A stretch of DNA of 64,000 nt from NCBI GenBank assembly GCA_017848965.1, contig JAFIHA010000005.1, positions 16,997-80,996 on the forward strand, read 5' to 3'. The position numbers and the translations under genes were made by a program. Below, piece by piece: positions 1 to 64,000 of the stretch. Every line of letters begins with the position of its first letter. Positions within the stretch are counted from its first letter, which is position 1. The stretch comes from Dechloromonas aromatica (nom. nud.) (lineage in GTDB: Bacteria; Pseudomonadota; Gammaproteobacteria; Burkholderiales; Rhodocyclaceae). The notes below the pieces were generated by a model that was not told where the DNA came from, did no database searches, and saw nothing but the letters and a program-made list of their open reading frames with translations.

Positions 1-156
1 GACGATGGTCTTGACGCTCGCCACCTCGCCGCTGGAATAGGCTTCGATCGCCGCCGAAATCTGCGTTTCGACAACGCCGCCCATCTGCAGCACGTGGGTG
101 CGCAGACGCGCCAGATCCTCGTCGAACTGGCTGGATACATGCAGGGTTTCGTTCAT
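1..156 (-). CDS. phoU: Phosphate signalling protein PhoU (partial, N-terminus only)
   Basis: PhoU couples the Pst transporter to the PhoR/PhoB two-component system and represses the Pho response when phosphate is plentiful. Only the first 52 codons are in the window; the gene runs off the left edge. The start ATG at 156 has GGAGA about nine bases upstream. The N-terminus (MNETLHVSSQFDEDLARLRT) looks like the first amphipathic helix of the PhoU bundle. It lies 13 bases downstream of pstB, in the usual last position of a pst operon. Identification rests on the short N-terminus plus this context. Confidence 0.9.
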   Translation of the reverse strand, partial: MNETLHVSSQFDEDLARLRTHVLQMGGVVETQISAAIEAYSSGEVASVKTIV

Positions 157-169
157 TTCTGGTCTCCGA

Positions 170-967
170 TCAGCCCATGCGGCCGGTGATGTAGTCTTCA
201 GTGCGCTTGTCCTGCGGCTTGATGAACAGCTCGTCGGTCTTGCCGAATTCGACCAGCTCGCCCAGGTACATGTAGGCGGTGTAGTCAGACACCCGCGCCG
301 CCTGCTGCATGTTGTGGGTGACGATGGCGATGGTGAACTCGCGCTTCAGTTCGTGAATCAGTTCCTCGATGCGCATCGTCGAGATCGGGTCGAGCGCCGA
401 GGTCGGTTCGTCGAGCAGCAGCACCTGCGGCTTGACGGCGACGCCGCGGGCGATGCACAAGCGTTGCTGCTGGCCGCCGGAAAGACCGGTGCCAGGCTTG
501 TTCAGCTTGTCCTTGACCTCGTTCCACAGCGCCGCCTTGGTCAGCGCCCATTCGATCCGGTCGTCCATCTCGTTGCGCGTCAGCTTCTCGTGCATGCGCA
601 CGCCGAAGGCGATGTTCTCGTAGATCGACATCGGGAACGGCGTCGGCTTCTGGAAGACCATGCCGACCTTGGCGCGCAGTTCGATGGTATCGACCCCCTT
701 TTCCAGGATGTTCTTGCCGGCGACGATCAGTTCGCCATCGGCGTGCTGCCCCGGGTAAAGGTCGTACATGCGGTTGATCGTGCGCAGCAGCGTGGATTTG
801 CCGCAGCCCGAGGGGCCGATGAAAGCGGTGACCTTGCCCTTGTAGATCTCGAGGTTGATGTTCTTGAGGGCGATGGCCTTGCCATAGTAAAAGTTGAGAT
901 TGCGGATGCTGATCTCGGAGGTCAGTTTCTGAACGACGGGTTCGACGGGCATCATGATGGATTCCAT
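170..967 (-). CDS. pstB: Phosphate ABC transporter ATP-binding protein PstB
   Basis: ATPase subunit that powers PstSCA phosphate import at the inner membrane. The 265-residue protein has Walker [10 protein letters not shown] (residues 51-59), the signature LSGGQQQR, Walker [13 protein letters not shown] and the switch THN, and ends TGRMG as PstB proteins do. An open frame continues upstream to 1297 but runs inside pstA, so I take the ATG at 967 ([10 protein letters not shown]); the ATG four codons later is a possible alternative. It follows pstA by 17 bases and is co-transcribed with it. Confidence 0.96.
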
Positions 968-984
968 AAGAGTTGATCTGCGTC

Positions 985-1827
985 TCAGTGGTTGGCCGAT
1001 TGCTGGCGGAAGACGACGCGCGCCAGGATGTTGAGGAAGAGCACGCCCATCGTGATGATGAAGACGCCGGCCCAGGCGAGTTCCTGCCAGTCGGCGAAGG
1101 GGCTCATCGCGAACTTGAAGATGGTGACCGGCAGGTTGGCCATCGGCTCGGACAGGTCGGCGCTCCAGAACTGGTTGGACAGGGCGGTGAACAACAGCGG
1201 GGCGGTTTCGCCGGAGATGCGCGCCAGCGCCAGCAGGATGCCGGTGATGACACCAGTCTTGGCCGAGCGCAGGGTGACCATCAGGATCACCTTCCACTTC
1301 GGCGCGCCAAGTGCGAAGGCGGCTTCGCGCAGGGCGTTCGGCACCAGGATCAGCATGTCCTCGGTGGTGCGGACGACGACCGGAATCACCAGCAGGGCCA
1401 GGGCCAGCGCGCCGGACATGCCGGAGAACTTGCCGACCTGGGCGACGTAGATCGCATAGATGAAGAGGCCGATGACGATCGACGGCGCCGACAGCAGGAT
1501 GTCGTTGACGAAGCGCGTCACCTGGCCGAGCACCGTGCGCCGACCGTACTCGGCGAGGTAGATGCCGGCGAGGATGGCGACCGGCGTGGCGATCAGCATC
1601 GCCAGGCCGACCATCACCAGGCTGCCGAAGATCGCGTTGCGCAGGCCGCCGGCGTTGCCCGGTGCCGGCGTGTCGAGCGTCAGCAGATCGAGCGACAGGG
1701 CGCCGATGCCCTGTTCAAAGACCATCCAGAGGATCCAGATCAGCCAGAACAGGCCGAAGGCCATGGCCGCCAGCGACAGGCCGAGGGCGATGACGTTGGT
1801 GGTTTTACGACGGGTTCTCAGGTCCAT
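985..1827 (-). CDS. pstA: Phosphate ABC transporter permease PstA
   Basis: One of the two membrane-spanning subunits of the high-affinity phosphate importer. The 280-residue protein starts MDLRTRRKT, has an N-terminal membrane helix, and carries the binding-protein-dependent transport EAA region around residues 190-215 ([19 protein letters not shown]), which contacts PstB. It ends in a hydrophobic segment. It lies 10 bases after pstC and 17 bases before pstB, so the subunits are translated from one transcript. Confidence 0.96.
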
Positions 1828-1837
1828 GACCGATTCC

Positions 1838-2791
1838 TTAGTGGGCGCCGCCGCCGTTCTGCTTTTCCATCGACAGGAGCAGCAGTTTGGACAGCGAGAG
1901 CACGATGAAGGTGATGACGAACAGGATCAGGCCGAGTTCGACCAGCGCCGCCGTATACAGACCGGGCGTCGCCTCGGCGAATTCGTTGGCGAGCGCCGAG
2001 GTGATGCTGTTGCCCGGCATGAACAGCGAGAAGCTGCCGAGCAGGCTGGCATTACCGATGACGAAGGTGACCGCCATCGTTTCGCCAAGGGCGCGGCCGA
2101 GGCCGAGCATGACGCCACCGATGACGCCGACCCGGGTGTAGGGCAGGACCACCTTGCTCACCGTTTCCCAGGTCGTGCCACCAAGGCCGTAGCAGGATTC
2201 CTTGAGCATCGGCGGCACCAGCTCGAAGACGTCGCGCATCACCGAGGCGATGAAGGGAATGATCATGATCGCCAGGATGATGCCGGCGGCGAGGATGCCG
2301 ATGCCGAGCGACGGCCCGGAGAACAGCGCGCCGATCAACGGCAGCTTGCCCAGCGTCTGGGCGATGAAGGGTTGCACGTACTGGCCGAAGATCGGCGCGA
2401 AAACGAGCAGGCCCCAGATGCCGTACACGATGCTGGGAATGCCGGCGAGCAGTTCGATGGCGATGCCGAGCGGGCGGCGCAGCCAGGTCGGCGCCATTTC
2501 GGTGAGGAAGAGGGCGATGCCGAAGCTGATCGGCAGGGCAATGACCAGCGCGATGATCGAGGTGATGATGGTGCCGTAGATCGGCACCAGAGCACCGAAA
2601 TCGTCGGCCGGCGGATTCCAGGCCGAACTGGTCAGGAAGCTGAAGCCGAATTTCTCGATCGACGGCAGGGCGCTCCAGGTCAGCGAAATCACGATCCCGC
2701 CCAATAGGGCCAGGGTGATGAACGCCACCGTGCGCGTCAGGTTGAAGAACAACAGGTCTGCCAGTCGCCCTTTGGCTTGTGTTTCACTCAT
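1838..2791 (-). CDS. pstC: Phosphate ABC transporter permease PstC
   Basis: Second membrane subunit of the Pst importer, 317 residues. About six hydrophobic helices are visible, with a conserved cytoplasmic EAA-type loop ([20 protein letters not shown]) near residues 197-216. The residue pattern [20 protein letters not shown] is typical of the family. The gene is separated from pstS by 108 bases holding a hairpin terminator, so it is probably expressed at a lower level than pstS from read-through. Confidence 0.96.
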
Positions 2792-2837
2792 GACGAATGT
2801 CCGTATCGATTAAGGGTCTTGCGGTTTTTCGCGCCCG

Positions 2838-2878
2838 GCGCGAAAGAAAACGCCTCCAGCCACTAGGACCGGAGGCGT
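2838..2878 (-). terminator. Hairpin terminator/attenuator between pstS and pstC
   Basis: On the minus strand an 8-bp stem (ACGCCTCC pairing with GGAGGCGT, arms at 2871-2878 and 2850-2857) is followed at once by TTTTCTTT. It sits directly after the pstS stop and before pstC. Such an element would terminate most transcripts after pstS and let some reach pstCAB-phoU, giving excess periplasmic binding protein. Role inferred from sequence and position. Confidence 0.75.
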
Positions 2879-2899
2879 CCGGTTCAACGCTGGCCCCGC

Positions 2900-3937
2900 T
2901 TACTTGACGGCCTTGCCGGAAGCGTCCTTGATGTTGGCCCAGGAAGCGGCAATCTGCTTCACCAGGCTATCCGGCAGCGGCACGTAGTCGAGGTCGGAAG
3001 CCAGCTTGGCGCCGTTCTTGTACGACCATTCGAAGAACTTCAGCACTTCAGCGGCCTGCGCCGGCTTGTCCTGAACCTTGTGCATCAGGATGAAGGTGGC
3101 GCCGCTGATCGGCCAGGCACCCTTGCCCGATTGGGCGGTCAGGATTTCGCCGAAGGCCGACTTGCTCCAGTCGGCGCCAGCGGCGGCGGCCTTGAAGTTG
3201 TCGTCGTCGGGACGGACGAATTCGCCGGCCGGGTTCTTCAGCCAGGTCCAGGCCAGGTGGTTCTGCTTGGCGTAGGCGTATTCAACGTAACCGATCGAGT
3301 TCGGGATGCGTTGCAGGAAGGCGGCAACGCCTTCGTTGCCCTTGCCGCCCATGCCGGTCGGCCACTGCACGGCCGTACCTTCGCCGACCTTGCTCTTCCA
3401 GTCGCTGCTGGCCTTGGACAGGTAGTTGGTGAAGATGAAGGTGGTGCCCGAACCGTCGGCGCGACGAACGACGGCGATGTCGTCGCCAGGCAGCTTGACG
3501 TTCGGGTTCAGTTCGGCGATCGCCTTGTCGTTCCACTTGGTGATCTTGCCGAGGTAGATGTCAGCGACGATTTCGCCGGTCAGGCGGAGGTCGCCGGCCT
3601 TGACGCCGACCACGTTGACCACCGGCACGACGCCGCCGATCACGGTCGGGAACTGGACCAGGCCGTCCTTGTCGAGCACTTCCTGCTTGAGCGGCATGTC
3701 GGAGGCGCCGAAATCGACGGTCTTGGCGTTGATCTGCTTGATGCCGCCGCCGGAGCCGATCGACTGGTAATTGACCTTGTTGCCGGTCGCCTTCTGGTAG
3801 GCATCGGCCCATTTGGCGTAAACCGGGGCCGGGAAGGAAGCGCCGGCACCGGTGATTTCGGCGGCCTGGGCGCCGAAGCCGGCGAGGCCCAGCGACAGGG
3901 CGAGCAGGGAAGCGCGGAAGATACGGGATTGCAACAT
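2900..3937 (-). CDS. pstS: Phosphate-binding periplasmic protein PstS
   Basis: Periplasmic receptor that binds phosphate and delivers it to PstCAB. The ATG at 3937 ([10 protein letters not shown]) is chosen over an in-frame upstream codon because it is preceded by AAGGAA and begins a clear signal peptide cleaved near GAQA/AEIT. The mature protein starts with the family hallmark [17 protein letters not shown] and contains SDMPL and [16 protein letters not shown], which line the phosphate site. Length 345 residues is normal. It is the first gene of the pst operon, downstream of a Pho-box-like site. Confidence 0.97.
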
Positions 3938-3988
3938 GTCTGGTTCCTTCTGTGGGTGAAATGGACGAACGCAGTCTAGGAAGCTTTT

Positions 3989-4006
3989 GTTACAGCCGGA
4001 TGACAA
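3989..4006 (-). promoter_or_regulatory. Pho-box-like PhoB site upstream of pstS
   Basis: Read on the minus strand the site is TTGTCAT-CCGG-CTGTAAC: two 7-base repeats close to the CTGTCAT PhoB consensus (6/7 and 5/7 matches) with the standard 4-base spacer. It lies about 50 bases before the pstS start, where PhoB normally replaces a -35 element. Similar but weaker TGACA/TTGAC words lie just upstream. PhoB itself is not in the window. Confidence 0.6.
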
Positions 4007-4046
4007 AGACCCTGGCGCAATTTTTTCGTCAAAAAAATGTCACCTC

Positions 4047-4065
4047 AGCGAAATAAAATTTCGCT
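4047..4065. promoter_or_regulatory. Perfect inverted repeat, candidate ArsR operator
   Basis: AGCGAAAT-AAA-ATTTCGCT, 8-bp perfect arms with a 3-base centre, sits 24 bases before the arsR-arsC start in an AT-rich stretch that stands out from the GC-rich surroundings. ArsR/SmtB repressors bind inverted repeats overlapping their own promoters, so this is the likely autoregulatory operator of the ars operon. A smaller repeat (ATTTC...GAAAT) lies just before the start codon. Confidence 0.5.
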
Positions 4066-4089
4066 TCGCATTTCGATATTATTGGAAAT

Positions 4090-4953
4090 ATGGAAATCAA
4101 AACCGCCACCGAAAAGCTCGCCGCCCTCGGCAACGAATCCCGGCTCGCCATCTTCCGCCTGCTCGTCGAAGCCGGCCCCGCCGGCCTGAGCGCCGGTGCG
4201 CTGGGGCGCACGCTGGACCTGGCGGGGGCCACCGCTTCCTTTCATTTCGCCCACCTGAGCCGGGTCGGCCTCATCGAAAGCCGGCGCGACGGGCGCAGCA
4301 TCATCTATTCCGCCTGTTACCCGGCAATGGACGAACTGCTCGCCTTCCTCACCCACAACTGCTGCCAGGGCAGCAACTGCCTGCCGCTGACGAGCGCCTG
4401 CGACAGCATCGAGAAACGCCGCCCGCCCCCCTTACCCGACGGAGATCCCCAAATGAACGACCGCATCTACAACGTGCTTTTCCTGTGCACCGGCAATTCG
4501 GCGCGCAGCATCCTGGCCGAAGCCTTGCTCAACCACCTCGGCAAAGAGCGCTTCCGCGCCTACTCGGCCGGCAGCCGGCCGACCGGCACGGTCAATCCAT
4601 ACGCCCGCGAACTGCTTGAACGTCAGCATTTGCCGACCGCGCAACTGCGCAGCAAAAGCTGGGATGAATTTGCCAAGCCCGACGCGCCCCGTCTGGATTT
4701 CATCTTCACGGTCTGCGACAACGCGGCCGGCGAAGTCTGCCCGGTCTGGCCCGGCCAACCGATGACCGCCCACTGGGGTGTCGAGGACCCGGCCGCCGTC
4801 GGCGGCGATGACGAAGCACGGCGCGAAGCGGTCATGAAGGCGAGCATCCAGTTGAAACGACGCATCGAACTATTCCTTGCCCTGCCGATCGACAAGCTCG
4901 ACGCGATGGCGCTGCAGGACAAGCTCGACGGCATCGGCCGCGAAAAGAGCTGA
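4090..4953 (+). CDS. ArsR repressor-ArsC arsenate reductase fusion
   Basis: One 287-residue frame holds two proteins. Residues 1-105 are an ArsR/SmtB winged helix, with a Cys91-Cys92-Cys97 cluster (NCCQGSNC) placed like the As(III) site of the ArsR type that uses C-terminal cysteines. Residues 122-287 are a low-molecular-weight-phosphatase-type arsenate reductase with P-loop CTGNSARS and a second cysteine pair in VCDNAAGEVCPVWPG, as in thioredoxin-coupled ArsC. No stop separates them. However, GGAGATCCCCAA precedes an in-frame ATG at 4453, so free ArsC could also be made from an internal start. First gene of the operon; it senses arsenite and reduces arsenate. Confidence 0.9.
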   Translation: MEIKTATEKLAALGNESRLAIFRLLVEAGPAGLSAGALGRTLDLAGATASFHFAHLSRVGLIESRRDGRSIIYSACYPAMDELLAFLTHNCCQGSNCLPLTSACDSIEKRRPPPLPDGDPQMNDRIYNVLFLCTGNSARSILAEALLNHLGKERFRAYSAGSRPTGTVNPYARELLERQHLPTAQLRSKSWDEFAKPDAPRLDFIFTVCDNAAGEVCPVWPGQPMTAHWGVEDPAAVGGDDEARREAVMKASIQLKRRIELFLALPIDKLDAMALQDKLDGIGREKS

Positions 4954-4963
4954 GGAACGACGG

Positions 4964-5452
4964 ATGAAAACCGTTCTCGTGTTATGCACCGGCAACTCCG
5001 CCCGCTCCATCCTCGGCGAGGCCTTGTTCAACCACCTTGGCGGCGGTCGCATCCGCGCCTTTTCGGCCGGCAGCCAGCCGACCGGCACGGTCAATCCGGT
5101 CGCGCTCGAAACCCTGGCAAGCCATGGCGTGCCGCAGCCCGAAGCGCGCAGCAAATCGTGGGATGAATTCGCCGCCCCCGGCGCGCCGGCCATCGACTAC
5201 ATTTTCACCGTCTGCGCCTCGGCGGCCGGCGAAACCTGCCCGATCTGGCCCGGCCATCCGACCACCGCCCACTGGGGCATCGCCGACCCGGCCCACGTCG
5301 AACCGCTGGCGGCCCGCCAGGCTGCCTTCGAGCGCGCTTACCAAGTGCTGCGCCAGCGCGTCGAGGCTTTTCTCCAACTGCCGCTGGAAACCATGAGCGC
5401 CGCCGAAATCAAGATGGCGGCACAGCGGATTCACCAGGAGTGCGAACAATGA
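4964..5452 (+). CDS. arsC: Arsenate reductase ArsC (second copy)
   Basis: Cytosolic reductase converting arsenate to arsenite for export. The 162-residue protein (MKTVLVLCTGNSARS) is clearly a paralogue of the C-terminal half of the preceding fusion: same P-loop, same AGSQPTGTVNP and RSKSWDEFA words, and the same cysteine pair (VCASAAGETCPIWPG). The start ATG follows GAGGAACGACGG. Its stop overlaps the acr3 start as ATGA, indicating translational coupling. The family relies on thioredoxin as electron donor; which of the two copies is the main enzyme cannot be told. Confidence 0.93.
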   Translation: MKTVLVLCTGNSARSILGEALFNHLGGGRIRAFSAGSQPTGTVNPVALETLASHGVPQPEARSKSWDEFAAPGAPAIDYIFTVCASAAGETCPIWPGHPTTAHWGIADPAHVEPLAARQAAFERAYQVLRQRVEAFLQLPLETMSAAEIKMAAQRIHQECEQ

Positions 5453-6519
5453 GCGCGCAATGCGGCGTTGCCGCGAAACAGGCGGCCGGTGCCCCGATGG
5501 GCTTTTTCGAGCGTTGGCTCAGTCTCTGGGTGGTGCTCTGCATCGTCGCCGGCGTCCTGCTCGGTCAGTGGTTCCCGGGTGCCTTCCAGGCCCTGGGCGG
5601 AATGGAAGTCGCCCAGGTCAACCTGCCGGTCGGCTTGCTGATCTGGGTGATGATCGTGCCGATGCTGATGAAGATCGATTTTGCGACGATCCATGAAGTG
5701 AAGGACCAGAAGGCCGGCATCGGCATCACGCTGTTCGTCAACTGGGCGATCAAGCCGTTCACGATGGCGGCGCTCGGCTGGTTGTTCATCCGTTACGTCT
5801 TCGCCCCTTACCTGCCGGCCGAGCAGCTCGACAGCTACATCGCCGGCCTGATCCTGCTCGGCGCGGCGCCGTGCACGGCGATGGTCTTCGTCTGGAGCAA
5901 CCTGTGCCGGGGCAACGCCAACTTCACGATCTCGCAGGTGGCACTGAACGATCTGGTCATGGTCTTCGCGTTTGCTCCCATCGTCGCGCTGCTCCTTGGC
6001 GTCTCCGCCATCCCGGTACCGTGGGACACGCTGCTGCTGTCGGTAGTGATGTACATCGTCATTCCGCTGGCCATCGCCCAGGGGCTGCGCAAGCATTTCC
6101 TGCGCGGCGGCGAAGCGGCCTTCAAGCGGGCCATCGAACGGATCGGTCCGTTCACCATCGTGGCGCTGCTGGCAACGCTGGTTCTGCTCTTCGCTTTCCA
6201 GGGCGAGGCCATCGTCCGCCAGCCGCTGATCATCGCCATGCTGGCCGTGCCGATCCTGCTCCAAGGCTTGTTGATCGCTGCCATCGGCTACTGGCTGTGC
6301 CACAAGTTTCGCGTCCAGCACGACGTTGCCGGTCCGGCGACGATGATCGGTGCCTCGAACTTCTTCGAGCTGGCGGTCGCCGTCGCCATCGTCCTCTACG
6401 GTTTCGATTCCGGCGCCGCGCTGGCCACCGTGGTTGGCGTGCTGATCGAGGTACCGGTCATGCTGTGGCTGGTGAAGATGGTCAATTCGACCAAGACCTG
6501 GTACGAAAAATCCCTTTGA
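5449..6519 (+). CDS. acr3: Arsenite efflux permease Acr3
   Basis: Inner-membrane arsenite exporter of the ACR3 (BART superfamily) type, not ArsB. The 356-residue protein has about ten hydrophobic helices. The conserved helix GLILLGAAPCTAMVFVWSNL carries the cysteine needed for As(III) translocation, and the later helix GASNFFELAVAVAI is typical. The ATG at 5449 overlaps the arsC stop and has a CAGGAG ribosome site; an in-frame ATG three codons upstream is less likely. Together with ArsA and ArsD downstream it could work as an ATP-driven pump. Confidence 0.95.
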   Translation: MSAQCGVAAKQAAGAPMGFFERWLSLWVVLCIVAGVLLGQWFPGAFQALGGMEVAQVNLPVGLLIWVMIVPMLMKIDFATIHEVKDQKAGIGITLFVNWAIKPFTMAALGWLFIRYVFAPYLPAEQLDSYIAGLILLGAAPCTAMVFVWSNLCRGNANFTISQVALNDLVMVFAFAPIVALLLGVSAIPVPWDTLLLSVVMYIVIPLAIAQGLRKHFLRGGEAAFKRAIERIGPFTIVALLATLVLLFAFQGEAIVRQPLIIAMLAVPILLQGLLIAAIGYWLCHKFRVQHDVAGPATMIGASNFFELAVAVAIVLYGFDSGAALATVVGVLIEVPVMLWLVKMVNSTKTWYEKSL

Positions 6520-6534
6520 AGCGAGGAGAAGAAG

Positions 6535-6897
6535 ATGCAGAAACTTGAAGTTTACGATCCCGCCATGTGCTGTCCGACCGGCGTCTGCGGCGTCGATGTC
6601 GATCCCGTGCTGGTCCAGTTCGCCGCCGACCTCGCCTGGGTCGGCGAGCAGGGCGTTGCCGTCCAGCGCTACAACCTCGGCCAGGAGCCGCAGGCCTTCG
6701 CTGCCAATCCGGCGGTGGTCAAGGAAATGGAAGCCGGCATCGACCGCCTGCCGATCGTCGCCATCGACGGCAAGATCGTCAGCAGCGGCCTTTATCCGAC
6801 GCGCGCCCAACTGGCGCAGAAACTCGGCCTGACCCTGGGCAGCAGCGAAGAGGCGCCGAAAAAGTCCTGCTGTTCGCCGAAATCCGGCTGCTGCTGA
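6535..6897 (+). CDS. arsD: Arsenite metallochaperone ArsD
   Basis: Chaperone that hands As(III) to the ArsA ATPase and weakly represses ars operons. At 120 residues it has the classical layout: Cys12-Cys13-Cys18 (AMCCPTGVC) for arsenite transfer and C-terminal Cys112-Cys113 and Cys119-Cys120 pairs, the same positions known for plasmid R773 ArsD. The thioredoxin-like core contains DRLPIVAIDGKIVSSG. GAGGAGAAG precedes the ATG. Located between acr3 and arsA, as expected for the ArsD-ArsA pair. Confidence 0.96.
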   Translation: MQKLEVYDPAMCCPTGVCGVDVDPVLVQFAADLAWVGEQGVAVQRYNLGQEPQAFAANPAVVKEMEAGIDRLPIVAIDGKIVSSGLYPTRAQLAQKLGLTLGSSEEAPKKSCCSPKSGCC

Positions 6898-6906
6898 GGA
6901 AAACCC

Positions 6907-8652
6907 ATGCTCGATCTCGACCAGGCGCCGCGCTACCTCTTCTTCACCGGCAAGGGCGGCGTCGGCAAGACCTCGCTCTCCTGCGCCAGCGGCCTGGCCC
7001 TGGCCGAAACCGGCAAACGCGTGCTGATCGTCAGCACCGACCCCGCCTCCAACCTCGATGAAGTCCTGGAAACGCCACTCGCCGGCACGCCGACGCCGGT
7101 ACGCGGCGTGCCCGGCCTGAGCGCCCTCAACATCGACCCGGAAGCGGCGGCGGCCGCCTACCGCGAGCGGATGGTCGCGCCCTACCGCGGCATCCTGCCG
7201 GCGGCGGCGATCCAGAGCATGGAAGAACAATTCTCCGGCGCCTGCACGGTCGAGATTGCCGCTTTCGACGAGTTCGCCAAACTGCTCGGCGAGCCGGCGT
7301 CGACCGCCGACTTCGACCACGTGATCTTCGACACGGCGCCGACCGGTCACACACTGCGCCTGCTGACGCTGCCTTCGGCCTGGAGTGGTTACATCGACAG
7401 CAGCCACGGCGGCGCCTCCTGTCTCGGGCCGCTGGCCGGGCTAGAGAAACAGAGAGCGCTCTATGCGGCCACCGTCGAGCGTCTCTCCGATCCGGCGCGG
7501 ACGCGCGTCGTCCTGGTTGCCCGAGCCGACGCCGCCGCCCTGCGCGAAGCCGAACGGACGCGCCACGAACTGGCCGAACTGGGCGTTGCCAACCTGCAAC
7601 TGGCGATCAACGGCCTGTTTTATGCCGCCGGCAACGACCCCGTCGCCGTCGCCATGGAACAGCGCAGCACTGCCGCACTGCTCGCCATGCCGGCCGGCCT
7701 GGGTGCCCTGCCCCGGCGGGTCGTCCCTTTCCTGCCGCGCGGCACGGTCGGCCTGGCCGCCCTGCGCGCCATCGTCGCCCCCGCCCCGACCGCCGCGCCC
7801 GAGGTCGCACCGGCCACGAGCACGAACCTGCCGGGCGGTCTCGCTGCCTTGATCGACGAACTGGCCAGCGCCGGACGCGGTGTCGTGATGACGATGGGCA
7901 AGGGCGGCGTCGGCAAGACGACGGTCGCCGCCGCCGTTGCCGTGGCGCTGGCCCGCCGCGGCCACCGGGTGCATCTGACCACCACCGACCCGGCAGCGCA
8001 CGTCGCCGCAGCGGTCGATGGTGAAATTGCCGGCCTCTCGCTCAGCCGCATCGACCCGGCCGCCGAAGTCGCGACCTACACCGAAGAAGTACTGGGCAAG
8101 GCGCGCGGCGCGCTCGACGCCAGTGCGCTGGCGCTGCTGGAAGAGGATTTGCGCTCGCCCTGCACCGAGGAGATCGCCGTCTTCCGCGCCTTTGCCCGTG
8201 AGGTCGATCGCGGCAACGACGGTTTCGTCGTCCTCGACACCGCGCCGACCGGCCACACCATCCTGCTGCTCGACGCCGCCGAGGCCTACCACCGCGAGGT
8301 GCTGCGCACGCGCGGCGAAATGCCGGCCGCCGTGACCCAATTGCTGCCGCGCCTGCGCGACCCGGGCTTCACCCACGTGCTGATCGTCACCCTGCCGGAA
8401 GCGACGCCGGTACACGAAGCCGAGCGCCTGCAAGGCGACCTCGCCCGGGCCGGCATCCAGCCCTGGGCCTGGGTCATCGAGCAGAGCCTGCTGGCCAGTG
8501 GCAGCCGCGACCCGCTGCTCGCCCTGCGCGGCGCTTACGAAATCCCTTACATCCGGCGCGTCACCGACAGCTTGTCGCCGCGTTGCGCGCTGATTCCCTG
8601 GCTGGCCGAAGCCCCGGTCGGCAGCGCCGGCCTGCGCCAGTTGGATGCCTGA
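6907..8652 (+). CDS. arsA: Arsenite-stimulated ATPase ArsA
   Basis: Cytosolic ATPase that energises the Acr3 permease. The 581-residue protein has two homologous halves, each with a P-loop (FTGKGGVGKTS near residue 14; MGKGGVGKTT near 330) and the DTAPTGHT signal sequence (near 142 and again in the second half). Cys113, Cys172 and Cys419 match the metalloid-binding cysteines of the family. It starts nine bases after arsD and its 3' end overlaps the next gene by 8 bases. Confidence 0.96.
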   Translation: MLDLDQAPRYLFFTGKGGVGKTSLSCASGLALAETGKRVLIVSTDPASNLDEVLETPLAGTPTPVRGVPGLSALNIDPEAAAAAYRERMVAPYRGILPAAAIQSMEEQFSGACTVEIAAFDEFAKLLGEPASTADFDHVIFDTAPTGHTLRLLTLPSAWSGYIDSSHGGASCLGPLAGLEKQRALYAATVERLSDPARTRVVLVARADAAALREAERTRHELAELGVANLQLAINGLFYAAGNDPVAVAMEQRSTAALLAMPAGLGALPRRVVPFLPRGTVGLAALRAIVAPAPTAAPEVAPATSTNLPGGLAALIDELASAGRGVVMTMGKGGVGKTTVAAAVAVALARRGHRVHLTTTDPAAHVAAAVDGEIAGLSLSRIDPAAEVATYTEEVLGKARGALDASALALLEEDLRSPCTEEIAVFRAFAREVDRGNDGFVVLDTAPTGHTILLLDAAEAYHREVLRTRGEMPAAVTQLLPRLRDPGFTHVLIVTLPEATPVHEAERLQGDLARAGIQPWAWVIEQSLLASGSRDPLLALRGAYEIPYIRRVTDSLSPRCALIPWLAEAPVGSAGLRQLDA

Positions 8653-9193
8653 CGACCGCCCCTGCCTGACCCGCGCCTGGCGCGAGACGCGCAGCGAGCT
8701 GCACGGCTGGCTGCGTCATCGGCTCGACGGCGATGCCGAGGCCGACGACCTGCTGCAGGAAGTCTTCCTGCGTGCGCTGCGTCAGGGCGACGCCTTCTGC
8801 ACCCTCGACAACCCGCGCGCCTGGCTCTTCCAGGTCGCCCGCAACGCGCTGACCGACCGCCTGCGCGCCCGGCGGCCGCAAGGCGAGCCGGGCGACGACC
8901 TGGCCGCCGCCGAAAGCGAGACGCCGGCACCGGTCGATCTGCTCAGCCAGTGCCTGCCGCGCGTCCTTGGCGAGCTTGCCGCGGCCGACCGACTGGCGAT
9001 CGAGTTGTGCGACATCGGCGGCCTGCCGCAGCAGGCGCTGGCCGAGCGGCTCGGCATTTCGCTCTCCGGCGCCAAGTCGCGCCTGCAACGGGCGCGCCAG
9101 CGGCTGCGTGCCCGACTGGTCGAGGGCTGCCAGGTCTGTTTCGACGAGGACGGCCAGGTCGCCGGCTTCGTCCCGCGGCCACCGCTTGAATAA
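8645..9193 (+). CDS. ECF RNA polymerase sigma factor (SigZ-like)
   Basis: Group IV sigma factor of 182 residues. Region 2 is visible in DDLLQEVFLRAL and NPRAWLFQVARNALTDRLRAR (residues about 37-77), and region 4 in GLPQQALAERLGISLSGAKS plus RLQRARQRLR (about 128-155). A C-terminal tail of about 25 residues follows, with a CxxC motif (CQVC) and FDEDGQVAGFVPRP, as I recall from SigZ-like proteins. It overlaps arsA by 8 bases, so it belongs to the ars operon. No anti-sigma gene is adjacent. A redox or arsenite-sensing role for the cysteines is only inference. Confidence 0.88.
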   Translation: MPDDRPCLTRAWRETRSELHGWLRHRLDGDAEADDLLQEVFLRALRQGDAFCTLDNPRAWLFQVARNALTDRLRARRPQGEPGDDLAAAESETPAPVDLLSQCLPRVLGELAAADRLAIELCDIGGLPQQALAERLGISLSGAKSRLQRARQRLRARLVEGCQVCFDEDGQVAGFVPRPPLE

Positions 9194-9225
9194 AACCAGC
9201 CGAAGCTGCGTCTTTTTTCCGGGAT

Positions 9226-9241
9226 AACCGTCTACACGGTT
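9226..9241. promoter_or_regulatory. Inverted repeat upstream of the UPF0718 permease
   Basis: AACCGT-CTAC-ACGGTT, perfect 6-bp arms, lies in the 72-base gap between the sigma-factor gene and the permease. The words GGGATAACC and CGTCTA inside it resemble ECF promoter elements but are too close together to be a -35/-10 pair. It may be an operator or the stem of an RNA hairpin; no T-run follows. Confidence 0.3.
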
Positions 9242-9265
9242 GACCACGCCGTTCCGGAAAACATC

Positions 9266-10306
9266 ATGACCCTGATTCGACAACCCGCCACCACCGCCGG
9301 CTGGCTGAGCCTGCTTGCCGTCGGCAGCGCCCTCTGGCTGGCGCTCTACCAGAACCTGAGCCCATTGGCCGAAAGCCTGATCGGCGGCTTCGGTCTCGAC
9401 CGCAGGACGCATTTCGGCGAGGCGCTGCATTTCTTTTTCTACGACACGCCCAAGGTGCTCCTGCTGCTCACCGGCATCGTCTTCCTGATGGGCGTGGTAC
9501 AGACCTTCTTCGCGCCGGAACGCACGCGCGCCCTGCTTTCCGGCCGCCGCCAGGGGGTCGGCAACGTGCTCGCGGCGACGCTCGGCATCGTCACTCCCTT
9601 CTGTTCCTGCTCGGCGGTGCCGCTGTTCATCGGTTTCCTGTCAGCCGGCGTGCCGCTCGGCGTGACCTTTTCCTTCCTGATCTCGGCGCCGATGGTCAAT
9701 GAAGTGGCGCTGGCGCTGCTCTTCGGCCTCTTCGGCTGGCAGGTCGCGGCGCTCTACCTGGGACTCGGCCTGCTGGTCGCCATCGTCGCCGGGCTGGTCA
9801 TCGGCCAGCTGAAGATGGAACGCCACCTGGAAGACTGGGTGCAGCAGATCCAGCGCGGCGAAGCCACCTGGAACGACGACGGGTCGAACGGCTGGCCGGC
9901 GCGCTTCGCCGCCGGCTGGCGTCACGTGCGCGAGATCGTCGCCAAGGTCTGGCCCTATATCCTCGTCGGCATCGCGCTCGGTGCCGGCATCCACGGCTAC
10001 GTGCCGGAAGATTTCATGGCTTCGTTCATGGGCAAGGATGCCTGGTGGGCGGTGCCGGCCGCCGTCGTGCTCGGCGTGCCGATGTATACCAACGCCGCCG
10101 GCATCATCCCGATCGTCGAAGCGCTGATCGGCAAGGGCGCCGCGCTCGGCACCGTGCTCGCCTTCATGATGAGCGTCATCGCACTCTCGGCGCCGGAGAT
10201 GATCATCCTGCGCAAGGCGCTCAAACCCACCCTCATCGCCACCTTCGCTGGCGTCGTCGCCACCGGCATCCTGCTCGTCGGCTACGTGTTCAACCTCGTC
10301 CTCTAG
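9266..10306 (+). CDS. UPF0718/DUF318-family permease (ArsP-like)
   Basis: Inner-membrane protein of 346 residues with about eight to ten hydrophobic helices in two similar halves. The first half carries the diagnostic TPFCSCSAVPLFIGFLSAGV and SAPMVNE, and the second LGVPMYTNAAGIIPIVEALI. Members of this family include ArsP exporters of trivalent organoarsenicals; others sit beside small thioredoxin-like proteins as here. Its place at the end of the ars operon supports a metalloid-export role, but the substrate is not shown by sequence alone. Confidence 0.88.
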   Translation: MTLIRQPATTAGWLSLLAVGSALWLALYQNLSPLAESLIGGFGLDRRTHFGEALHFFFYDTPKVLLLLTGIVFLMGVVQTFFAPERTRALLSGRRQGVGNVLAATLGIVTPFCSCSAVPLFIGFLSAGVPLGVTFSFLISAPMVNEVALALLFGLFGWQVAALYLGLGLLVAIVAGLVIGQLKMERHLEDWVQQIQRGEATWNDDGSNGWPARFAAGWRHVREIVAKVWPYILVGIALGAGIHGYVPEDFMASFMGKDAWWAVPAAVVLGVPMYTNAAGIIPIVEALIGKGAALGTVLAFMMSVIALSAPEMIILRKALKPTLIATFAGVVATGILLVGYVFNLVL

Positions 10307-10317
10307 GGAGAAAAAGC

Positions 10318-10548
10318 ATGAAAGACATCAAGGTGCTCGGCACCGGCTGCGCCAACTGCCGCAACACGGTCAAACTGATCGAGGAAGTCGCCGCCGAAAA
10401 AGGCGTCGCCATTACCCTGAGCAAGGTCGAAGATTTGCCGGAGATCATGAAATACGGGGTGATGTCGACACCGGGCGTGGTCGTCGATGGCAAGGTGGTA
10501 CACGCTGGCGGCATCCCGGATCGGGCCAAGATCAGTAGCTGGTTGTAA
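10318..10548 (+). CDS. Small thioredoxin-like protein (MTH895 type)
   Basis: A 76-residue single-domain thioredoxin-fold protein. The redox motif is in LGTGCANCRNT (CxxC at about residues 10-13), and the cis-proline region is MSTPGVVVDG. It starts 11 bases after the permease with GGGAGAAAAAGC as ribosome site. UPF0718 permease plus a mini-thioredoxin is a recurrent pair; the protein may reduce or ferry a thiol-bound substrate for the permease. Cytosolic: no signal peptide. Confidence 0.88.
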   Translation: MKDIKVLGTGCANCRNTVKLIEEVAAEKGVAITLSKVEDLPEIMKYGVMSTPGVVVDGKVVHAGGIPDRAKISSWL

Positions 10549-10581
10549 ACGAACAAAACCCCAACGGAGGAGGAAGAGACA

Positions 10582-11514
10582 ATGAAGAAGATATTGCTGG
10601 CGCTGACTGGCGCCTTGATGCTGTTCGCCCAGACGCTTCGTGCCGAGGCCGTATTCACGGTCGACGCCCTGGGCAACGGCGTTTTCGCGTTGATCGGCCA
10701 GACCGGCGGCCGCCTGTACGAAAACCACGGCCTGAACGCCAATTACGGCGTGATCGACACAGCGGCGGGGACGATCCTGATCGATGCCGGGGCCTCGGCC
10801 GTCGCCGCCAGGGTCCTTGAAATGGAGGCCAGAAAACTGACCGGCAAGCCGGTCAAATGGGTGATCAATACCGGTGCCCAGGACCATCGCTGGCTGGGTA
10901 ACGCTTACTTCGCCGCCCAGGGCGCACAGATCATCGCCTTGCAACGCACGGCGACGACGCAAACCCGTCTCGGCAAGGGACAGATCGAAGCGCTGGGCCG
11001 CGACCTGAAGGAACAGATGGAGGGCACCGCCCCCGCGCCCGCCGCCCAGCCGCTGGCCGGCGATACCCAGACCTTGACGCTGGGCGGCCGGACGCTGGAG
11101 CTGCGTTACTTCGGCCATGCCCACTTTGCCGGCGATGCCGTGGTCTGGCTGCCGCAGGAGAAGATCCTGTTCTCCGGCGATCACATCTACGTCGACCGCC
11201 TGCTCGGCATCCTGCCTGAAAGCAACGCCGAAACCTGGCTCAAGGCTTTCAGACAAGCCATTGCCCTGCAACCGCAACGCATCGTTCCCGGTCACGGCCG
11301 GGTCTGCGACGTGGCGCAGGCGCAACGCGAAACCGGCGACTACCTGGCTTTCCTGGTCGACGGTGGCCGGAAGCTGGCCGAGGAAATGGCCGGCGTCGAC
11401 GCTGCCGTCGCCGCGCTGCAGGATGCCCCGGCCTTCGCCGGCCTGAAGAACTTCGCCGATCTGCACCGGGGCAACGTCAATCGCGCCTACCTGCGCTTCG
11501 AGGCCGGCCAGTAA
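10582..11514 (+). CDS. Exported metallo-beta-lactamase-fold protein with altered metal motif
   Basis: The 310-residue protein begins with a signal peptide (MKKILLALTGALMLFAQTLR, cleaved near AEA). The fold shows in GVIDTAAGTILIDAGAS, FGHAHFAGDAVVWLPQEKIL-FSGD and the late VPGHG. The usual NTHxHxDHxxGN motif reads NTGAQDHRWLGN, so aligned without gaps all four classical ligands are replaced. The rest is intact, suggesting a subfamily with different metal use rather than decay. GGAGGAGG ribosome site. Substrate unknown; it closes the ars gene block. Confidence 0.85.
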   Translation: MKKILLALTGALMLFAQTLRAEAVFTVDALGNGVFALIGQTGGRLYENHGLNANYGVIDTAAGTILIDAGASAVAARVLEMEARKLTGKPVKWVINTGAQDHRWLGNAYFAAQGAQIIALQRTATTQTRLGKGQIEALGRDLKEQMEGTAPAPAAQPLAGDTQTLTLGGRTLELRYFGHAHFAGDAVVWLPQEKILFSGDHIYVDRLLGILPESNAETWLKAFRQAIALQPQRIVPGHGRVCDVAQAQRETGDYLAFLVDGGRKLAEEMAGVDAAVAALQDAPAFAGLKNFADLHRGNVNRAYLRFEAGQ

Positions 11515-11536
11515 GCAGGCCGGCCGGCCCCGGAGT

Positions 11537-12058
11537 TCACTTCTTCGCCGGCCGCCCGGTCTTGATCCGCTCGATGCGCCCCATCACCGCCTGCAGTTCG
11601 GCGTCGTTGAGGGCTGCCAGAACGGCGATGCCGGCGCGCAGCAGTTCGCTCTTCTTGGCTTCGCTGCCCAAGCTTGCCATCCGCTTCTTGAGTACGGCGA
11701 TCTGCGCGTATTCGGTTTCCGGCATCGCGTAGCTGTCGCGTACCAGCCGCGGCTTCTTCGCCTTGGCCGGCTTTTCGACTTTCTCGAGCTTTTCCGCCTT
11801 GGTCTTGGCGGTGGCCTTGGCCGGCTTTGCCGCCTTCGGGGCCTGGGGCGGGTCGTAGCTGATGGCTTCGGCCTTTTCCAGCGCTTCGGCAAGCGCCTGC
11901 TGGTGTTTGGCGACGGTCTGTTCGACCGACGGTGTCTTGCGCGGCGCACGGGCCCTGGCCGGTGCCTTGGCCGGTGCCGACGCGGGTGCTGCGGCGGTGC
12001 CTACGGTTTCGGCAGGCTGGACGACGGGGGCCGGGGAAGGATTTTCTTTGGTAGTCAC
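11537..12058 (-). CDS. Ala/Lys/Pro-rich protein with conserved C-terminal helix domain
   Basis: A 173-residue protein in two parts. Residues 1-105 are low-complexity, rich in Ala, Lys and Pro (AKAPARARAPRK, KAEKLEKVEKPAKAKK), like histone H1/AlgP-type DNA-binding tails. Residues 106-173 (RDSYAMPETEYAQIAVLKKR...LLRAGIAVLAALNDAELQ) form an ordered helical domain that resembles ribbon-helix-helix proteins. The start is GTG at 12058 behind AGGGAGAACC. It is convergent with the ars block. A nucleoid- or PHA-granule-associated role is possible; function unknown. Confidence 0.75.
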   Translation of the reverse strand: MTTKENPSPAPVVQPAETVGTAAAPASAPAKAPARARAPRKTPSVEQTVAKHQQALAEALEKAEAISYDPPQAPKAAKPAKATAKTKAEKLEKVEKPAKAKKPRLVRDSYAMPETEYAQIAVLKKRMASLGSEAKKSELLRAGIAVLAALNDAELQAVMGRIERIKTGRPAKK

Positions 12059-12167
12059 TGCGGGTTCTCCCTAAAAACGGTATATCCAGTTTATAGGATT
12101 TCAAACTGTCACGTGGTTAAACTTTTTTGACAGTAGAATCGCGGCAAACCATCCCAGGAGCCCCCCC

Positions 12168-12836
12168 ATGACCCAGGACGAACTCAAGCAGGCGGTCGCC
12201 CAGGCCGCTGCCGATCATGTTGCGGAAAGCACGCCGGTCGGCGCCATCATCGGCGTTGGCACCGGCTCGACGGCCAATTTCTTCATCGATGCGCTGGCTG
12301 CGCTGAAGGACCGCATCGGCGGTGCCGTCGCCAGTTCCGAGGCAACCCGCCAGCGCCTTGCCGGCCACGGCATCCCGGTGCTCGACCTCAACGAGGTCAG
12401 CCGGATTCCCGTCTATGTCGACGGCGCCGACGAAATCGACGATGGCCTCAACATGATCAAGGGCGGCGGCGGCGCACTCACCCGCGAAAAGATCGTTGCC
12501 GCCGTCGCCGACTGCTTCGTCTGCATCGCCGACGCCTCGAAGCTGGTCGACACGCTGGGCAAATTCCCGCTGCCGGTGGAAGTCATCCCGATGGCCCGCG
12601 CCCATGTCATCCGCGAACTCGAGAAACTCGGCGGCCTGCCGCAACTGCGCGAGGGCTTCGTCACCGACAACGGCAACCAGATCGTCGACGTCCGCGGCCT
12701 CCTGATCCACGATCCGAAAGGCCTGGAAGCGAAGATCAACCAGATTGTCGGCGTCGTCACCAACGGCCTGTTCGCGATGCGCCCGGCCGATCTGCTGCTG
12801 CTCGGCACCAGCGAGGGCGTGCGCCGCATCGGCTGA
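12168..12836 (+). CDS. rpiA: Ribose-5-phosphate isomerase A
   Basis: Interconverts ribose-5-phosphate and ribulose-5-phosphate in the pentose phosphate pathway. The 222-residue protein has the expected motifs [15 protein letters not shown] (substrate loop), VDGADEID (catalytic aspartates) and [13 protein letters not shown] (catalytic lysine region). CCAGGAG lies ahead of the ATG. A TAGAAT hexamer at 12134-12139 could be the -10 of its promoter, though no good -35 is seen. It stands alone, divergent from the Ala/Lys-rich gene. Confidence 0.97.
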
Positions 12837-12896
12837 GTCATCGGCCTGTCACATCGGGGCGCCAGACTGCCGGCATTCGACAGCCGGGAGCGCCCC

Positions 12897-13445
12897 ATGT
12901 TCTTGTCCGCCCAGGAAATCGCCGCCAGCCGCGAGCAGGCGCTCGGCAACCTGCTTGCCCTCTCCTCGCACTACCTGGCCACCAGCCAGCGCGCCTGCCA
13001 GATCGCCACCGGCGCCGGCCGGGAGGGCATCGAACACGCCAGCCGCCGCTGGAGTCAGCTCGCCCACGGCCAGCTCGACGCGCTGATCCAGTTCCCCGCC
13101 ACGCTCTGGCTCGACGCCTTGCCGCGCGCCGGCGAACTGCTCGACCAGTCGCTGCAACTTCTCGGCGAGGCCCACAAGGCCTGGCTGCAAGGTAGCGAGG
13201 CGCAGGTCCGCATCGTCGACGGCATCGTCTTCGCCTACCTGCGGCGCGCCGGCCGCAGCAGCCCATGGGAAACCGTGATCGTCCTCGACGCGCTGCGCAA
13301 CACGCTGAACGGGGCGGAGCAGACCCTGCACGAAATCAATGCGGCGGCCATCGAGCAGGTGGACCGGGTTGGCGAGGAAATGCAGCAGGTCGTCACCCCG
13401 AGCGCCAACCGCCGCGTACGCGCCAGGAACAAGCCGGAAGCTTGA
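12897..13445 (+). CDS. Phasin-like protein
   Basis: A 182-residue, all-helical, Ala/Leu-rich protein without signal peptide (MFLSAQEIAASREQALGNLL). Its length, helical make-up and spaced hydrophobic residues resemble phasin family proteins that coat polyhydroxyalkanoate granules, though similarity to the two clear phasins at 17.9-19.1 kb is low. The C-terminus is basic (RRVRARNKPEA). It is preceded by CGGGAGCGCCCC and is convergent with the antiporter gene. Phasin assignment is moderate; a generic helical hypothetical protein is the alternative. Confidence 0.7.
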   Translation: MFLSAQEIAASREQALGNLLALSSHYLATSQRACQIATGAGREGIEHASRRWSQLAHGQLDALIQFPATLWLDALPRAGELLDQSLQLLGEAHKAWLQGSEAQVRIVDGIVFAYLRRAGRSSPWETVIVLDALRNTLNGAEQTLHEINAAAIEQVDRVGEEMQQVVTPSANRRVRARNKPEA

Positions 13446-13473
13446 TGCAGCGAGCTGCCGACGGCGCGCGCCC

Positions 13474-15426
13474 TTAACGCTTGAGCAGGCGGTCTTCGGC
13501 CGCCGCCACGGCGCCTGGCGTACCGAGCACGACGACGACGTCGCCTTCGTCGAGCCGGGTCTCCGGCGCCGGTTCGAGAGCGCGGATACCGCGCCGACGG
13601 ATGGCGCTGACCTCGCAGCCGAGCAGTTCCAGGCCGAGTTCGCCGAGCGTCTGACCGATCGCCGCGGCGCCAGGCGTCAACCAGATCGAATGCAGACGCG
13701 ACTGGCTGTTGTCGTCATCGTCCCGATCGGTGAAGCCCCGATAGAAGCCGCGCAGCAGCCGATAGCGCTGGCCGCGCACCTGGCGGATGCGCTTCAATAC
13801 GCGGTTGATCGGCACGCCGACCAGGACCAGCGCGTGCGAAGCAAGCATCAGGCTGGCCTCCAGCGTTTCCGGGACGACTTCGGCGGCGCCGGCGCTGGCC
13901 AGGCGGTTCATGTCCTTCTCGTCGGCGGTACGGACCACGACCGGCAGGTCGGGGCGCATTTCCTGGACGTGATGCAGGACCTTTTCGGCCAGCTGGGTGT
14001 CGCTCATCGTCACGATGACGACGCTGGCGCGCATCAGGCCGGCCGCCATCAGCGCCTCCTTGCGCCCGGCATCGCCGAAGACGACGCTCTCGCCACCGCC
14101 CGCCGCCTCGCGCACGCGGTCCGGATCGAGGTCGAGGGCGATGCTCTGTATCCCTTCCTGGGCCAGGAAACGGGCGAGGTACTGGCCGTTGCGCCCGAAG
14201 CCGCAGAGGATCGCGTGCTTCTCCGAAGTCATCGACTGGGCGGCAATCTGCGTCACCTGCATCGAGCGCAGCAACCATTCGCTGGCGACGAAACGCATCA
14301 CCAGACGCTCGCTGTACTGGACGATGAAGGGCGCAATCAGCATCGACAGCACCAGCGAAGTCAACACCACCTGCTCGATCCCCTTGGGCAGGTGGGTGAT
14401 CACGCCGAGCAGCACGAAACCGAATTCACCGCCGGCGCACAGCCACAACCCCGAGCGGATGGCATTGCCGGACGAGGCGCCGAGCTTCCACGACAGGAGG
14501 CCGACGATCAGCGCCTTGATCACCAGCAGCAGGACCAGCACCAGCATCACCTGCCACCACAGGCCGACCAGGATATGGAGGTCGAGCTTGACGCCGATGG
14601 TGACGAAGAAAAGCCCCATCAGCACGTCGCGGAAGGGTTTGATGTCCTCTTCCACCTGCATGCGGAACTCGGTTTCGGCGATCAGCATGCCGGCGACGAA
14701 GGCGCCCAGCGCCAGCGACAGGCCGGCGTGCTCGGTGATCGTCGCCAGACCGAGGGTGATGAGCAGCACGTTGAGGACGAACACCTCGGCCGACTTGGCG
14801 CGGGCGACGAAATGGAACCACTTGCGCATCAGCTTCTGGCCGAACACCAGGATCAGCGCCAGCACCGCAGCCGCCTTGAGCATGGCGACGCCCATCAGCA
14901 TCGCCAGTTTCTCCGGCGATTCGGTCAGCGACGGCAGCAGGACCAGCAACGGCACCACGGCGAGGTCCTGGAACAACAGCACGCCGACGATCTGCCGGCC
15001 ATGCACCGAATCGAGCTGCATGCGTTCCGCCAGCAGCTTGCTCAGCACCGCCGTGGACGACATGGCGAACACCGCGCCCAGCGCGATCCCCAGTTGCCAG
15101 CCGATGCCCAGCGCCATCACCAGCAGCAGCACGACCAGCATGGTCAACAGCACCTGCAGCAAGCCCAGCCCGAAGACGATGCGTTTCATCGCGTAGAGCT
15201 TGGGCAGGGAGAATTCGAGGCCGATCGAGAACATCAGGAAGACGACGCCGAATTCGGCGATGTATTCGGCGCGATGGATGTCCGACATCAGATTGAACGC
15301 GTGCGGCCCGATCATGCTGCCCACCGCCAGGTAGCCAAGCACCGGCGGCAAGTTGAAACGACGGAAGATGACCACGGCGAGAACCGAGGCTCCGAGCAGC
15401 AGCAGGACGAGGGAAAGGGCGCTCAA
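13474..15426 (-). CDS. Kef-type cation:proton antiporter (CPA2) with TrkA domain
   Basis: Inner-membrane potassium/proton antiporter of the KefB/KefC class. The N-terminal half has about twelve helices (PPVLGYLAVGSMIGPH, FSIGLEFSLPKLY, FAMSSTAVLSKLL). A Rossmann TrkA-N domain (AILCGFGRNGQYLARFLAQEG) follows near residue 400, then a TrkA-C-like segment. The start is uncertain: the frame opens with ATG at 15489, which overlaps kdsD. I prefer TTG at 15426, which gives MSALSLVLLLLGAS, the usual N-terminus, although no strong ribosome site precedes it. No KefF/KefG partner is adjacent. Confidence 0.9.
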   Translation of the reverse strand: MSALSLVLLLLGASVLAVVIFRRFNLPPVLGYLAVGSMIGPHAFNLMSDIHRAEYIAEFGVVFLMFSIGLEFSLPKLYAMKRIVFGLGLLQVLLTMLVVLLLVMALGIGWQLGIALGAVFAMSSTAVLSKLLAERMQLDSVHGRQIVGVLLFQDLAVVPLLVLLPSLTESPEKLAMLMGVAMLKAAAVLALILVFGQKLMRKWFHFVARAKSAEVFVLNVLLITLGLATITEHAGLSLALGAFVAGMLIAETEFRMQVEEDIKPFRDVLMGLFFVTIGVKLDLHILVGLWWQVMLVLVLLLVIKALIVGLLSWKLGASSGNAIRSGLWLCAGGEFGFVLLGVITHLPKGIEQVVLTSLVLSMLIAPFIVQYSERLVMRFVASEWLLRSMQVTQIAAQSMTSEKHAILCGFGRNGQYLARFLAQEGIQSIALDLDPDRVREAAGGGESVVFGDAGRKEALMAAGLMRASVVIVTMSDTQLAEKVLHHVQEMRPDLPVVVRTADEKDMNRLASAGAAEVVPETLEASLMLASHALVLVGVPINRVLKRIRQVRGQRYRLLRGFYRGFTDRDDDDNSQSRLHSIWLTPGAAAIGQTLGELGLELLGCEVSAIRRRGIRALEPAPETRLDEGDVVVVLGTPGAVAAAEDRLLKR

Positions 15427-15479
15427 ATCGGGCTTGATGAAGTCAGGTATACTCCGACCATCATAACCGCAGCCCGCCC

Positions 15480-16478
15480 ATGAACCCAAATCCGTCGCCC
15501 GCCTGTTTTTCGCCGGAACGCGCCCTGCTGCTGGGCCGGCAGACGCTCGCCATCGAGGCGGCGGCGGTCGGCGCGCTGCAGGCCCGGATCGACGACCGTT
15601 TCGCCGCCGCCGTCCGCCTCATCCTCGACAGCCGCGGCCGCCTGATCGTCAGCGGCATGGGGAAATCCGGTCACATCGCGCGCAAGATCGCCGCCACCAT
15701 GGCCAGTACCGGCACCCCTGCCTACTTCGTCCATCCGGCCGAAGCCAGCCACGGCGACCTCGGCATGATCACCCGCCACGACATCCTGCTCGCCCTCTCC
15801 AATTCCGGCGAATCCGAGGAGTTGCTGCGCATTCTGCCGGCGCTCAAGCGGCAGGGCGCGCGGGTCGTCGCGATGACCGGCAACCCGGACTCGACGCTGG
15901 CCCGCGAAGCCGACGTCCACCTCGACGCCGGGGTCGCCCAGGAAGCCTGCCCGCTCAACCTGGCGCCAACCGCCTCGACCACCGCCGCGCTGGCCCTCGG
16001 CGACGCACTGGCGGTCGCCCTGCTCGACGCCCGCGGCTTCGGCCCGGAGGATTTCGCCCGCTCGCACCCCGGCGGATCGCTCGGCCGCCGCCTGCTGACC
16101 CACGTCCGCGACGTCATGCGCCAGCGCGACCGGGTGCCGGCGGTAGCGCCGACAACGCCGATCAGCGAGGCCATCGTCGCCATGTCCCACGGCGGCCTCG
16201 GTCTGGTTGCCGTGGTCGATGGCACCGACCGGCCGGTCGGCATCTTCACCGACGGCGACCTGCGGCGCGCCTTCGAGAAGCGCATCGACCTCCAGGACGC
16301 CAGCATCGTCGCCGCGATGACTGCCACCCCGCGCACCATCGGCCCTGAGCGCCTCGCCGTCGAGGCGGTCGAGATGATGGAGCGCCTGCGCATCAATGCC
16401 CTGCTCGTCTGCGACGAGGACGGCAAGCTGCAGGGTGCGCTCAACATGCACGACCTGTTCACCGCCAAGGTCATCTGA
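15480..16478 (+). CDS. kdsD: Arabinose-5-phosphate isomerase KdsD
   Basis: Converts ribulose-5-phosphate to arabinose-5-phosphate, the first step toward KDO of lipopolysaccharide. The 332-residue protein has an SIS domain (RLIVSGMGKSGHIARKIAAT, near residues 52-71, and SNSGESEE) followed by two CBS repeats (residues about 205-332, TDGDLRRAFEK, MNMHDLF-like end). Divergent from the antiporter gene with 53 bases between; a TATACT hexamer at 15448 may be a -10. Its stop overlaps the ATG of an 8-codon frame that leads into lptC. Confidence 0.96.
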   Translation: MNPNPSPACFSPERALLLGRQTLAIEAAAVGALQARIDDRFAAAVRLILDSRGRLIVSGMGKSGHIARKIAATMASTGTPAYFVHPAEASHGDLGMITRHDILLALSNSGESEELLRILPALKRQGARVVAMTGNPDSTLAREADVHLDAGVAQEACPLNLAPTASTTAALALGDALAVALLDARGFGPEDFARSHPGGSLGRRLLTHVRDVMRQRDRVPAVAPTTPISEAIVAMSHGGLGLVAVVDGTDRPVGIFTDGDLRRAFEKRIDLQDASIVAAMTATPRTIGPERLAVEAVEMMERLRINALLVCDEDGKLQGALNMHDLFTAKVI

Positions 16479-16504
16479 TGAGCGCCATCACACTCCTGCC
16501 ATGA
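16478..16504 (+). CDS. Eight-codon coupling frame between kdsD and lptC
   Basis: The kdsD stop and an ATG share the A in TGATG, opening an 8-codon frame (MSAITLLP) whose TGA in turn overlaps the lptC ATG as ATGA. No ribosome site is visible directly before lptC. A ribosome finishing kdsD could therefore translate this mini-cistron and restart at lptC. The frame is directly visible; whether it is translated, or is a leftover of a deleted kdsC start, is inference. Confidence 0.4.
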   Translation: MSAITLLP

Positions 16505-17085
16505 AGAACTGGTCTGGCCAACTCTTCCCGATCACCCTGCTGGCGCTGCTGGCGGGGCTCAGTTTCTGGCTGCAGGCGATACTCACCACCGACGAAGTGC
16601 GTCCGGAGATGCGCACGGCGGCCCATGAGGCCGATGCCATCGTCGAAAATTTCGAAATCCGCCGCCTCGACGAGCAAGGCAAACTGCAATACCGTCTGAG
16701 TGCGCCACAACTGCGCCATTTCCCCGACAACGACAGTTCGCTGGTCACCTCGCCGCGCCTGCTCGCCTATCGCGGCGACGCGCCCCCGCTCATCCTGACC
16801 GCCGGTCGGGCGACGGTCACCGCCCGCGGCGAAACGATCCTGCTCGACGATAGCGTGGAGATCGTCCGCGCCGCCACCGACAAACGCCCCGAACTCAATG
16901 CCCGGACCTCGACACTGACCGTCGAACCGGAAACCGGCAAAGCCCATACCGACCAGGCCATGACCATCACCCTGGGCGCCTCCGAAATCAGTGGCGTCGG
17001 CGCCCGCATCGACAACAAGGCCTCGACCTTCGAACTGCGCTCGCAAGTCCGCGGTCGCTACCTTTCCGCCAGAGCCAAGCCATGA
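16501..17085 (+). CDS. lptC: LPS export protein LptC
   Basis: Single-pass inner-membrane protein that passes lipopolysaccharide from LptBFG to LptA. The 194-residue protein starts MKNWSGQLFPITLLALLAGL, one N-terminal membrane helix, followed by a periplasmic beta-jellyroll (ENFEIRRLDEQGKLQYRLSA, RGETILLDDSVEIV). It lies after kdsD; kdsC, normally between them, is missing. Its end overlaps lptA as ATGA. Confidence 0.93.
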   Translation: MKNWSGQLFPITLLALLAGLSFWLQAILTTDEVRPEMRTAAHEADAIVENFEIRRLDEQGKLQYRLSAPQLRHFPDNDSSLVTSPRLLAYRGDAPPLILTAGRATVTARGETILLDDSVEIVRAATDKRPELNARTSTLTVEPETGKAHTDQAMTITLGASEISGVGARIDNKASTFELRSQVRGRYLSARAKP

Positions 17086-17681
17086 TCCTTCGCCCCGCCC
17101 TGCTCGCCGCCATCATTCTTGGCTGCCCCCCCGCCTTCGCCGAAAAGGCCGACCGCGACAAGCCGATGCTGCTCGAAGCCAACCGCATCTCGATCGACGA
17201 CGCCAAGAAGCAGCAGATCCTCGAAGGCGATGTCGTCATCAGCAAGGGCACGCTGATGATCAAGGCGGCGCGCATCATCGTCAGCGAGGACCGCTATGGC
17301 TTCCAGAAGGGCATCGCTTTCGCCCCGCCGGGCGGCAAGGCGAGCTTCCGCCAGAAACGCGACGGGCGCGACGATTATGTCGAAGGCGAAGCCGAGCGCA
17401 TCGAATACGACAGCAACAGCGAGATCGCCGAACTTTTCCATCGCGCCCACATCCGCGCCGGCGAGGACGAGGTCCGCGGCGACTACATCTGGTACGACGC
17501 GGTCAGCGAGAAGTTCCTCGCCAGCGCTGGCGAGGCGAGCGACCCGAAGGGCGCCACACCGCGCGTGCGGGCGGTGATCCAGCCGCGCAGCAAGGGCAGC
17601 GAACCGAGCCGTCCGAGTACCCGTGGCGACAATCTGCAACTGCGCAGCGCCGGCGACATCGACCCGAAAGATCCTCGATAA
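17082..17681 (+). CDS. lptA: LPS transport periplasmic protein LptA
   Basis: Periplasmic bridge for lipopolysaccharide. The 199-residue protein has a signal peptide (MILRPALLAAIILGCPPAFA) and the OstA-type jellyroll (ANRISIDDAKKQQILEGDVV, KAARIIVSEDRYG). The C-terminal 35 residues are polar and proline-rich (SKGSEPSRPSTRGDN), a normal tail. Start ATG at 17082 overlaps the lptC stop. lptB and rpoN, which usually follow, are absent; the next gene is a phasin with its own promoter. Confidence 0.93.
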   Translation: MILRPALLAAIILGCPPAFAEKADRDKPMLLEANRISIDDAKKQQILEGDVVISKGTLMIKAARIIVSEDRYGFQKGIAFAPPGGKASFRQKRDGRDDYVEGEAERIEYDSNSEIAELFHRAHIRAGEDEVRGDYIWYDAVSEKFLASAGEASDPKGATPRVRAVIQPRSKGSEPSRPSTRGDNLQLRSAGDIDPKDPR

Positions 17682-17729
17682 AATGCCATAAGCATCAATC
17701 ACATGGCTGATTCGAAAGGATTTATCCCG

Positions 17730-17781
17730 TTTGTGCAGTGCACAAAATAGTTGTTGACAAGTCAACACGCTCGTCTATAAT
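17730..17781 (+). promoter_or_regulatory. Consensus sigma-70 promoter with two operator-like palindromes, upstream of phasin
   Basis: TTGACA at 17754-17759 and TATAAT at 17776-17781 are separated by 16 bases, an almost perfect sigma-70 promoter. Two perfect palindromes flank it: TTTGTGCA-G-TGCACAAA at 17730-17746, and GTTGAC-AA-GTCAAC at 17753-17766, the second covering the -35 box. TGC/GCA-containing palindromes are typical of PhaR sites before phasin genes, so PhaR repression relieved by PHA granules is likely. GTGCGGTGCAGCAACGC just downstream repeats the TGC theme. Confidence 0.75.
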
Positions 17782-17871
17782 CAAAGACATGGTGCGGTGC
17801 AGCAACGCAAAGCGAAACGGCACTGCCAAGGCCACCCCTGTTCTGCCAGACTTTTCTTTCCGGAGACCCCC

Positions 17872-18423
17872 ATGTTCAAGACGCCCGAGCAATTCGCCGC
17901 TGCCAACAAAGCCACCGTCGATTCCCTGCTGTCCCTCGCCAACACCGCGCTCGCCTCCGCCGAACGCATCGCCGCCCTGAACCTGAACACCGCCCGCTCG
18001 CTGATGGAAGATTCCGTCTCCGGCGCGAAGGCGCTGATGGGCGCCAAGGATGTCCAGGAAGCCCTGTCGATCCAGGCCTCGCTGGCCCAGCCGAACGTCG
18101 AGAAGGCCGTTGCCTACTCGCGCAGCGTCTATGAAATCTCGGCCCAGACCCAGGAAGAACTGTCGAAGATGGTCGAAGCCCAGTTCTCCGACTTCCAGAA
18201 GACCGTCTCCGGTCTGCTCGATCAAGCCGCCAAGTCCGCCCCGGCCGGCTCCGACGTTGCCGTCGCTGCCGTCAAGAGCGCCATCGCCGCCGCCAACTCG
18301 GCTTTCGACAACATGAACAAGGCCGCCAAGCAGGTTGCCGAGATTGCCGAAGCCAATGTTGCCGCCGCCACCAACGCCACGGTCAAGGCGGTCAGCGCCA
18401 CCGCCGCCCCCAAGAAGAAGTAA
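17872..18423 (+). CDS. phaP: Phasin PhaP
   Basis: Structural protein that coats polyhydroxyalkanoate granules. The 183-residue, helical, Ala-rich protein carries the phasin_2 pattern (TPEQFAAANKATVDSLLSLA, SAERIAALNLNTARSL, FQKTVSGLLDQAAKSAPAGS) and ends in Lys-rich KKK. The ATG at 17872 follows CGGAGACCCCC; the 5' untranslated region is about 85 bases. A strong promoter and a downstream terminator make it a single-gene unit, in line with the high expression of phasins. Confidence 0.94.
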   Translation: MFKTPEQFAAANKATVDSLLSLANTALASAERIAALNLNTARSLMEDSVSGAKALMGAKDVQEALSIQASLAQPNVEKAVAYSRSVYEISAQTQEELSKMVEAQFSDFQKTVSGLLDQAAKSAPAGSDVAVAAVKSAIAAANSAFDNMNKAAKQVAEIAEANVAAATNATVKAVSATAAPKKK

Positions 18424-18437
18424 GTTGTTGCATCCAG

Positions 18438-18466
18438 GCCTCTGCCCCCGGGCGGAGGCTTTGTTT
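18438..18466 (+). terminator. Terminator after phaP
   Basis: GCCTCTGCCC pairs with GGGCGGAGGC (arms 18438-18447 and 18450-18459, one T-G pair) and is followed by TTTGTTTC. It stands 14 bases after the phaP stop. Confidence 0.75.
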
Positions 18467-18504
18467 CATCCCAACCACCTATAAAACGCACGCTGGAGAT
18501 AACG

Positions 18505-19071
18505 ATGAGCAACCCGAACCTTGAGCAACTGACCGCAGCACAGAAAGCCAACGCCGAAGTGATGACCGCCCTCATGCGCACCGCCTTCAACGGCCTCGAG
18601 CGCCTGACCGCGCTGAACATGGCGGCGACCCGCGAGTTCTTCAACACGACGGTTGCCAGCACCCAGCAACTACTCGCCGCCAAGGACGCCAACGCCGTCG
18701 CCAAGCTGGGCAGCGAACTGACCCAGCCGAGCACCGAGAAGCTGATGGACTATTCCCGCAGCCTCTATGACCTGGTCACCGAAATGCAGAAGGAAGTCAC
18801 CTCGGTGATGGAAGCGCAGTACAGCAACTTCCAGCAGACCGCTGCCAGCGCGGTGGAAAAGGCCAAGACGGCGACGCCGGTCGGCGGCGACGTGTTCGCG
18901 GCGACCATGCAGACCATGCTCGACGCCTCGACCAAGGCCTTCGGCCAGATGAACTCGATGGCCAAGCAGCTGTCCGACATCGCCGAAGCCAACATGCAGG
19001 CCGCCACCAAGGCAGCCGCGCCGGCCAAGACCAGCGCCACCGCCGCCGCCCGCAAGAGCGCCACCAAATAA
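18505..19071 (+). CDS. phaP: Phasin PhaP (second copy)
   Basis: Second PHA-granule protein, 188 residues, plainly related to the preceding phasin: same N-terminal helix plan (EQLTAAQKANAEVMTALMRT, GLERLTALNMAATREFF), same DYSRSLYDLVTEMQKE block and an Ala/Lys-rich end. CTGGAGATAACG precedes the ATG. It lies 81 bases after the first copy and is separated from it by a terminator, so it may have its own weak promoter or depend on read-through. It likely arose by tandem duplication. Confidence 0.93.
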   Translation: MSNPNLEQLTAAQKANAEVMTALMRTAFNGLERLTALNMAATREFFNTTVASTQQLLAAKDANAVAKLGSELTQPSTEKLMDYSRSLYDLVTEMQKEVTSVMEAQYSNFQQTAASAVEKAKTATPVGGDVFAATMQTMLDASTKAFGQMNSMAKQLSDIAEANMQAATKAAAPAKTSATAAARKSATK

Positions 19072-19098
19072 AACAGGCGCCACCCAACCCCAACCCCG

Positions 19099-19126
19099 AA
19101 AACCCGCGCCAGTCGCGGGTTTTTTA
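19099..19126 (+). terminator. Terminator after the second phasin
   Basis: AAACCCGCG and CGCGGGTTT (19100-19108 and 19114-19122) form a 9-bp stem with a 5-base loop, followed by TTTT. It stands between the convergent phasin and YbaK-family genes and may act on both strands, since A residues precede the stem. Confidence 0.85.
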
Positions 19127-19137
19127 TTGCCTGGAAA

Positions 19138-19623
19138 TCAGTCCTGGCGGATGTCCTGCCAGTCGGCGGTGGTAATCGCGGCAAGCTCTGCCGGCGTCAG
19201 CGGAAACACCGAATACGGCGTGCCGCCGGCTGCCCAGACGCGCGTAAAGCGCAGCAGGTCGCGATCGAGCAACAGGCGCAGTGGTTGCGCGTGACCGAGC
19301 GGAGCGACGCCGCCGATGGCGTAGCCGGTTGCCGCACGGACGAAATCGGCATCGGCGCGACCGAGCTTCTCGCCAACCAGCGCCGCCACCTTGCGCTCGC
19401 AGACGCGGTTGTCGCCGCTGGCGACGACCAGCACCGCCAGCCCGCTTTCCTTGCCACGAAAGACGATGGACTTGGCGATCTCGGCCACCGAACAGCCGAT
19501 CGCCGCTGCCGCTTCGGCGCTGGTCCGGGTCGGCTGCTCGAATTCGACGACGCTTCCGGCCAGCCCGGCCTCGCTGAGCAGTTGCTGGGTCCGCTTCGCT
19601 GTCGCGTGTTCAGCCGGCTTCAT
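19138..19623 (-). CDS. YbaK/EbsC-family aminoacyl-tRNA deacylase
   Basis: A 161-residue single-domain protein related to the editing domain of prolyl-tRNA synthetase (MKPAEHATAKRTQQLLSEAG). The family hydrolyses mischarged tRNAs. Hallmarks: SVAEIAKSIVFRG with the catalytic lysine, GDNRVCERKVAALVG, ATGYAIGGVAPLGH. The open frame extends upstream to 19920, but that part is inside the next gene. ATG at 19623 overlaps the neighbouring stop as ATGA, so the two are coupled. Confidence 0.92.
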   Translation of the reverse strand: MKPAEHATAKRTQQLLSEAGLAGSVVEFEQPTRTSAEAAAAIGCSVAEIAKSIVFRGKESGLAVLVVASGDNRVCERKVAALVGEKLGRADADFVRAATGYAIGGVAPLGHAQPLRLLLDRDLLRFTRVWAAGGTPYSVFPLTPAELAAITTADWQDIRQD

Positions 19624-20390
19624 GCGGCCTCCCGCCAGCGCCAGGTGATGCCGCGCTTTTCGATCTCGATGCGGATTTCCTCCATCGCCCGCTCGACCAG
19701 CGTCGGCGCGCCTTCGACGCCCAGCTCCAGGTGCCGGCGTTCCTGGCCGACCAGCGAGGGCAGCGAGAACAGGCGCAGGCTCGGGTAGGCGGCGACGATC
19801 CGCTCCATCAGGTCGAGCAGCGCGCTCTCGTAGGCGTTCGGCCCGGTGAGCAGGAAGGCCTTCTCGACTTTGTCGCCGACCGCCCTGAATTCGTCCCGGT
19901 AGAAGCTGTCGAGCGCCCACTCGATCATCGGATGTGCCATCTGCGGGAAGCCAGGCACGAAATAGTGGTCGTTGGCCATGAAACCCGGGATGCGGTTGAA
20001 CGGGTTGGGCACGATGCGCACGCCGCGCGGGAAGGTGACCAGCAGCTTGCGCTGTTCGGTGATTTCCTCGTTGGCGAAACGCACCTTCAGTTCCTCGAAA
20101 CCTTCCGGGTGCAGTTCAAGATCGACGCCGAGCGCCGCCGCCACCGCCTGCCGGGTGTGGTCATCGGGCGTGTTGCCGATGCCGCCGCAGGAAAAGACGA
20201 CGTCGCCGGCGGCCATCGTGCGCTTGAAGGTAGCGGTCAGGCGCTGCCGGTCGTCGCCCAGGTATTCGACCCAGGACAGTTGCAGGCCGCGCGCGCCGAG
20301 CAGCTCGGCGATCTTCGCGAAGTGCTTGTCCTGGCGTTTGCCGGACAGGATTTCGTCGCCGATGATGACGGCGCCGAAGGTTCGACTCAT
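19620..20390 (-). CDS. Molybdopterin-binding domain protein (CinA N-terminal-like)
   Basis: A 256-residue cytosolic protein with the MoaB/CinA-type fold: GAVIIGDEILSGKRQDKH at the N-terminus and VVFSCGGIGNTPDDHTRQA near residues 65-83. The later part (FNRIPGFMANDHYFVPGFPQMAHPM) matches the CinA-like competence/damage protein family but lacks the C-terminal nicotinamide amidase domain. Exact substrate not known. Translationally coupled to the YbaK-like gene after it and overlapping the EI24 gene before it by 4 bases. Confidence 0.88.
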   Translation of the reverse strand: MSRTFGAVIIGDEILSGKRQDKHFAKIAELLGARGLQLSWVEYLGDDRQRLTATFKRTMAAGDVVFSCGGIGNTPDDHTRQAVAAALGVDLELHPEGFEELKVRFANEEITEQRKLLVTFPRGVRIVPNPFNRIPGFMANDHYFVPGFPQMAHPMIEWALDSFYRDEFRAVGDKVEKAFLLTGPNAYESALLDLMERIVAAYPSLRLFSLPSLVGQERRHLELGVEGAPTLVERAMEEIRIEIEKRGITWRWREAA

Positions 20391-21124
20391 GCTTGTTCTC
20401 CCTGAATGCTGACGATCGCGCCGCCACGCGAGCGGCGCAGGGCTTCCAGCCCGTAATGAACGAATGATAGCGCAGCCAGCGCCGGCACCAGCAGGCCGAG
20501 CACCGGCACATGGGCGAGCACCGCCATGACCAGGCCGAGCAGGAACAGCGGCAGCTTGTGCTGGGTACGCAGGCTGGCCCATTCGGCGTCGCTCGCGTGC
20601 AGCGACAGCGCGTCGTAGGCGAAGGTGCGCCGATTGAGCCAGGCCATCAGCAGCAGCGGAATGAGCAGTGAGAAGCCGGGAATCAGCCACAGCGGGATGG
20701 TCGCCAACCAGGCGACGACGAAGATCAGCGCCGCCCCCAGGCTGTTGACCGTGGCGGCGACGAAGCTGTCGCGCCCCATGGTCGCCAGGTCTCGGTATTC
20801 GGTTTTCGACAGATATTTGAGCAGCAGCGGCATGATGACGATCGCCGCGAGCAGCGAGGCACACAAATAGGCGACGGCGAAGATCGCCAGCCAGCCGCCC
20901 AGCCAGGCCAGGAAGGTGGCCAGCCAGACCAGCCCCCAGGCGGCGAGCCAGGTCATCGGCGGCAGCACAAGTAGTTGCTCGGCCAGCCAGCCCAGCCCCC
21001 ACAGCGCCAGCGTCACCGAGAGCAGCATGGCGGCCAATGCCGGCAACAACAGGTACAACCAGACCCGACCGGCACGCAGGTCGGCCAACGAACGGCCCAA
21101 GGCCAGAACCACGAGTTCCATCAC
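20387..21124 (-). CDS. EI24-domain membrane protein (CysZ-like)
   Basis: A 245-residue inner-membrane protein with about six hydrophobic segments (LYLLLPALAAMLLSVTLALW, AIVIMPLLLKYL, ATIPLWLIPGFSLLIPLLLM, AWLNRRTFAYDALSLHA). The last block is typical of the EI24/CysZ family, whose best-known member transports sulfate. No sulfur-assimilation genes are near, so the substrate is open. ATG could be 21124 or the next codon at 21121. First gene of a three-gene leftward operon. Confidence 0.85.
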   Translation of the reverse strand: MMELVVLALGRSLADLRAGRVWLYLLLPALAAMLLSVTLALWGLGWLAEQLLVLPPMTWLAAWGLVWLATFLAWLGGWLAIFAVAYLCASLLAAIVIMPLLLKYLSKTEYRDLATMGRDSFVAATVNSLGAALIFVVAWLATIPLWLIPGFSLLIPLLLMAWLNRRTFAYDALSLHASDAEWASLRTQHKLPLFLLGLVMAVLAHVPVLGLLVPALAALSFVHYGLEALRRSRGGAIVSIQGEQA

Positions 21125-21214
21125 GGCACCTTCCGGAAAGCGGACGCAGGCGTCATTTTAAAGTTTTTGCCGCCCTCGCCGTAGAACTGCCATTGCCTCT
21201 GTTTTCCCGTCCCG

Positions 21215-21928
21215 ATGAACCTGCCGTCCTTGTCCGCCAGCCAAACGATCGCCTTGTCTTCGACCAGGACCCGCGATGTCTGGGCAGAACGCCAGGAAGA
21301 GCGATGGCAGAACATGCAGGAAGGCCTGCGCCGCCTGCGCGCCATACCCAGCCCAAAGGACACCGCGAAGGCGCATGCCGCATCCCGGGTCGAGCAATTG
21401 AAGGAGAGAATCAAGCAGTTGCGGGCGATGTTGATCGGCCTGCCACCGGAACAGGCCAAGGCTATTCTTCGGCAGATTTCGACGATCGCCAAGGAACTCG
21501 CCGGCATGGCCAAGGTGGCGGGCGGCGACAGCGGCGGCGCTGCTGCCGGGACGACTGGCGCCGCCATCGCCAGTTCGCCCCCTTCGTCCGAATCGACGAC
21601 GGTCGAAGAAAGCCCGGAGCGTGCGCCGGCTGCCTCGGCGGCAAGCGAGCCGGCGGCGAATGATGCCGGCGACGACAAGTCCTTGCGCGACAAACTGGAG
21701 GAAGTGGCCAAGCAGTTGAAGGCACTGCTCGAACAGGCCAAGGCCCGGATGCGCAAGGCCCACCAGCGGGAAGATGACGAGTTCAGAGCGGCGGAAAATG
21801 CGCTGCACCAGGTCGATACCGCGCTCAAGGGCGGCGGCGACCTCTATGGCGGACTCGGTGCCGCCGCCGGGATGGCGCCGACGCTGACGCTGAGCAGCAT
21901 CGCCGGCAGCATCAGCGTCATGGCCTGA
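21215..21928 (+). CDS. Coiled-coil hypothetical protein
   Basis: Not recognised. The 237-residue protein has no signal peptide. Residues 15-85 form charged helices with heptad spacing (ERQEERWQNMQEGLRRLRAI, RVEQLKERIKQLRAMLIGL). A low-complexity Ala/Ser/Glu linker (90-150) follows, then another coiled-coil (SLRDKLEEVAKQLKALLEQA) and a small-residue C-terminus. Divergent from the EI24 gene and convergent with hrpA. Composition fits a cytosolic scaffold-like protein; no function can be stated. Confidence 0.7.
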   Translation: MNLPSLSASQTIALSSTRTRDVWAERQEERWQNMQEGLRRLRAIPSPKDTAKAHAASRVEQLKERIKQLRAMLIGLPPEQAKAILRQISTIAKELAGMAKVAGGDSGGAAAGTTGAAIASSPPSSESTTVEESPERAPAASAASEPAANDAGDDKSLRDKLEEVAKQLKALLEQAKARMRKAHQREDDEFRAAENALHQVDTALKGGGDLYGGLGAAAGMAPTLTLSSIAGSISVMA

Positions 21929-21929
21929 C

Positions 21930-24900
21930 TCAGCGAGCCATCCCTTCCCATTGCTTCTGCAGCCGCTTCACCGACACCGGCACCGGCGTGCGCAACTCCT
22001 GCGCGTAGAGGCCGACGCGTAGTTCTTCCAGCAGCCAGCGGAACTGCTCGATTTGCGGGTCGACCGAACCCATCTTCGCCAACTGGATCGCCCGCCGCTC
22101 GTAGTTGGTCCATAGCGGCGCGTACTCGGCCATCAATTGCGCGTCGCGGGCGGGGTTGGCCTTGAGCTTGTCGAGCCGCACGCCAACCGCCTTCAGGTAG
22201 CGCGGGTAGTGCTGCAGACGCTCGAAGGGCGTGTCGACGACGAAGTTCTTGCCGATCAGCCGCTTCAACTGCGCCTCGATGTCGGCGACGGCCGCCGCGT
22301 GCGCCTTGAACGCCGGCAATTTCTTGACCGCCGCCTGCCATTCGCTGAGCACGGTGCCGACCAGGCGGCAGACTTCCTGCATGATCAGCCCGAGCCGCGC
22401 CTTGGCCTCGGCACAACGTGCCTTGAAGGCGTCCGGTGTGGTCGGCAGCGGTTCGGTCAGGCAGGCACGCTCGAAGGTCAGTTCAACGAGCTGCCGCTTC
22501 AGGTCGTCGCTGCTGCCCAGCGCCATGAACTGCATCGCCATCTGGGTCAGGCCGGGGACGTTCTTGTCGAAGTACTTCACCTGCTCCTTGAACTGCAGCA
22601 TGAACAGGCGCGACAAGCCTTTGCGGTGCGCGTCGGCGGCTTCCTCGGCGGAATCGAAGACTTTCAGGCTGACCGTTTCACCATCGTCGATCAGCGCCGG
22701 ATAGCCGATCACGGTTTGTTTCCCGACCGGGACTTCCATCAGCTCCGGCAGTTCGCCGAAGGTCCAGTCGGTCAGTTGGGTGTATTCGGACGGCGTTTCG
22801 TGCAGGTCGGCGAATTCCTCCTTGGCTTCCCTGCCCCATTCGCCGCGTAGCGCGACCAGGCTGCGGTTCATGTCGAGTTGCCGGCCGTGCTCGTCGATCA
22901 GCTTGTAGTTCATCGAGAAGTGCGGCGGCAGCGCGTCGGGGCGGAAGGCGTCGGGCGTCACCGCCCAGCCGCGCGCGTTCAGCCCGCGCGCTTCGAGGAT
23001 GAATTCGATCAGCGGATTGATGATGCCCTGGTTGAGCTTGCGGTCGTTGCCTTCGACAGCGGCCAGGAATTCCTCGACGAATTCCGGCACCGGCACCAGC
23101 TTGGCGCGGATTTTCTGCGGCAGCGTCTTGATCAACTGCACCAGTTTTTCCTTGATCAAGCCCGGCACCAGCCATTCCATGCGCGCCGCCGGAATCTGGT
23201 TGAGCTGCGCCAATGGCAGCGTCAGCGTCACGCCGTCCCTCGGCGAGCCCGGCTCGAAGTGATAAGTGAGCGCACACTCCACACCACCGGCCTTGAGCCT
23301 GTGCGGGAAGGCCTCGGTGGTGACGCCGGCCGCCGAGTGGCGCATCAGGTCGTCCTTGGCCAGGAACAGCAGCTTCGGGTTGTCCTGCTCGGCGCTCTTG
23401 CGCCAGTGGTCGAAGGTGGCGCCGTTGTGGATGTCTTCCGGAATCAGGTGGTCGTAGAAGGCGAAGATCAGTTCGTCATCGACCAGCACGTCCTGGCGGC
23501 GCTGCTTGTGCTCGATCTTCTCGATCTCGCGGATCTGCTTCTGGTTGTGCTGGAAGAAGGGCCAGCGCTTGGCAAACGACTCCTCGATCTCCTCGGCAAC
23601 CAGCCCCTGACGGATGAAGATCTCGCGCGCCTCGGCCGGCGCCAGCGGGCCGTAATGGATGCGTCGCTTGGGGTTGATGACGATTCCGTAGAGCGTCGTC
23701 CGTTCCCAGCCGGCAACCTGCATCGCCTTCTTTTCCCAGTGCGGATCGAAGTACTGGCGCTTGATCAGGTGAGCGCCCACTTTCTCGATCCAGGCATCCT
23801 CGATGCGCGCGACGCAGCGCCCGAACAGGCGCGTCGTCTCGGTGATCTCGGCGGCCATGATCCACTTCCCGGCCTTTTTCTGCAGCGGTGACGACGGATG
23901 GATGAGGAAGCGGATGCCGCGCGCGCCGAGGTAGTAGCCGGACTCGTCCGACTTGCAGCCGATATTGCCGAGCAGGCCGGAGAGCAACGCCATGTGGATG
24001 GCGTCGTAGGTACCGGGAAGGTCGTTTTCCTTCCAGCCGAGTTCGGTCACCATCGCATGCAACTGGCCATGCACCTCGCGCCATTCGCGCAGGCGCAGGT
24101 AGGAGAGGAAGTGCGCATGGCAGGTATCGACCAGCGACTTGTTCGATTTCTTGTGCTCGACGGCGTTCTGGAACCAGGTCCACAGCTTCACCCAGCTGAG
24201 GAATTCCGACTTCTCGTCGGCGAACAGCTTGTGCTTCTCGTCGGCCGCCTGCTGGCGTTCCTGCGGCCGCTCGCGCGGGTCCTGCGTGGACAGCCCGGCG
24301 GCGATCACCAGCACTTCCTTGAGGCAGCCGAGGTCGCGCGCGGCGACCAGCATGCGACCGATGCGCGGATCAAGCGGCAGTTTCGCCAGCGCCTCGCCGA
24401 CCTTGGTCAGGCGGTTTTCGTCGTCGAGCGCGCCGAGTTCCTGCAACAGCGCATAGCCGTCGCTGATCGCCTTGGCCGGCGGCGGCTCGATGAAGGGGAA
24501 GCTCTCGACGTCGGTCAGGCGCAGCGACTTCATGCGCAGGATGACGCCGGCCAGCGAGGAACGCAGGATTTCCGGATCTGTGAACGGCGGCCGCGCGTTG
24601 AAATCGGCCTCGTCGTACAAACGGATGCAGACGCCGGCGGCGACGCGGCCGCAACGGCCGGCGCGCTGACGCGCCGCCGCCTGCGAAATCTTCTCGACCT
24701 GCAACTGCTCGACCTTGTTGCGGTAGGAGTAGCGCTTGACCCGCGCCAGGCCGGTGTCGATGACGTAGCGGATACCCGGCACGGTCAGTGAGGTTTCAGC
24801 GACGTTGGTGGCCAGCACGATGCGCCGCTGGCCGCCCGAAGGCTTGAAGATGCGGTCCTGCTCGCCGGCCGACAGGCGCGAGAACAGCGGCAGGATTTCC

Positions 24901-25874
24901 GGCGCGTGCGCGCTGCTCAGGCCGGGTCTAGCCAAGGCATGCTTGCGCAGTGCCTCCGCCGCCTCGCGGATTTCGCGCTCGCCTGGCAGGAAGACGAGGA
25001 TGTCGCCGGAACCCAGCCGGGCCAGTTCGTCGGCGGCGTCGACAATGGCATCGTAGAGGTCGCGCTCGTCGTCCTTCTTGTCGATGTCCTCGACCGGGCG
25101 ATGGCGCACCTCGACCGGATACAGGCGGCCGGACACCTCGATCACCGGGGCGCCATTGAAATGCTGCGAGAAGCGCTCGGCGTCGATGGTCGCCGAGGTA
25201 ATGATCACTTTCAGGTCCGGCCGGCGCGGCAGCAGCTGCTTCAGGTAGCCGAGCAGGAAATCAATGTTGAGGCTACGCTCGTGCGCCTCGTCGATGATGA
25301 TCGCCTCGTAGGCGTTGAGGTAAGGATCACTTTGCGACTCGGCGAGCAGGATGCCGTCGGTCATCAGCTTGACCCAGCTCTCCGGCGTCGACTTGTCGTG
25401 GAAGCGGATTTTCACGCCGACGCCGGCGCCGACCTGCGTCTTCAGTTCCTGCGCCAACCGCGTCGCCACCGACCGCGCGGCCAGCCGGCGCGGCTGCGTG
25501 TGGCCGATCAGGCCGCGCGCGCCGATGCCGAGATCGAGGCAAATCTTCGGCAACTGCGTCGTCTTGCCCGAGCCGGTTTCACCGCAGACGATGACCACTT
25601 GGTGCCTGGCGATCAGCTTGGCGATCTCGTCGCGCCGCTCGTTGACCGGCAGGTCGGGCTGAAATTCCGGTTGCGGCAGCTTGCCGCGCCGTTCGGCGAC
25701 GGCGGACTGCGACGTGGCGAGCAGCTTTTCGAGATCGGCCTGGAGTTTTTGCCGCTTGTCGCCGGTCGACCGTGGCAGTTCGCGCTGCAGCGCGCGCAGG
25801 CGGCGGGCATCGGCGGTCAGGGTAGACAGGGAAACGTCGTCGCGCGACGCGGGCTTGCGGAAGTTGGCGGACAT
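21930..25874 (-). CDS. hrpA: ATP-dependent RNA helicase HrpA
   Basis: Large DEAH-box RNA helicase, 1314 residues, close to the length of the E. coli protein. The N-terminal helicase core has Walker A CGETGSGKTTQ (about residues 96-106), IIDEAHERS, SATIDAERF and the motif VI QRAGRCGR. Helicase-associated and OB-like regions follow, then the long DUF3418 C-terminal part specific to HrpA. The family acts on stalled ribosomes and in RNA processing. Single gene; the 3' end nearly abuts the convergent coiled-coil gene. Confidence 0.96.
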   Translation of the reverse strand: MSANFRKPASRDDVSLSTLTADARRLRALQRELPRSTGDKRQKLQADLEKLLATSQSAVAERRGKLPQPEFQPDLPVNERRDEIAKLIARHQVVIVCGETGSGKTTQLPKICLDLGIGARGLIGHTQPRRLAARSVATRLAQELKTQVGAGVGVKIRFHDKSTPESWVKLMTDGILLAESQSDPYLNAYEAIIIDEAHERSLNIDFLLGYLKQLLPRRPDLKVIITSATIDAERFSQHFNGAPVIEVSGRLYPVEVRHRPVEDIDKKDDERDLYDAIVDAADELARLGSGDILVFLPGEREIREAAEALRKHALARPGLSSAHAPEILPLFSRLSAGEQDRIFKPSGGQRRIVLATNVAETSLTVPGIRYVIDTGLARVKRYSYRNKVEQLQVEKISQAAARQRAGRCGRVAAGVCIRLYDEADFNARPPFTDPEILRSSLAGVILRMKSLRLTDVESFPFIEPPPAKAISDGYALLQELGALDDENRLTKVGEALAKLPLDPRIGRMLVAARDLGCLKEVLVIAAGLSTQDPRERPQERQQAADEKHKLFADEKSEFLSWVKLWTWFQNAVEHKKSNKSLVDTCHAHFLSYLRLREWREVHGQLHAMVTELGWKENDLPGTYDAIHMALLSGLLGNIGCKSDESGYYLGARGIRFLIHPSSPLQKKAGKWIMAAEITETTRLFGRCVARIEDAWIEKVGAHLIKRQYFDPHWEKKAMQVAGWERTTLYGIVINPKRRIHYGPLAPAEAREIFIRQGLVAEEIEESFAKRWPFFQHNQKQIREIEKIEHKQRRQDVLVDDELIFAFYDHLIPEDIHNGATFDHWRKSAEQDNPKLLFLAKDDLMRHSAAGVTTEAFPHRLKAGGVECALTYHFEPGSPRDGVTLTLPLAQLNQIPAARMEWLVPGLIKEKLVQLIKTLPQKIRAKLVPVPEFVEEFLAAVEGNDRKLNQGIINPLIEFILEARGLNARGWAVTPDAFRPDALPPHFSMNYKLIDEHGRQLDMNRSLVALRGEWGREAKEEFADLHETPSEYTQLTDWTFGELPELMEVPVGKQTVIGYPALIDDGETVSLKVFDSAEEAADAHRKGLSRLFMLQFKEQVKYFDKNVPGLTQMAMQFMALGSSDDLKRQLVELTFERACLTEPLPTTPDAFKARCAEAKARLGLIMQEVCRLVGTVLSEWQAAVKKLPAFKAHAAAVADIEAQLKRLIGKNFVVDTPFERLQHYPRYLKAVGVRLDKLKANPARDAQLMAEYAPLWTNYERRAIQLAKMGSVDPQIEQFRWLLEELRVGLYAQELRTPVPVSVKRLQKQWEGMAR

Positions 25875-26047
25875 GGGGCGAATTATATTCGCCCGACGAG
25901 GCGGACAGACTGGCGCGATCCCGCTCCTCAGCCGGAAAGATGGTCATCTAAGCAAGATCACGTATCGACAGGTCAGCCAGGATGTCATACTCTTGTCGCC
26001 AGAAAATGCAAAGCTGAAAAAATCAGCAAACGCTTGGAGACAAAATC

Positions 26048-27676
26048 GTGAATTTATTTAGTTTTGCCAGCATGAAGGGGCGCCTGACCCTGTCCGTCCT
26101 GGTCGCCCTGCTTGGCCTGATCCTGCTCGGCACCTTTCAGGTTCTGCACTTGCGCGCACAACTGCTCGAAGACCGCAAGGCGACGCTGAACGCTGCCATC
26201 GACATCGCCACGAGCACGATCAAGGCTTTTCAGGAACAGGAAGCGAAAGGCGAACTCAGCCGCGAGCAGGCGCAGAAGCACGCGACCGACGCGCTGCGCG
26301 GCATGCGCTACCTCGGACCGGAGTACTTTTACGTTTACGACAGCAAGGGCATGAACGTCATGCATCCGGTCCGTCCGGAATACGTCGGCAAGAGTCACTG
26401 GGACCGCCAGGACAAGCAAGGCAACTACACTGTCCGCGACCTGGTCAAGACCGCACTCGACAAGACCGGCTTCACCGAAACACAGACCGCCAAGCCAGGC
26501 AGCGAGGTCTTGGTGCCCAAGCTGCAGCGCGTCGAGCACTTCGCGCCGTGGGACTGGGTGGTCGGCACCGGGCTCTACATCGACGACCTTGACGCACTGT
26601 TCTACCGGCAACTGCGCAACGTCGGCATGGTCATCGCACTGATCCTCGTGCTGGTCGGTGGCATCACCTGGTGGGTGGCGCGCTCGCTGCTCGCCCAGAT
26701 CGGCGGCGAACCGGCGCTGGCAGTGGCGACGATGAGCCAGGTCGCAGCCGGCGACCTGACAGTCTCGATCAAGAACGCGCGGCCGGGTAGTTTGCTCGGC
26801 GAACTCAATCTGCTGGTCGAATCCCTGCGCCGGATGATGGCAAATATTTCGCAAAACGCCGCTCAGGTGGCGAACGCGGCCCAGGAGATCTCCGACACCT
26901 CGGCCCGCGTTGCCGTCGCTGCCTCGGCCCAGACCGACGCAACGCAGACGATGGCGGCGGCGATGGAAGAATTGACCGTCTCGATCACCCACGTTTCCAG
27001 CAATGCCGGCGAAACCGAGGAACATGCCAGCAGCGCCGCCGAACTCGCCGTCCAGGGCGAACGCAGCGTCGAAACCGTCGCCGCCAATATCGCGACCATG
27101 GCCGGAACCGTCGGCGAAGCCGCCGAGAAGGTGCGCACGCTGTCGGCCAACGCCCAGGAAGTCGCGCGCATCGCTTCGGTGATCAAGGACATCGCCGGCC
27201 AGACCAACCTGCTCGCGCTCAACGCCGCGATCGAGGCTGCCCGCGCCGGCGAACAGGGGCGCGGCTTCGCGGTCGTCGCCGACGAAGTGCGCGTCCTCGC
27301 CGAACGCACCGAGAAGGCAACGCTCGAAATCTCCGGTGTCGTCGAGCGGATTCAGGGCGAAACGCTCAACGCCGCCCGGGTCATGGACGCCGCCCTGCCG
27401 GAAGCGGAGCAGGCACGCGCGACCGCCAGCGACACAACGGAACTGCTGCACCGCATCGCCGAAGGCTCACGGGCGGCCCAGAGCCTGGTTCGCGATGTCG
27501 CCGCATCGACCCGCGAGCAAAGCGAGGCGAGCACCTCGCTGGCCCAGCAGGTCGAACGCATCGCCAATCAGGTCGAAGATACCGGCACGAGCATGCGCAC
27601 CACGGCCCAGGCCGCCCAGTCGTTGCTCGACACCGCGCGCAATCTGAGCGCCGAGACGGCCAGGTTCCGGGTCTGA
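26048..27676 (+). CDS. Methyl-accepting chemotaxis protein with sCache domain
   Basis: Membrane chemoreceptor of 542 residues. Helix 1 is at about residues 12-32. A periplasmic single-Cache (sCache_2) domain covers about 35-190 ([30 protein letters not shown]). Helix 2 is near 192-213, then HAMP, and a methylation/signalling coiled coil with the conserved tip [22 protein letters not shown] start at 26048 after TTGGAGACAAAATC. sCache_2 receptors often sense small carboxylates; the ligand here is unknown. No che genes are nearby. Confidence 0.93.
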
Positions 27677-27739
27677 CGGACAGCCGCCGGCGTTACTCGC
27701 CCGTTATAATCCGCGGACTCGAATCCGCGGATTATTGTC

Positions 27740-28723
27740 ATGGCCATCATCCGGTGCAACAAATGCGCACTGCTCGCCGAGCATCCTGATGAAGTTGTCG
27801 GCAAGAACGTCGCCTGCCCGAAATGCGGTGCGCCAACACCGGTCTATCCGACACTTTTCTTCATCGAAAAACTGCTCGACAAGTACTTTGCCGCACAGCG
27901 CGAAGTGATCCGCCTGACCCCGGGCACCGCCACGACACCACCGCCCCCCGCGCCGGCCAGCGAGATCGCCGGGATCGACCTCGCCAATACCGACTTCCTG
28001 GCCAGCGAGTTGCAGCACGGTCCGATCTACGACTGGTTCCGCAAGAAACAGATCAAGGTCCAGGCCAACACGCGCGGCGTCGACACCAGTGGCTTCTTCG
28101 ACGAAGTGGCCGAAGCCATCGGCGCCAACCTGCCGGTACTCAAGGAAGTGCTGGAGCGCATCCGCTGGTCGCAGCAGAAGGAGCACGCCAGCGCGACGAT
28201 CAACCTGGACAGGAAGTCGCCGGAAGAGGCCAAAGCCATCTCCACCTTCTGCCAGCAGCTCTACGACTTTTCCTTCGTCGCCAAGTGCTTCCACAACAAG
28301 CCGGAAAACAACGTTCGGCTGATCCTGCAGACGGCGCCGACCATCCGCAATTTTTTCAACGGCGAATGGCTGGAATGGCATGCGCTGATGAGCTGCCTGC
28401 GCTACGCCAAGGAGCGCCAACGCCGCTTTTCCTGCACGCGCGGCCTCGAACTGACGCTGAGCAACGGCGACCCGTACGAAATTGATGTTTTCATGCTGAT
28501 CGACGGTGACACGCCAATCTGCATCGAATGCAAGAGCGGCGAATTCCGCCAGAACATCGACCGCTACCTGGCGCTGAAAAAACGTCTGGGCCTGGCGGGA
28601 AAACAGTTCGTAATGTGCATCGCCGGACTCAGCGACGAAAACGCCAAAGCCTTCTCGGCCATGTATGACCTGAGTTTCGTCAACGAACGGGGAGTCGCCG
28701 GACATCTGAGCCGCCTTTTCTGA
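27740..28723 (+). CDS. Zinc-ribbon protein with C-terminal PD-(D/E)XK nuclease domain (Card1/DUF1887-like)
   Basis: A 327-residue protein. Residues 1-35 are a zinc ribbon with Cys6-x2-Cys9 and Cys26-x2-Cys29. A proline-rich linker (60-73) and a helical middle domain follow. Residues 205-327 look like a restriction-endonuclease fold: GEWLEWHAL (Glu209/Glu212), EIDVF (Asp249) and CIECKSG (Glu263-x-Lys265), with a C-terminal alpha/beta tail. This arrangement resembles the nuclease half of Card1/Can2 effectors (DUF1887), but no CARF domain is present. Alone between a chemoreceptor and a SagB gene; role unknown, nucleic-acid processing or defence possible. Confidence 0.75.
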   Translation: MAIIRCNKCALLAEHPDEVVGKNVACPKCGAPTPVYPTLFFIEKLLDKYFAAQREVIRLTPGTATTPPPPAPASEIAGIDLANTDFLASELQHGPIYDWFRKKQIKVQANTRGVDTSGFFDEVAEAIGANLPVLKEVLERIRWSQQKEHASATINLDRKSPEEAKAISTFCQQLYDFSFVAKCFHNKPENNVRLILQTAPTIRNFFNGEWLEWHALMSCLRYAKERQRRFSCTRGLELTLSNGDPYEIDVFMLIDGDTPICIECKSGEFRQNIDRYLALKKRLGLAGKQFVMCIAGLSDENAKAFSAMYDLSFVNERGVAGHLSRLF

Positions 28724-28737
28724 GCGGGAGACTCCGG

Positions 28738-28766
28738 AAAAAAATACGCCGCCCAGCGGGCGGCGT
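28738..28766 (-). terminator. Strong hairpin with U-tract on the minus strand
   Basis: ACGCCGCCC and GGGCGGCGT (28746-28754, 28758-28766) form a 9-bp GC stem with a 3-base loop. The run of seven A at 28738-28744 means the U-tract lies on the minus-strand transcript, yet no minus-strand gene is upstream of it. On the plus strand it stands 22 bases after the nuclease gene but lacks a T-run. It may end an unannotated minus-strand RNA or act weakly for the nuclease gene. Confidence 0.6.
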
Positions 28767-28967
28767 CGGCAGCAGGCATCCCGGACCGGCCGGGGCCATG
28801 GCACAGGCAGCAAGAATCTGCCTTCGCGGGTGAGCTTGTTTTTGTTGCCGGCAATTATCGGCTTGCGATGTTTCATTTTCGTTGCCGGGAGTCTTCTGGC
28901 CAACAACCGGTCTACACCGGCACAGCCCTTGCTCCCCTACAACGAAAACCAGGAAAGACCGCTCGCC

Positions 28968-30596
28968 GTGTCGGATAGCCCACAAAACCCACTGCGCCTT
29001 TACCACGCTCGCACCAAGCACGCTTTCGATGCCTACGCCGAAGGCCCCGGTCAGCTCGACTGGGATGCCCAGCCGGCGCCGTTCCGCCATTACCCAGGGG
29101 CGCCGGTGCTCGAACTGCCGCTGGCCGCCGATCGTTTCGAACGCGCTTACGGCCGACTCGCCGAACAGCCTCCAGCCCCGGTGCCGCCCACGCTGGAAAG
29201 TCTCGGTGCGCTGTTCGAACTGTCGTTCGCCATCTCGGCCTGGAAATGCTGGGGGCCGAACCGCTGGGCGCTGCGCTGCAACCCGTCGTCCGGCAACCTT
29301 CATCCGGTCGAGGCCTGGGCGCTGTGCGGCGGCCTGCCCGGCGTGCCCGACGGCCTGCACCACTACGATCCTGAGCGGCACGCGCTGGAACATCGCGTCC
29401 TCGTCCCGCCCGGCGACGCCGCGCCCTGGCTGGCCATCGCGTTGTCGTCGGCAATGTGGAGGGAGGCCTGGAAGTACGGCGAGCGCGCCTTCCGCTATTG
29501 CCAGCTCGACGTCGGCCACGCCCTCGGCGCCCTCGCCTACGCCGCCGAGCTGCTCGGCTGGCGGCTGCGCCCGCTCGCCATCGGCGGCGACGAACTCGGC
29601 GGTCTGCTCGGGCTCGACCGCGAAACCGATTTCCCGGCCGGCCGCTACGCCTACACCGAACGCGAGGAAGCCGAAATCCTGCTCGTCGTCGACGCCCCCG
29701 GCCTCGCCGCGCCGCCCGCCGTCGCCAGTTTGCGGACGCGCCACGCCGGCGCCGGCTGGCTCGGCCGGCCGAGCCGGATCGACCCGGCGCCCGGCTACCG
29801 CTGGCCGCTGGTCGACCAGGCGGCGGCTGCCAGCCGCACCCCGGAGAGCATCCCGGTTTCAGCGCCGCCGGGAAAACTCGACGAGTTTCCGCCGCTGCCG
29901 CCACACCCAACCACCGTCGGCGCCGCGCAGCTGATCCGCCAGCGGCGCAGCGGCCAGCGTTTCGACCCACGCCAGACGCTGCCGCGCGCCGCCTTCCTGC
30001 GCCTGCTCGACGCCACGCTGGCGCGCCCGCGCGCCCCGTTCATCGGGCAGACGGCGCCGACGCGGGTCCATCTGCTGCTCTTTGTGCTGCGCGTGGACGG
30101 CCTCGACAGCGGCCTCTACCTGTTGCCGCGCGGCGGCGCCGGCGACGAACTGGCGACGACGCTGGCCGCCCGTTTCCCGGACGCGACCCCGGTCGACGAC
30201 TGCCCACCGCACCTCGGCCTGCGCCGCCTGACCCGGGCCAGCCTGCCGGAACTGCAACGCCTGGCGCGCGCCCTCAACTGCCACCAGGACATCGCCGCGA
30301 CCAGCGCCTTCTCGCTCGGCATGCTCGCCGATTTCACCACCGCCGACGGCGCCGGCTACCGCGAACTGCTGCGCGAGGCCGGGCGCGTCGGCCAGGCGCT
30401 CTACCTCGAAGCCGAAGCCGCCGGCGTGCGCGGCACCGGCATCGGCTGCTTCTTCGACGATCCGGTACACGAGGTCGCCGGACTAGGCGGCGAACGCTGG
30501 CAGAGCGTCTATCACTTCACCGTCGGCACGCCGGTGATCGACGAGCGCATCGAAAGCTCGCCGCCCTACCCGCAACGACAACAGGAAGAATCATGA
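28968..30596 (+). CDS. SagB-type dehydrogenase (double nitroreductase domain)
   Basis: A 542-residue flavoprotein built of two nitroreductase-like domains. The first has RWALRCNPSSGNLHPVEAWA (SagB/ThcOx signature) and YCQLDVGHALGALAYAA; the second has AAQLIRQRRSGQRFDP near residue 325 and VGQALYLEAEAAGVRGTGIG. Members include azoline oxidases of peptide maturation and stand-alone FMN dehydrogenases. No YcaO or precursor peptide is adjacent, so the substrate is open. I chose GTG at 28968 (MSDSPQNPLRLYHARTKHAF) behind AGGAAAG, because the upstream frame encodes an atypical hydrophobic leader. Its end overlaps the ankyrin gene by ATGA. Confidence 0.88.
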   Translation: MSDSPQNPLRLYHARTKHAFDAYAEGPGQLDWDAQPAPFRHYPGAPVLELPLAADRFERAYGRLAEQPPAPVPPTLESLGALFELSFAISAWKCWGPNRWALRCNPSSGNLHPVEAWALCGGLPGVPDGLHHYDPERHALEHRVLVPPGDAAPWLAIALSSAMWREAWKYGERAFRYCQLDVGHALGALAYAAELLGWRLRPLAIGGDELGGLLGLDRETDFPAGRYAYTEREEAEILLVVDAPGLAAPPAVASLRTRHAGAGWLGRPSRIDPAPGYRWPLVDQAAAASRTPESIPVSAPPGKLDEFPPLPPHPTTVGAAQLIRQRRSGQRFDPRQTLPRAAFLRLLDATLARPRAPFIGQTAPTRVHLLLFVLRVDGLDSGLYLLPRGGAGDELATTLAARFPDATPVDDCPPHLGLRRLTRASLPELQRLARALNCHQDIAATSAFSLGMLADFTTADGAGYRELLREAGRVGQALYLEAEAAGVRGTGIGCFFDDPVHEVAGLGGERWQSVYHFTVGTPVIDERIESSPPYPQRQQEES

Positions 30597-31033
30597 GCCC
30601 AAGCCTCGCCCAATTCCTCGACCACCATGGTTTTCCCCGCGACCGCTTATCGGCGCCGCAGGCCGACGGCCGCTTCACGCCGCTGATGCGCGCCTGCAAG
30701 GAAGGCCGCCTCGACATCGTCGACGAACTGCTGACGCACGGCGTCGACCTCGCGGTCAGCAACATCGATGGCTGCAACGCGCTCTGGCTCGCCTGCTACA
30801 ACGGCAATCCGGGACTGGTCCAGCGGCTGATCGACGCCGGCATCGAAATCGACCGCCAGAACGGCAACGGCGCCACCTGCCTGATGTATGTGTCCTCGAA
30901 CGGCAAGGCCGATCTGGTCAAGTTGCTGCTGACCAACGGCGCCGACCCGGCGCTGCGCAACTTCGACGATTTCAGCGCGCTCGACCTGGCATCGACGATC
31001 GACTGCCTGCGGCTGCTGAAGCAGGCCGCCTGA
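30593..31033 (+). CDS. Ankyrin-repeat protein
   Basis: A 146-residue protein consisting largely of about three ankyrin repeats (DGRFTPLMRACKEGRLDIVD, GCNALWLACYNGNPGLVQRL, NGATCLMYVSSNGKADLVKL) with a partial final repeat. No signal peptide; cytosolic protein-protein interaction module. It starts inside the stop of the SagB-type gene (ATGA) behind CAGGAAGAATC, so the pair is translationally coupled and the proteins probably act together, for example as partner or stabiliser of the flavoenzyme. Confidence 0.88.
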   Translation: MSPSLAQFLDHHGFPRDRLSAPQADGRFTPLMRACKEGRLDIVDELLTHGVDLAVSNIDGCNALWLACYNGNPGLVQRLIDAGIEIDRQNGNGATCLMYVSSNGKADLVKLLLTNGADPALRNFDDFSALDLASTIDCLRLLKQAA

Positions 31034-31423
31034 TCAGCCCCAGATCCGCGTCGCGCCGACGCTGAGCAGGCCGAGCCAGGTCGCCGTCAGCGAGCCGGTG
31101 AGGTGGATCGCGGCGAGCCCGATGGCGAGCGCCGGTTGGCCGGCGAGCAGACGCTCGACGACTTCGGCGGAAAAGGTCGAGAAGGTGGTCAAGCCACCGA
31201 GGAAGCCGGTGATCGCGAACAGCTTGAGCGCCAGCGGCAAGCCGGAGGTGAGATGAAAGACGCCAACGGCAACGCCGATCAGGTAGCCGCCGATCAGGTT
31301 GGCGGCGAGCGTGCCCACGGGCAGCGCGACGAACAGCGGGTTGAGCGCCAGGCCGAGCAACCAGCGCGACCAGGCACCGAAAGCGGCACCCAGTCCAACG
31401 GCAGCGAATCCGATTGCGTTCAT
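31034..31423 (-). CDS. crcB: Fluoride exporter CrcB/Fluc
   Basis: Small dimeric fluoride channel of the inner membrane, 129 residues with four hydrophobic helices. Conserved words: GAAFGAWSRWLLGL, GTLAANLIGGYLIG (with the key Asn) and GFLGGLTTFSTFSAE (the Phe-box and sodium-site region). Strong ribosome site AAAGGAGGGGGT before the ATG. I looked for a fluoride riboswitch in the 168 bases upstream and saw none. Convergent, touching the ankyrin gene. Confidence 0.95.
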   Translation of the reverse strand: MNAIGFAAVGLGAAFGAWSRWLLGLALNPLFVALPVGTLAANLIGGYLIGVAVGVFHLTSGLPLALKLFAITGFLGGLTTFSTFSAEVVERLLAGQPALAIGLAAIHLTGSLTATWLGLLSVGATRIWG

Positions 31424-31591
31424 ACCCCCTCCTTTTGCCCGATTCTACCGCGAGTCATCCGGCATGCCGCAACGGAAGTCCGCAACAAAACCGCCGCCCC
31501 AATGTCACAATAGCGCCTTTCGAACGGGGAGCGCCGACAAAAGCTAGAAGCGGCGCCAGCAGCATGGCCCAGGAAGGGCACGGGAGAACGC

Positions 31592-33163
31592 ATGGAATTT
31601 CAGGACTTTGCCGACATCGAGAAGGCAACCAAGCGCGGCCGCCGGGAGTTCAGCCGGCTCGGCATGGGCTTGCTGTTCGTCGTCTGCATCATGATCTATA
31701 CCGCGCTCGGCATCGGCATCACCGGCCCCCAGGGCATCATGCTGGTGGTTGCCTCGATGATCGGCGGTTACATGGCGATGAACATCGGCGCCAACGACGT
31801 CGCCAACAACGTCGGCCCGGCGGTCGGCTCGCACGCCATCACCATGACCGGCGCCATCGTCATCGCCGCCATCTTCGAGATGGCCGGCGCCCTGATCGCT
31901 GGCGGCGATGTGGTGGCGACGATCCGTGGCGGCATCATCAAGCCGGACGCCATCCTCGACAGCAACCGCTTCATCTGGCTGATGACGGCCTCGTTGCTCG
32001 CCGGCGCCTTGTGGCTGAACTTCGCCACCGCCATCGGCGCCCCGGTATCGACCACCCATTCCATCGTCGGTGCCGTCCTCGGCGCAGGCATTGCCGCTGG
32101 CGGCATGAATGCCGCCAACTGGGGAACGATGAGCAGCATCGCCGCCAGCTGGGTAATCTCGCCGGTGCTCGGCGGCATCGTCGCCGCCGCCTTCCTGTTC
32201 TGGATCAAGCGGGCGATCACCTACCAGTCCGACATGGTCGCCGCCGCCCAGCGCACGGTGCCCATCCTGATCGGCCTGATGGCTTTCTCCTTTTCGACCT
32301 ACCTGATCCTCAAGGGGCTCAACAAGATCTGGAAAGTCGATTTCCTGACCGCCGGCACCATCGGTGCCGCCATCGGCGTCCTCACCTGGTGGCTGATGAC
32401 CGGCTCGCTGCGCCGCCGCGCCGGCCGGATGGACAATACCAAGGCCAGCATCAACGCGCTGTTCACCGTGCCGCTGATCTGCGCCGCCGCCCTGCTCAGC
32501 TTTGCTCACGGCGCCAACGACGTCGCCAACGCCATCGGCCCGCTGGCCGCCATCGCCGACACCGTGATCCACGGCAAGCTGTCGGCCAAGGCCGGCATCC
32601 CGCTCTGGGTCATGCTGGTCGGCGCCATCGGCATCTCGCTCGGCCTGACGCTGTACGGTCCGAAACTGATCCGCACCGTCGGCAGCGAAATCACCGAACT
32701 CGACCAGATGCGCGCCTTCTGCATCGCCATGTCGGCGGCGGTCACCGTCATCGTCGCCTCGCAACTCGGGCTGCCGGTCAGTTCGACGCACATCGCCCTG
32801 GGCGGCGTTTTCGGTGTCGGTTTCCTGCGCGAATTCCTGAAGACCAATTACTCGCAGATGCTCGATGAAATCAAGGAGCACCACCTCGGCGAGGACAAGG
32901 AGGTGGTCGAAGCCTACCTCAACCGCTTCACCAAGGCTGGCGTCAAGGAAAAGCGGGAGATGCTCGACCAGTTGAAAGCGCGTACCGCCCAGGCCGATCT
33001 GTCGAAGTACGAGCGCAAGCAGATGCGCCGCGTCTACCGTCATGAACTGGTCAAGCGCTCGGCGGTGTTCAAGATCGCCGCCGCCTGGATCGTCACCGTG
33101 CCCGCCTCGGCACTGATGGCGGCGATGATCTATTACATGATCTTCGGCATCGTCCATGCCTGA
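31592..33163 (+). CDS. PHO4/PiT-family inorganic phosphate transporter (long form)
   Basis: Inner-membrane transporter of 523 residues. Both copies of the PiT signature are present: GANDVANNVGPAVGS near residue 66 and GANDVANAIGPLAA near 308, each followed by a PVSTTH or PVSSTH element. A charged cytoplasmic segment (about 420-490) precedes the final helix. This longer architecture differs from the 335-residue PiT at 33.9 kb. Low-affinity phosphate uptake is the default role; sulfate or another oxyanion cannot be excluded. Own transcription unit. Confidence 0.9.
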   Translation: MEFQDFADIEKATKRGRREFSRLGMGLLFVVCIMIYTALGIGITGPQGIMLVVASMIGGYMAMNIGANDVANNVGPAVGSHAITMTGAIVIAAIFEMAGALIAGGDVVATIRGGIIKPDAILDSNRFIWLMTASLLAGALWLNFATAIGAPVSTTHSIVGAVLGAGIAAGGMNAANWGTMSSIAASWVISPVLGGIVAAAFLFWIKRAITYQSDMVAAAQRTVPILIGLMAFSFSTYLILKGLNKIWKVDFLTAGTIGAAIGVLTWWLMTGSLRRRAGRMDNTKASINALFTVPLICAAALLSFAHGANDVANAIGPLAAIADTVIHGKLSAKAGIPLWVMLVGAIGISLGLTLYGPKLIRTVGSEITELDQMRAFCIAMSAAVTVIVASQLGLPVSSTHIALGGVFGVGFLREFLKTNYSQMLDEIKEHHLGEDKEVVEAYLNRFTKAGVKEKREMLDQLKARTAQADLSKYERKQMRRVYRHELVKRSAVFKIAAAWIVTVPASALMAAMIYYMIFGIVHA

Positions 33164-33263
33164 CCGGTCGGCGGGAAATCTCGCGCCGGCTTGATCCAGC
33201 GCAACCCGCCTCCAGCCCGGGTGCTAAAATGGCGTTTTGTCACAAAAGTTAAACAAAATCGTC

Positions 33264-33908
33264 ATGTTCGGCGCCTTGATGCCCAAAGAGGGCAAATATT
33301 TCGACCACTTCAACGCTCACGGCGCACTTGTCGCCCAGGGCGGCAGCACGCTCCGCCAATTGATCGACGTCCTGTCCAATGGTGCCGAGGAAGGCAAGGC
33401 GCAGGCCCTTGCCGACGAGATCGACCGCCTGGAAAGCGCAGCCGACAAGATCACCCACGAGGTCCTGGCGCAATTGCACAGCGCCTTCATCACGCCGTTC
33501 GACCGCGACGAGATCCACGAACTGATCAACGGCATGGACAACATCCTCGACATGACGCAGGACGTTGCCGAAGCGATGGCGCTCTACGACATCCACCGCA
33601 TTCCGGCCGAAGCCCGCGCCATGGCCGAGATCACCGAGCGTAGCTGCCAGAAGGTCACCGAACTGGTGAAGCTGTTGCGCAACATGGACAACGGCCCGAG
33701 CATCCTCAAGCTCTGCCATGAAATCGACGCATACGAATCCGAAGTCGACCGCATGCTGCGCGTCTCGATGTCGCGCATCTTCCGCGAGGAGCCGGATGTC
33801 CGCGAAGTGATCAAGCTCAAGGAAATCTACCAGTTGCTGGAATCGGTGACCGACCGCTGCAAGGATGTCGCCGGTACGGTCGAAGCCATCGTCCTCGAAA
33901 ACTCCTGA
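33264..33908 (+). CDS. DUF47-family PhoU-like protein (Pit accessory factor)
   Basis: A 214-residue all-helical cytosolic protein of the DUF47/TIGR00153 family, distantly related to PhoU (LIDVLSNGAEEGKAQALADE, ADKITHEVLAQLHSAFITPF, DREIHELINGMDN-like block). Such proteins are nearly always encoded directly before a PiT permease and affect its activity. Here the next gene starts 9 bases later and is one. An upstream TTG could extend the frame by nine codons; ATG at 33264 gives the standard N-terminus MFGALMPKEGKYF. Confidence 0.93.
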   Translation: MFGALMPKEGKYFDHFNAHGALVAQGGSTLRQLIDVLSNGAEEGKAQALADEIDRLESAADKITHEVLAQLHSAFITPFDRDEIHELINGMDNILDMTQDVAEAMALYDIHRIPAEARAMAEITERSCQKVTELVKLLRNMDNGPSILKLCHEIDAYESEVDRMLRVSMSRIFREEPDVREVIKLKEIYQLLESVTDRCKDVAGTVEAIVLENS

Positions 33909-33916
33909 GTCCGGGC

Positions 33917-34924
33917 ATGGAAGCCATCCACATGAGCCTCGGGGTGGTCGTCACCCTGGTGGTCGTGGCGTTGCTGTTCGATTTCATGAACGGCTTTCAT
34001 GACGCCGCCAACTCGATCGCCACCATTGTCTCGACCCGCGTCCTGAAGCCGCATCACGCGGTGATCTGGGCCGCCTCGTTCAACTTCCTGGCCTACTTCC
34101 TGTTCCACCTGAAAGTCGCCGCGACCATCGGCAAGGGCACCATCGACCCGAGCATCGTCGACCACTACGTGATCTTCGGCGCGCTGGTCGGCGCCATCGC
34201 CTGGAACATCATCACCTGGTACTACGGCATTCCCTCGTCTTCGTCGCACGCGCTGGTCGGCGGCCTGGTCGGCGCCGCGGTCGCCAAGGCCGGCTTCGGC
34301 AGCCTGGTCACGGCCGGCGTGCTGAAGATCATCGCCTTCATTTTCGTCGCCCCGCTGCTCGGCTTCTTCATCGGCGGCCTGTTGATGGTCGGCGTCTCGT
34401 GGATCTGCCGCGACATGGCGCCACGCAAGGTGGACAAGCACTTCCGCCGCTTCCAGCTGCTCTCCGCCGCCGCCTACAGCCTCGGCCACGGCGGTAACGA
34501 CGCGCAGAAGACGGTCGGCATCATCTGGTTGATCCTGATCGCCGCCGGCATGTCGACCACCGAATCGGAAATCCCCAGCTGGGTCGTTTTCGCCTGCTAC
34601 ACGGCGATGGGACTGGGCACCATGTTCGGCGGCTGGCGCATCGTCAAGACCATGGGCAACCGCATCACCAAGCTCAATCAGGCGCGCGGCTTCTGCGCCA
34701 ACAGCGGCGGCGCCGTCACCCTGTTCCTGGCTTCCGCCTTCGGCATCCCGGTGTCGACCACGCACACCATCACCGGCGCCATCGCCGGCGTCGGCACCAC
34801 GCGCGGCACCCGCCACGTGCGCTGGGGCGTCGCCGGTGGCATCGTCTGGGCGTGGATCCTGACCATCCCGTGCAGCGCGCTGATGGCCGCCCTCGGTTGG
34901 TACATCGGCCGCCTGATCCTCTGA
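33917..34924 (+). CDS. pit: Low-affinity inorganic phosphate transporter PitA
   Basis: Metal-phosphate:proton symporter of 335 residues with about ten helices. The first signature is FDFMNGFHDAANSIATIV, followed by SSSSHALVGG; the second half has LGHGGNDAQKTVGII and PVSTTHTITGAIAGVG. The start ATG at 33917 is 9 bases after the DUF47 gene; MSLGVVV five codons later is an alternative. It forms a two-gene operon with DUF47 and ends in a strong terminator. Confidence 0.95.
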   Translation: MEAIHMSLGVVVTLVVVALLFDFMNGFHDAANSIATIVSTRVLKPHHAVIWAASFNFLAYFLFHLKVAATIGKGTIDPSIVDHYVIFGALVGAIAWNIITWYYGIPSSSSHALVGGLVGAAVAKAGFGSLVTAGVLKIIAFIFVAPLLGFFIGGLLMVGVSWICRDMAPRKVDKHFRRFQLLSAAAYSLGHGGNDAQKTVGIIWLILIAAGMSTTESEIPSWVVFACYTAMGLGTMFGGWRIVKTMGNRITKLNQARGFCANSGGAVTLFLASAFGIPVSTTHTITGAIAGVGTTRGTRHVRWGVAGGIVWAWILTIPCSALMAALGWYIGRLIL

Positions 34925-34939
34925 TCAACGCCACCGCGC

Positions 34940-34974
34940 AAACGGGCCGGCCAAGCGCCGGCCCGTTTCGTTTT
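34940..34974 (+). terminator. Terminator after pit
   Basis: A perfect 12-bp stem, AAACGGGCCGGC with GCCGGCCCGTTT (34940-34951 and 34957-34968), 5-base loop, followed by CGTTTT. It stands 16 bases after the pit stop. Confidence 0.85.
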
Positions 34975-35031
34975 CCGGGAGCGCGGCGCTGTTAGAATGT
35001 CGCTTTACCGAATCGCCCACGCCGGCCACCC

Positions 35032-36828
35032 ATGTCCTCCGAAAACAAGACTCCCGCTCCCGCCGCCAATTTCATCAAGAACATCGTCGAGGCCGATCTG
35101 GCCGCCGGCAAGCACGCCCAGCGCCACTGGGCCGGCCAGCCCGGCCTCGCCGCCGACCACGCGGCCGCGCCACTCGATGCGGCGAAGATCCGCACCCGCT
35201 TCCCGCCCGAGCCGAACGGCTACCTGCACTTCGGCCACGCCAAGTCGATCCTGCTCAATTTCGGTCTGGCCAAGGAATTCGGCGGCCGCTGCCACCTGCG
35301 CTTCGACGACACCAACCCGGAAAAGGAAGAGCAGGAATACGTCGATTCGATCATCGACGCCGTCAAATGGCTCGGTTGCTCATGGACCGACGACGCCGAG
35401 GACAACCTCTACTACGCCTCCGACTACTTCGACTGGATGGTGCAGTTTGCCGAATACCTGATCTCCGCCGGCCACGCCTACGTCGATAGCCAGAGCGCCG
35501 AGGAAATGCGCGCCAACCGCGGCACCCTGACCGAAGCCGGCAAGCCCTCGCCCTTCCGCGAGCGCAGCGTCGCCGAGAACATGGACCTGTTCAAGCGCAT
35601 GCAGGCCGGCGAATTCGCCGACGGCCAGCACATCCTGCGCGCCAGGATCGACATGGCCTCGCCCAACATCAACCTGCGCGACCCGGCGATCTACCGCATC
35701 CGCCACGCCACCCACCACAACACCGGCGACAAGTGGTGCATCTACCCGATGTACACCTTCGCCCACCCGATTGAGGACGCGCTGGAGTGCATCACCCACT
35801 CCATCTGCACGCTCGAATTCGAGGACCAGCGCCCGTTCTACGACTGGCTGCTCGAACGTCTCGCCGAAGGCGGCCTGCTGCAGCGCCCGTTGCCGCAACA
35901 GATCGAATTCTCGCGCCTCAACCTGACCTATGTCGTCCTCTCCAAGCGCAAGTTGATCCAGTTGGTCGAGGAAAAACACGTTGCCGGCTGGGACGATCCG
36001 CGCATGCCGACCCTGGTCGCCGCCCGCCGCCGCGGCTACTCGCCCGAAGGCTTCCGCCTGTTCGCCGAACGCATCGGCGTCTCGAAGAACGATTCGCTGA
36101 TCGACTACGCCCTGTTCGAGGATGCCCAGCGCGAGGTGATGAACGAATCCGACGCCCGTCGCATCGCCGTCCTCGACCCCTTGAAGCTGATCATCGACAA
36201 CTATCCCGCAGGCCAGTTCGAGGACTGCCACGCCCCCAACCATCCGCTGCATCCGGAACAGGGCGAGCGCAACATGCCCTTCGGCCGCGAATTGTGGATC
36301 GAGGCCGAAGACTTCCAGGAAGTCCCGGAAAAGGGCTTCCGCCGCCTCTTCCCCGGCAACAAGGCGCGCCTCAAGTACGGCTACATCGTCGAATGCACCG
36401 GCTGCGACAAGGACGAAAACGGCAAGGTCGTCGCTGTGCATTGCACCTACCTGCCCGACACCAAGTCCGGCACGCCGGGCGCCGACAGCGTCAAGGTCAA
36501 GGGCAACCTGCACTGGGTTTCCGCCGCCCACGCCTGCCCGGCCGAAATCCGCCTCTACGACCGCCTGTTCCGCGTCCCCGCCCCCGGCGCCCGGCGCGAA
36601 GGCGACGCCCCCGAGCTCGAACGCGACTTCCTCGACGACCTCAATCCGGACTCGGTGCGGGTCATCACCGCCATGCTCGAACCCTCACTCAAGGACGCCC
36701 AGCCCGAACAGCGCTTCCAGTTCGAACGCCACGGCTACTTCGTCTCCGACCGCGTCGACTCGAAACCCGGCGTCCCGGTCTTCAACCGCGCCGTGACGCT
36801 CAAGGATTCGTGGGGCAAGGGGCACTGA
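35032..36828 (+). CDS. glnS: Glutaminyl-tRNA synthetase
   Basis: Charges tRNA-Gln with glutamine; 598 residues. The class I HIGH motif appears as PEPNGYLHFGHAKS (near residue 58) and the KMSKS motif as VVLSKRK. Catalytic-core words RFDDTNPEKEEQEYVD and MYTFAHPIEDALE are canonical, followed by the anticodon-binding beta-barrels. The N-terminus carries about 50 residues before the core. Start ATG at 35032. A small Cys-rich gene follows after one base, so they share a transcript. Confidence 0.97.
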   Translation: MSSENKTPAPAANFIKNIVEADLAAGKHAQRHWAGQPGLAADHAAAPLDAAKIRTRFPPEPNGYLHFGHAKSILLNFGLAKEFGGRCHLRFDDTNPEKEEQEYVDSIIDAVKWLGCSWTDDAEDNLYYASDYFDWMVQFAEYLISAGHAYVDSQSAEEMRANRGTLTEAGKPSPFRERSVAENMDLFKRMQAGEFADGQHILRARIDMASPNINLRDPAIYRIRHATHHNTGDKWCIYPMYTFAHPIEDALECITHSICTLEFEDQRPFYDWLLERLAEGGLLQRPLPQQIEFSRLNLTYVVLSKRKLIQLVEEKHVAGWDDPRMPTLVAARRRGYSPEGFRLFAERIGVSKNDSLIDYALFEDAQREVMNESDARRIAVLDPLKLIIDNYPAGQFEDCHAPNHPLHPEQGERNMPFGRELWIEAEDFQEVPEKGFRRLFPGNKARLKYGYIVECTGCDKDENGKVVAVHCTYLPDTKSGTPGADSVKVKGNLHWVSAAHACPAEIRLYDRLFRVPAPGARREGDAPELERDFLDDLNPDSVRVITAMLEPSLKDAQPEQRFQFERHGYFVSDRVDSKPGVPVFNRAVTLKDSWGKGH

Positions 36829-36829
36829 G

Positions 36830-37030
36830 ATGGCCGGCAGCTGGGGTTGCCCGCACGAAGTCAATGACCGCTGCACGAAGATCAACAATCTGCCGTGCAA
36901 CCCGGGCATGAAGGGCTGCGAGCTGGCCGGCCGCTACCGCTTTGTCGACGAGAGCAAGAACGAGCGCTACTGGGAAAAGAAGGCGCGCGAGCAGGCGGCC
37001 GCCACCAAGCCGCCCCGCCCAAACGACTGA
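36830..37030 (+). CDS. Small cysteine-rich protein
   Basis: A 66-residue protein with four cysteines at 7, 15, 23 and 30 (WGCPHE, DRCTK, LPCNPGMKGC), then a charged C-terminus (ENERYWEKKAREQ-like). The spacing suggests a zinc or Fe-S knuckle. It starts one base after glnS, and its TGA overlaps the methyltransferase ATG (TGATG). I recognise no function; the tight spacing and conserved-looking cysteines argue that it is a real gene. Confidence 0.75.
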   Translation: MAGSWGCPHEVNDRCTKINNLPCNPGMKGCELAGRYRFVDESKNERYWEKKAREQAAATKPPRPND

Positions 37031-38199
37031 TGCCGCTCGACGTCGCCCGCCTCGGCCAGGTGTTCACGCCTTCCAGGGTGGTGGATTTCATGCTCGACCT
37101 GTGTACCAACACAGGCAGCGTGCTTGAGCCGTCGGCCGGCGACGGCGCCTTCTTCAACGAACTGCGCCGTCGCGGCAGCGACGTCACCGGCGTCGAACTC
37201 GACCCCGGGGTCGCCCCGGCCGGCGCCCGGGTGATAGATTTCTTCGACCTGCCGGAAAGCGAACGTTTCGCCACCATCGTCGGCAATCCACCCTATGTGC
37301 GCTACCAGGACATCGCCGCAGCGACCCGCAAAAAGCTGAAATCGCCGCTGTTCGACAAGCGCAGCAACCTGTTCCTGTTCTTCATCGAGAAGTGCATCCG
37401 CCACCTCGAACCGGGCGGCGAACTGGTCTTCATCGTGCCGCGCGAGTTCATCAAGCTGACCTCGGCCAGGAAGCTCAACGCCTGGCTGTTCGGCCAAGGC
37501 AGCATCACGCATTTCTTCGAGACCGGCGACGTCCGCGTCTTCGCCGGCGCCAACCCCAACTGCTGCATTTTCCGCTTCGAGAAGGGGCGTTTCGACCGCC
37601 GCATGGCCGACGGCCGAGTCTTCACTGAAGTCGACGGGCAGCTGATGTTCCTGCGCGACGACCACGGCGTGCGCCTCTCCGACATCTTCGAGGTGCGCGT
37701 CGGCGGCGTTTCCGGCGCCGACCCGGTATTCCGCCACGCCGAGGGCAACCTCGATTTCGTCTGCTCGAAGACCGCCGACACCGGCGAAACGCGGCGCATG
37801 ATCTACGGCATCGAACACCCCGCCCTGCTGCCGCACAAGCAACGCCTGCTCGCCCGCCGCGTGCGCAAGTTCGACGAGGGCAACTGGTGGCACTGGGGTC
37901 GCCATTTTCCGATCAATGACGACCCGCGCATCTACGTCAATGGCCGCACGCGCAAGAGCGAACCCTTCTTCCTGCACGACTGCCCGAACTTCGACGGTTC
38001 GGTGCTGGCGCTGTTCCCGAAGAACCGCCGGATGCGCCGGCGCGACCTGATCGAATGCACGATGATGCTCAACCACGAAGTCGACTGGCAGCAGCTCGGC
38101 TTCGTCTGCGACGGCCGTTTCCTGTTCACCCAGCGCAGCCTGCAAACCTGCCTGCTGCCCGCCAAGTTTTCCCGTTATCTGCCGAAGGAAGAAACATGA
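37030..38199 (+). CDS. Class I N6-adenine DNA methyltransferase, orphan
   Basis: A 389-residue SAM-dependent methyltransferase of the TaqI/Eco57I type. Motif X/I region: [14 protein letters not shown] and [14 protein letters not shown] (residues about 30-45). The catalytic motif IV is [10 protein letters not shown] near residue 84, typical of adenine-N6 enzymes. The C-terminal half (about 200-389) would be the target-recognition domain. No restriction endonuclease is adjacent. It is coupled to the small Cys protein upstream and overlaps pyrF by 4 bases, an unusually housekeeping-like setting. Confidence 0.85.
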
Positions 38200-39008
38200 C
38201 CTTTACCCAGCAACTCGCCGCCGCCTGGCAGCACAACGACTCGCTGCTCTGCGTCGGACTCGACCCCGATCCGGCCAAGTTCCCGGCCCACCTGAAGGGG
38301 CGCGATGACGCCATTCTCGAATTCTGCAAAAACATCGTCGACGCCACCGCCGACCTCGTCTGTTCGTTCAAGCCGCAAATCGCCTACTTCGCGGCGCGCC
38401 GTGCCGAGGACCAACTCGAAGCGCTGATCGCCCACATCCACGAGCAACACCCTGGCGTGCCGGTGATCCTCGACGCCAAGCGCGGCGACATCGGCTCCAC
38501 CGCCGAACAGTACGCGGTCGAAGCCTTCGCGCGCTTCCAGGCCGACGCCGTCACGGTCAATCCCTACATGGGCCGCGATTCGGTCGAGCCCTACCTGGCC
38601 TTCCCGGACAAGGGCGTGATCCTGCTCTGCCGCACCTCCAACCCGGGCGGCTCGGACCTGCAGTTCCTGGAGACCAACGGCGAGAAGCTGTACGAGCACG
38701 TCGCCCGCCTGGCCGCCGAAAAGTGGAACAGCACCGGCCAGATCGGTCTCGTCGTCGGCGCCACCTTCCCCGCCGAAATCGCCCGTGTGCGCCAGATCGT
38801 CGGCGACATGCCCTTGCTGGTGCCCGGCATCGGCGCCCAGGGCGGCGATGTCGAGGCCACCGTCAAGGCTGGCCGTACCGCGGCTGGCAGCGGCCTGATG
38901 ATCAACTCCTCGCGCGCCATCCTCTACGCCGGCCACGGTGAGGACTACGCCGAAGCCGCCCGCCGGGCGGCGCTCGCCACCCGCGCCGAGATCAACCAGT
39001 ACCGCTGA
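38196..39008 (+). CDS. pyrF: Orotidine 5'-phosphate decarboxylase (type 2)
   Basis: Last step of UMP synthesis: decarboxylates OMP to UMP. The 270-residue length and the motif [18 protein letters not shown] mark the longer type 2 subfamily. Other conserved words are [13 protein letters not shown] and [10 protein letters not shown]. The frame is open upstream to 38055 inside the methyltransferase; ATG at 38196 has AAGGAAGAAAC as ribosome site and overlaps the previous stop by ATGA. Confidence 0.96.
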
Positions 39009-39019
39009 GGAGACGCCAG

Positions 39020-39892
39020 ATGCGCATGGACGACTACCGGGAAAGCGACAACGTCGAGGACCGCCGCGCCGGCGGCGGTGGCGGCATCTCATTCGGCGGC
39101 GGCCGGCTGGGGATCGGCAGCATCGTCATCGCGCTGGTCGCCAGCTACTTCCTCGGCGTCAATCCGATGACCGTGCTCAACCTGCTCTCCGGCGGCGGCA
39201 TGCCGGTCGTCCAACAGCAGGCGCCGGCGCAGCGCCCACCGGCCAACGACGAGACGGCGGTGTTCGTCTCCAAGGTGCTGGCGTCGACCGAGGACACCTG
39301 GATTCCCGCCTTCCGCGAGATGGGCAAGCAGTACAAGGAACCGCGCCTGGTGCTGTACACCGGCGTCACGCCGACCGCCTGCGGCACCGGCCAGGCGGCG
39401 ATGGGGCCGTTCTACTGCCCGGGCGACCAGAAGGTGTACATCGACCTCGCCTTCTTCCGCGAACTGCGCGAGCGCTTCCACGCCCCCGGCGAATTCGCCC
39501 AGGCCTACGTCGTCGCCCACGAAGTCGGCCACCACGTGCAGCACCTGCTGGGCATTTCCGACCAGGTCCATCAGGCGCAGCAGCGGGCGAGCCAGGCGCA
39601 GGCCAACGCGCTGTCGGTGCGCCTCGAACTGCAGGCCGACTGCCTGGCCGGCGTCTGGGGCAAGCGCACCGACAGCATGGCCCAGGTGCTCGAACCGGGC
39701 GACGTCGAGGCCGCGCTGACCGCCGCTTCGGCGATCGGCGACGACCGCCTGCAGCAGCAGGCGCAGGGGCGCGTCGTGCCGGACAGCTTCACGCACGGCA
39801 GCTCGGCGCAGCGCACGCGCTGGTTCCGGCACGGTTTCGAGAGCGGCGACTTCCGCCAGTGCAACACCTTCGACAAAAACGTACGGCTCTGA
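39020..39892 (+). CDS. Neutral zinc metallopeptidase (YpfJ family)
   Basis: A 290-residue membrane-anchored protein. The N-terminus is polar and Gly-rich (DRRAGGGGGISFGGGRLGIG), followed by one hydrophobic helix (residues about 33-50), so the catalytic part faces the periplasm. The zinc motif HEVGHHVQ lies near residue 168, with ELQADCLAGVWG downstream giving the third ligand. The family is called putative neutral zinc metallopeptidase; natural substrate unknown. GAGGAGACGCCAG precedes the ATG. Confidence 0.9.
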   Translation: MRMDDYRESDNVEDRRAGGGGGISFGGGRLGIGSIVIALVASYFLGVNPMTVLNLLSGGGMPVVQQQAPAQRPPANDETAVFVSKVLASTEDTWIPAFREMGKQYKEPRLVLYTGVTPTACGTGQAAMGPFYCPGDQKVYIDLAFFRELRERFHAPGEFAQAYVVAHEVGHHVQHLLGISDQVHQAQQRASQAQANALSVRLELQADCLAGVWGKRTDSMAQVLEPGDVEAALTAASAIGDDRLQQQAQGRVVPDSFTHGSSAQRTRWFRHGFESGDFRQCNTFDKNVRL

Positions 39893-39893
39893 G

Positions 39894-40430
39894 ATGAGCG
39901 CCGACACAACCGGCAAGCCGCCGCGCTGGCGCCGCTGGGCGCTGGAAATCGCCATCTTCGTCGCCGCCTTCCTCGCCTTCCAGGCCTGGCAGTTGCGCGA
40001 CACGGCGCGCGGGCCGGCACCGCAATTTACCGGCATGCACACCGACGGCCAGGCCTTCGACCTCGCCGCCTGGCGCGCCGCCCACCCCGGCCAGCCGCTG
40101 CTGATCTATTTCTGGGCCGAATGGTGCCCGATCTGCAAGACCACCGCCGGCAGCGTCGCGAACATCGCTAACGATCACCCGGTGATCACCGTCGCCACGC
40201 AGAGCGGCGACGGCGCGGCAGTCGCCCGCTTCATGGCGGAAAAGGGCTACCGCTTCCCGACCCTGGCCGACCCCGACGGCCGCATCATGCAGGCTTACCG
40301 CCTGCCCGGCACGCCGGGCTTCGTCGCGCTGGCACCGGACGGCCACATCCGCTTCGTCTCGGTCGGCTACACCAGCGAGCTCGGCCTGCGCCTGCGCCTG
40401 TGGTGGGCCGGCCTCGGCACCACCACCTGA
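39894..40430 (+). CDS. Membrane-anchored thioredoxin-fold protein (TlpA/ScsD-like)
   Basis: A 178-residue protein with one N-terminal membrane helix (LEIAIFVAAFLAFQAWQL) and a periplasmic thioredoxin domain. The redox motif is FWAEWCPICKTT (CPIC near residues 81-84), the cis-Pro is in LPGTPGFVALAPDG. CPIC-type anchored thioredoxins reduce or oxidise periplasmic protein thiols, for example in cytochrome c maturation or copper tolerance (ScsD). It starts one base after the metallopeptidase. Direction of redox action is not decided by sequence. Confidence 0.88.
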   Translation: MSADTTGKPPRWRRWALEIAIFVAAFLAFQAWQLRDTARGPAPQFTGMHTDGQAFDLAAWRAAHPGQPLLIYFWAEWCPICKTTAGSVANIANDHPVITVATQSGDGAAVARFMAEKGYRFPTLADPDGRIMQAYRLPGTPGFVALAPDGHIRFVSVGYTSELGLRLRLWWAGLGTTT

Positions 40431-40433
40431 ACC

Positions 40434-41741
40434 CTACATGCCGAGGTAGGCGGCGCGCACCTGTTCGTTGGCGATCAGCGCCTGGCCGGTGTCGGTGAGC
40501 GTCACCGCGCCGGTTTCCAGCACGTAGCCGCGGTCGGCGATGGCCAGCGCAGCAAAGGCGTTCTGCTCGACGAGCAGGATGGTCATGCCCTGCGCTTTCA
40601 GCGACTTGACGACGTTGAACACTTCCTCGACCAGCAAGGGCGCCAGGCCCATCGACGGTTCGTCGAGCAGCAGCATCTTCGGTCGCCCCATCAGCGCGCG
40701 GCCGATCGCCAGCATCTGCTGCTGGCCGCCGGACAGGGTGCCGGCCGGCAGGTGGCGCTTTTCCTTGAGGATGGGGAACATCGCGAAGACCTTGTCGAGA
40801 TCGCCCTCGACCTGCGCCTTCGGCTGCGTGAAGGCCCCCAGACGCAGGTTGTCCTCGATCGACAGCGGGCCGAACACCTGCCGCCCTTCCGGGCTCTGGC
40901 AGATGCCGCGGCGTACGCGCTGGTCGGCGCGCAAGTTGGTGATGTCGTCGCCGTTGAAGAAGATGCGTCCGGCGCTGATCGGCTGGACCCCCGACAGAGC
41001 GCGCAGGAAAGTGGTCTTGCCGGCGCCGTTGGCGCCGACCAGGGCGACCAGCTCGCCTTGGCGCACTTCGAGGTCGATCCCCTTGAGCGCCTTGATCCGC
41101 CCGTAGCAGCTCTCCAGGCCGCTGACGCGCAACATGGTGTCGCCAGCCACGGCATGCGCCGCCGGCTCCAGGTCGCCGCCGCTGTGCGCGCCGAGGCCGA
41201 CCGATTCCGGCGCCAGGCTGGCGATGCGGTGGAAGAGCTGGCGATATTCGAGGCGCGCCTGTTCGCCGAACACCGGATCGGCGTTATCGAGGAAGGCGCG
41301 GTCGATGACCGCCCAGTCCTCCGGCAGGAGCACTTCGCGGGCGAGCGGCATGGCGTCCTTTTCCTCGGTCCGGATGTGCGACTTCAGGCTCTCGGCAAAG
41401 ATGCGCAAGTTGCCGGCGAATTCGCCCGGCGCGCTGGCCGGAGCCGCCAGCTGGCGGCGCAGCGAACGGAGGATTTCCGGCCCGTTGCGGTGTTCGATCT
41501 GCAGGCGGTCGAGCACCGCCGCCGCTTCCGGGCTGCGCCGGCGCAGCGCCGGGAACAGGTATTCGTCCTCCTTGGCGTGGTGGCAGGCGTCCATGAAGTG
41601 TTCGATGTAGTCGAACACCGAGTGGAAGAAGGCCGGATCGACCGGCTCGCCGGCTTCCATTTCGCCGGCGACGAGGTCGAGGGTGACGGCGATGCGCCAC
41701 AGGTCCTGGTGTTCTTCGGTGATGATGCGCAATGCTTCCAT
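40434..41741 (-). CDS. Hemerythrin-like domain fused to LivF-type ABC ATPase
   Basis: A 435-residue frame joins two domains. Residues 1-160 are a hemerythrin/HHE four-helix bundle with a full set of iron ligands by pattern: His11, His48, His54/His55 with Glu58 (HHAKEDEYLFP), His84, and His122 with Glu126 (HIRTEEKD). Residues 203-435 are a LivF ATPase: Walker A GANGAGKTT (236-244), signature LSGGQQQ (336-342), Walker B LLLDEP (357-362). The linker (160-202) is Ala/Gly-rich. I chose ATG 41741 because GAGGGAAA precedes it; the ATG 18 bases upstream lacks a site. No ribosome site precedes the internal ATG before LivF (41135), so the fusion is likely genuine. Last gene of livHMG-F. Confidence 0.9.
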   Translation of the reverse strand: MEALRIITEEHQDLWRIAVTLDLVAGEMEAGEPVDPAFFHSVFDYIEHFMDACHHAKEDEYLFPALRRRSPEAAAVLDRLQIEHRNGPEILRSLRRQLAAPASAPGEFAGNLRIFAESLKSHIRTEEKDAMPLAREVLLPEDWAVIDRAFLDNADPVFGEQARLEYRQLFHRIASLAPESVGLGAHSGGDLEPAAHAVAGDTMLRVSGLESCYGRIKALKGIDLEVRQGELVALVGANGAGKTTFLRALSGVQPISAGRIFFNGDDITNLRADQRVRRGICQSPEGRQVFGPLSIEDNLRLGAFTQPKAQVEGDLDKVFAMFPILKEKRHLPAGTLSGGQQQMLAIGRALMGRPKMLLLDEPSMGLAPLLVEEVFNVVKSLKAQGMTILLVEQNAFAALAIADRGYVLETGAVTLTDTGQALIANEQVRAAYLGM

Positions 41742-41751
41742 GGCGTTTCCC

Positions 41752-42513
41752 TCAGGCATGCGTGCCGAGATAGGCGGCGATCACGTCCGGGTTGGCGCGC
41801 ACTTCGGCGCCGCTGCCTTCGGCCAGTTTCTTGCCGTAGTCGAGGACGAGGATGCGGTCGGACAGGTTCATGACCATCTTCATGTCGTGTTCGACGAGGA
41901 CGACGGTAACGCCGGAATCGGCGATCTTGCGCACCAGCGTATCGACCTCGATGGTCTCCTTGGGATTGAGGCCGGCGGCCGGCTCGTCGAGGAAGATCGG
42001 GCGCGGCTTCATGGCCAGCGCGCGGGCAATCTCCAGACGCTTGAGGGCGCCGTAGGACATCGCGTCGGCACGCGCCTCGACATACTGGCCGAGGCCGACG
42101 AATTCCATCAATTGCGCCGCCTCGGCGCGCAGTTCGCGGTCGCGCCGGCGCAGCGAGGGCAGGCGCAGCGCCGCCTTGAACGGGTTACGATCGAGCCGCA
42201 GATGGGCGCCGACCATGACGTTCTCGATGGCGCTCATGTTCATGCAGATCTGCAGGTTCTGGAAGGTGCGGGCGACGCCGCGCCGCGCCAGCTCGCTCGG
42301 CGCGCGGCCGTGGATGGCCTCGCCGTCGAGACGGATTTCCCCGCTGGTCGGTTTGTACACGCCGGTGATCAGGTTGAACAGCGTCGTCTTGCCGGCGCCG
42401 TTCGGGCCGATCACCGAGTAGACGATGCCGGCGTCGATGTCGAAGCTGACGTTCTGCACCGCCTTGACGCCGCCGAAATGGATCGACAGGTTGCGCACTT
42501 GCAGCAGGCTCAT
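41752..42513 (-). CDS. livG: Branched-chain/aromatic-acid-type ABC transporter ATPase LivG
   Basis: First of two ATPases of a HAAT-family importer, 253 residues. Walker A GPNGAGKTT near residue 33, LGAHLRLDR-type insertion typical of LivG, signature YGALKRLEIARAL and Walker B IFLDEPAAGLNP, switch VEHDM. It starts one base after livM. Neighbours (paaG, paaI, paaX) suggest that the system imports an aromatic acid such as phenylacetate rather than leucine; this is inference from context. Confidence 0.94.
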   Translation of the reverse strand: MSLLQVRNLSIHFGGVKAVQNVSFDIDAGIVYSVIGPNGAGKTTLFNLITGVYKPTSGEIRLDGEAIHGRAPSELARRGVARTFQNLQICMNMSAIENVMVGAHLRLDRNPFKAALRLPSLRRRDRELRAEAAQLMEFVGLGQYVEARADAMSYGALKRLEIARALAMKPRPIFLDEPAAGLNPKETIEVDTLVRKIADSGVTVVLVEHDMKMVMNLSDRILVLDYGKKLAEGSGAEVRANPDVIAAYLGTHA

Positions 42514-42514
42514 C

Positions 42515-43447
42515 TCATTCCCCCTTGCCGAAGCGCGCCGCCAGCGTCGGCACCAGGCCGCGCGGCAGGAAGATCATGCACAGCATCAGGATGGCGCCGA
42601 AGGCCACCGTCTCCCAGCCCTCGAAGGTGGCCAGCGCCTGCGGCAACGCGGTGAGCAGGACGGCGCCGACGACCGAACCGTAGACCGAGGCCATGCCGCC
42701 GATGACGACCATGGTCACCAGTTCGATCGAGTGGAAGAAATCGGCGTAGGCCGGGCTGATGAAACCGATGTAATGCGCCGAGATGCTGCCCATGACGCTG
42801 GCCGAGAAGGCCGACATGACGAAGATCGCCCCCTTGTAGCGGGCGACGTCGACGCCGACCACCTGCGACGCCACCTCGGAGCCGTGCAGCGCGCGCAGGG
42901 CGCGGCCGAAGGGCGAGTCGATCAGGTTGAGCGAGGCCCAGACGGCGATCACCAGCAGCACGGCGACGACCCAGTACCATTGGCGGTCGCTACCGATTTC
43001 GTAGCCGAACAGTTCCATCGCCGGTACCACCATGCCGTCCGGACCGCCGGTCCATTGCGCCTCGTTGCGCAGCGCGATGTTGATGATGATGCCCAGGCCG
43101 AGCGTCGCCATCGCCAGGTAATGCCCCTTCAGCTTGAAGATCGGCCGCGCCAGCAGCGCCGCCAGCAGCGCCGAAGCGGCCGCCCCGGCGAGCAGGGCGA
43201 GCAGCGGATGCCAGCCGACATGGGTCGGCAGCACCGCCGAGGCGTAGGCGCCGATGCCGAGAAATCCGGCGTGGCCGAGGCTGATCTGGCCGGCAAAGCC
43301 GATCAGCAGGTTGAGACCGATGACGATGATGGCGTTGATCGCCATGCGCACCGCGAGGTCGAGGTAGAAGCTGTTGGGCAGCACGAAGGGCAGCACGGCG
43401 AGAACGACGGCGAGCAGCCCGAGGCCGAGAAATGGGGTCTTTTTCAT
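42515..43447 (-). CDS. livM: ABC transporter permease LivM
   Basis: Membrane subunit of the Liv-type importer, 310 residues with about nine hydrophobic helices. Conserved family words: NLLIGFAGQISLGHAGFLGIGAY (split here; GQISLGHAGF is diagnostic), GRALRALHGSEVAS in the cytosolic EAA-like loop, and GSVVGAVLL. Starts two bases after the livH stop, so the operon is tightly packed. Confidence 0.94.
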   Translation of the reverse strand: MKKTPFLGLGLLAVVLAVLPFVLPNSFYLDLAVRMAINAIIVIGLNLLIGFAGQISLGHAGFLGIGAYASAVLPTHVGWHPLLALLAGAAASALLAALLARPIFKLKGHYLAMATLGLGIIINIALRNEAQWTGGPDGMVVPAMELFGYEIGSDRQWYWVVAVLLVIAVWASLNLIDSPFGRALRALHGSEVASQVVGVDVARYKGAIFVMSAFSASVMGSISAHYIGFISPAYADFFHSIELVTMVVIGGMASVYGSVVGAVLLTALPQALATFEGWETVAFGAILMLCMIFLPRGLVPTLAARFGKGE

Positions 43448-43449
43448 GC

Positions 43450-44325
43450 TTACACCCGATCGGTCGATTTGCCGCCGAACAGGCCGCGCGGCATGAAGAA
43501 CAGGATGAGCAGGATGAGCACGAAGGGAATCGCGTCCTTGTACGCCGACGAAATGTAGCCGGCGCCCATCGCCTCGAGAATGCCGACCAGCAGGCCGCCG
43601 ACCACCGCACCCAGGCCGTTGCCCAGCCCGCCGACGACGGCGGCGACGAAGCCCTTGAGGCCGAGCATGATGCCGACGTCGTAGGAAGTCAGGGTGATCG
43701 GCGTGATCAGGATGCCACCGAGCGCGCCGAGCGCCGCCGACATGGCGAAGCTGAGGAAGAGCACCCAGCTCGTGTTGATGCCGACCAGTTCGGCCGCCGT
43801 CCGGTTGAACGAGGTGGCAAGCATCGCCTTGCCCTGCAGCGTACGGTTGAAGAAGTACCAGAGGCCGGCCACCACCAGCGCGGTGATGCCGAGCACCCAG
43901 AGGCTCTGCGGCAGCAGCGTGGCGCCGAGAATCTCGATCGGCGCGTCGCCGGAGAAGGCGGGCAGGCTGAAGGTATTCTTGCCCAGCCAGACCTGGACGA
44001 TGCCGCGAATGACCAGCGAGGCGCCGATGGTGATGATGATCAGCGTCACCGTCTCGGCGCCCTTGACCGGCTCAATGGCCAGTTTCTCGACCAGGACGCC
44101 GACCACCGCCGGCACCAGGACGGCGAGCAGCAGCACGACCGGCAGCGGCAGCCCCATCTGCGCGAAAAAGACGGCGAGCATGCCGCCGAGCATGATGAAC
44201 TCGCCCTGCGCGAAGTTGATGACGTTGCTGGCGTTGTAGATCAGCGTGAAGCCGAGGGCGGCCAGCGCGTAGGTGGCGCCGACGGTGACCCCGGAAAACA
44301 GGAATTGCAGGAACTGGGCGAGCAT
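43450..44325 (-). CDS. livH: ABC transporter permease LivH
   Basis: Second membrane subunit, 291 residues with about eight helices (GVTVGATYALAALGFTLIYN, NFAQGEFIMLGG, VVGGLGNGLGAVVGGLLVGI). The open frame runs upstream to 44517, but ATG 44325 (MLAQFLQFLFSGV) matches the family N-terminus and has AGGGGGA upstream. It overlaps by one base (TGATG) the stop of an 11-codon leader frame. First structural gene of the leftward transporter operon. Confidence 0.94.
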   Translation of the reverse strand: MLAQFLQFLFSGVTVGATYALAALGFTLIYNASNVINFAQGEFIMLGGMLAVFFAQMGLPLPVVLLLAVLVPAVVGVLVEKLAIEPVKGAETVTLIIITIGASLVIRGIVQVWLGKNTFSLPAFSGDAPIEILGATLLPQSLWVLGITALVVAGLWYFFNRTLQGKAMLATSFNRTAAELVGINTSWVLFLSFAMSAALGALGGILITPITLTSYDVGIMLGLKGFVAAVVGGLGNGLGAVVGGLLVGILEAMGAGYISSAYKDAIPFVLILLILFFMPRGLFGGKSTDRV

Positions 44326-44360
44326 CAGCGTCCCCCTGCCCGCAGGCCGGTCATTTTCAT
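44325..44360 (-). CDS. Eleven-codon leader frame before livH
   Basis: An ATG at 44360 stands behind a very strong ribosome site (GGAGGAGAGAACA) and opens an 11-codon frame (MKMTGLRAGGR) whose TGA shares its A with the livH ATG. Every part is read directly from the sequence. It could be a coupling leader for livH translation. It has no run of regulatory codons that would suggest classical attenuation. Confidence 0.45.
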   Translation of the reverse strand: MKMTGLRAGGR

Positions 44361-44670
44361 TGTTCTCTCCTCCAATAGCCCCACATTGTCTAGGGCGAAG
44401 ACCCAAGTTGGCAACCGGCACGGCGGCGTTTTGCATGGCCCGGCAGGCAAGCCCCGTCGCCTCGGGCGGACGGCGGAAAGCCGGGTCCGGCGCCGTCGCC
44501 CGCAAGGGCAACGGCACGATTGCGAGCGCGCGCTGTTACCACATCGGCACGCATGCATTAATCTACGACACCGCTTCCGCCGTCCCGCCGCCGGCAACAA
44601 CCCAATAAAACCGAGTGCTGCGCCAGTCCCCACGTGGGCTGCGCTTGCTGCACTACTTGAGGAGAACCGA
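44361..44670. other. Divergent promoter region of livH and paaG, no gene seen
   Basis: 310 bases between the diverging transporter and paaG genes. On the minus strand TTGCCA (44409-44414) and TAGACA (44387-44392), 16 bases apart, may drive the leader-livH operon. On the plus strand TTACCA and TAATCT, 17 bases apart, lie around 44534-44562 ahead of paaG, but both are weak. Short frames here look like chance. A PaaX operator could lie in this stretch; I could not identify one with confidence. Confidence 0.35.
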
Positions 44671-45465
44671 ATGAACTTCCAGACCATTGCCTTTTCCGCC
44701 AGCGACGGCATCGCCCGCCTGACCCTGAACCGCCCCGACAAGCTGAACAGCTTCACCGGCGAAATGCACGCCGAACTGCGCGTCGCGCTCGATCGCGTTC
44801 AGGCCGACCACAGCATCCGCGTGCTCGTCCTCAGCGGTGCCGGCCGGGCTTTCTGCGCCGGCCAGGACCTGGCCGACCCCGACATGCAGGCAATCAACGG
44901 CCAACTGCCTGACATCGGCAACGTCGTCGAGAAGAACTACAAGCCGCTGGTGCTGCGTCTGGAGAACCTGCGCGTGCCGACCCTGGCCGCGGTCAACGGC
45001 ATCGCTGCCGGCGCCGGCGCCTCGCTCGCGCTGGCCTGCGACCTGGTTGTCGCCACGCAGTCGGCCTCCTTCCTGCAGGCTTTCTCGAAGATCGGCCTGA
45101 TCCCCGATACCGGCGGCACCTGGTTCCTGCCGCAACGCGTCGGCATGGCCCGCGCCATGGGGCTTGCCCTGCTCGCCGACAAGCTGCCCGCAGCCAAGGC
45201 CGCCGACTGGGGGCTGATCTGGGAATGCGTTGCCGATGACGCCTTCGTTGCCCGCATCGACGCGCTCGCCGCCCAGCTTGCCGGCATGCCGACCAAGGCG
45301 CTGGTGCGTACCCGCCAGGCAATGCACGCTGCCCCCGGCCACACGCTGGAACAGCAGCTTTCCTATGAAGGCGGCTTCATGCGCGAACTCGGCTGGAGCC
45401 CGGACTACGCTGAAGGCGTTGCCGCTTTCATGGAAAAGCGCGCACCGAAGTTCAGCGGAAACTGA
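44671..45465 (+). CDS. paaG: Enoyl-CoA hydratase/isomerase PaaG
   Basis: 2-(1,2-epoxy-1,2-dihydrophenyl)acetyl-CoA isomerase of aerobic phenylacetate degradation, forming the oxepin-CoA. The 264-residue crotonase-fold protein has the oxyanion-hole segments SGAGRAFCAGQDL and NGIAAGAGASLALACDLVVA, and SKIGLIPDTGGTWFLPQRVG with the acidic residue typical of PaaG. TTGAGGAGAACCGA precedes the ATG. A generic crotonase is the alternative, but paaI and paaX nearby make PaaG likely. Confidence 0.9.
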   Translation: MNFQTIAFSASDGIARLTLNRPDKLNSFTGEMHAELRVALDRVQADHSIRVLVLSGAGRAFCAGQDLADPDMQAINGQLPDIGNVVEKNYKPLVLRLENLRVPTLAAVNGIAAGAGASLALACDLVVATQSASFLQAFSKIGLIPDTGGTWFLPQRVGMARAMGLALLADKLPAAKAADWGLIWECVADDAFVARIDALAAQLAGMPTKALVRTRQAMHAAPGHTLEQQLSYEGGFMRELGWSPDYAEGVAAFMEKRAPKFSGN

Positions 45466-45549
45466 ACATGGCGACGCTTCCCCGAACGACGCTCTGCACC
45501 GGGGGCTGGACGCCCATCCAGCAAGCCATTTTTACCGGAAAGCCCCGCC

Positions 45550-46020
45550 ATGACCGAACCCCAACTTGACGCAAATGAAGCGCAAGCCCTCGCCGAAGCC
45601 ACCGCCGCCGCCATGTACGCCCGCGATGCCGCAGCCCAAGCGCTCGCCATCCGCATCGTGCGCATCCAGCCGGGCGCCGCGCTACTCACGATGACGGTCC
45701 GTCCCGACATGGTGAACGGCCACCACATCTGCCATGGCGGGATGATCTTCGCACTCGCCGACACGGCTTTCGCCTACGCCTGCAACAGCCACAACCGGAA
45801 TACCGTCGCCGCAGCCTGTCATATCGATTTCCTTGCCCCCGCCCGCCAGGGCGAAACGCTCGAAGCGGAGGCCATCGAGCGTTCGGCAGCCGGACGCACC
45901 GGCGTTTACGACATCACCGTGCGGAACGCCGCCGGCACCACCATCGCCCTCTTCCGGGGCAAGAGCTACCGCATCGCCGGCGAGGTCATCGGCGGACTGC
46001 AACAGTCCGACCGGGTCTGA
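45550..46020 (+). CDS. paaI: Hydroxyphenylacetyl-CoA thioesterase PaaI
   Basis: Hotdog-fold thioesterase, 156 residues, that releases CoA from dead-end ring-hydroxylated phenylacetyl-CoA. Family words: VNGHHICHGGMIFALADTAFA (catalytic Asp in LADTAF), CHIDFLAPARQGETLEAEA, and GRTGVYDITVRN. It lies 84 bases after paaG on the same strand and presumably shares its promoter. Confidence 0.93.
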   Translation: MTEPQLDANEAQALAEATAAAMYARDAAAQALAIRIVRIQPGAALLTMTVRPDMVNGHHICHGGMIFALADTAFAYACNSHNRNTVAAACHIDFLAPARQGETLEAEAIERSAAGRTGVYDITVRNAAGTTIALFRGKSYRIAGEVIGGLQQSDRV

Positions 46021-46116
46021 CCCCAGCCAGGCAGGAAGATCGTCATGACCGGCGCAATGACGACCGGTCATCCGTTCGGCATGAGCGAGACTTCCCCGAT
46101 GCCGACGGCCACTGAC

Positions 46117-46132
46117 GCGTCAAAAATGACGC
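46117..46132. promoter_or_regulatory. Inverted repeat upstream of the binding-protein gene
   Basis: GCGTCA-AAAA-TGACGC, perfect 6-bp arms, in the 233-base gap between paaI and the ABC binding-protein gene; TGACGCGTCA overlaps its left part as a second palindrome (46113-46122). It looks like a regulator site. Which regulator (PaaX or another) is not known. The same gap holds no convincing -35/-10 pair. Confidence 0.35.
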
Positions 46133-46253
46133 AACAAACGCAGTGCCCTGTGTACCATGTGCGTCGGCGTCTGACAGGACATCGCAATGATGCGGCGAAC
46201 ATGTCAAAACCCGCTGTACACGACAACAATCATCTCAAGGAGGAGACCCACCC

Positions 46254-47399
46254 ATGAAGACCAGCCTGAAACGAATCGTTGCCGGAGCCGCCCTGGCTTG
46301 TGGCGCCCTCGCGGCTGTTGCCGCCGAGCCGATCAAGATCGGCTCCGTACTCTCGGTCACCGGCCCCGCCGCCTTTCTCGGCGACCCGGAACTGAAGACG
46401 CTGCAACTCTACGTCGCCGAGATCAACAAGAAGGGTGGCGTCCTCGGCCGCCCGCTCGAACTGGTGCATTACGACGACGGCAGCGATGCCGGCAAGGCCA
46501 ACGGCTTCACCAAGCGCCTGATCAATGATGACCAGGTCGACATCCTGGTTGGCGGCACGACCACCGGTTCGACCATGTCGGCCGCCCCGCTGGTCGACAA
46601 GGCCGGCATTCCCTTCGTCTCGCTGGCTGGCGCCGTGGTCATCATCGAGCCGGTCAAAAAATTCGTCTTCAAGACGCCGCACACCGACCGCATGGCGGCC
46701 GAAAAAGTCTTCGCCGACATGAAGAAGCGCGGCCTCAGCAAGGTTGCCCTGCTCTCCGAAACCTCCGGCTTTGGCGCCTCCGGCAAGAAGGAAACCGAAG
46801 CGGTGGCCGGCAAGTACGGCATCACGCTGGTCGCCAACGAAACCTACGGGCCGAAGGATACCGACATGAGCCCGCAACTGACCAAGATCAAGAACACGGC
46901 CGGCGTCCAGGCGGTCTTCGTGTTCGGCCTCGGGCAGGGCCCGGCGATCGTCACCAAGAACTACAAGCAACTCGGCATTGCCCTGCCGCTCTACCAGTCG
47001 CACGGTGTCGCCTCCGACGAATTCCTGAAGCTGGCCGGCCCGGCCGCCGAAGGCGTCCGTCTGCCGTCGCCGGCCCAGCTGATCCCGGAAAAGCTGCCCG
47101 CCAACGACGCCCAGAAGCCGGTCGTCACCGCCTACGCCAACGCCTACAAGGCGGCCTACAAGACCGACGTATCGACCTTCGGCGGCTACGCCTACGACGG
47201 CCTGATGCTGGCGGTCGACGCGATCAAGCGCGCCGGCAGCACCGACAAGGCCAAGGTGCGCGACGCGCTCGAAGCGACCAAGGGCTTCGTCGGCACCAGC
47301 GGCACCTTCAACATGTCGGCGACCGACCACATGGGGCTCGACCTCTCCGCCTTCCGCATACTGGAAGTGAAGAACGGCGACTGGACTCTGGTTCAGTAG
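46254..47399 (+). CDS. Periplasmic binding protein of Liv-type ABC transporter
   Basis: Substrate receptor for the livHMG/hemerythrin-LivF importer, 381 residues. Signal peptide MKTSLKRIVAGAALACGALA cleaved near AVAA/EPIK, followed by the Peripla_BP_6 start IKIGSVLSVTGPAAFLGDPE. Other typical blocks: INKKGGVLGRPLELVHYDDG, GGTTTGSTMSAAPLVDKAGI. AAGGAGGAGACCCACCC is a strong ribosome site. It is encoded apart from its membrane components, at the end of the paa side of the divergent module. The ligand is probably an aromatic acid, by context. Confidence 0.92.
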   Translation: MKTSLKRIVAGAALACGALAAVAAEPIKIGSVLSVTGPAAFLGDPELKTLQLYVAEINKKGGVLGRPLELVHYDDGSDAGKANGFTKRLINDDQVDILVGGTTTGSTMSAAPLVDKAGIPFVSLAGAVVIIEPVKKFVFKTPHTDRMAAEKVFADMKKRGLSKVALLSETSGFGASGKKETEAVAGKYGITLVANETYGPKDTDMSPQLTKIKNTAGVQAVFVFGLGQGPAIVTKNYKQLGIALPLYQSHGVASDEFLKLAGPAAEGVRLPSPAQLIPEKLPANDAQKPVVTAYANAYKAAYKTDVSTFGGYAYDGLMLAVDAIKRAGSTDKAKVRDALEATKGFVGTSGTFNMSATDHMGLDLSAFRILEVKNGDWTLVQ

Positions 47400-47434
47400 G
47401 GCATTCCTCACCCACTGCGTGTTGACTGCACTTC

Positions 47435-47470
47435 AGGCCGCCCGGAACCGGGCGGCCTTTTCTTTTGCCG
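47435..47470 (+). terminator. Terminator after the binding-protein gene
   Basis: AGGCCGCCCGG and CCGGGCGGCCT (47435-47445, 47448-47458), an 11-bp stem with a 2-base loop, followed by TTTCTTTTG. It stands 35 bases after the stop. Confidence 0.85.
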
Positions 47471-47637
47471 ATTCTTTGATCTGCCCCCAGGAGCTCGGCG
47501 ACATCCAGGGCAAGGTGGGTCAGATCCGTGGCACGCCGGGGTCGGGGCGACGAAGGGTTTTCCTCCCCCGGGGCAAAGAAACACCCAGGGTCATGCCACC
47601 GTTCAGGCGCCATCGGGAGGCGCTCCGACGGCCAACG

Positions 47638-48582
47638 TCAGGCGAGCGGATCGTCCTGGCTGAAGCGGCGGGCCAGCGTGCCGTCCTCGACCGGCACGCT
47701 GCCGTCGGCAACGCACAGCATGGCATCGAGGTGACGCGACGAGGCGGCTTCCAGCCGCTTGTAGATTTCCTTGCACAGGAGCCGCGCCTGCTGCCCCGGC
47801 CACTGCGCCGGCAGCAGCACTTCCGGCAGTTCCGGGTCGCGCAGCAACATGCGCCGGTAATCGTGGATCAACAGCAGGCGGAGCAGGAAGGCATCCTGAT
47901 CGGCCAGATCGAGCGAAGCGTCGCGCTGCAGTTCATCGAGCACCGGCTGGTAACGATCGACGAAATGGCCGTAAGCCCCGGACAAGGCGTCGAGATTCCA
48001 GGCCCGGGCGACCAGGTCGGCGTCGCTGGCCGACGCCGCCGAACGGGCATCGGCAGCGAACAGCGGCAGCAGCGCACCGAGCGCGTCGGCCAGGCCTTCG
48101 GCGAGCAGCGCATCGAGCACGGTCGACAATTCCGCCCCGGGATGCACGAAACACTCGCCGCCGAGCATGCCGAAGCCCTGCCAGAGCAGCGCGTTGCGCA
48201 CCTGCTCGCACTCCTTCGGCGGCAGCCCGCCGCCCCCCAGGATCAGCCGCCAGCGGCGGTCCCAGAGCGGCGCCCGCGATGCGTAGATGTGACGGGCGGC
48301 TTCCGCGAAACGCCGACGGCCGGCCGCGGTCAGCGCATAATCGGCGCGCCGGCCGAGGGTTTCGGTGCGCAGCCATTCCTCCTTGACCAAGCGGAACACC
48401 GAGGTGCGGATCAGGCGCTCGTTGAGGTCGAGCGGTTCGAGCAGACGGATCAGGCTGCCCAGCCAGATCTTGCCGCCGCGCGGCAGCACGGCGTCACCGA
48501 AGGCGGTGATGATCAGCGAACCGGCCTGAACGCGACGTTTTTGCCGGAAATCGGCCAACCTTTGTTGTATTGCATTGCCCAC
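47638..48582 (-). CDS. paaX: Phenylacetic acid catabolism regulator PaaX
   Basis: GntR-like repressor that is released from DNA by phenylacetyl-CoA. The 314-residue protein has the PaaX N-terminal winged helix (SLIITAFGDAVLPRGGKIWL, LNERLIRTSVFRLVKEEWL), a YALTAAGRRRFAEA wing and the C-terminal PaaX domain (PGAELSTV, LLIHDYRRMLLRDPELPEVL). Start GTG at 48582, with AGGA ten bases before it. It faces the binding-protein gene convergently and is likely the regulator of the paa/liv module. Confidence 0.93.
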   Translation of the reverse strand: MGNAIQQRLADFRQKRRVQAGSLIITAFGDAVLPRGGKIWLGSLIRLLEPLDLNERLIRTSVFRLVKEEWLRTETLGRRADYALTAAGRRRFAEAARHIYASRAPLWDRRWRLILGGGGLPPKECEQVRNALLWQGFGMLGGECFVHPGAELSTVLDALLAEGLADALGALLPLFAADARSAASASDADLVARAWNLDALSGAYGHFVDRYQPVLDELQRDASLDLADQDAFLLRLLLIHDYRRMLLRDPELPEVLLPAQWPGQQARLLCKEIYKRLEAASSRHLDAMLCVADGSVPVEDGTLARRFSQDDPLA

Positions 48583-48733
48583 AGAATCATAATCCTGTCA
48601 AAGCAGCGGCAAAAAAAGCCGGAACTGGATTGGGAATTGCCCATCTTATCCGATCCATGCCCATCATTCCAAATGACTTTTTGGAAACCCTGGCAATAGA
48701 TCAGCCGCCACAACCAAAAACCAGAACAGAGAC

Positions 48734-49564
48734 GTGACACAAATTTCATTCATCAAAAAATTAATCTGTATTGCTTTTACCCTCAGCAGCCCGCTCGCGC
48801 CGGCAGCGCTACCGGAACAACACCCGGTTCCCGGCGGCATCGCCGTCATCGACCTCGGCGACAGCGAACAGCCGGCGCCGCGCGTCTTCCTGGGCAAACA
48901 ACGGCTGGCGGTGGTCGCCGAGGGTGGGCGCTGGCACGTGCTGGTCGGCATTCCGCTCGACACGCCGCCGGGAACGCAGGCGATCCGCGTCGAAACCGGG
49001 AGCGGCGAGGCACAGCGGGAATTCACCGTCGCCCCCTGGACTTACGGCGAGCAGCGGCTGCGCCTGCGTAACCGGCGCCAGGTCGAACCGACGCCTGAGT
49101 ATCTGCGTCGCATCGAACGCGAACAGGCGCACACAGCGGCAATCAAGGCGACTTTCAGCACCGCCGCGCCGGACAGCGGGTTCGCCCGGCCGAGCCAGGG
49201 CCGCCTGTCGTCGCGCTTCGGCCTGCGCCGCTTCTTCAATGGCCAAGAGCGCTTGCCGCACAGCGGCCTCGATTTCGCCGCCCCCGCCGGCAGCCCGGTG
49301 CTGGCGCCGGCGGCAGGCAGCGTGGTGGACAGCGGCAATTATTTCTTCAACGGCAACACCATCTTCCTCGACCACGGCCAGGGGCTGATCAGCGCTTACA
49401 TGCACCTGTCGCGCATCGACGTCGTGGTCGGCCAGCGCGTCGAGCGTGGCCAGCGGCTGGGCGCGGTTGGCGCCAGCGGCCGCGCCACCGGACCGCACCT
49501 GCACTGGACGGTGATCCTCAACGCGACGCCGGTCGACCCGCTGCTCTTTCTCGAACGCCGCTGA
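48734..49564 (+). CDS. M23-family murein peptidase (LytM domain)
   Basis: Exported cell-wall endopeptidase, 276 residues. Signal peptide at the N-terminus (SFIKKLICIAFTLSSPLAPA). Residues 30-120 form a beta-rich domain, and the LytM domain covers about 155-276 with zinc ligands in HSGLDFAAPAG and the catalytic HLHW (TGPHLHWTVIL). Ends shortly after, as usual. GTG start at 48734 after AACAGAGAC. Lacks coiled coils, so it is more like an active YebA/TagX-type hydrolase than EnvC. Confidence 0.93.
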   Translation: MTQISFIKKLICIAFTLSSPLAPAALPEQHPVPGGIAVIDLGDSEQPAPRVFLGKQRLAVVAEGGRWHVLVGIPLDTPPGTQAIRVETGSGEAQREFTVAPWTYGEQRLRLRNRRQVEPTPEYLRRIEREQAHTAAIKATFSTAAPDSGFARPSQGRLSSRFGLRRFFNGQERLPHSGLDFAAPAGSPVLAPAAGSVVDSGNYFFNGNTIFLDHGQGLISAYMHLSRIDVVVGQRVERGQRLGAVGASGRATGPHLHWTVILNATPVDPLLFLERR

Positions 49565-49573
49565 GCCGGCGTA

Positions 49574-50260
49574 TCACATGCCGAGCGAGCGCAGCAGATC
49601 GTCGTGCTCGCAGCCCCCCGTCGCGGCTTCCGGCGCCACGGCCGAGGCAGCGCCGGCTTCGGCGATCAGGGCATCCGGATCGGGAATTTCCTGGGCATCG
49701 AACTCGTTGATCTGGATGAACTCGGTGTGGTCGATCGCCAGTTCGAGGTAGAAGATGTTGTTGCGCGCGGTGTAGAAAGTGACGCGGCGCGCTTCCGGAC
49801 GGTCGAGATTGGTATCGACGCTGAGGATCACCTGCTTGTTGAGGACCAGCATCTTCGGCTGGTTCTGGGTGATGTGGGTCTGCAACTCGCGACCGATCTT
49901 GCCGGTGAAATTGCCGACGATCTGGTTCATCAGCTCGCCCATCACGTTGCTCACCTCGTCCGCGGTATGCGAGGTGGCCAGGTCGTCACGCGTCATTCCC
50001 ATGCTGAGCAGGTAGCCCTCATAAATCTCCATCGCTGCCGCGGCCGAGAAATTGAGCACGACCAACCCGGTGAAACCGCCGTCGAACAGCACGAAGCAGC
50101 CGATATCGGGTTTCAGGCAGGTCTTGGTGATGCGCTGGACCATGCCGGAATAGCGCACCTGGCTGCAGGTAGCGACATTGAGCACGTCGGCCACCGAATT
50201 GCACAGACTGCGCAGGATGTCTTCGGTGCCGAAGACGACAGGCGAGATTTTTACGTTCAT
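49574..50260 (-). CDS. DUF3334-family protein (CheX/CheC-like fold)
   Basis: A 228-residue cytosolic protein (MNVKISPVVFGTEDILRSLC) that I recognise as DUF3334. The block SHTADEVSNVMGELMNQIVG resembles the E-x3-N phosphatase helix of CheC/CheX/FliY proteins, and a second part (TKTCLKPDIGCFVLFDGGFT) fits the same fold. The C-terminal 35 residues are variable, with GCEHDDLLRSLGM at the end. It might dephosphorylate a response regulator; no che gene is near. Convergent with the M23 gene. Confidence 0.8.
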   Translation of the reverse strand: MNVKISPVVFGTEDILRSLCNSVADVLNVATCSQVRYSGMVQRITKTCLKPDIGCFVLFDGGFTGLVVLNFSAAAAMEIYEGYLLSMGMTRDDLATSHTADEVSNVMGELMNQIVGNFTGKIGRELQTHITQNQPKMLVLNKQVILSVDTNLDRPEARRVTFYTARNNIFYLELAIDHTEFIQINEFDAQEIPDPDALIAEAGAASAVAPEAATGGCEHDDLLRSLGM

Positions 50261-50355
50261 GATCGGGCAAGGCTGTGGAATGAAGTGTCGACTATAGCGC
50301 AGCGCCGCCCGGGCCGGGCTTGCGCGGCTTTCGCGGGACGGCGCATGATCCGCCC

Positions 50356-50673
50356 ATGCGCCACATCGTCATCGAACTGCACACCGACGCCCCGGCCAAG
50401 CCGGCGGCGGGCGAACCGTGCACCGGCTGCGGCGTCTGCTGCGCGCTCGAGACCTGCCCGCTCGGCCGCCTGCGCTTCCTGCAGCGACGCGGCCCCTGCC
50501 CGGCGCTGCGCTGGTCGGCGGACGAGATGCGCTACCACTGCGGCCTGCTACGGGCTCCGGCCGAGCATTTCCCCGCCCTGCCCGCCGCCTTTGCACCGCT
50601 CGCTTCCCGCCTCGCCGCCCGCTGGATTTCAGCCGGCAGCGGCTGCGACTGCGACGCCGACGTTCAGTCCTGA
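50356..50673 (+). CDS. Small Cys-cluster protein (YkgJ-like zinc/iron-chelating type)
   Basis: A 105-residue protein with a dense cysteine cluster near residues 24-37 (CTGCGVCCALETCPLG) and further cysteines in GPCPALRW, YHCGLL and GCDCDADV. The CxxCGxCC pattern is that of YkgJ/UPF0153 metal-chelating proteins. ATG at 50356 is preferred over the frame opening at 50320. It overlaps the 3' end of the convergent RidA gene by 10 bases. Function unknown. Confidence 0.72.
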   Translation: MRHIVIELHTDAPAKPAAGEPCTGCGVCCALETCPLGRLRFLQRRGPCPALRWSADEMRYHCGLLRAPAEHFPALPAAFAPLASRLAARWISAGSGCDCDADVQS

Positions 50674-51026
50674 GCGACAGCCGCGGTCAGTGCGATCTCG
50701 ACCCGGTATTCCGGCTTCGCCAGTCGCGCCTGCACGCAGGCCCTGGTCGGCGCGCAGCCGGCCGGCAACCAGGCGTCCCAGACCGCATTGACTGCGTCGT
50801 AATCGGCCATGTCGGCCAGATAGAGGGTGGCCATCAACAGGTGGCGACGATCGCTACCGGCCTGCGCCAGCAGGCGGTCGACGCCGGCCAGCATGGAAGC
50901 GGCCTGACCGGCGGCGTCAAGCGTGGTGTCGGCGGCGATTTCGACCAGATAGACGGTGCCGGCATGGACGACGCTGTCGGAATAGCGCTGGCAGGTGCCG
51001 TGGCGCTGAATGAGAGTAGTGGACAA
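50664..51026 (-). CDS. RidA-family protein (YjgF/YER057c/UK114)
   Basis: Trimeric enamine/imine deaminase family; 120 residues. Family pattern: SDSVVHAGTVYLVEIAAD at the N-terminus, QAASMLAGVDRLLAQAGSDR, LYLADMADYDAVNAVWDAWL and TRACVQARLAKPEYRVEIAL, with the arginine of the ketoacid site in TRACVQ. The TTG at 51026 (MSTTLIQRHG) with GGGGAACGC upstream fits the family start; a GTG nine codons earlier is the alternative. Confidence 0.88.
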   Translation of the reverse strand: MSTTLIQRHGTCQRYSDSVVHAGTVYLVEIAADTTLDAAGQAASMLAGVDRLLAQAGSDRRHLLMATLYLADMADYDAVNAVWDAWLPAGCAPTRACVQARLAKPEYRVEIALTAAVAQD

Positions 51027-51333
51027 AGCGTTCCCCAAAAGCAGGAAGCCCACGCGCGACTGGCATGGGCTTCGGTTTACAGCAACCCCGGCACGGCGGC
51101 TGGGGCAATCGGCGTTACGCCGAATCTGGAGTACTACACGGCAATCTCAAGAAAAACTTCCTGTGACAACGTCCATAGAATCTCCTGCAACGCAGCTTCG
51201 ACTGCCACTGCATGCCCGGCTTGCTGCACACCTGACACGAGCCCAGATTACCACTTCGGCGGAAAAAACCAAGTAGTTATTTTCGTTGCGCGATCGGTCA
51301 TAATCATGCGATTCGCTGCCGCCCGACCGGGAC
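51027..51333. other. 307-base region without a recognised gene
   Basis: Between the diverging RidA and unrecognised genes. It contains one clear inverted repeat, GAAGCCCA and TGGGCTTC (51045-51052, 51066-51073), just upstream of ridA on the minus strand, followed there by CCTGCTTTT, so it could be a weak terminator or leader hairpin. A CATAAT hexamer at 51298-51303 may be a -10 for the rightward gene. Nothing else stands out. Confidence 0.35.
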
Positions 51334-51921
51334 ATGGACAACCTGATCAAGGACACCGCCACGCTGGAACTATTCTGCTGGCTCGCCCCCGAGGCCGAGT
51401 TGCCGGGCTGGGACAGCCTGCGCGGCAGCCCCTTCGGTGCCTCCCTGTCGGCGCCGGAAGGCGGCGCGCCGAGCGCCGGCGACCAGTTGCTGTCGGTACA
51501 GAACTACTTCGCCGAGTACCACCTGGAGTATTTCCGCCAGCGCCGCTACAGCCATTTCCCGAGCCGCCTGCACGCGCTGCTGCAGTTCGCCACGCGCACC
51601 GACGCGATGACCTACCGCTTCAAGCACCCTGACCGCGTCTTCGGCAAGAACCTGTCGTGCTCGCGGACCAAGGGCGCCTACCTATGCTCCTTCCACGACG
51701 CGAGCTGGCTCGATTACCTGCGCCTGCCGCACAGCCTCTCGCTCGCCGCGCTCGACGAAGTCGCCGACCACTACTGGTCGGGGCGTACTGTCGAGGAAAT
51801 CGGCCTCAGCTTCATGGACGAGCCCTGGCAGGAGCCACCGGTCATCGAAGCGCTGTTCCAGGGCGCGCTGGAACCGGTCTGGGGCCACCAGCAGTCGGGC
51901 TGGCTGCCCGGTTTCAGGTAG
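51334..51921 (+). CDS. Hypothetical protein (possible DUF2441-like)
   Basis: Not firmly recognised; 195 residues, no signal peptide or membrane helix. The central block YHLEYFRQRRYSHFPSRLHA, followed by LLQFATRTDAMTYRF, recalls DUF2441-type proteins, a family I associate with ADP-ribosyltransferase-like folds, but I am not sure. C-terminal half has a WSGRTVEEIGLSFMDEPW segment. It is convergent with the sensor kinase gene, overlapping it by 8 bases. Confidence 0.65.
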   Translation: MDNLIKDTATLELFCWLAPEAELPGWDSLRGSPFGASLSAPEGGAPSAGDQLLSVQNYFAEYHLEYFRQRRYSHFPSRLHALLQFATRTDAMTYRFKHPDRVFGKNLSCSRTKGAYLCSFHDASWLDYLRLPHSLSLAALDEVADHYWSGRTVEEIGLSFMDEPWQEPPVIEALFQGALEPVWGHQQSGWLPGFR

Positions 51922-53245
51922 CCAGCGGCAGAGCGACGCTGACCCGCAGGCCGGGCTTGCCGTCGCCGCGCGGCGTCAGCTCGAGCTTTCCCCCGTGCAG
52001 ATCGACGATGCGCCGGACGATGGCCAGGCCGAGACCGGTTCCCGGCTTGCCGGCACGCGCCGCGTCGGCACGCACGAAGGGCTGCAGCAGGCGCTCGACA
52101 TCCTGCGGGGCGATGCCCGGCCCGTCGTCGCAGACCTCGATCCGGCACCAGCCGCCGTCGACGCGGGTGACGAGTGAAACCTCGCCGCCCCCGTACTTGC
52201 GTGCGTTGTCGAGCAGGTTGACCAGCAACCGGCGGATCGCCTTTTCGCGGAGCAGCAGGCTGACGTCGGCGCCTGCCTGAAGGTGCAGCGCCATGCCGTC
52301 GGCGATGAAGGCCTCCGCCACCGCGCCAACCAGGGGATCGATTGGCTGAAGAGTCGCCACTTCGTCGTCGCCGATGCGGGCGAAGGCGAGGAACTGGTCG
52401 AGCAGGCCGTCGATCTCGTCGATGTGGCGCCCCATCTGCGCGAACAGCGCCGGCTCCAGCCTGGCCTCCGAAATGTCCAGCGCCAGGCGCAGCTTGGTCA
52501 GCGGCGTGCGCAGGTCGTGCGAGACACCGGCCAGCATCACCGCCCGCTCGCGGTCGAGGGCGGCGAGATCGTCGGCGAGCTGGTTGAAACTGGCGGCGAC
52601 GGTGGCGATTTCCTGCGGCCCCTCATCGGCCAGGCGCGGCGGCCGCTCGCCCTTGCCCATGACGCGCGCCGCTTCGACCAGGCGGGCGAGCGGCCGGTTG
52701 ATGCGGCGCGAGATGCCGACCGCGCCGAAAATCGCCAGCAGCGTCGCCGCCGCCGACAGGCCGAGGAACAGCCAGGGGGCCACCGGCAGCAACTGGCCGC
52801 CGCGCAGGGTCACCCAGTAGGGGTCTTCGCCGATCAGGATGCCGACCCAGATGCTGCGGTCGCTCGCCTGCCAGCGGACGATCTGCGCCCGCTCGCCGAG
52901 CGCCTCGCGCAGGCGGCGCAGGAAGCCGCGCACGGCGAGCGAGTCCGGCTCATCGAAACCGGCGAATTCGGTGCGGTCGAGCGGCAGCGCAGCGGCCGGC
53001 AGGACGCGGAATTCGTCGCCGACATTCATCGCCGCCAGGAAAGCCTGGCGCGGCCCGTCTTCCAGTCGCGCCGCCGCCTGCTGCAGGGCCAGCACCTGTT
53101 GCGCGGCCAGCCCGGCGAGGCGGACGGCGCGCGGTTGCTGCACGGCGAAAACGAAAACCAGCGCGCTGATCAGTTGCCCGAGCAGGATCAGGGCGACCAG
53201 CAGCAGCAGGTTCTGGCGGAACAGCGAGCGCGGCAGCCAGCGCAT
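51914..53245 (-). CDS. Sensor histidine kinase (EnvZ/RstB-like)
   Basis: Membrane kinase of 443 residues. Helix 1 near residues 10-33, a periplasmic domain of about 115 residues, helix 2 near 158-178 (APWLFLGLSAAATLLAIFGA), HAMP, then HisKA with the phospho-acceptor in GVSHDLRTPLTKLRLALD, and HATPase with LLDNARKYGGG, DDGPGIAP and GTGLGLAIV. It follows its response regulator by one base. The signal is unknown; the regulon may include the exported EF-hand and Gly-rich genes across the intergenic region. Confidence 0.94.
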   Translation of the reverse strand: MRWLPRSLFRQNLLLLVALILLGQLISALVFVFAVQQPRAVRLAGLAAQQVLALQQAAARLEDGPRQAFLAAMNVGDEFRVLPAAALPLDRTEFAGFDEPDSLAVRGFLRRLREALGERAQIVRWQASDRSIWVGILIGEDPYWVTLRGGQLLPVAPWLFLGLSAAATLLAIFGAVGISRRINRPLARLVEAARVMGKGERPPRLADEGPQEIATVAASFNQLADDLAALDRERAVMLAGVSHDLRTPLTKLRLALDISEARLEPALFAQMGRHIDEIDGLLDQFLAFARIGDDEVATLQPIDPLVGAVAEAFIADGMALHLQAGADVSLLLREKAIRRLLVNLLDNARKYGGGEVSLVTRVDGGWCRIEVCDDGPGIAPQDVERLLQPFVRADAARAGKPGTGLGLAIVRRIVDLHGGKLELTPRGDGKPGLRVSVALPLAT

Positions 53246-53246
53246 C

Positions 53247-53978
53247 TCAGTCCTCTGCCCCGGGATCGGCGACGAAGACGTAGCCGACGCCCCACACCGT
53301 GCGGATATGGCGCGGCTGTGCCGGATCGTCCTCGATTGCCTTGCGCAGGCGCATCACCTGGACGTCGATGCTGCGGTCGAGCGCGACATGGTCGCGGCCA
53401 TGCGCCAGTTCGAGCAGGCGTTCGCGCCCCAGCGGACGTCCGGCGTTGGCAACCAGGGCGCGGAGCAAGGCGAACTCGGTGCTGCCCAGGGGCACCGGCT
53501 GACCGTCGCGCAGCAGGCTGCGCGTTGCCGCGTTCAGTTCGCAGCGGCCGAAGCGCAGCACTTCGTCGGCCGGGCGCGCGGTGCCGCCCAGCGTCATGCG
53601 CTGGCGGCGCAGCAGGGCCTGGATGCGGGCGAGCAGTTCGCGCGCGGTGAACGGCTTGGCGAGATAGTCGTCGGCGCCCATTTCAAGGCCGATGATGCGG
53701 TCCACCGGGTCGCCTTTCGCGGTCAGCATGATGATCGGAATCGTCTCGCCAGCCGCGCGCAGGCGCCGGCAGATGCTGAGCCCGTCCTCGCCGGGCAGCA
53801 TCAGGTCGAGGATGAGGAGGTCGAAACGTTCGCGCGTCAGCAGGCGGTCGAGCTGCGCCGGTTCGCCGATGGCGCGCACGCGCAGCCCCTGCTCGCCGAG
53901 ATAGCGCTGCAGCAGGGCGCGCAACTCGGCTTCGTCGTCGAGGATGAGGAGCGAAATGTTTTCCGGGGCGGCTGACAT
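53247..53978 (-). CDS. OmpR-family response regulator
   Basis: Transcription factor of 243 residues. Receiver domain with acidic pocket in LLILDDEAEL, phospho-acceptor in DLLILDLMLPGEDGLS and KPF switch lysine (YLAKPFTARELLARI); C-terminal winged helix (ALVANAGRPLGRERLLELA, SIDVQVMRLRKAIEDDPAQP, VWGVGYVF). Pairs with the kinase gene. A 10-base direct repeat 55 bases upstream of its start is a candidate binding site. Confidence 0.95.
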   Translation of the reverse strand: MSAAPENISLLILDDEAELRALLQRYLGEQGLRVRAIGEPAQLDRLLTRERFDLLILDLMLPGEDGLSICRRLRAAGETIPIIMLTAKGDPVDRIIGLEMGADDYLAKPFTARELLARIQALLRRQRMTLGGTARPADEVLRFGRCELNAATRSLLRDGQPVPLGSTEFALLRALVANAGRPLGRERLLELAHGRDHVALDRSIDVQVMRLRKAIEDDPAQPRHIRTVWGVGYVFVADPGAED

Positions 53979-54032
53979 GGCGGCATTGTCGCAGCCCGCT
54001 GCCGCGCCGTCAGCCCACCTCCCCGCCTATCG

Positions 54033-54050
54033 ATGTCAAACCATGTCAAC
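54033..54050. promoter_or_regulatory. Direct repeat, candidate response-regulator site
   Basis: ATGTCAAACC-ATGTCAACGG: the 7-mer ATGTCAA occurs twice with a 10-base period, and a related GTGACAAACA follows at about 54070. OmpR-type regulators bind direct repeats spaced about one helical turn. The site sits between the response-regulator gene and the Gly-rich/EF-hand operon, so it could control both. Inference from pattern. Confidence 0.45.
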
Positions 54051-54171
54051 GGGCGGCGGCCGACACGAACTGTGACAAACACCCCCGTCGTCGACATCGG
54101 CGGCAAACGACTGCTGCCCAGAATGACAGCCATGCCGCAAGCCCGCGGCCCCATCAGCCAAGGAGATCATC

Positions 54172-54693
54172 ATGCACCATGCTTCACGCCCCCTGTTCGC
54201 CCTCGCCTGCACCACCGGCGCCCTGCTTGCCGCGCTCGCCGCAACCCCTGCGGAAGCCGGCGGCCGCCTCGCCGTCCACGGCCATGACGGCGCCGCCGTC
54301 GGTGCCGTCCGCCACGGCCCGAACGGCGGCGGCTTCGCCCGCGGTCGCGCCATCACCGGCGACGGCCAGGGCAACGGCCGCCTGGTCAGCGGCGGCGCCT
54401 TCCGTGGCCCGAACGGCGGCAGCGGCGCCCGCGCCGGCGAAACGACGCGCGCCGCCGACGGCAGCCTGACCCATCGCAGCGGCTTCCAGGCGAGCAATGC
54501 CAACGGCAGCGTCAGCAGCCAGGGCAGCGCGACGCGCAGCGCCGACGGCGAGATCACTCAGTCGCGGACGACGACAGCAACCGGCGCCGCCGGCAATACC
54601 TACAACGGCAGTACCAGCTACAGCAAGGAAACCGGCGTCGTCCACAGCGGCAGTTGCACCGACGCTGCCGGCGCCGCCATTCCCTGCCGCTGA
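54172..54693 (+). CDS. Exported Gly/Ser/Thr-rich protein
   Basis: A 173-residue protein with a signal peptide (cleaved near PAEA/GGRL). The mature part is low-complexity, rich in Gly, Ser, Thr, Ala and Asn, with loose repeats such as HGPNGGGFARG, FRGPNGGSGARAG and SSQGSATRSADGEITQSRTT. It ends in a Cys pair (GSCTDAAGAAIPCR) that could form a disulfide. Not recognised beyond a periplasmic or surface protein. Second-gene spacing of 10 bases to the EF-hand gene implies an operon. Confidence 0.72.
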   Translation: MHHASRPLFALACTTGALLAALAATPAEAGGRLAVHGHDGAAVGAVRHGPNGGGFARGRAITGDGQGNGRLVSGGAFRGPNGGSGARAGETTRAADGSLTHRSGFQASNANGSVSSQGSATRSADGEITQSRTTTATGAAGNTYNGSTSYSKETGVVHSGSCTDAAGAAIPCR

Positions 54694-54703
54694 GGAGAAC
54701 GCC

Positions 54704-55012
54704 ATGAAATCCGGAATCGCTGCCACCCTGCTGCTCGCCCTGCTCGCCGCGCCCGTCCTGGCGCAAGTCAGTGACGGCAAGCGCGAACAGTTCCGCGAAA
54801 GGGCCGGCGCCAAGCTCGCCGAACGTTTCCGGCAGGCCGATGCCAACGGCGACGGCCGCCTGACGCGCGACGAAGCGAAAGGCAAGATGCCCCGCGTGTA
54901 CGAAAACTTCGCGCGCATCGACAGCACCGGCAAGGGCTACGTCAGCGAGGACGAACTGCGCCGCTTCGCCGCCGAACAGCTTGCCGAACGACGGGGAGCT
55001 GCGGGTTCCTGA
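54704..55012 (+). CDS. Exported EF-hand protein
   Basis: A 102-residue periplasmic protein with a signal peptide (SGIAATLLLALLAAPVLAQ). Two EF-hand loops are visible: DANGDGRLTRDE (residues about 47-58), which is canonical, and DSTGKGYVSEDE (about 71-82), slightly degenerate. Likely a calcium sensor or buffer. TGAGGAGAACGCC gives a good ribosome site. It lies between the Gly-rich gene and the MacA-type export operon, downstream of the divergent two-component system. Confidence 0.9.
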   Translation: MKSGIAATLLLALLAAPVLAQVSDGKREQFRERAGAKLAERFRQADANGDGRLTRDEAKGKMPRVYENFARIDSTGKGYVSEDELRRFAAEQLAERRGAAGS

Positions 55013-55092
55013 ATTCCACCCGGGCCTTGCCTTGATCTTGGGGCGGGTTCACGGGACCATCACACACTGAATCCGCCACCGATCGGCCTGCC

Positions 55093-56229
55093 ATGCGTCG
55101 TCTCGTCATCGCTCTTGTCGTCATAATCCTGCTCGGCGCCGCCCTCTTCGCCCTCACCCGTCCGCAGCCGCTCGCCGTCGTCGTCCATGAGGTCGGCCGC
55201 GGCAAGGTCGAGGCGACGCTCGCCAACACCCGCGCCGGCACGGTCGAGGCCTGCCAGCGCACCAAGCTGTCGACGATCATGGGTGGGCGCATCGAGTACC
55301 TTGGGGTCAAGGAAGGCGACCGGGTCGAGAAGGGCCAGTTGCTGATGAAGCTGTGGAACGACGACCAGCAGGCGCAAAGCGCGCTGGCCCAGGCGCAGAT
55401 CGCGCTCGCCGCGCGGCGCAGCGACGAGGCCTGCATCGGCGCCGGCAACGCCGAGAGCGAGGCGAAGCGCCAGGCCGACCTGCGCGCCCGCGGCTTCGTC
55501 TCGCCGAGCAAGGAAGAGGCCGCCCGCACCGAGGCGGCGGTGCGGCGCGCGGCCTGCAACACCAGCAAGGCCGACGTCGCCCAGGCCGAAGCCAAACTGA
55601 AGGCGACGCGCGTCGAGCAGGGCCGCGTTTCGCTCTACGCGCCGTTTGCCGGCACCGTCGCCAAGATCGTCGGCGAACTCGGCGAATATTCGACGCCGTC
55701 GCCGCCGGGCGTACCGACGCCGCCGGCGATCGACCTGATCGACGATTCCTGCCTCTACGTCAAGGCGCCGATGGACGAGGTCGACGCGCCGAAGATCGCC
55801 GCCGGCCAGCCGGTGCGCATCACCCTCGACGCGCTGCCCGGGCAGTCGCTGCCGGGCAAGGTGCGGCGCGTCGCGCCCTACGTCTCGGCGGTCGAGAAGC
55901 AGGCGCGCACGGTCGACATCGAGGTCGATTTCGCGAAACCGGAACAGGCCGCCAGGCTGCTGGTCGGCTACAGCGCCGACGTCGAGATCATCCTCGCCGG
56001 CCGCGACAACGTTCTGCGCATCCCGACCGCCGCGCTACAGGAGGGCGGCCAGGTGCTGGTGCTGAAGGACGGCGTACTCGAAGCGCGGCCGGTGAAGACC
56101 GGCCTGTCGAACTGGGAGTACGCCGAGGTACTCGACGGTCTGCAGGCGGGCGAGCAGATCGTCACCTCGCTCGAGCGGGCCGGCGTCAAGGCCGGGGTCA
56201 AGGCGGTTGCCGACAGCGCGGCGAAATAG
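55093..56229 (+). CDS. MacA-type periplasmic adaptor (membrane fusion protein)
   Basis: HlyD/RND-type adaptor of 378 residues linking an inner-membrane ABC exporter to an outer-membrane channel. N-terminal anchor helix (LVIALVVIILLGAALFAL), lipoyl half-motifs (GGRIEYLGVKEGDRVEKGQL and SLYAPFAGTVAKIVGELGEY), a helical hairpin of about 80 residues, then beta-barrel and membrane-proximal domains (IPTAALQEGGQVLVLKDG). Its TAG stop directly touches the ATPase start. Substrate could be a peptide, siderophore or macrolide. Confidence 0.92.
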   Translation: MRRLVIALVVIILLGAALFALTRPQPLAVVVHEVGRGKVEATLANTRAGTVEACQRTKLSTIMGGRIEYLGVKEGDRVEKGQLLMKLWNDDQQAQSALAQAQIALAARRSDEACIGAGNAESEAKRQADLRARGFVSPSKEEAARTEAAVRRAACNTSKADVAQAEAKLKATRVEQGRVSLYAPFAGTVAKIVGELGEYSTPSPPGVPTPPAIDLIDDSCLYVKAPMDEVDAPKIAAGQPVRITLDALPGQSLPGKVRRVAPYVSAVEKQARTVDIEVDFAKPEQAARLLVGYSADVEIILAGRDNVLRIPTAALQEGGQVLVLKDGVLEARPVKTGLSNWEYAEVLDGLQAGEQIVTSLERAGVKAGVKAVADSAAK

Positions 56230-56919
56230 ATGGCGCTGATCGAACTCGCCGGCATCGAGCGCCGCTTCCAGCTCGGCGACACCACGGTCAAGGCGCTGGC
56301 CGGCATCGACCTGACGATCGACGCCGGCGAGTACGTCGCCGTGATGGGCCCGTCCGGCTCCGGCAAATCGACGCTGCTCAACCTGCTCGGCCTGCTCGAC
56401 CGCCCCGACATCGGCCACTACCGGCTGGAAGGCCGCGACGTGACGACATTGAGCGCCGACGAGCAGGCGAAGGTGAGGAGCACGCGCATCGGTTTCGTTT
56501 TCCAGAGTTTTCACCTGGTGCCGCGGCTGACTGCCGCCGAGAACATCGCGCTGCCGATGATGCTGGCCGGCATCGCGCCGGCCGAGCGGGCGCGACGGGT
56601 GACGGCGGCACTCAAGGATTTCGGCCTCGACCAGCGCGCCGACCACAAGCCGGACCAGCTCTCCGGCGGCCAGCGCCAGCGCGTCGCCATCGCCCGCGCG
56701 ACGATCATGCAGCCACCGCTGATCCTCGCCGACGAGCCGACCGGCAACCTCGACCGCCACACCGGCGAGGACGTGGTCAATCTGCTCGAAGCGCTCAACG
56801 CGCGCGGCGTCACCCTGATCGTCGTCACCCACGACCCGGGCATGGGCGAGCGCGCCCGCCGCCGGCTGGTGATGGAAGACGGCCGCCTGCAATCGGACAG
56901 CGCCGGTGCGCCCGGCTGA
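56230..56919 (+). CDS. MacB/LolD-type ABC transporter ATPase
   Basis: A 229-residue stand-alone ATPase of the type VII (MacB/FtsE/LolD) class. Walker A GPSGSGKST (about residues 39-47), signature LSGGQRQRVAIARA, Walker B ILADEPTGNLD and switch VTHDPG. It lies between the adaptor and two permease genes, overlapping the first permease by 14 bases. One ATPase probably serves both permeases. Confidence 0.94.
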   Translation: MALIELAGIERRFQLGDTTVKALAGIDLTIDAGEYVAVMGPSGSGKSTLLNLLGLLDRPDIGHYRLEGRDVTTLSADEQAKVRSTRIGFVFQSFHLVPRLTAAENIALPMMLAGIAPAERARRVTAALKDFGLDQRADHKPDQLSGGQRQRVAIARATIMQPPLILADEPTGNLDRHTGEDVVNLLEALNARGVTLIVVTHDPGMGERARRRLVMEDGRLQSDSAGAPG

Positions 56920-58114
56920 CATCCTGCGCTTCGCGCGCGACGCGGCCGCCGGCTATCCGCTGCGCACGACGCTGTCGGTGCTGGCCATGGCCATCGGCGT
57001 CGCCGCCGTCGTGCTGCTCACCGCGCTCGGCGACGGCGCGCGGCGCTACGTCGTCGGCCAGTTCTCGTCGCTCGGCACCAACCTGGTCATCGTCCTGCCC
57101 GGCCGTACCGGCACCGGCGGCTTCAACCCGGCCACCGCGATCACCAGCACGCCGCGCGACCTGACCATCGCCGACGCCCAGGCGCTGCTGCGCGCGCCGG
57201 CCGTGCGCCGGGTCGGCCCGCTCGCCGTCGGCACCTCGGAAATCAGCGCCGGCGGGCGCCTGCGCGAAGTGATGGTGGCCGGCGCCAACCGAGATTTCTT
57301 CGCCATCCGCAATTTCGAACTGGCTCAGGGCGAGGCGCTGCCCGACGACGACTGGCAGCGCGCCGCGCCGGTGGCGGTGATCGGCGCCAAGGTGCAGGAA
57401 GAACTGTTCGGCCGCGAACCGGCGCTCGGCCGCCTGGTCCGCGTCGGCGACCGCCGGCTGCGCGTGATCGGCATCCTGCGCCCGACCGGCCAGGGCCTCG
57501 GCATGAACACCGACGAACTGGTCATCGTGCCGGTTGCGCTGGCGCAGGCGATGTTCAACTCCAACACGCTGTTCCGCATCCTGGTCGAGGCGCGCAGCCG
57601 CGAAGCGATTCCCGCCGCCAGCACGCAGGTTCTGGAACTTCTCAAGCAACGCCACCGCGGCGAGGAGGACGTCACCGTGATCACCCAGGACGCCGTGCTC
57701 GCCACCTTCGACAAGCTGCTCGGCGCGCTGACCCTGGCTGTCGCCGGGATCGCCGCGATCAGCCTGGCGGTGGCCGGCATCCTGGTGATGAACGTGATGC
57801 TCGTCGCCGTCACCCAGCGCACCGGCGAGATCGGCCTGCTCAAGGCGCTCGGCGCGCCGGCGCGCACCATCCGCCTGGCCTTCCTGACCGAAGCGGCGAT
57901 GCTCTCGGCGAGTGGCGCCCTGGTCGGCTACGGCCTCGGCGAAGCCGGCGCCTTCGCGCTGCGCCAGCTGTTCCCGGTGTTCCCGGCCTACCCGCCGGAC
58001 TGGGCGGTGATTGCCGGCCTGCTCACCGCGCTGTCCACCGGCCTGCTCTTCGGTTTCCTGCCCGCCCGCCGCGCCGCCCGGCTCGACCCGGTGCAGGCGC
58101 TGATGAAGCACTGA
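56906..58114 (+). CDS. MacB-type ABC permease (first)
   Basis: A 402-residue permease with one N-terminal helix (PLRTTLSVLAMAIGVAAVVL), a large periplasmic MacB_PCD domain (about residues 40-250) and three C-terminal helices forming the FtsX domain (GEIGLLKALGAPARTIRLAF). Ends PARRAARLDPVQALMKH, as MacB-type permeases do. Coupled to the ATPase before it and one base from the second permease, suggesting a heterodimeric exporter. Confidence 0.92.
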   Translation: MRPADILRFARDAAAGYPLRTTLSVLAMAIGVAAVVLLTALGDGARRYVVGQFSSLGTNLVIVLPGRTGTGGFNPATAITSTPRDLTIADAQALLRAPAVRRVGPLAVGTSEISAGGRLREVMVAGANRDFFAIRNFELAQGEALPDDDWQRAAPVAVIGAKVQEELFGREPALGRLVRVGDRRLRVIGILRPTGQGLGMNTDELVIVPVALAQAMFNSNTLFRILVEARSREAIPAASTQVLELLKQRHRGEEDVTVITQDAVLATFDKLLGALTLAVAGIAAISLAVAGILVMNVMLVAVTQRTGEIGLLKALGAPARTIRLAFLTEAAMLSASGALVGYGLGEAGAFALRQLFPVFPAYPPDWAVIAGLLTALSTGLLFGFLPARRAARLDPVQALMKH

Positions 58115-58115
58115 C

Positions 58116-59315
58116 ATGCGGCTTTCCGACGCCATCTCGCTGGCCAGCCGCGCCGTCACCGCCCAGCGCCTGCGCAGCTTCCTGACCCTGCTCGGCATCG
58201 CCGTCGGCATCGCCTCGGTGATCCTCCTCACCTCGATCGGCGAAGGCATCCACCGCTACGTGCTTGGCGAATTCACCCAGTTCGGCACCAACGTGATCAC
58301 CGTCGCCCCGGGCAAGACGAAGACCGGCGGCGCGCCGTCCGGCCTGCCGTCGAGCGCCCGACCGCTGTCGCTGGACGACGCCAAGTCGCTCGAACGCCTG
58401 CCGCAGGTGGTCGCCGTCACCCCCAACGTGCGCGGCAACGCCGAGGTCGAGGGCAACGGGCGCACCCGACGGACGCTGATCTACGGCGTCAATGCCGATT
58501 CGCGCATCGTCTTCCGGTCGACCATGCGCAGCGGCCAGTTCCTGCCCGACGAGGACCCGGCCAACGCGCGCGCCTTCGTCGTCCTCGGCAGCAAGCTGAA
58601 GGAGGAACTGTTCGGCGCCGACAACCCGCTCGGCCAGCGCCTGCGCATCGGCGGCCTGCATTTCCGGGTGGTCGGCGTGATGGCGCCGAAGGGGCAGTTC
58701 CTCGGTATCGACCTCGACGACACCGCTTTCATCCCGGCCGGCCGCGCCCAGGAGCTGTTCAACCGCGAAGGCTGCGACGAGATCAACCTGGCCGCCGCCG
58801 AGGGCGTGCCGGCGGCGCTGGTCGCCGAGCGCATCCGCCGCCAGTTGATCGAACGCCACGGCCGCGAGGACTTCACCATCGTCACCCAGGAGGAAATGCT
58901 GAAGACGCTGGCCAGCATCCTCGACGTGCTGACGCTGGCGGTCGGCGCCTTGGGCGGCATTTCGCTGCTGGTCGGCGGCGTCGGCATCGTCACCATCATG
59001 ACCATCGCGGTCAGCGAGCGAACTTCCGAGATCGGCCTGCTGGTCGCCCTCGGCGCCTCGCGGCGGACCATCCTCGGGCTCTTTCTCGGCGAGGCGGTGG
59101 CACTGTCGGCGCTCGGCGGCGCGCTCGGTCTGGCGCTCGGTTTCGGGCTCGCCCAGGCGATCCATTTCGCGGTGCCGGCACTGCCAGTGCATACGCCGCT
59201 CAGCTTCGTCCTGCTCGCCGAAGGCATCGCCATCGCCATCGGGCTGCTGGCCGGCGTCCTGCCGGCGCGCAACGCGGCGCGCCTCGATCCGGTTGCAGCA
59301 TTACGGACGGAATGA
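58116..59315 (+). CDS. MacB-type ABC permease (second)
   Basis: A 399-residue paralogue of the preceding permease: helix 1 in FLTLLGIAVGIASVILLTSI, periplasmic domain with GTNVITVAPGKTKTGG, then three helices with SERTSEIGLLVALGASRRTI and a PARNAARLDPVAALRTE end. The two permeases differ clearly in the periplasmic domain, so they are likely distinct halves of one exporter. Last gene of the adaptor-ATPase-permease operon. Confidence 0.92.
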   Translation: MRLSDAISLASRAVTAQRLRSFLTLLGIAVGIASVILLTSIGEGIHRYVLGEFTQFGTNVITVAPGKTKTGGAPSGLPSSARPLSLDDAKSLERLPQVVAVTPNVRGNAEVEGNGRTRRTLIYGVNADSRIVFRSTMRSGQFLPDEDPANARAFVVLGSKLKEELFGADNPLGQRLRIGGLHFRVVGVMAPKGQFLGIDLDDTAFIPAGRAQELFNREGCDEINLAAAEGVPAALVAERIRRQLIERHGREDFTIVTQEEMLKTLASILDVLTLAVGALGGISLLVGGVGIVTIMTIAVSERTSEIGLLVALGASRRTILGLFLGEAVALSALGGALGLALGFGLAQAIHFAVPALPVHTPLSFVLLAEGIAIAIGLLAGVLPARNAARLDPVAALRTE

Positions 59316-59367
59316 CGTGCTAGAGTGCTGCTTCCCAACCCAATAACAACCTGACAGGAGCCCAGCA

Positions 59368-59805
59368 ATGTCGTATCACATCGACCAACTCGAACCCGGC
59401 ATGTCCGCCAGCACCTCAAAGACCGTGACCGAAGCCGACATCATCCTCTTCGCCGGCATCTCGACCGACGTCAACCCGGCCCACCTCGACGAGGAATACG
59501 CCAAGGGCACGATGTTCGGCGGCCGTATCGCGCACGGCATGCTGTCGGCCGGCTTCATTTCGGCGGTACTCGCCAACAAGCTGCCCGGACCGGGCACCAT
59601 CTACCTGTCGCAGACGCTCAAGTTCAAGGCACCGGTGCGCCCGGGCGACACCGTCACGGCGACGGTGACGGTCAAGGAAGTCAATACCGCGAAGAACCGC
59701 GTCACGCTCGACACCGTGTGCACGGTCGCCGGCAAGACGGTGATCGAAGGTGAATGCATGATGATGCCGCCGGTTCGCGCTGCCGCTCCGACCGGTACGG
59801 CCTGA
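59368..59805 (+). CDS. phaJ: MaoC-type (R)-specific enoyl-CoA hydratase PhaJ
   Basis: Hydrates trans-2-enoyl-CoA to (R)-3-hydroxyacyl-CoA, feeding beta-oxidation intermediates into PHA synthesis. The 145-residue single hotdog domain has the catalytic hydratase-2 motif (FAGISTDVNPAHLDEEYAKG with Asp and His) and FGGRIAHGMLSAGF. Fits with the phasins at 17.9-19.1 kb. GACAGGAGCCCAGCA precedes the ATG. Single gene ended by a strong terminator. Confidence 0.9.
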   Translation: MSYHIDQLEPGMSASTSKTVTEADIILFAGISTDVNPAHLDEEYAKGTMFGGRIAHGMLSAGFISAVLANKLPGPGTIYLSQTLKFKAPVRPGDTVTATVTVKEVNTAKNRVTLDTVCTVAGKTVIEGECMMMPPVRAAAPTGTA

Positions 59806-59820
59806 GACCGTTACACCAAT

Positions 59821-59857
59821 AAAAAACGCCGGCGGGGCGACCCGGCCGGCGTTTTTT
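59821..59857. terminator. Bidirectional terminator between phaJ and rluB
   Basis: AAAAAACGCCGGC (59821-59833) pairs with GCCGGCGTTTTTT (59845-59857), a 13-bp stem including A/T tracts on both sides, so a U-tract is present on either strand. It stands between the two convergent genes and can end both transcripts. Confidence 0.88.
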
Positions 59858-59880
59858 ATGGGCGCTGCGTCACGGCAGCG

Positions 59881-61233
59881 TCAGAATGCCTCGTCGTCGC
59901 GCAGGAAGCGCCACTGCCCCATGGGCAGATCGCCCAGGCGGATGCGGCCGATGCGCACGCGCTTGAGACCGATCACTGTCAGCCCGACCAGTTCGCACAT
60001 GCGACGGATCTGCCGCTTCTTGCCTTCCTTGAGGATGAAGTGCAGCTGGTCCTCGTTCAACTGCTTGACCCAGGCCGGCTTCAAAGGCTTGCCGTCGAGT
60101 TCCAGACCGTGCCGGAGCAGTTCGAGGCCGCCCTTGATCATCTGCCCGGAAACACGCACCAGGTATTCCTTTTCCGCCTCGCTGTCCTCGCCGATCAGGC
60201 GTTTGGCGACGCGACCGTCGCTGGTCAGCACCAGGAGGCCGGTCGAATCGATGTCGAGGCGGCCGGCGGGCGCCAGGCCGCGCAGCATCCACGGCTTGAA
60301 TTCGGGCCCGCCCGACTGCGGCAACTGGTTTTCCGCGGTAATCAGGGTCACCGCCGGAATACAGCCCGGTTCCGGCTGCCCGGAAACGTAGCCGACCGGC
60401 TTGTGCAGCAGGATCGTCACCGCCTTGGCCTGATCCTTCTTGGCTTCTGTCGATATTTCGATGCGCGCGTCGGGATCGATCCGCGACCCCAGTTCGCTGA
60501 CCTGCACGCCATCGACGAAAACCCAGCCGCGCTCGATCCAGAGGTCGGCTTCGCGCCGCGAGCAAAGGCCGCGCTCGGACATCACCTTGGACAGGCGGAC
60601 ACCGCTCGGCGCCTCGCCGCTGGCGACGACCGCTGGCGGCGGGCTGGCGGGCCGCTCGGCACGCTCTGGCCGCGGCGGACGCGCTCCGGCGTTGCCGCGC
60701 GGCGCCTCGCTGGCCGGCTTGCGGGCCCAGGGATTTTCCCCGGTCGGGCGGCGCTCCCGGTTCTGTCCGTCCCTGCCTTGGCCAGCTTTTTCCTGGCGCC
60801 CGCCATCCGGCCGACGCTTCTCCTGCCACTCCCCGCCCGGGCGTTCCTGGCGCGGCTTGGCGGCGGTCGGACGCCCGCCTTCCAGACGCGCGCCTTCGCG
60901 TTGCCGCGGCGGCGCAGCCGGGGTCTCGCGCGGCTTGCGAGCCAGGGCACCACCCCGTACCGGGCGCTTGCGGCCGGCGGTTTCGCTGCCTGGCGTCTTG
61001 AGCACACCGAGCGTCCCCGTCGGCGGGGTCGTTGCTACGTCATCGCGCGCCTCGACCGGCGCCGCGGGTTTGGCCGGGGCACTTGCCGCCACCGGCGTCT
61101 CCGGCGCGGCGGCCGGCTGCGGTTTGACTGGCTTGGGCGTGTCTATCGGCGCAACTGCGGCGGACGGCTGGCGGTCGACCGCATCGTCTGCCGGCTTGCG
61201 CCATTTGGCCCAGGGATCGTCCGGCTGGGTCAT
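59881..61233 (-). CDS. rluB: 23S rRNA pseudouridine synthase RluB with long N-terminal tail
   Basis: Modifies a uridine in the peptidyl-transferase region of 23S rRNA. Of 450 residues, the first ~210 are low-complexity (Pro/Ala/Arg/Gly-rich, e.g. [20 protein letters not shown]), probably disordered and RNA-binding. An S4 domain begins near residue 212 ([18 protein letters not shown]), and the catalytic domain carries [17 protein letters not shown] with the catalytic Asp. The C-terminus has [16 protein letters not shown]. Its start overlaps the stop of the FKBP gene (ATGA). Confidence 0.93.
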
Positions 61234-61574
61234 TGCAGATCGAGGAGCTCGACCTCGAAGACCAACGTGGCGTTCGGCGGGATGACGCCGCCAGCGCCGC
61301 GGGCGCCGTAACCGAGATGCGCCGGAATAGTCAGCTTGCGGGTGCCGCCGATCTTCATGCCCTGGACGCCTTCGTCCCAGCCCTTGATGACATGGCCCTG
61401 GCCGAGCGGAAACTGGAAGGGGTCGTTGCGATCCTTACTCGAATCGAACTTGCTGCCGTCGGTCAGCCAGCCGGTGTAATGCACGGTGACGAAAGCGCCG
61501 GCGGCGGCGACGGCGCCGCTGCCTTCGACGGTGTCTTCGTAGATCAGGCCGGAGGCCGTGGTGATTTCAGCCAT
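61230..61574 (-). CDS. FKBP-type peptidyl-prolyl isomerase
   Basis: A 114-residue single FKBP domain, cytosolic. Active-site residues are visible in [37 protein letters not shown] and [26 protein letters not shown]. The frame is open upstream to 61697, but ATG at 61574 has AAGGAGCATCTC and gives the standard N-terminus [10 protein letters not shown]. It is coupled to rluB and divergent from rplU. Confidence 0.95.
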
Positions 61575-61626
61575 GAGATGCTCCTTTGCGAAAGCGCGAA
61601 ATTCTAGCACAAGCCATTGATAGCCT

Positions 61627-61654
61627 TTGACTTTCATGAACTTCTGCGTATAAT
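61627..61654 (+). promoter_or_regulatory. Sigma-70 promoter of rplU-rpmA
   Basis: TTGACT (61627-61632) and TATAAT (61649-61654), 16 bases apart, 45 bases ahead of the rplU start. Near-consensus, as expected for ribosomal protein genes. Confidence 0.85.
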
Positions 61655-61699
61655 GCGCGGTTCTTCGTAGTACCCTTAGTTCATTCCCGGAGTCCAACC

Positions 61700-62011
61700 A
61701 TGTATGCGGTCATAAAAACCGGCGGCAAGCAGTATCGCGTTTCCGCTGGCCAAAAACTCAAAGTAGAACAGATACCGGCAGACGTTGGCGCAGAAGTCAC
61801 CCTCGATCAGGTCCTCATGGTAGGCGAAGGCGAGTCGGTGAAAGTCGGCGCCCCGCTCGTTGCTGGCGCCTCCGTCAAGTGCACCGTGGTTTCCCACGGC
61901 CGCCACGACAAGGTCAAGATCTTCAAGATGCGCCGTCGCAAGCACTACCAGAAGCGCCAGGGCCATCGTCAGAACTACACCGAACTGCGCATCGACACGA
62001 TCGCTGCCTGA
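61700..62011 (+). CDS. rplU: 50S ribosomal protein L21
   Basis: Large-subunit protein of 103 residues, full length. Starts [20 protein letters not shown] and contains the typical basic loop [20 protein letters not shown] and the end YTELRIDTI. First gene of the conserved rplU-rpmA-obgE order, behind a strong promoter. Confidence 0.98.
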
Positions 62012-62032
62012 GTTCAGAGAAGGAGCTAGCAA

Positions 62033-62296
62033 ATGGCACACAAAAAGGCAGGCGGCAGTTCGCGTAACGGCCGCGACTCACAGGCACAACGACTCGGCGT
62101 CAAGCGCTACGGCGGTCAATTCGTTCTCGCCGGCAACATCATCGTTCGCCAGCGCGGCACCGAATTCCACGCCGGTGAAAACGTCGGCATGGGCAAGGAC
62201 CACACCCTGTTCGCGCTGAAGGATGGCACCATCCAGTTCGCCATCAAGGGCGAAAAGAAGCGCCGCACGGTCACCATCGTTCCGGCTGCCGAATAA
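62033..62296 (+). CDS. rpmA: 50S ribosomal protein L27
   Basis: Large-subunit protein of 87 residues near the peptidyl-transferase centre. Starts [20 protein letters not shown], followed by [20 protein letters not shown] and [20 protein letters not shown], all diagnostic. AGAAGGAGCTAGCA gives a strong ribosome site. Lies 21 bases after rplU. Confidence 0.98.
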
Positions 62297-62317
62297 TTCG
62301 GACCGGCGGAACCCAGA

Positions 62318-64000
<1,683 letters not shown>

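Follow-up and report, generated by a model that had tools for sequence, protein, structure and literature searches.

A hemerythrin-like HHE domain fused to the LivF-type ATPase of a predicted aromatic-acid ABC importer in Dechloromonas aromatica

Here we describe a gene (P0002; 40434..41741, minus strand) from a Dechloromonas aromatica contig that encodes two domains: an N-terminal HHE (hemerythrin-like) domain and a C-terminal LivF-type ATPase. It lies in a window of 64,000 nucleotides, which is the whole stretch of DNA analysed here. The gene consists of a single unbroken frame, running from 41741 to 40434 on the minus strand and ending in a stop codon, and its product has 435 residues (47.6 kDa, computed). 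In a Pfam search, both Hemerythrin (PF01814, residues 4–134, E 2.2e-18; 67.4 bits against a cut-off of 25.3) and ABC_tran (residues 219–363, E 2.1e-29) scored above their cut-offs, as predicted by the initial annotation, which had proposed an HHE bundle in frame with a complete LivF. The HHE domain with its C-terminal helices spans residues 1–184 (41190..41741, minus strand), as delimited by Pfam PF01814, alignments and modelling. The LivF-type nucleotide-binding domain spans residues 203–435 (40437..41135, minus strand) and was assigned from ABC_tran, its motifs (Walker A at residue 236, signature at residue 336) and its closest solved relative, 1ji0 (53% identity). The full-length AlphaFold model (mean pLDDT 82.9, pTM 0.57) is composed of two folded domains and a disordered joint, a flexible linker at residues 179–199 (41145..41207, minus strand) where pLDDT is below 50. 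Modelled alone, the HHE domain reached a pLDDT of 91.4 and a pTM of 0.87, with long helices at residues 2–29, 36–69, 71–99 and 105–137.

Directly upstream of the fusion gene is that of a livG-like ATPase of the same importer (41752..42513, minus strand; profile matches), followed by genes for a livM-like (42515..43447, minus strand) and a livH-like permease (43450..44361, minus strand), which match BPD_transp_2 and resemble LivM and LivH, respectively. A substrate-binding protein gene (46254..47399, plus strand; Peripla_BP_6) lies ~1.9 kb away, on the opposite strand to the liv operon; it encodes the probable partner of the importer, as its relatives are encoded 5' of paaA (see below). The nucleotide-binding-domain motifs, together with a cluster of LivG, LivM, LivH and a Peripla_BP_6 protein, define the system as an ABC importer of the HAAT (Liv) type. 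The LivF part scored 277.3 bits against the branched-chain equivalog NF008626 of NCBIfam, below its cut-off of 441, and LivG, LivM and LivH also fell below the branched-chain amino acid equivalog cut-offs. Other genes in the window include an Eco57I-type N6-adenine DNA methyltransferase-like gene (36895–38199), located between glnS- and pyrF-like genes, and the arsenite efflux genes acr3, arsD and arsA (5440–8652).

The same architecture, for which a genome search had been suggested, recurs in 22 of 36 same-genus genomes, the window genome included, with the same frame and order (HHE query); in the other 24 genomes of the same draw no HHE match was a fusion. In one of the 22 (G012; L087:9001-10182, L047) the product is 393 residues long, with ~45 LivF residues missing after Walker A, and appears to be either a broken copy or an assembly error. 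We also scanned named loci, taking the best-scoring 79 of at least 517. Forty-eight of these best 79 were fused, across beta- and gammaproteobacteria, including Azonexus, Dechloromonas, Zoogloea, Accumulibacter, Brachymonas, Castellaniella, Polaromonas, Rhodoferax, Alcaligenaceae, Plasticicumulans and Ectothiorhodospiraceae. The carriers include the culturable species Azonexus hydrophilus and Dechloromonas hortensis. A fusion that is 49% identical is encoded on plasmid p1 of Azospirillum lipoferum 4B. When genomes were drawn evenly across the phylum, 4 of 398, the window genome among them, had a full-length match. The fusion architecture is conserved, not widespread.

A ribosome-binding site, GAGGGA (41748..41753, minus strand), overlaps the livG stop codon and is located 6 bases 5' of the fusion ATG, the livG stop and the fusion start being 10 bases apart. 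On inspection of the window gene, no ribosome site was seen at Met203, which lies in frame ahead of LivF; both observations agree with what had been noted initially. We considered that the fusion could be an artefact, caused by a frameshift or misassembly or by separate translation of LivF from an internal start, for which Met203 would be available. Such an origin is scarcely credible, since dozens of separate assemblies share the same continuous frame, which also speaks against the sequencing error that the initial annotation had kept in view. Start sites were surveyed in the 44 of 48 named fused loci that have the exact Walker A string (best 79 of at least 517 loci): 33 of the 44 have an SD-like site ahead of the HHE start, and just 4 have one with a start codon near LivF, which argues against separate translation. 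Within the same best 79 of at least 517, the gene immediately 5' of the fusion is livG in 47 of the 48 fused loci, the remaining one ending at a contig edge. The HHE–LivF fusion is genuine. At the level of sequence, it is a single translation unit, and its architecture, conservation, ligands (described next) and gene linkage are all established at that level.

The predicted metal ligands of the window HHE domain are H11, H54, E58, H84, H122 and E126. All six are present, as the initial annotation had anticipated, and each helix of the modelled four-helix bundle contributes one or two of them (H11; H54/E58; H84; H122/E126). The six residues are retained by 55 of the 56 fused sequences aligned, as well as by every one of the 52 distinct non-fused HHE relatives in that alignment, and Tyr45 is invariant across this HHE family. 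From what is known of the family, a di-iron site, or one for another pair of metals, is most likely present in the bundle. A Polaromonas fusion (L124:9001-10317) has lost ligands (HLEHRE) and has an intact-looking LivF; it is a predicted natural negative for metal binding.

Oxygen-carrying hemerythrins have a fifth His, within an HxxxH motif of the third helix. In the alignment, this His is absent from 55 of 56 fused sequences, with mostly Pro in its place: position 88 is Pro in 48 of 56, including the window sequence, and His in 1 of 56. The pattern H-HxxxE-H-HxxxE (4-His/2-Glu) is instead the YtfE set, unlike that of O2-carrying hemerythrin. Because the ligands match the YtfE set and not the O2 carriers, the initial claim that the domain binds O2 is unsupported; an identity as O2-carrying hemerythrin was considered and rejected on the missing HxxxH His. 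According to the available part of PMC4919030, O2-binding hemerythrins form a separate monophyletic subgroup and the FBXL5 iron site does not bind O2. The HHE domain also gave a profile match to YtfE (E about 5e-7). No Pfam match was found in the fusion to ScdA_N, the N-terminal domain of RIC/YtfE that some RICs lack, and just 10 residues precede the first ligand.

In the tree of HHE domains, a single branch (SH-aLRT 94) has all 56 fused domains on the same side. Nearest to them, with unsure support, are six free-standing alphaproteobacterial HHE genes. At four of these six loci, the free HHE gene is located 5.7–9.6 kb upstream of an orthologous unfused livF on the same strand; these four clusters each contain a paaX-like gene, and three of them PaaA/PaaC-type genes. 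Among the 31 non-fused named loci (best 79 of at least 517), the HHE gene lies directly behind livF in 8, where ~0.16 of 31 would be expected by chance (assuming 20 livF per 4000 genes). In a combined, non-random set, 18 of 108 distinct HHE domains directly follow a livF. In the LivF tree, HHE-adjacent LivFs cluster separately from those of the fusions and belong to at least two, and probably three, further Liv groups. Of the eight hemerythrin-type genes in the window genome, two are partnered with a livF, either by fusion or by lying immediately after it. This combination of free, adjacent and fused forms is the pattern expected of cooperating partners that were fused later. The second, unfused HHE–livF pair of the window genome (G000:C47; L009:8353-9720) is part of a meta-cleavage-type cluster with an HsaA-like monooxygenase, which scored below its cut-off, and a flavin reductase.

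These arrangements bear on the possibility that the HHE domain is a protective module, in which a predicted di-iron site would remove or store O2, H2O2 or NO near the importer without controlling transport, the fusion merely placing the domain at the membrane and coupling its expression. Such a role (oxygen store or scavenger, protection) has been proposed for free COG3945 HHE proteins in benzoate clusters (available part of PMC6449761), and a mycobacterial hemerythrin-like NO peroxidase has four His and two Glu ligands plus a Tyr ligand (PMC8913304, as excerpted), Tyr45 being the invariant residue here. However, a scavenger would presumably gain little from a 1:1 fusion to a low-copy ATPase, and the repeated occurrence of HHE fused to LivF or encoded just after it suggests a link with the transporter, although the HHE gene is not livF-adjacent in 23 of the 31 non-fused loci (best 79 of at least 517). 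We regard the protective module as somewhat unlikely.

Purifying selection acts on the HHE part of the fusion, more weakly than on LivF (median pairwise dN/dS 0.34 versus 0.145, from 684 non-independent pairs that passed the dS filter). In G143 (L168), the operon is present with a livF that is 84% identical and the HHE domain is cleanly absent, whereas G219 (L167), from the same genus, is fused; the fusion can, by this comparison, be undone. In the order-level sample, no HHE was found within the fetched 1.5 kb flank for 5 of 12 close LivF orthologues. Because G143 lacks the HHE domain and the Polaromonas fusion has lost ligands, the domain is dispensable in some settings. Its clean absence in one lineage, the loss of ligands in another with LivF intact, and its faster evolution would all suit a structural or assembly domain that stabilizes the pairing of LivF with LivG or serves as a docking site for a partner, whether or not metal is bound. 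The retention of the ligands in 55 of 56 fused and all 52 non-fused sequences is hard to explain without metal, and we consider a structural or assembly role quite unlikely. The same HHE subfamily is also found fused to universal stress proteins (L074:6174-7193, Pfam-checked; also L073, L078, L081 and L082).

Phenylacetate genes neighbour the importer, as had been claimed, and three of their products exceed the respective NCBIfam cut-offs: the epoxyphenylacetyl-CoA isomerase paaG (44671..45465, plus strand; TIGR02280, 364.8 bits, cut-off 345.15), the thioesterase paaI (45550..46020, plus strand; TIGR02286, 166 bits, cut-off 118.9) and the repressor paaX (47638..48582, minus strand; TIGR02277, 274 bits, cut-off 264.55). 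We inspected four same-genus PaaA loci, from 22 genomes with PaaA/PaaC. In all four, the gene for a relative of the binding protein (82–91% identical) shares the strand of paaA, the phenylacetyl-CoA epoxidase gene, and lies no more than ~100 bases upstream of it. Two fused loci of gammaproteobacteria (L126, L131) also encode PaaA; here some kilobases separate paaA from the binding-protein gene. PaaN was found beside 23 of the 48 named fused loci (22 by clustering; best 79 of at least 517). Since the binding-protein gene adjoins paaA in 4 of 4 loci, the importer most likely serves phenylacetate catabolism, and we infer that its cargo is likely phenylacetate or a close aromatic acid. For predicted benzoate ABC transporters, uptake is without experimental proof, as stated in the available part of PMC6449761.

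Oxygenases near the HHE genes were counted by similarity to a reference set drawn largely from the same flanks; a single locus may have several types. On this count, 32 of the 48 named fused loci (best 79 of at least 517) have at least one oxygenase-type protein, including a candidate protein of 342 residues; the latter is present at 24 loci, a flavin monooxygenase-like protein at 8, a phenol hydroxylase subunit at 2 and PaaA at 2, and without the 342-residue candidate, recognized oxygenase types are found beside just 11 of the 48. Reference-set oxygenases occur at 7 of 23 non-adjacent free HHE loci and at 1 of 8 livF-adjacent loci, again among the best 79 of at least 517, and some livF-adjacent HHE loci carry genes for DmpE/DmpH or for 4-hydroxybenzoate or 3-hydroxybenzoate monooxygenase. 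Within the genus, the PaaA/PaaC family is present in 11 of 22 fused versus 1 of 14 non-fused genomes (Fisher p 0.011, with relatedness ignored and several of the 14 non-fused genomes incomplete). In the window's own genome (G000, 99.2% complete), no PaaA/PaaC was found, nor were PaaN and the 342-residue protein, nor BoxB in a search with no control above cut-off. The argument from O2 therefore rests on relatives, and O2-dependent aromatic catabolism is indeed seen near some of them. With PaaG, PaaI and PaaX in the window and no PaaA/PaaC found in the genome, the epoxide substrate of PaaG has no apparent source.

The 342-residue protein (L116:1278-2303 and L099:5297-6343, also L084, L085, L087, L090, L093 and others) has two ExxH motifs and a sub-threshold match to AurF. 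Together with a 2Fe-2S/FAD/NAD reductase, it is encoded beside the fusion-bearing liv operon at 24 of the 48 fused loci from the named scan (best 79 of at least 517), and the pair is a candidate two-component di-iron oxygenase. Its presence beside half of these loci would suit an HHE domain acting as a YtfE-like iron donor or repair module for nearby di-iron or Fe–S oxygenases, as would the profile match and the ligand pattern shared with YtfE (PMC9268430, as excerpted). YtfE/RIC itself is an iron donor that has, unlike the present fusion, an ScdA_N domain, and its bundle is helix-swapped (available part of PMC9268430). We consider an iron-donor role improbable.

The reading we favour over scavenger, structural role and iron donor, in that falling order of probability, is that the HHE domain may be a di-metal sensor or regulatory module that tunes the ATPase of an aromatic-acid ABC importer; it is the best of these candidates and is held tentatively. 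The fusion would be an ATPase subunit of two domains in a HAAT/Liv-type importer that takes up phenylacetate or a closely similar aromatic acid, with the N-terminal HHE domain and its predicted di-metal site as the sensing part. The signal would be a change in the redox or ligand state of this domain, set by O2, H2O2, NO or iron supply. Many hosts of the fusion are facultative denitrifiers, which makes NO as plausible a signal as O2. The flexible linker could relay the state of the domain, or the domain could dock on LivF and LivG; either would alter ATP hydrolysis or assembly such that import tracks the capacity of the cell to attack the ring. We infer the steps from metal to signal and gating. 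In favour of the sensor reading are the recurrence of the fusion, its retained ligands, the free HHE genes near or behind livF, the higher share of PaaA/PaaC among fused same-genus genomes and the precedent of other ABC ATPases with fused regulatory domains. Against it are the disordered linker, with which no fixed coupling surface is shown, the faster evolution of HHE than of LivF, and the presence of the same HHE subfamily on universal stress proteins. The clean absence of HHE in G143, the ligand loss in Polaromonas, the 5 of 12 close LivF orthologues with no HHE in the 1.5 kb flank, the 23 of 31 non-fused loci away from livF, the 11 of 48 fused loci with recognized oxygenase types and the failure to find PaaA/PaaC, PaaN or BoxB in the window genome count against it as well.

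Aromatic acids can burden cells that are unable to oxygenate them. If the sensor reading is true, a redox-reading domain on an importer ATPase would match uptake to oxygen directly at the protein level, and would offer a possible function for those HHE proteins that have been noted, unexplained, in benzoate clusters. A broader version, on the doubtful side, is that a di-iron redox/O2/NO sensor fused to the ATPase gates this ABC importer, which would be the first of its kind, within a wider HHE–Liv partnership that ties aromatic-acid uptake to ring oxygenation; the partnership would comprise HHE genes free behind livF in several Liv groups, free in alphaproteobacterial paa clusters, and fused in beta- and gammaproteobacteria. 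The natural variants in related bacteria (fused, split, HHE absent, ligands lost) make the idea testable.

The initial annotation knew of no characterized transporter of this kind, in agreement with the open-licence papers searched, in which we found no description or test of an HHE–LivF fusion, and with the available part of the review PMC10710835, which mentions neither hemerythrin, redox nor LivF. The fusion itself thus appears unreported in these papers; free HHE genes beside benzoate transporters are already in print. There, separate HHE genes of COG3945 accompany a benzoate ABC transporter in the benzoate clusters of Rhodocyclales and Rhodoferax (PMC6449761, citing Gescher et al. 2002), and the available part of that paper mentions neither fusion nor gating, the word 'fused' being absent from it. 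Both systems have the same domain type, and aromatic-acid Liv-type importers in aromatic-catabolism regulons; in the benzoate clusters, however, HHE is a separate gene, whereas here it is fused to LivF, in paa clusters of beta- and gammaproteobacteria.

Among other hemerythrin-like proteins, YtfE/RIC shares the H-HxxxE-H-HxxxE pattern. The FBXL5 hemerythrin domain is an iron sensor in a eukaryotic ubiquitin ligase and has ~16% identity to the present domain. NMB1532 (2p0n) and PF0695 (3cax) are HHE-like, without an assigned role, and their entry titles report no ABC domain. In the O2-binding hemerythrin subgroup, most fusions are signalling proteins (PMC4919030, available part), a comparison that is an analogy only, because the present HHE domain is of the other type. 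Closest in design are MetN (C2), ModC and OpuA (CBS), in which, according to the available part of PMC10710835, extra cytoplasmic domains fused to the nucleotide-binding subunit regulate transport. They read substrate, ionic strength or c-di-AMP, and the extra domain is C-terminal in MetN and ModC; by contrast, in the present fusion the bundle predicted to bind two metals sits at the N-terminus of a Liv-type ATPase. In its architecture, the system resembles an ABC importer to which a regulatory domain has been added as a plug-on.
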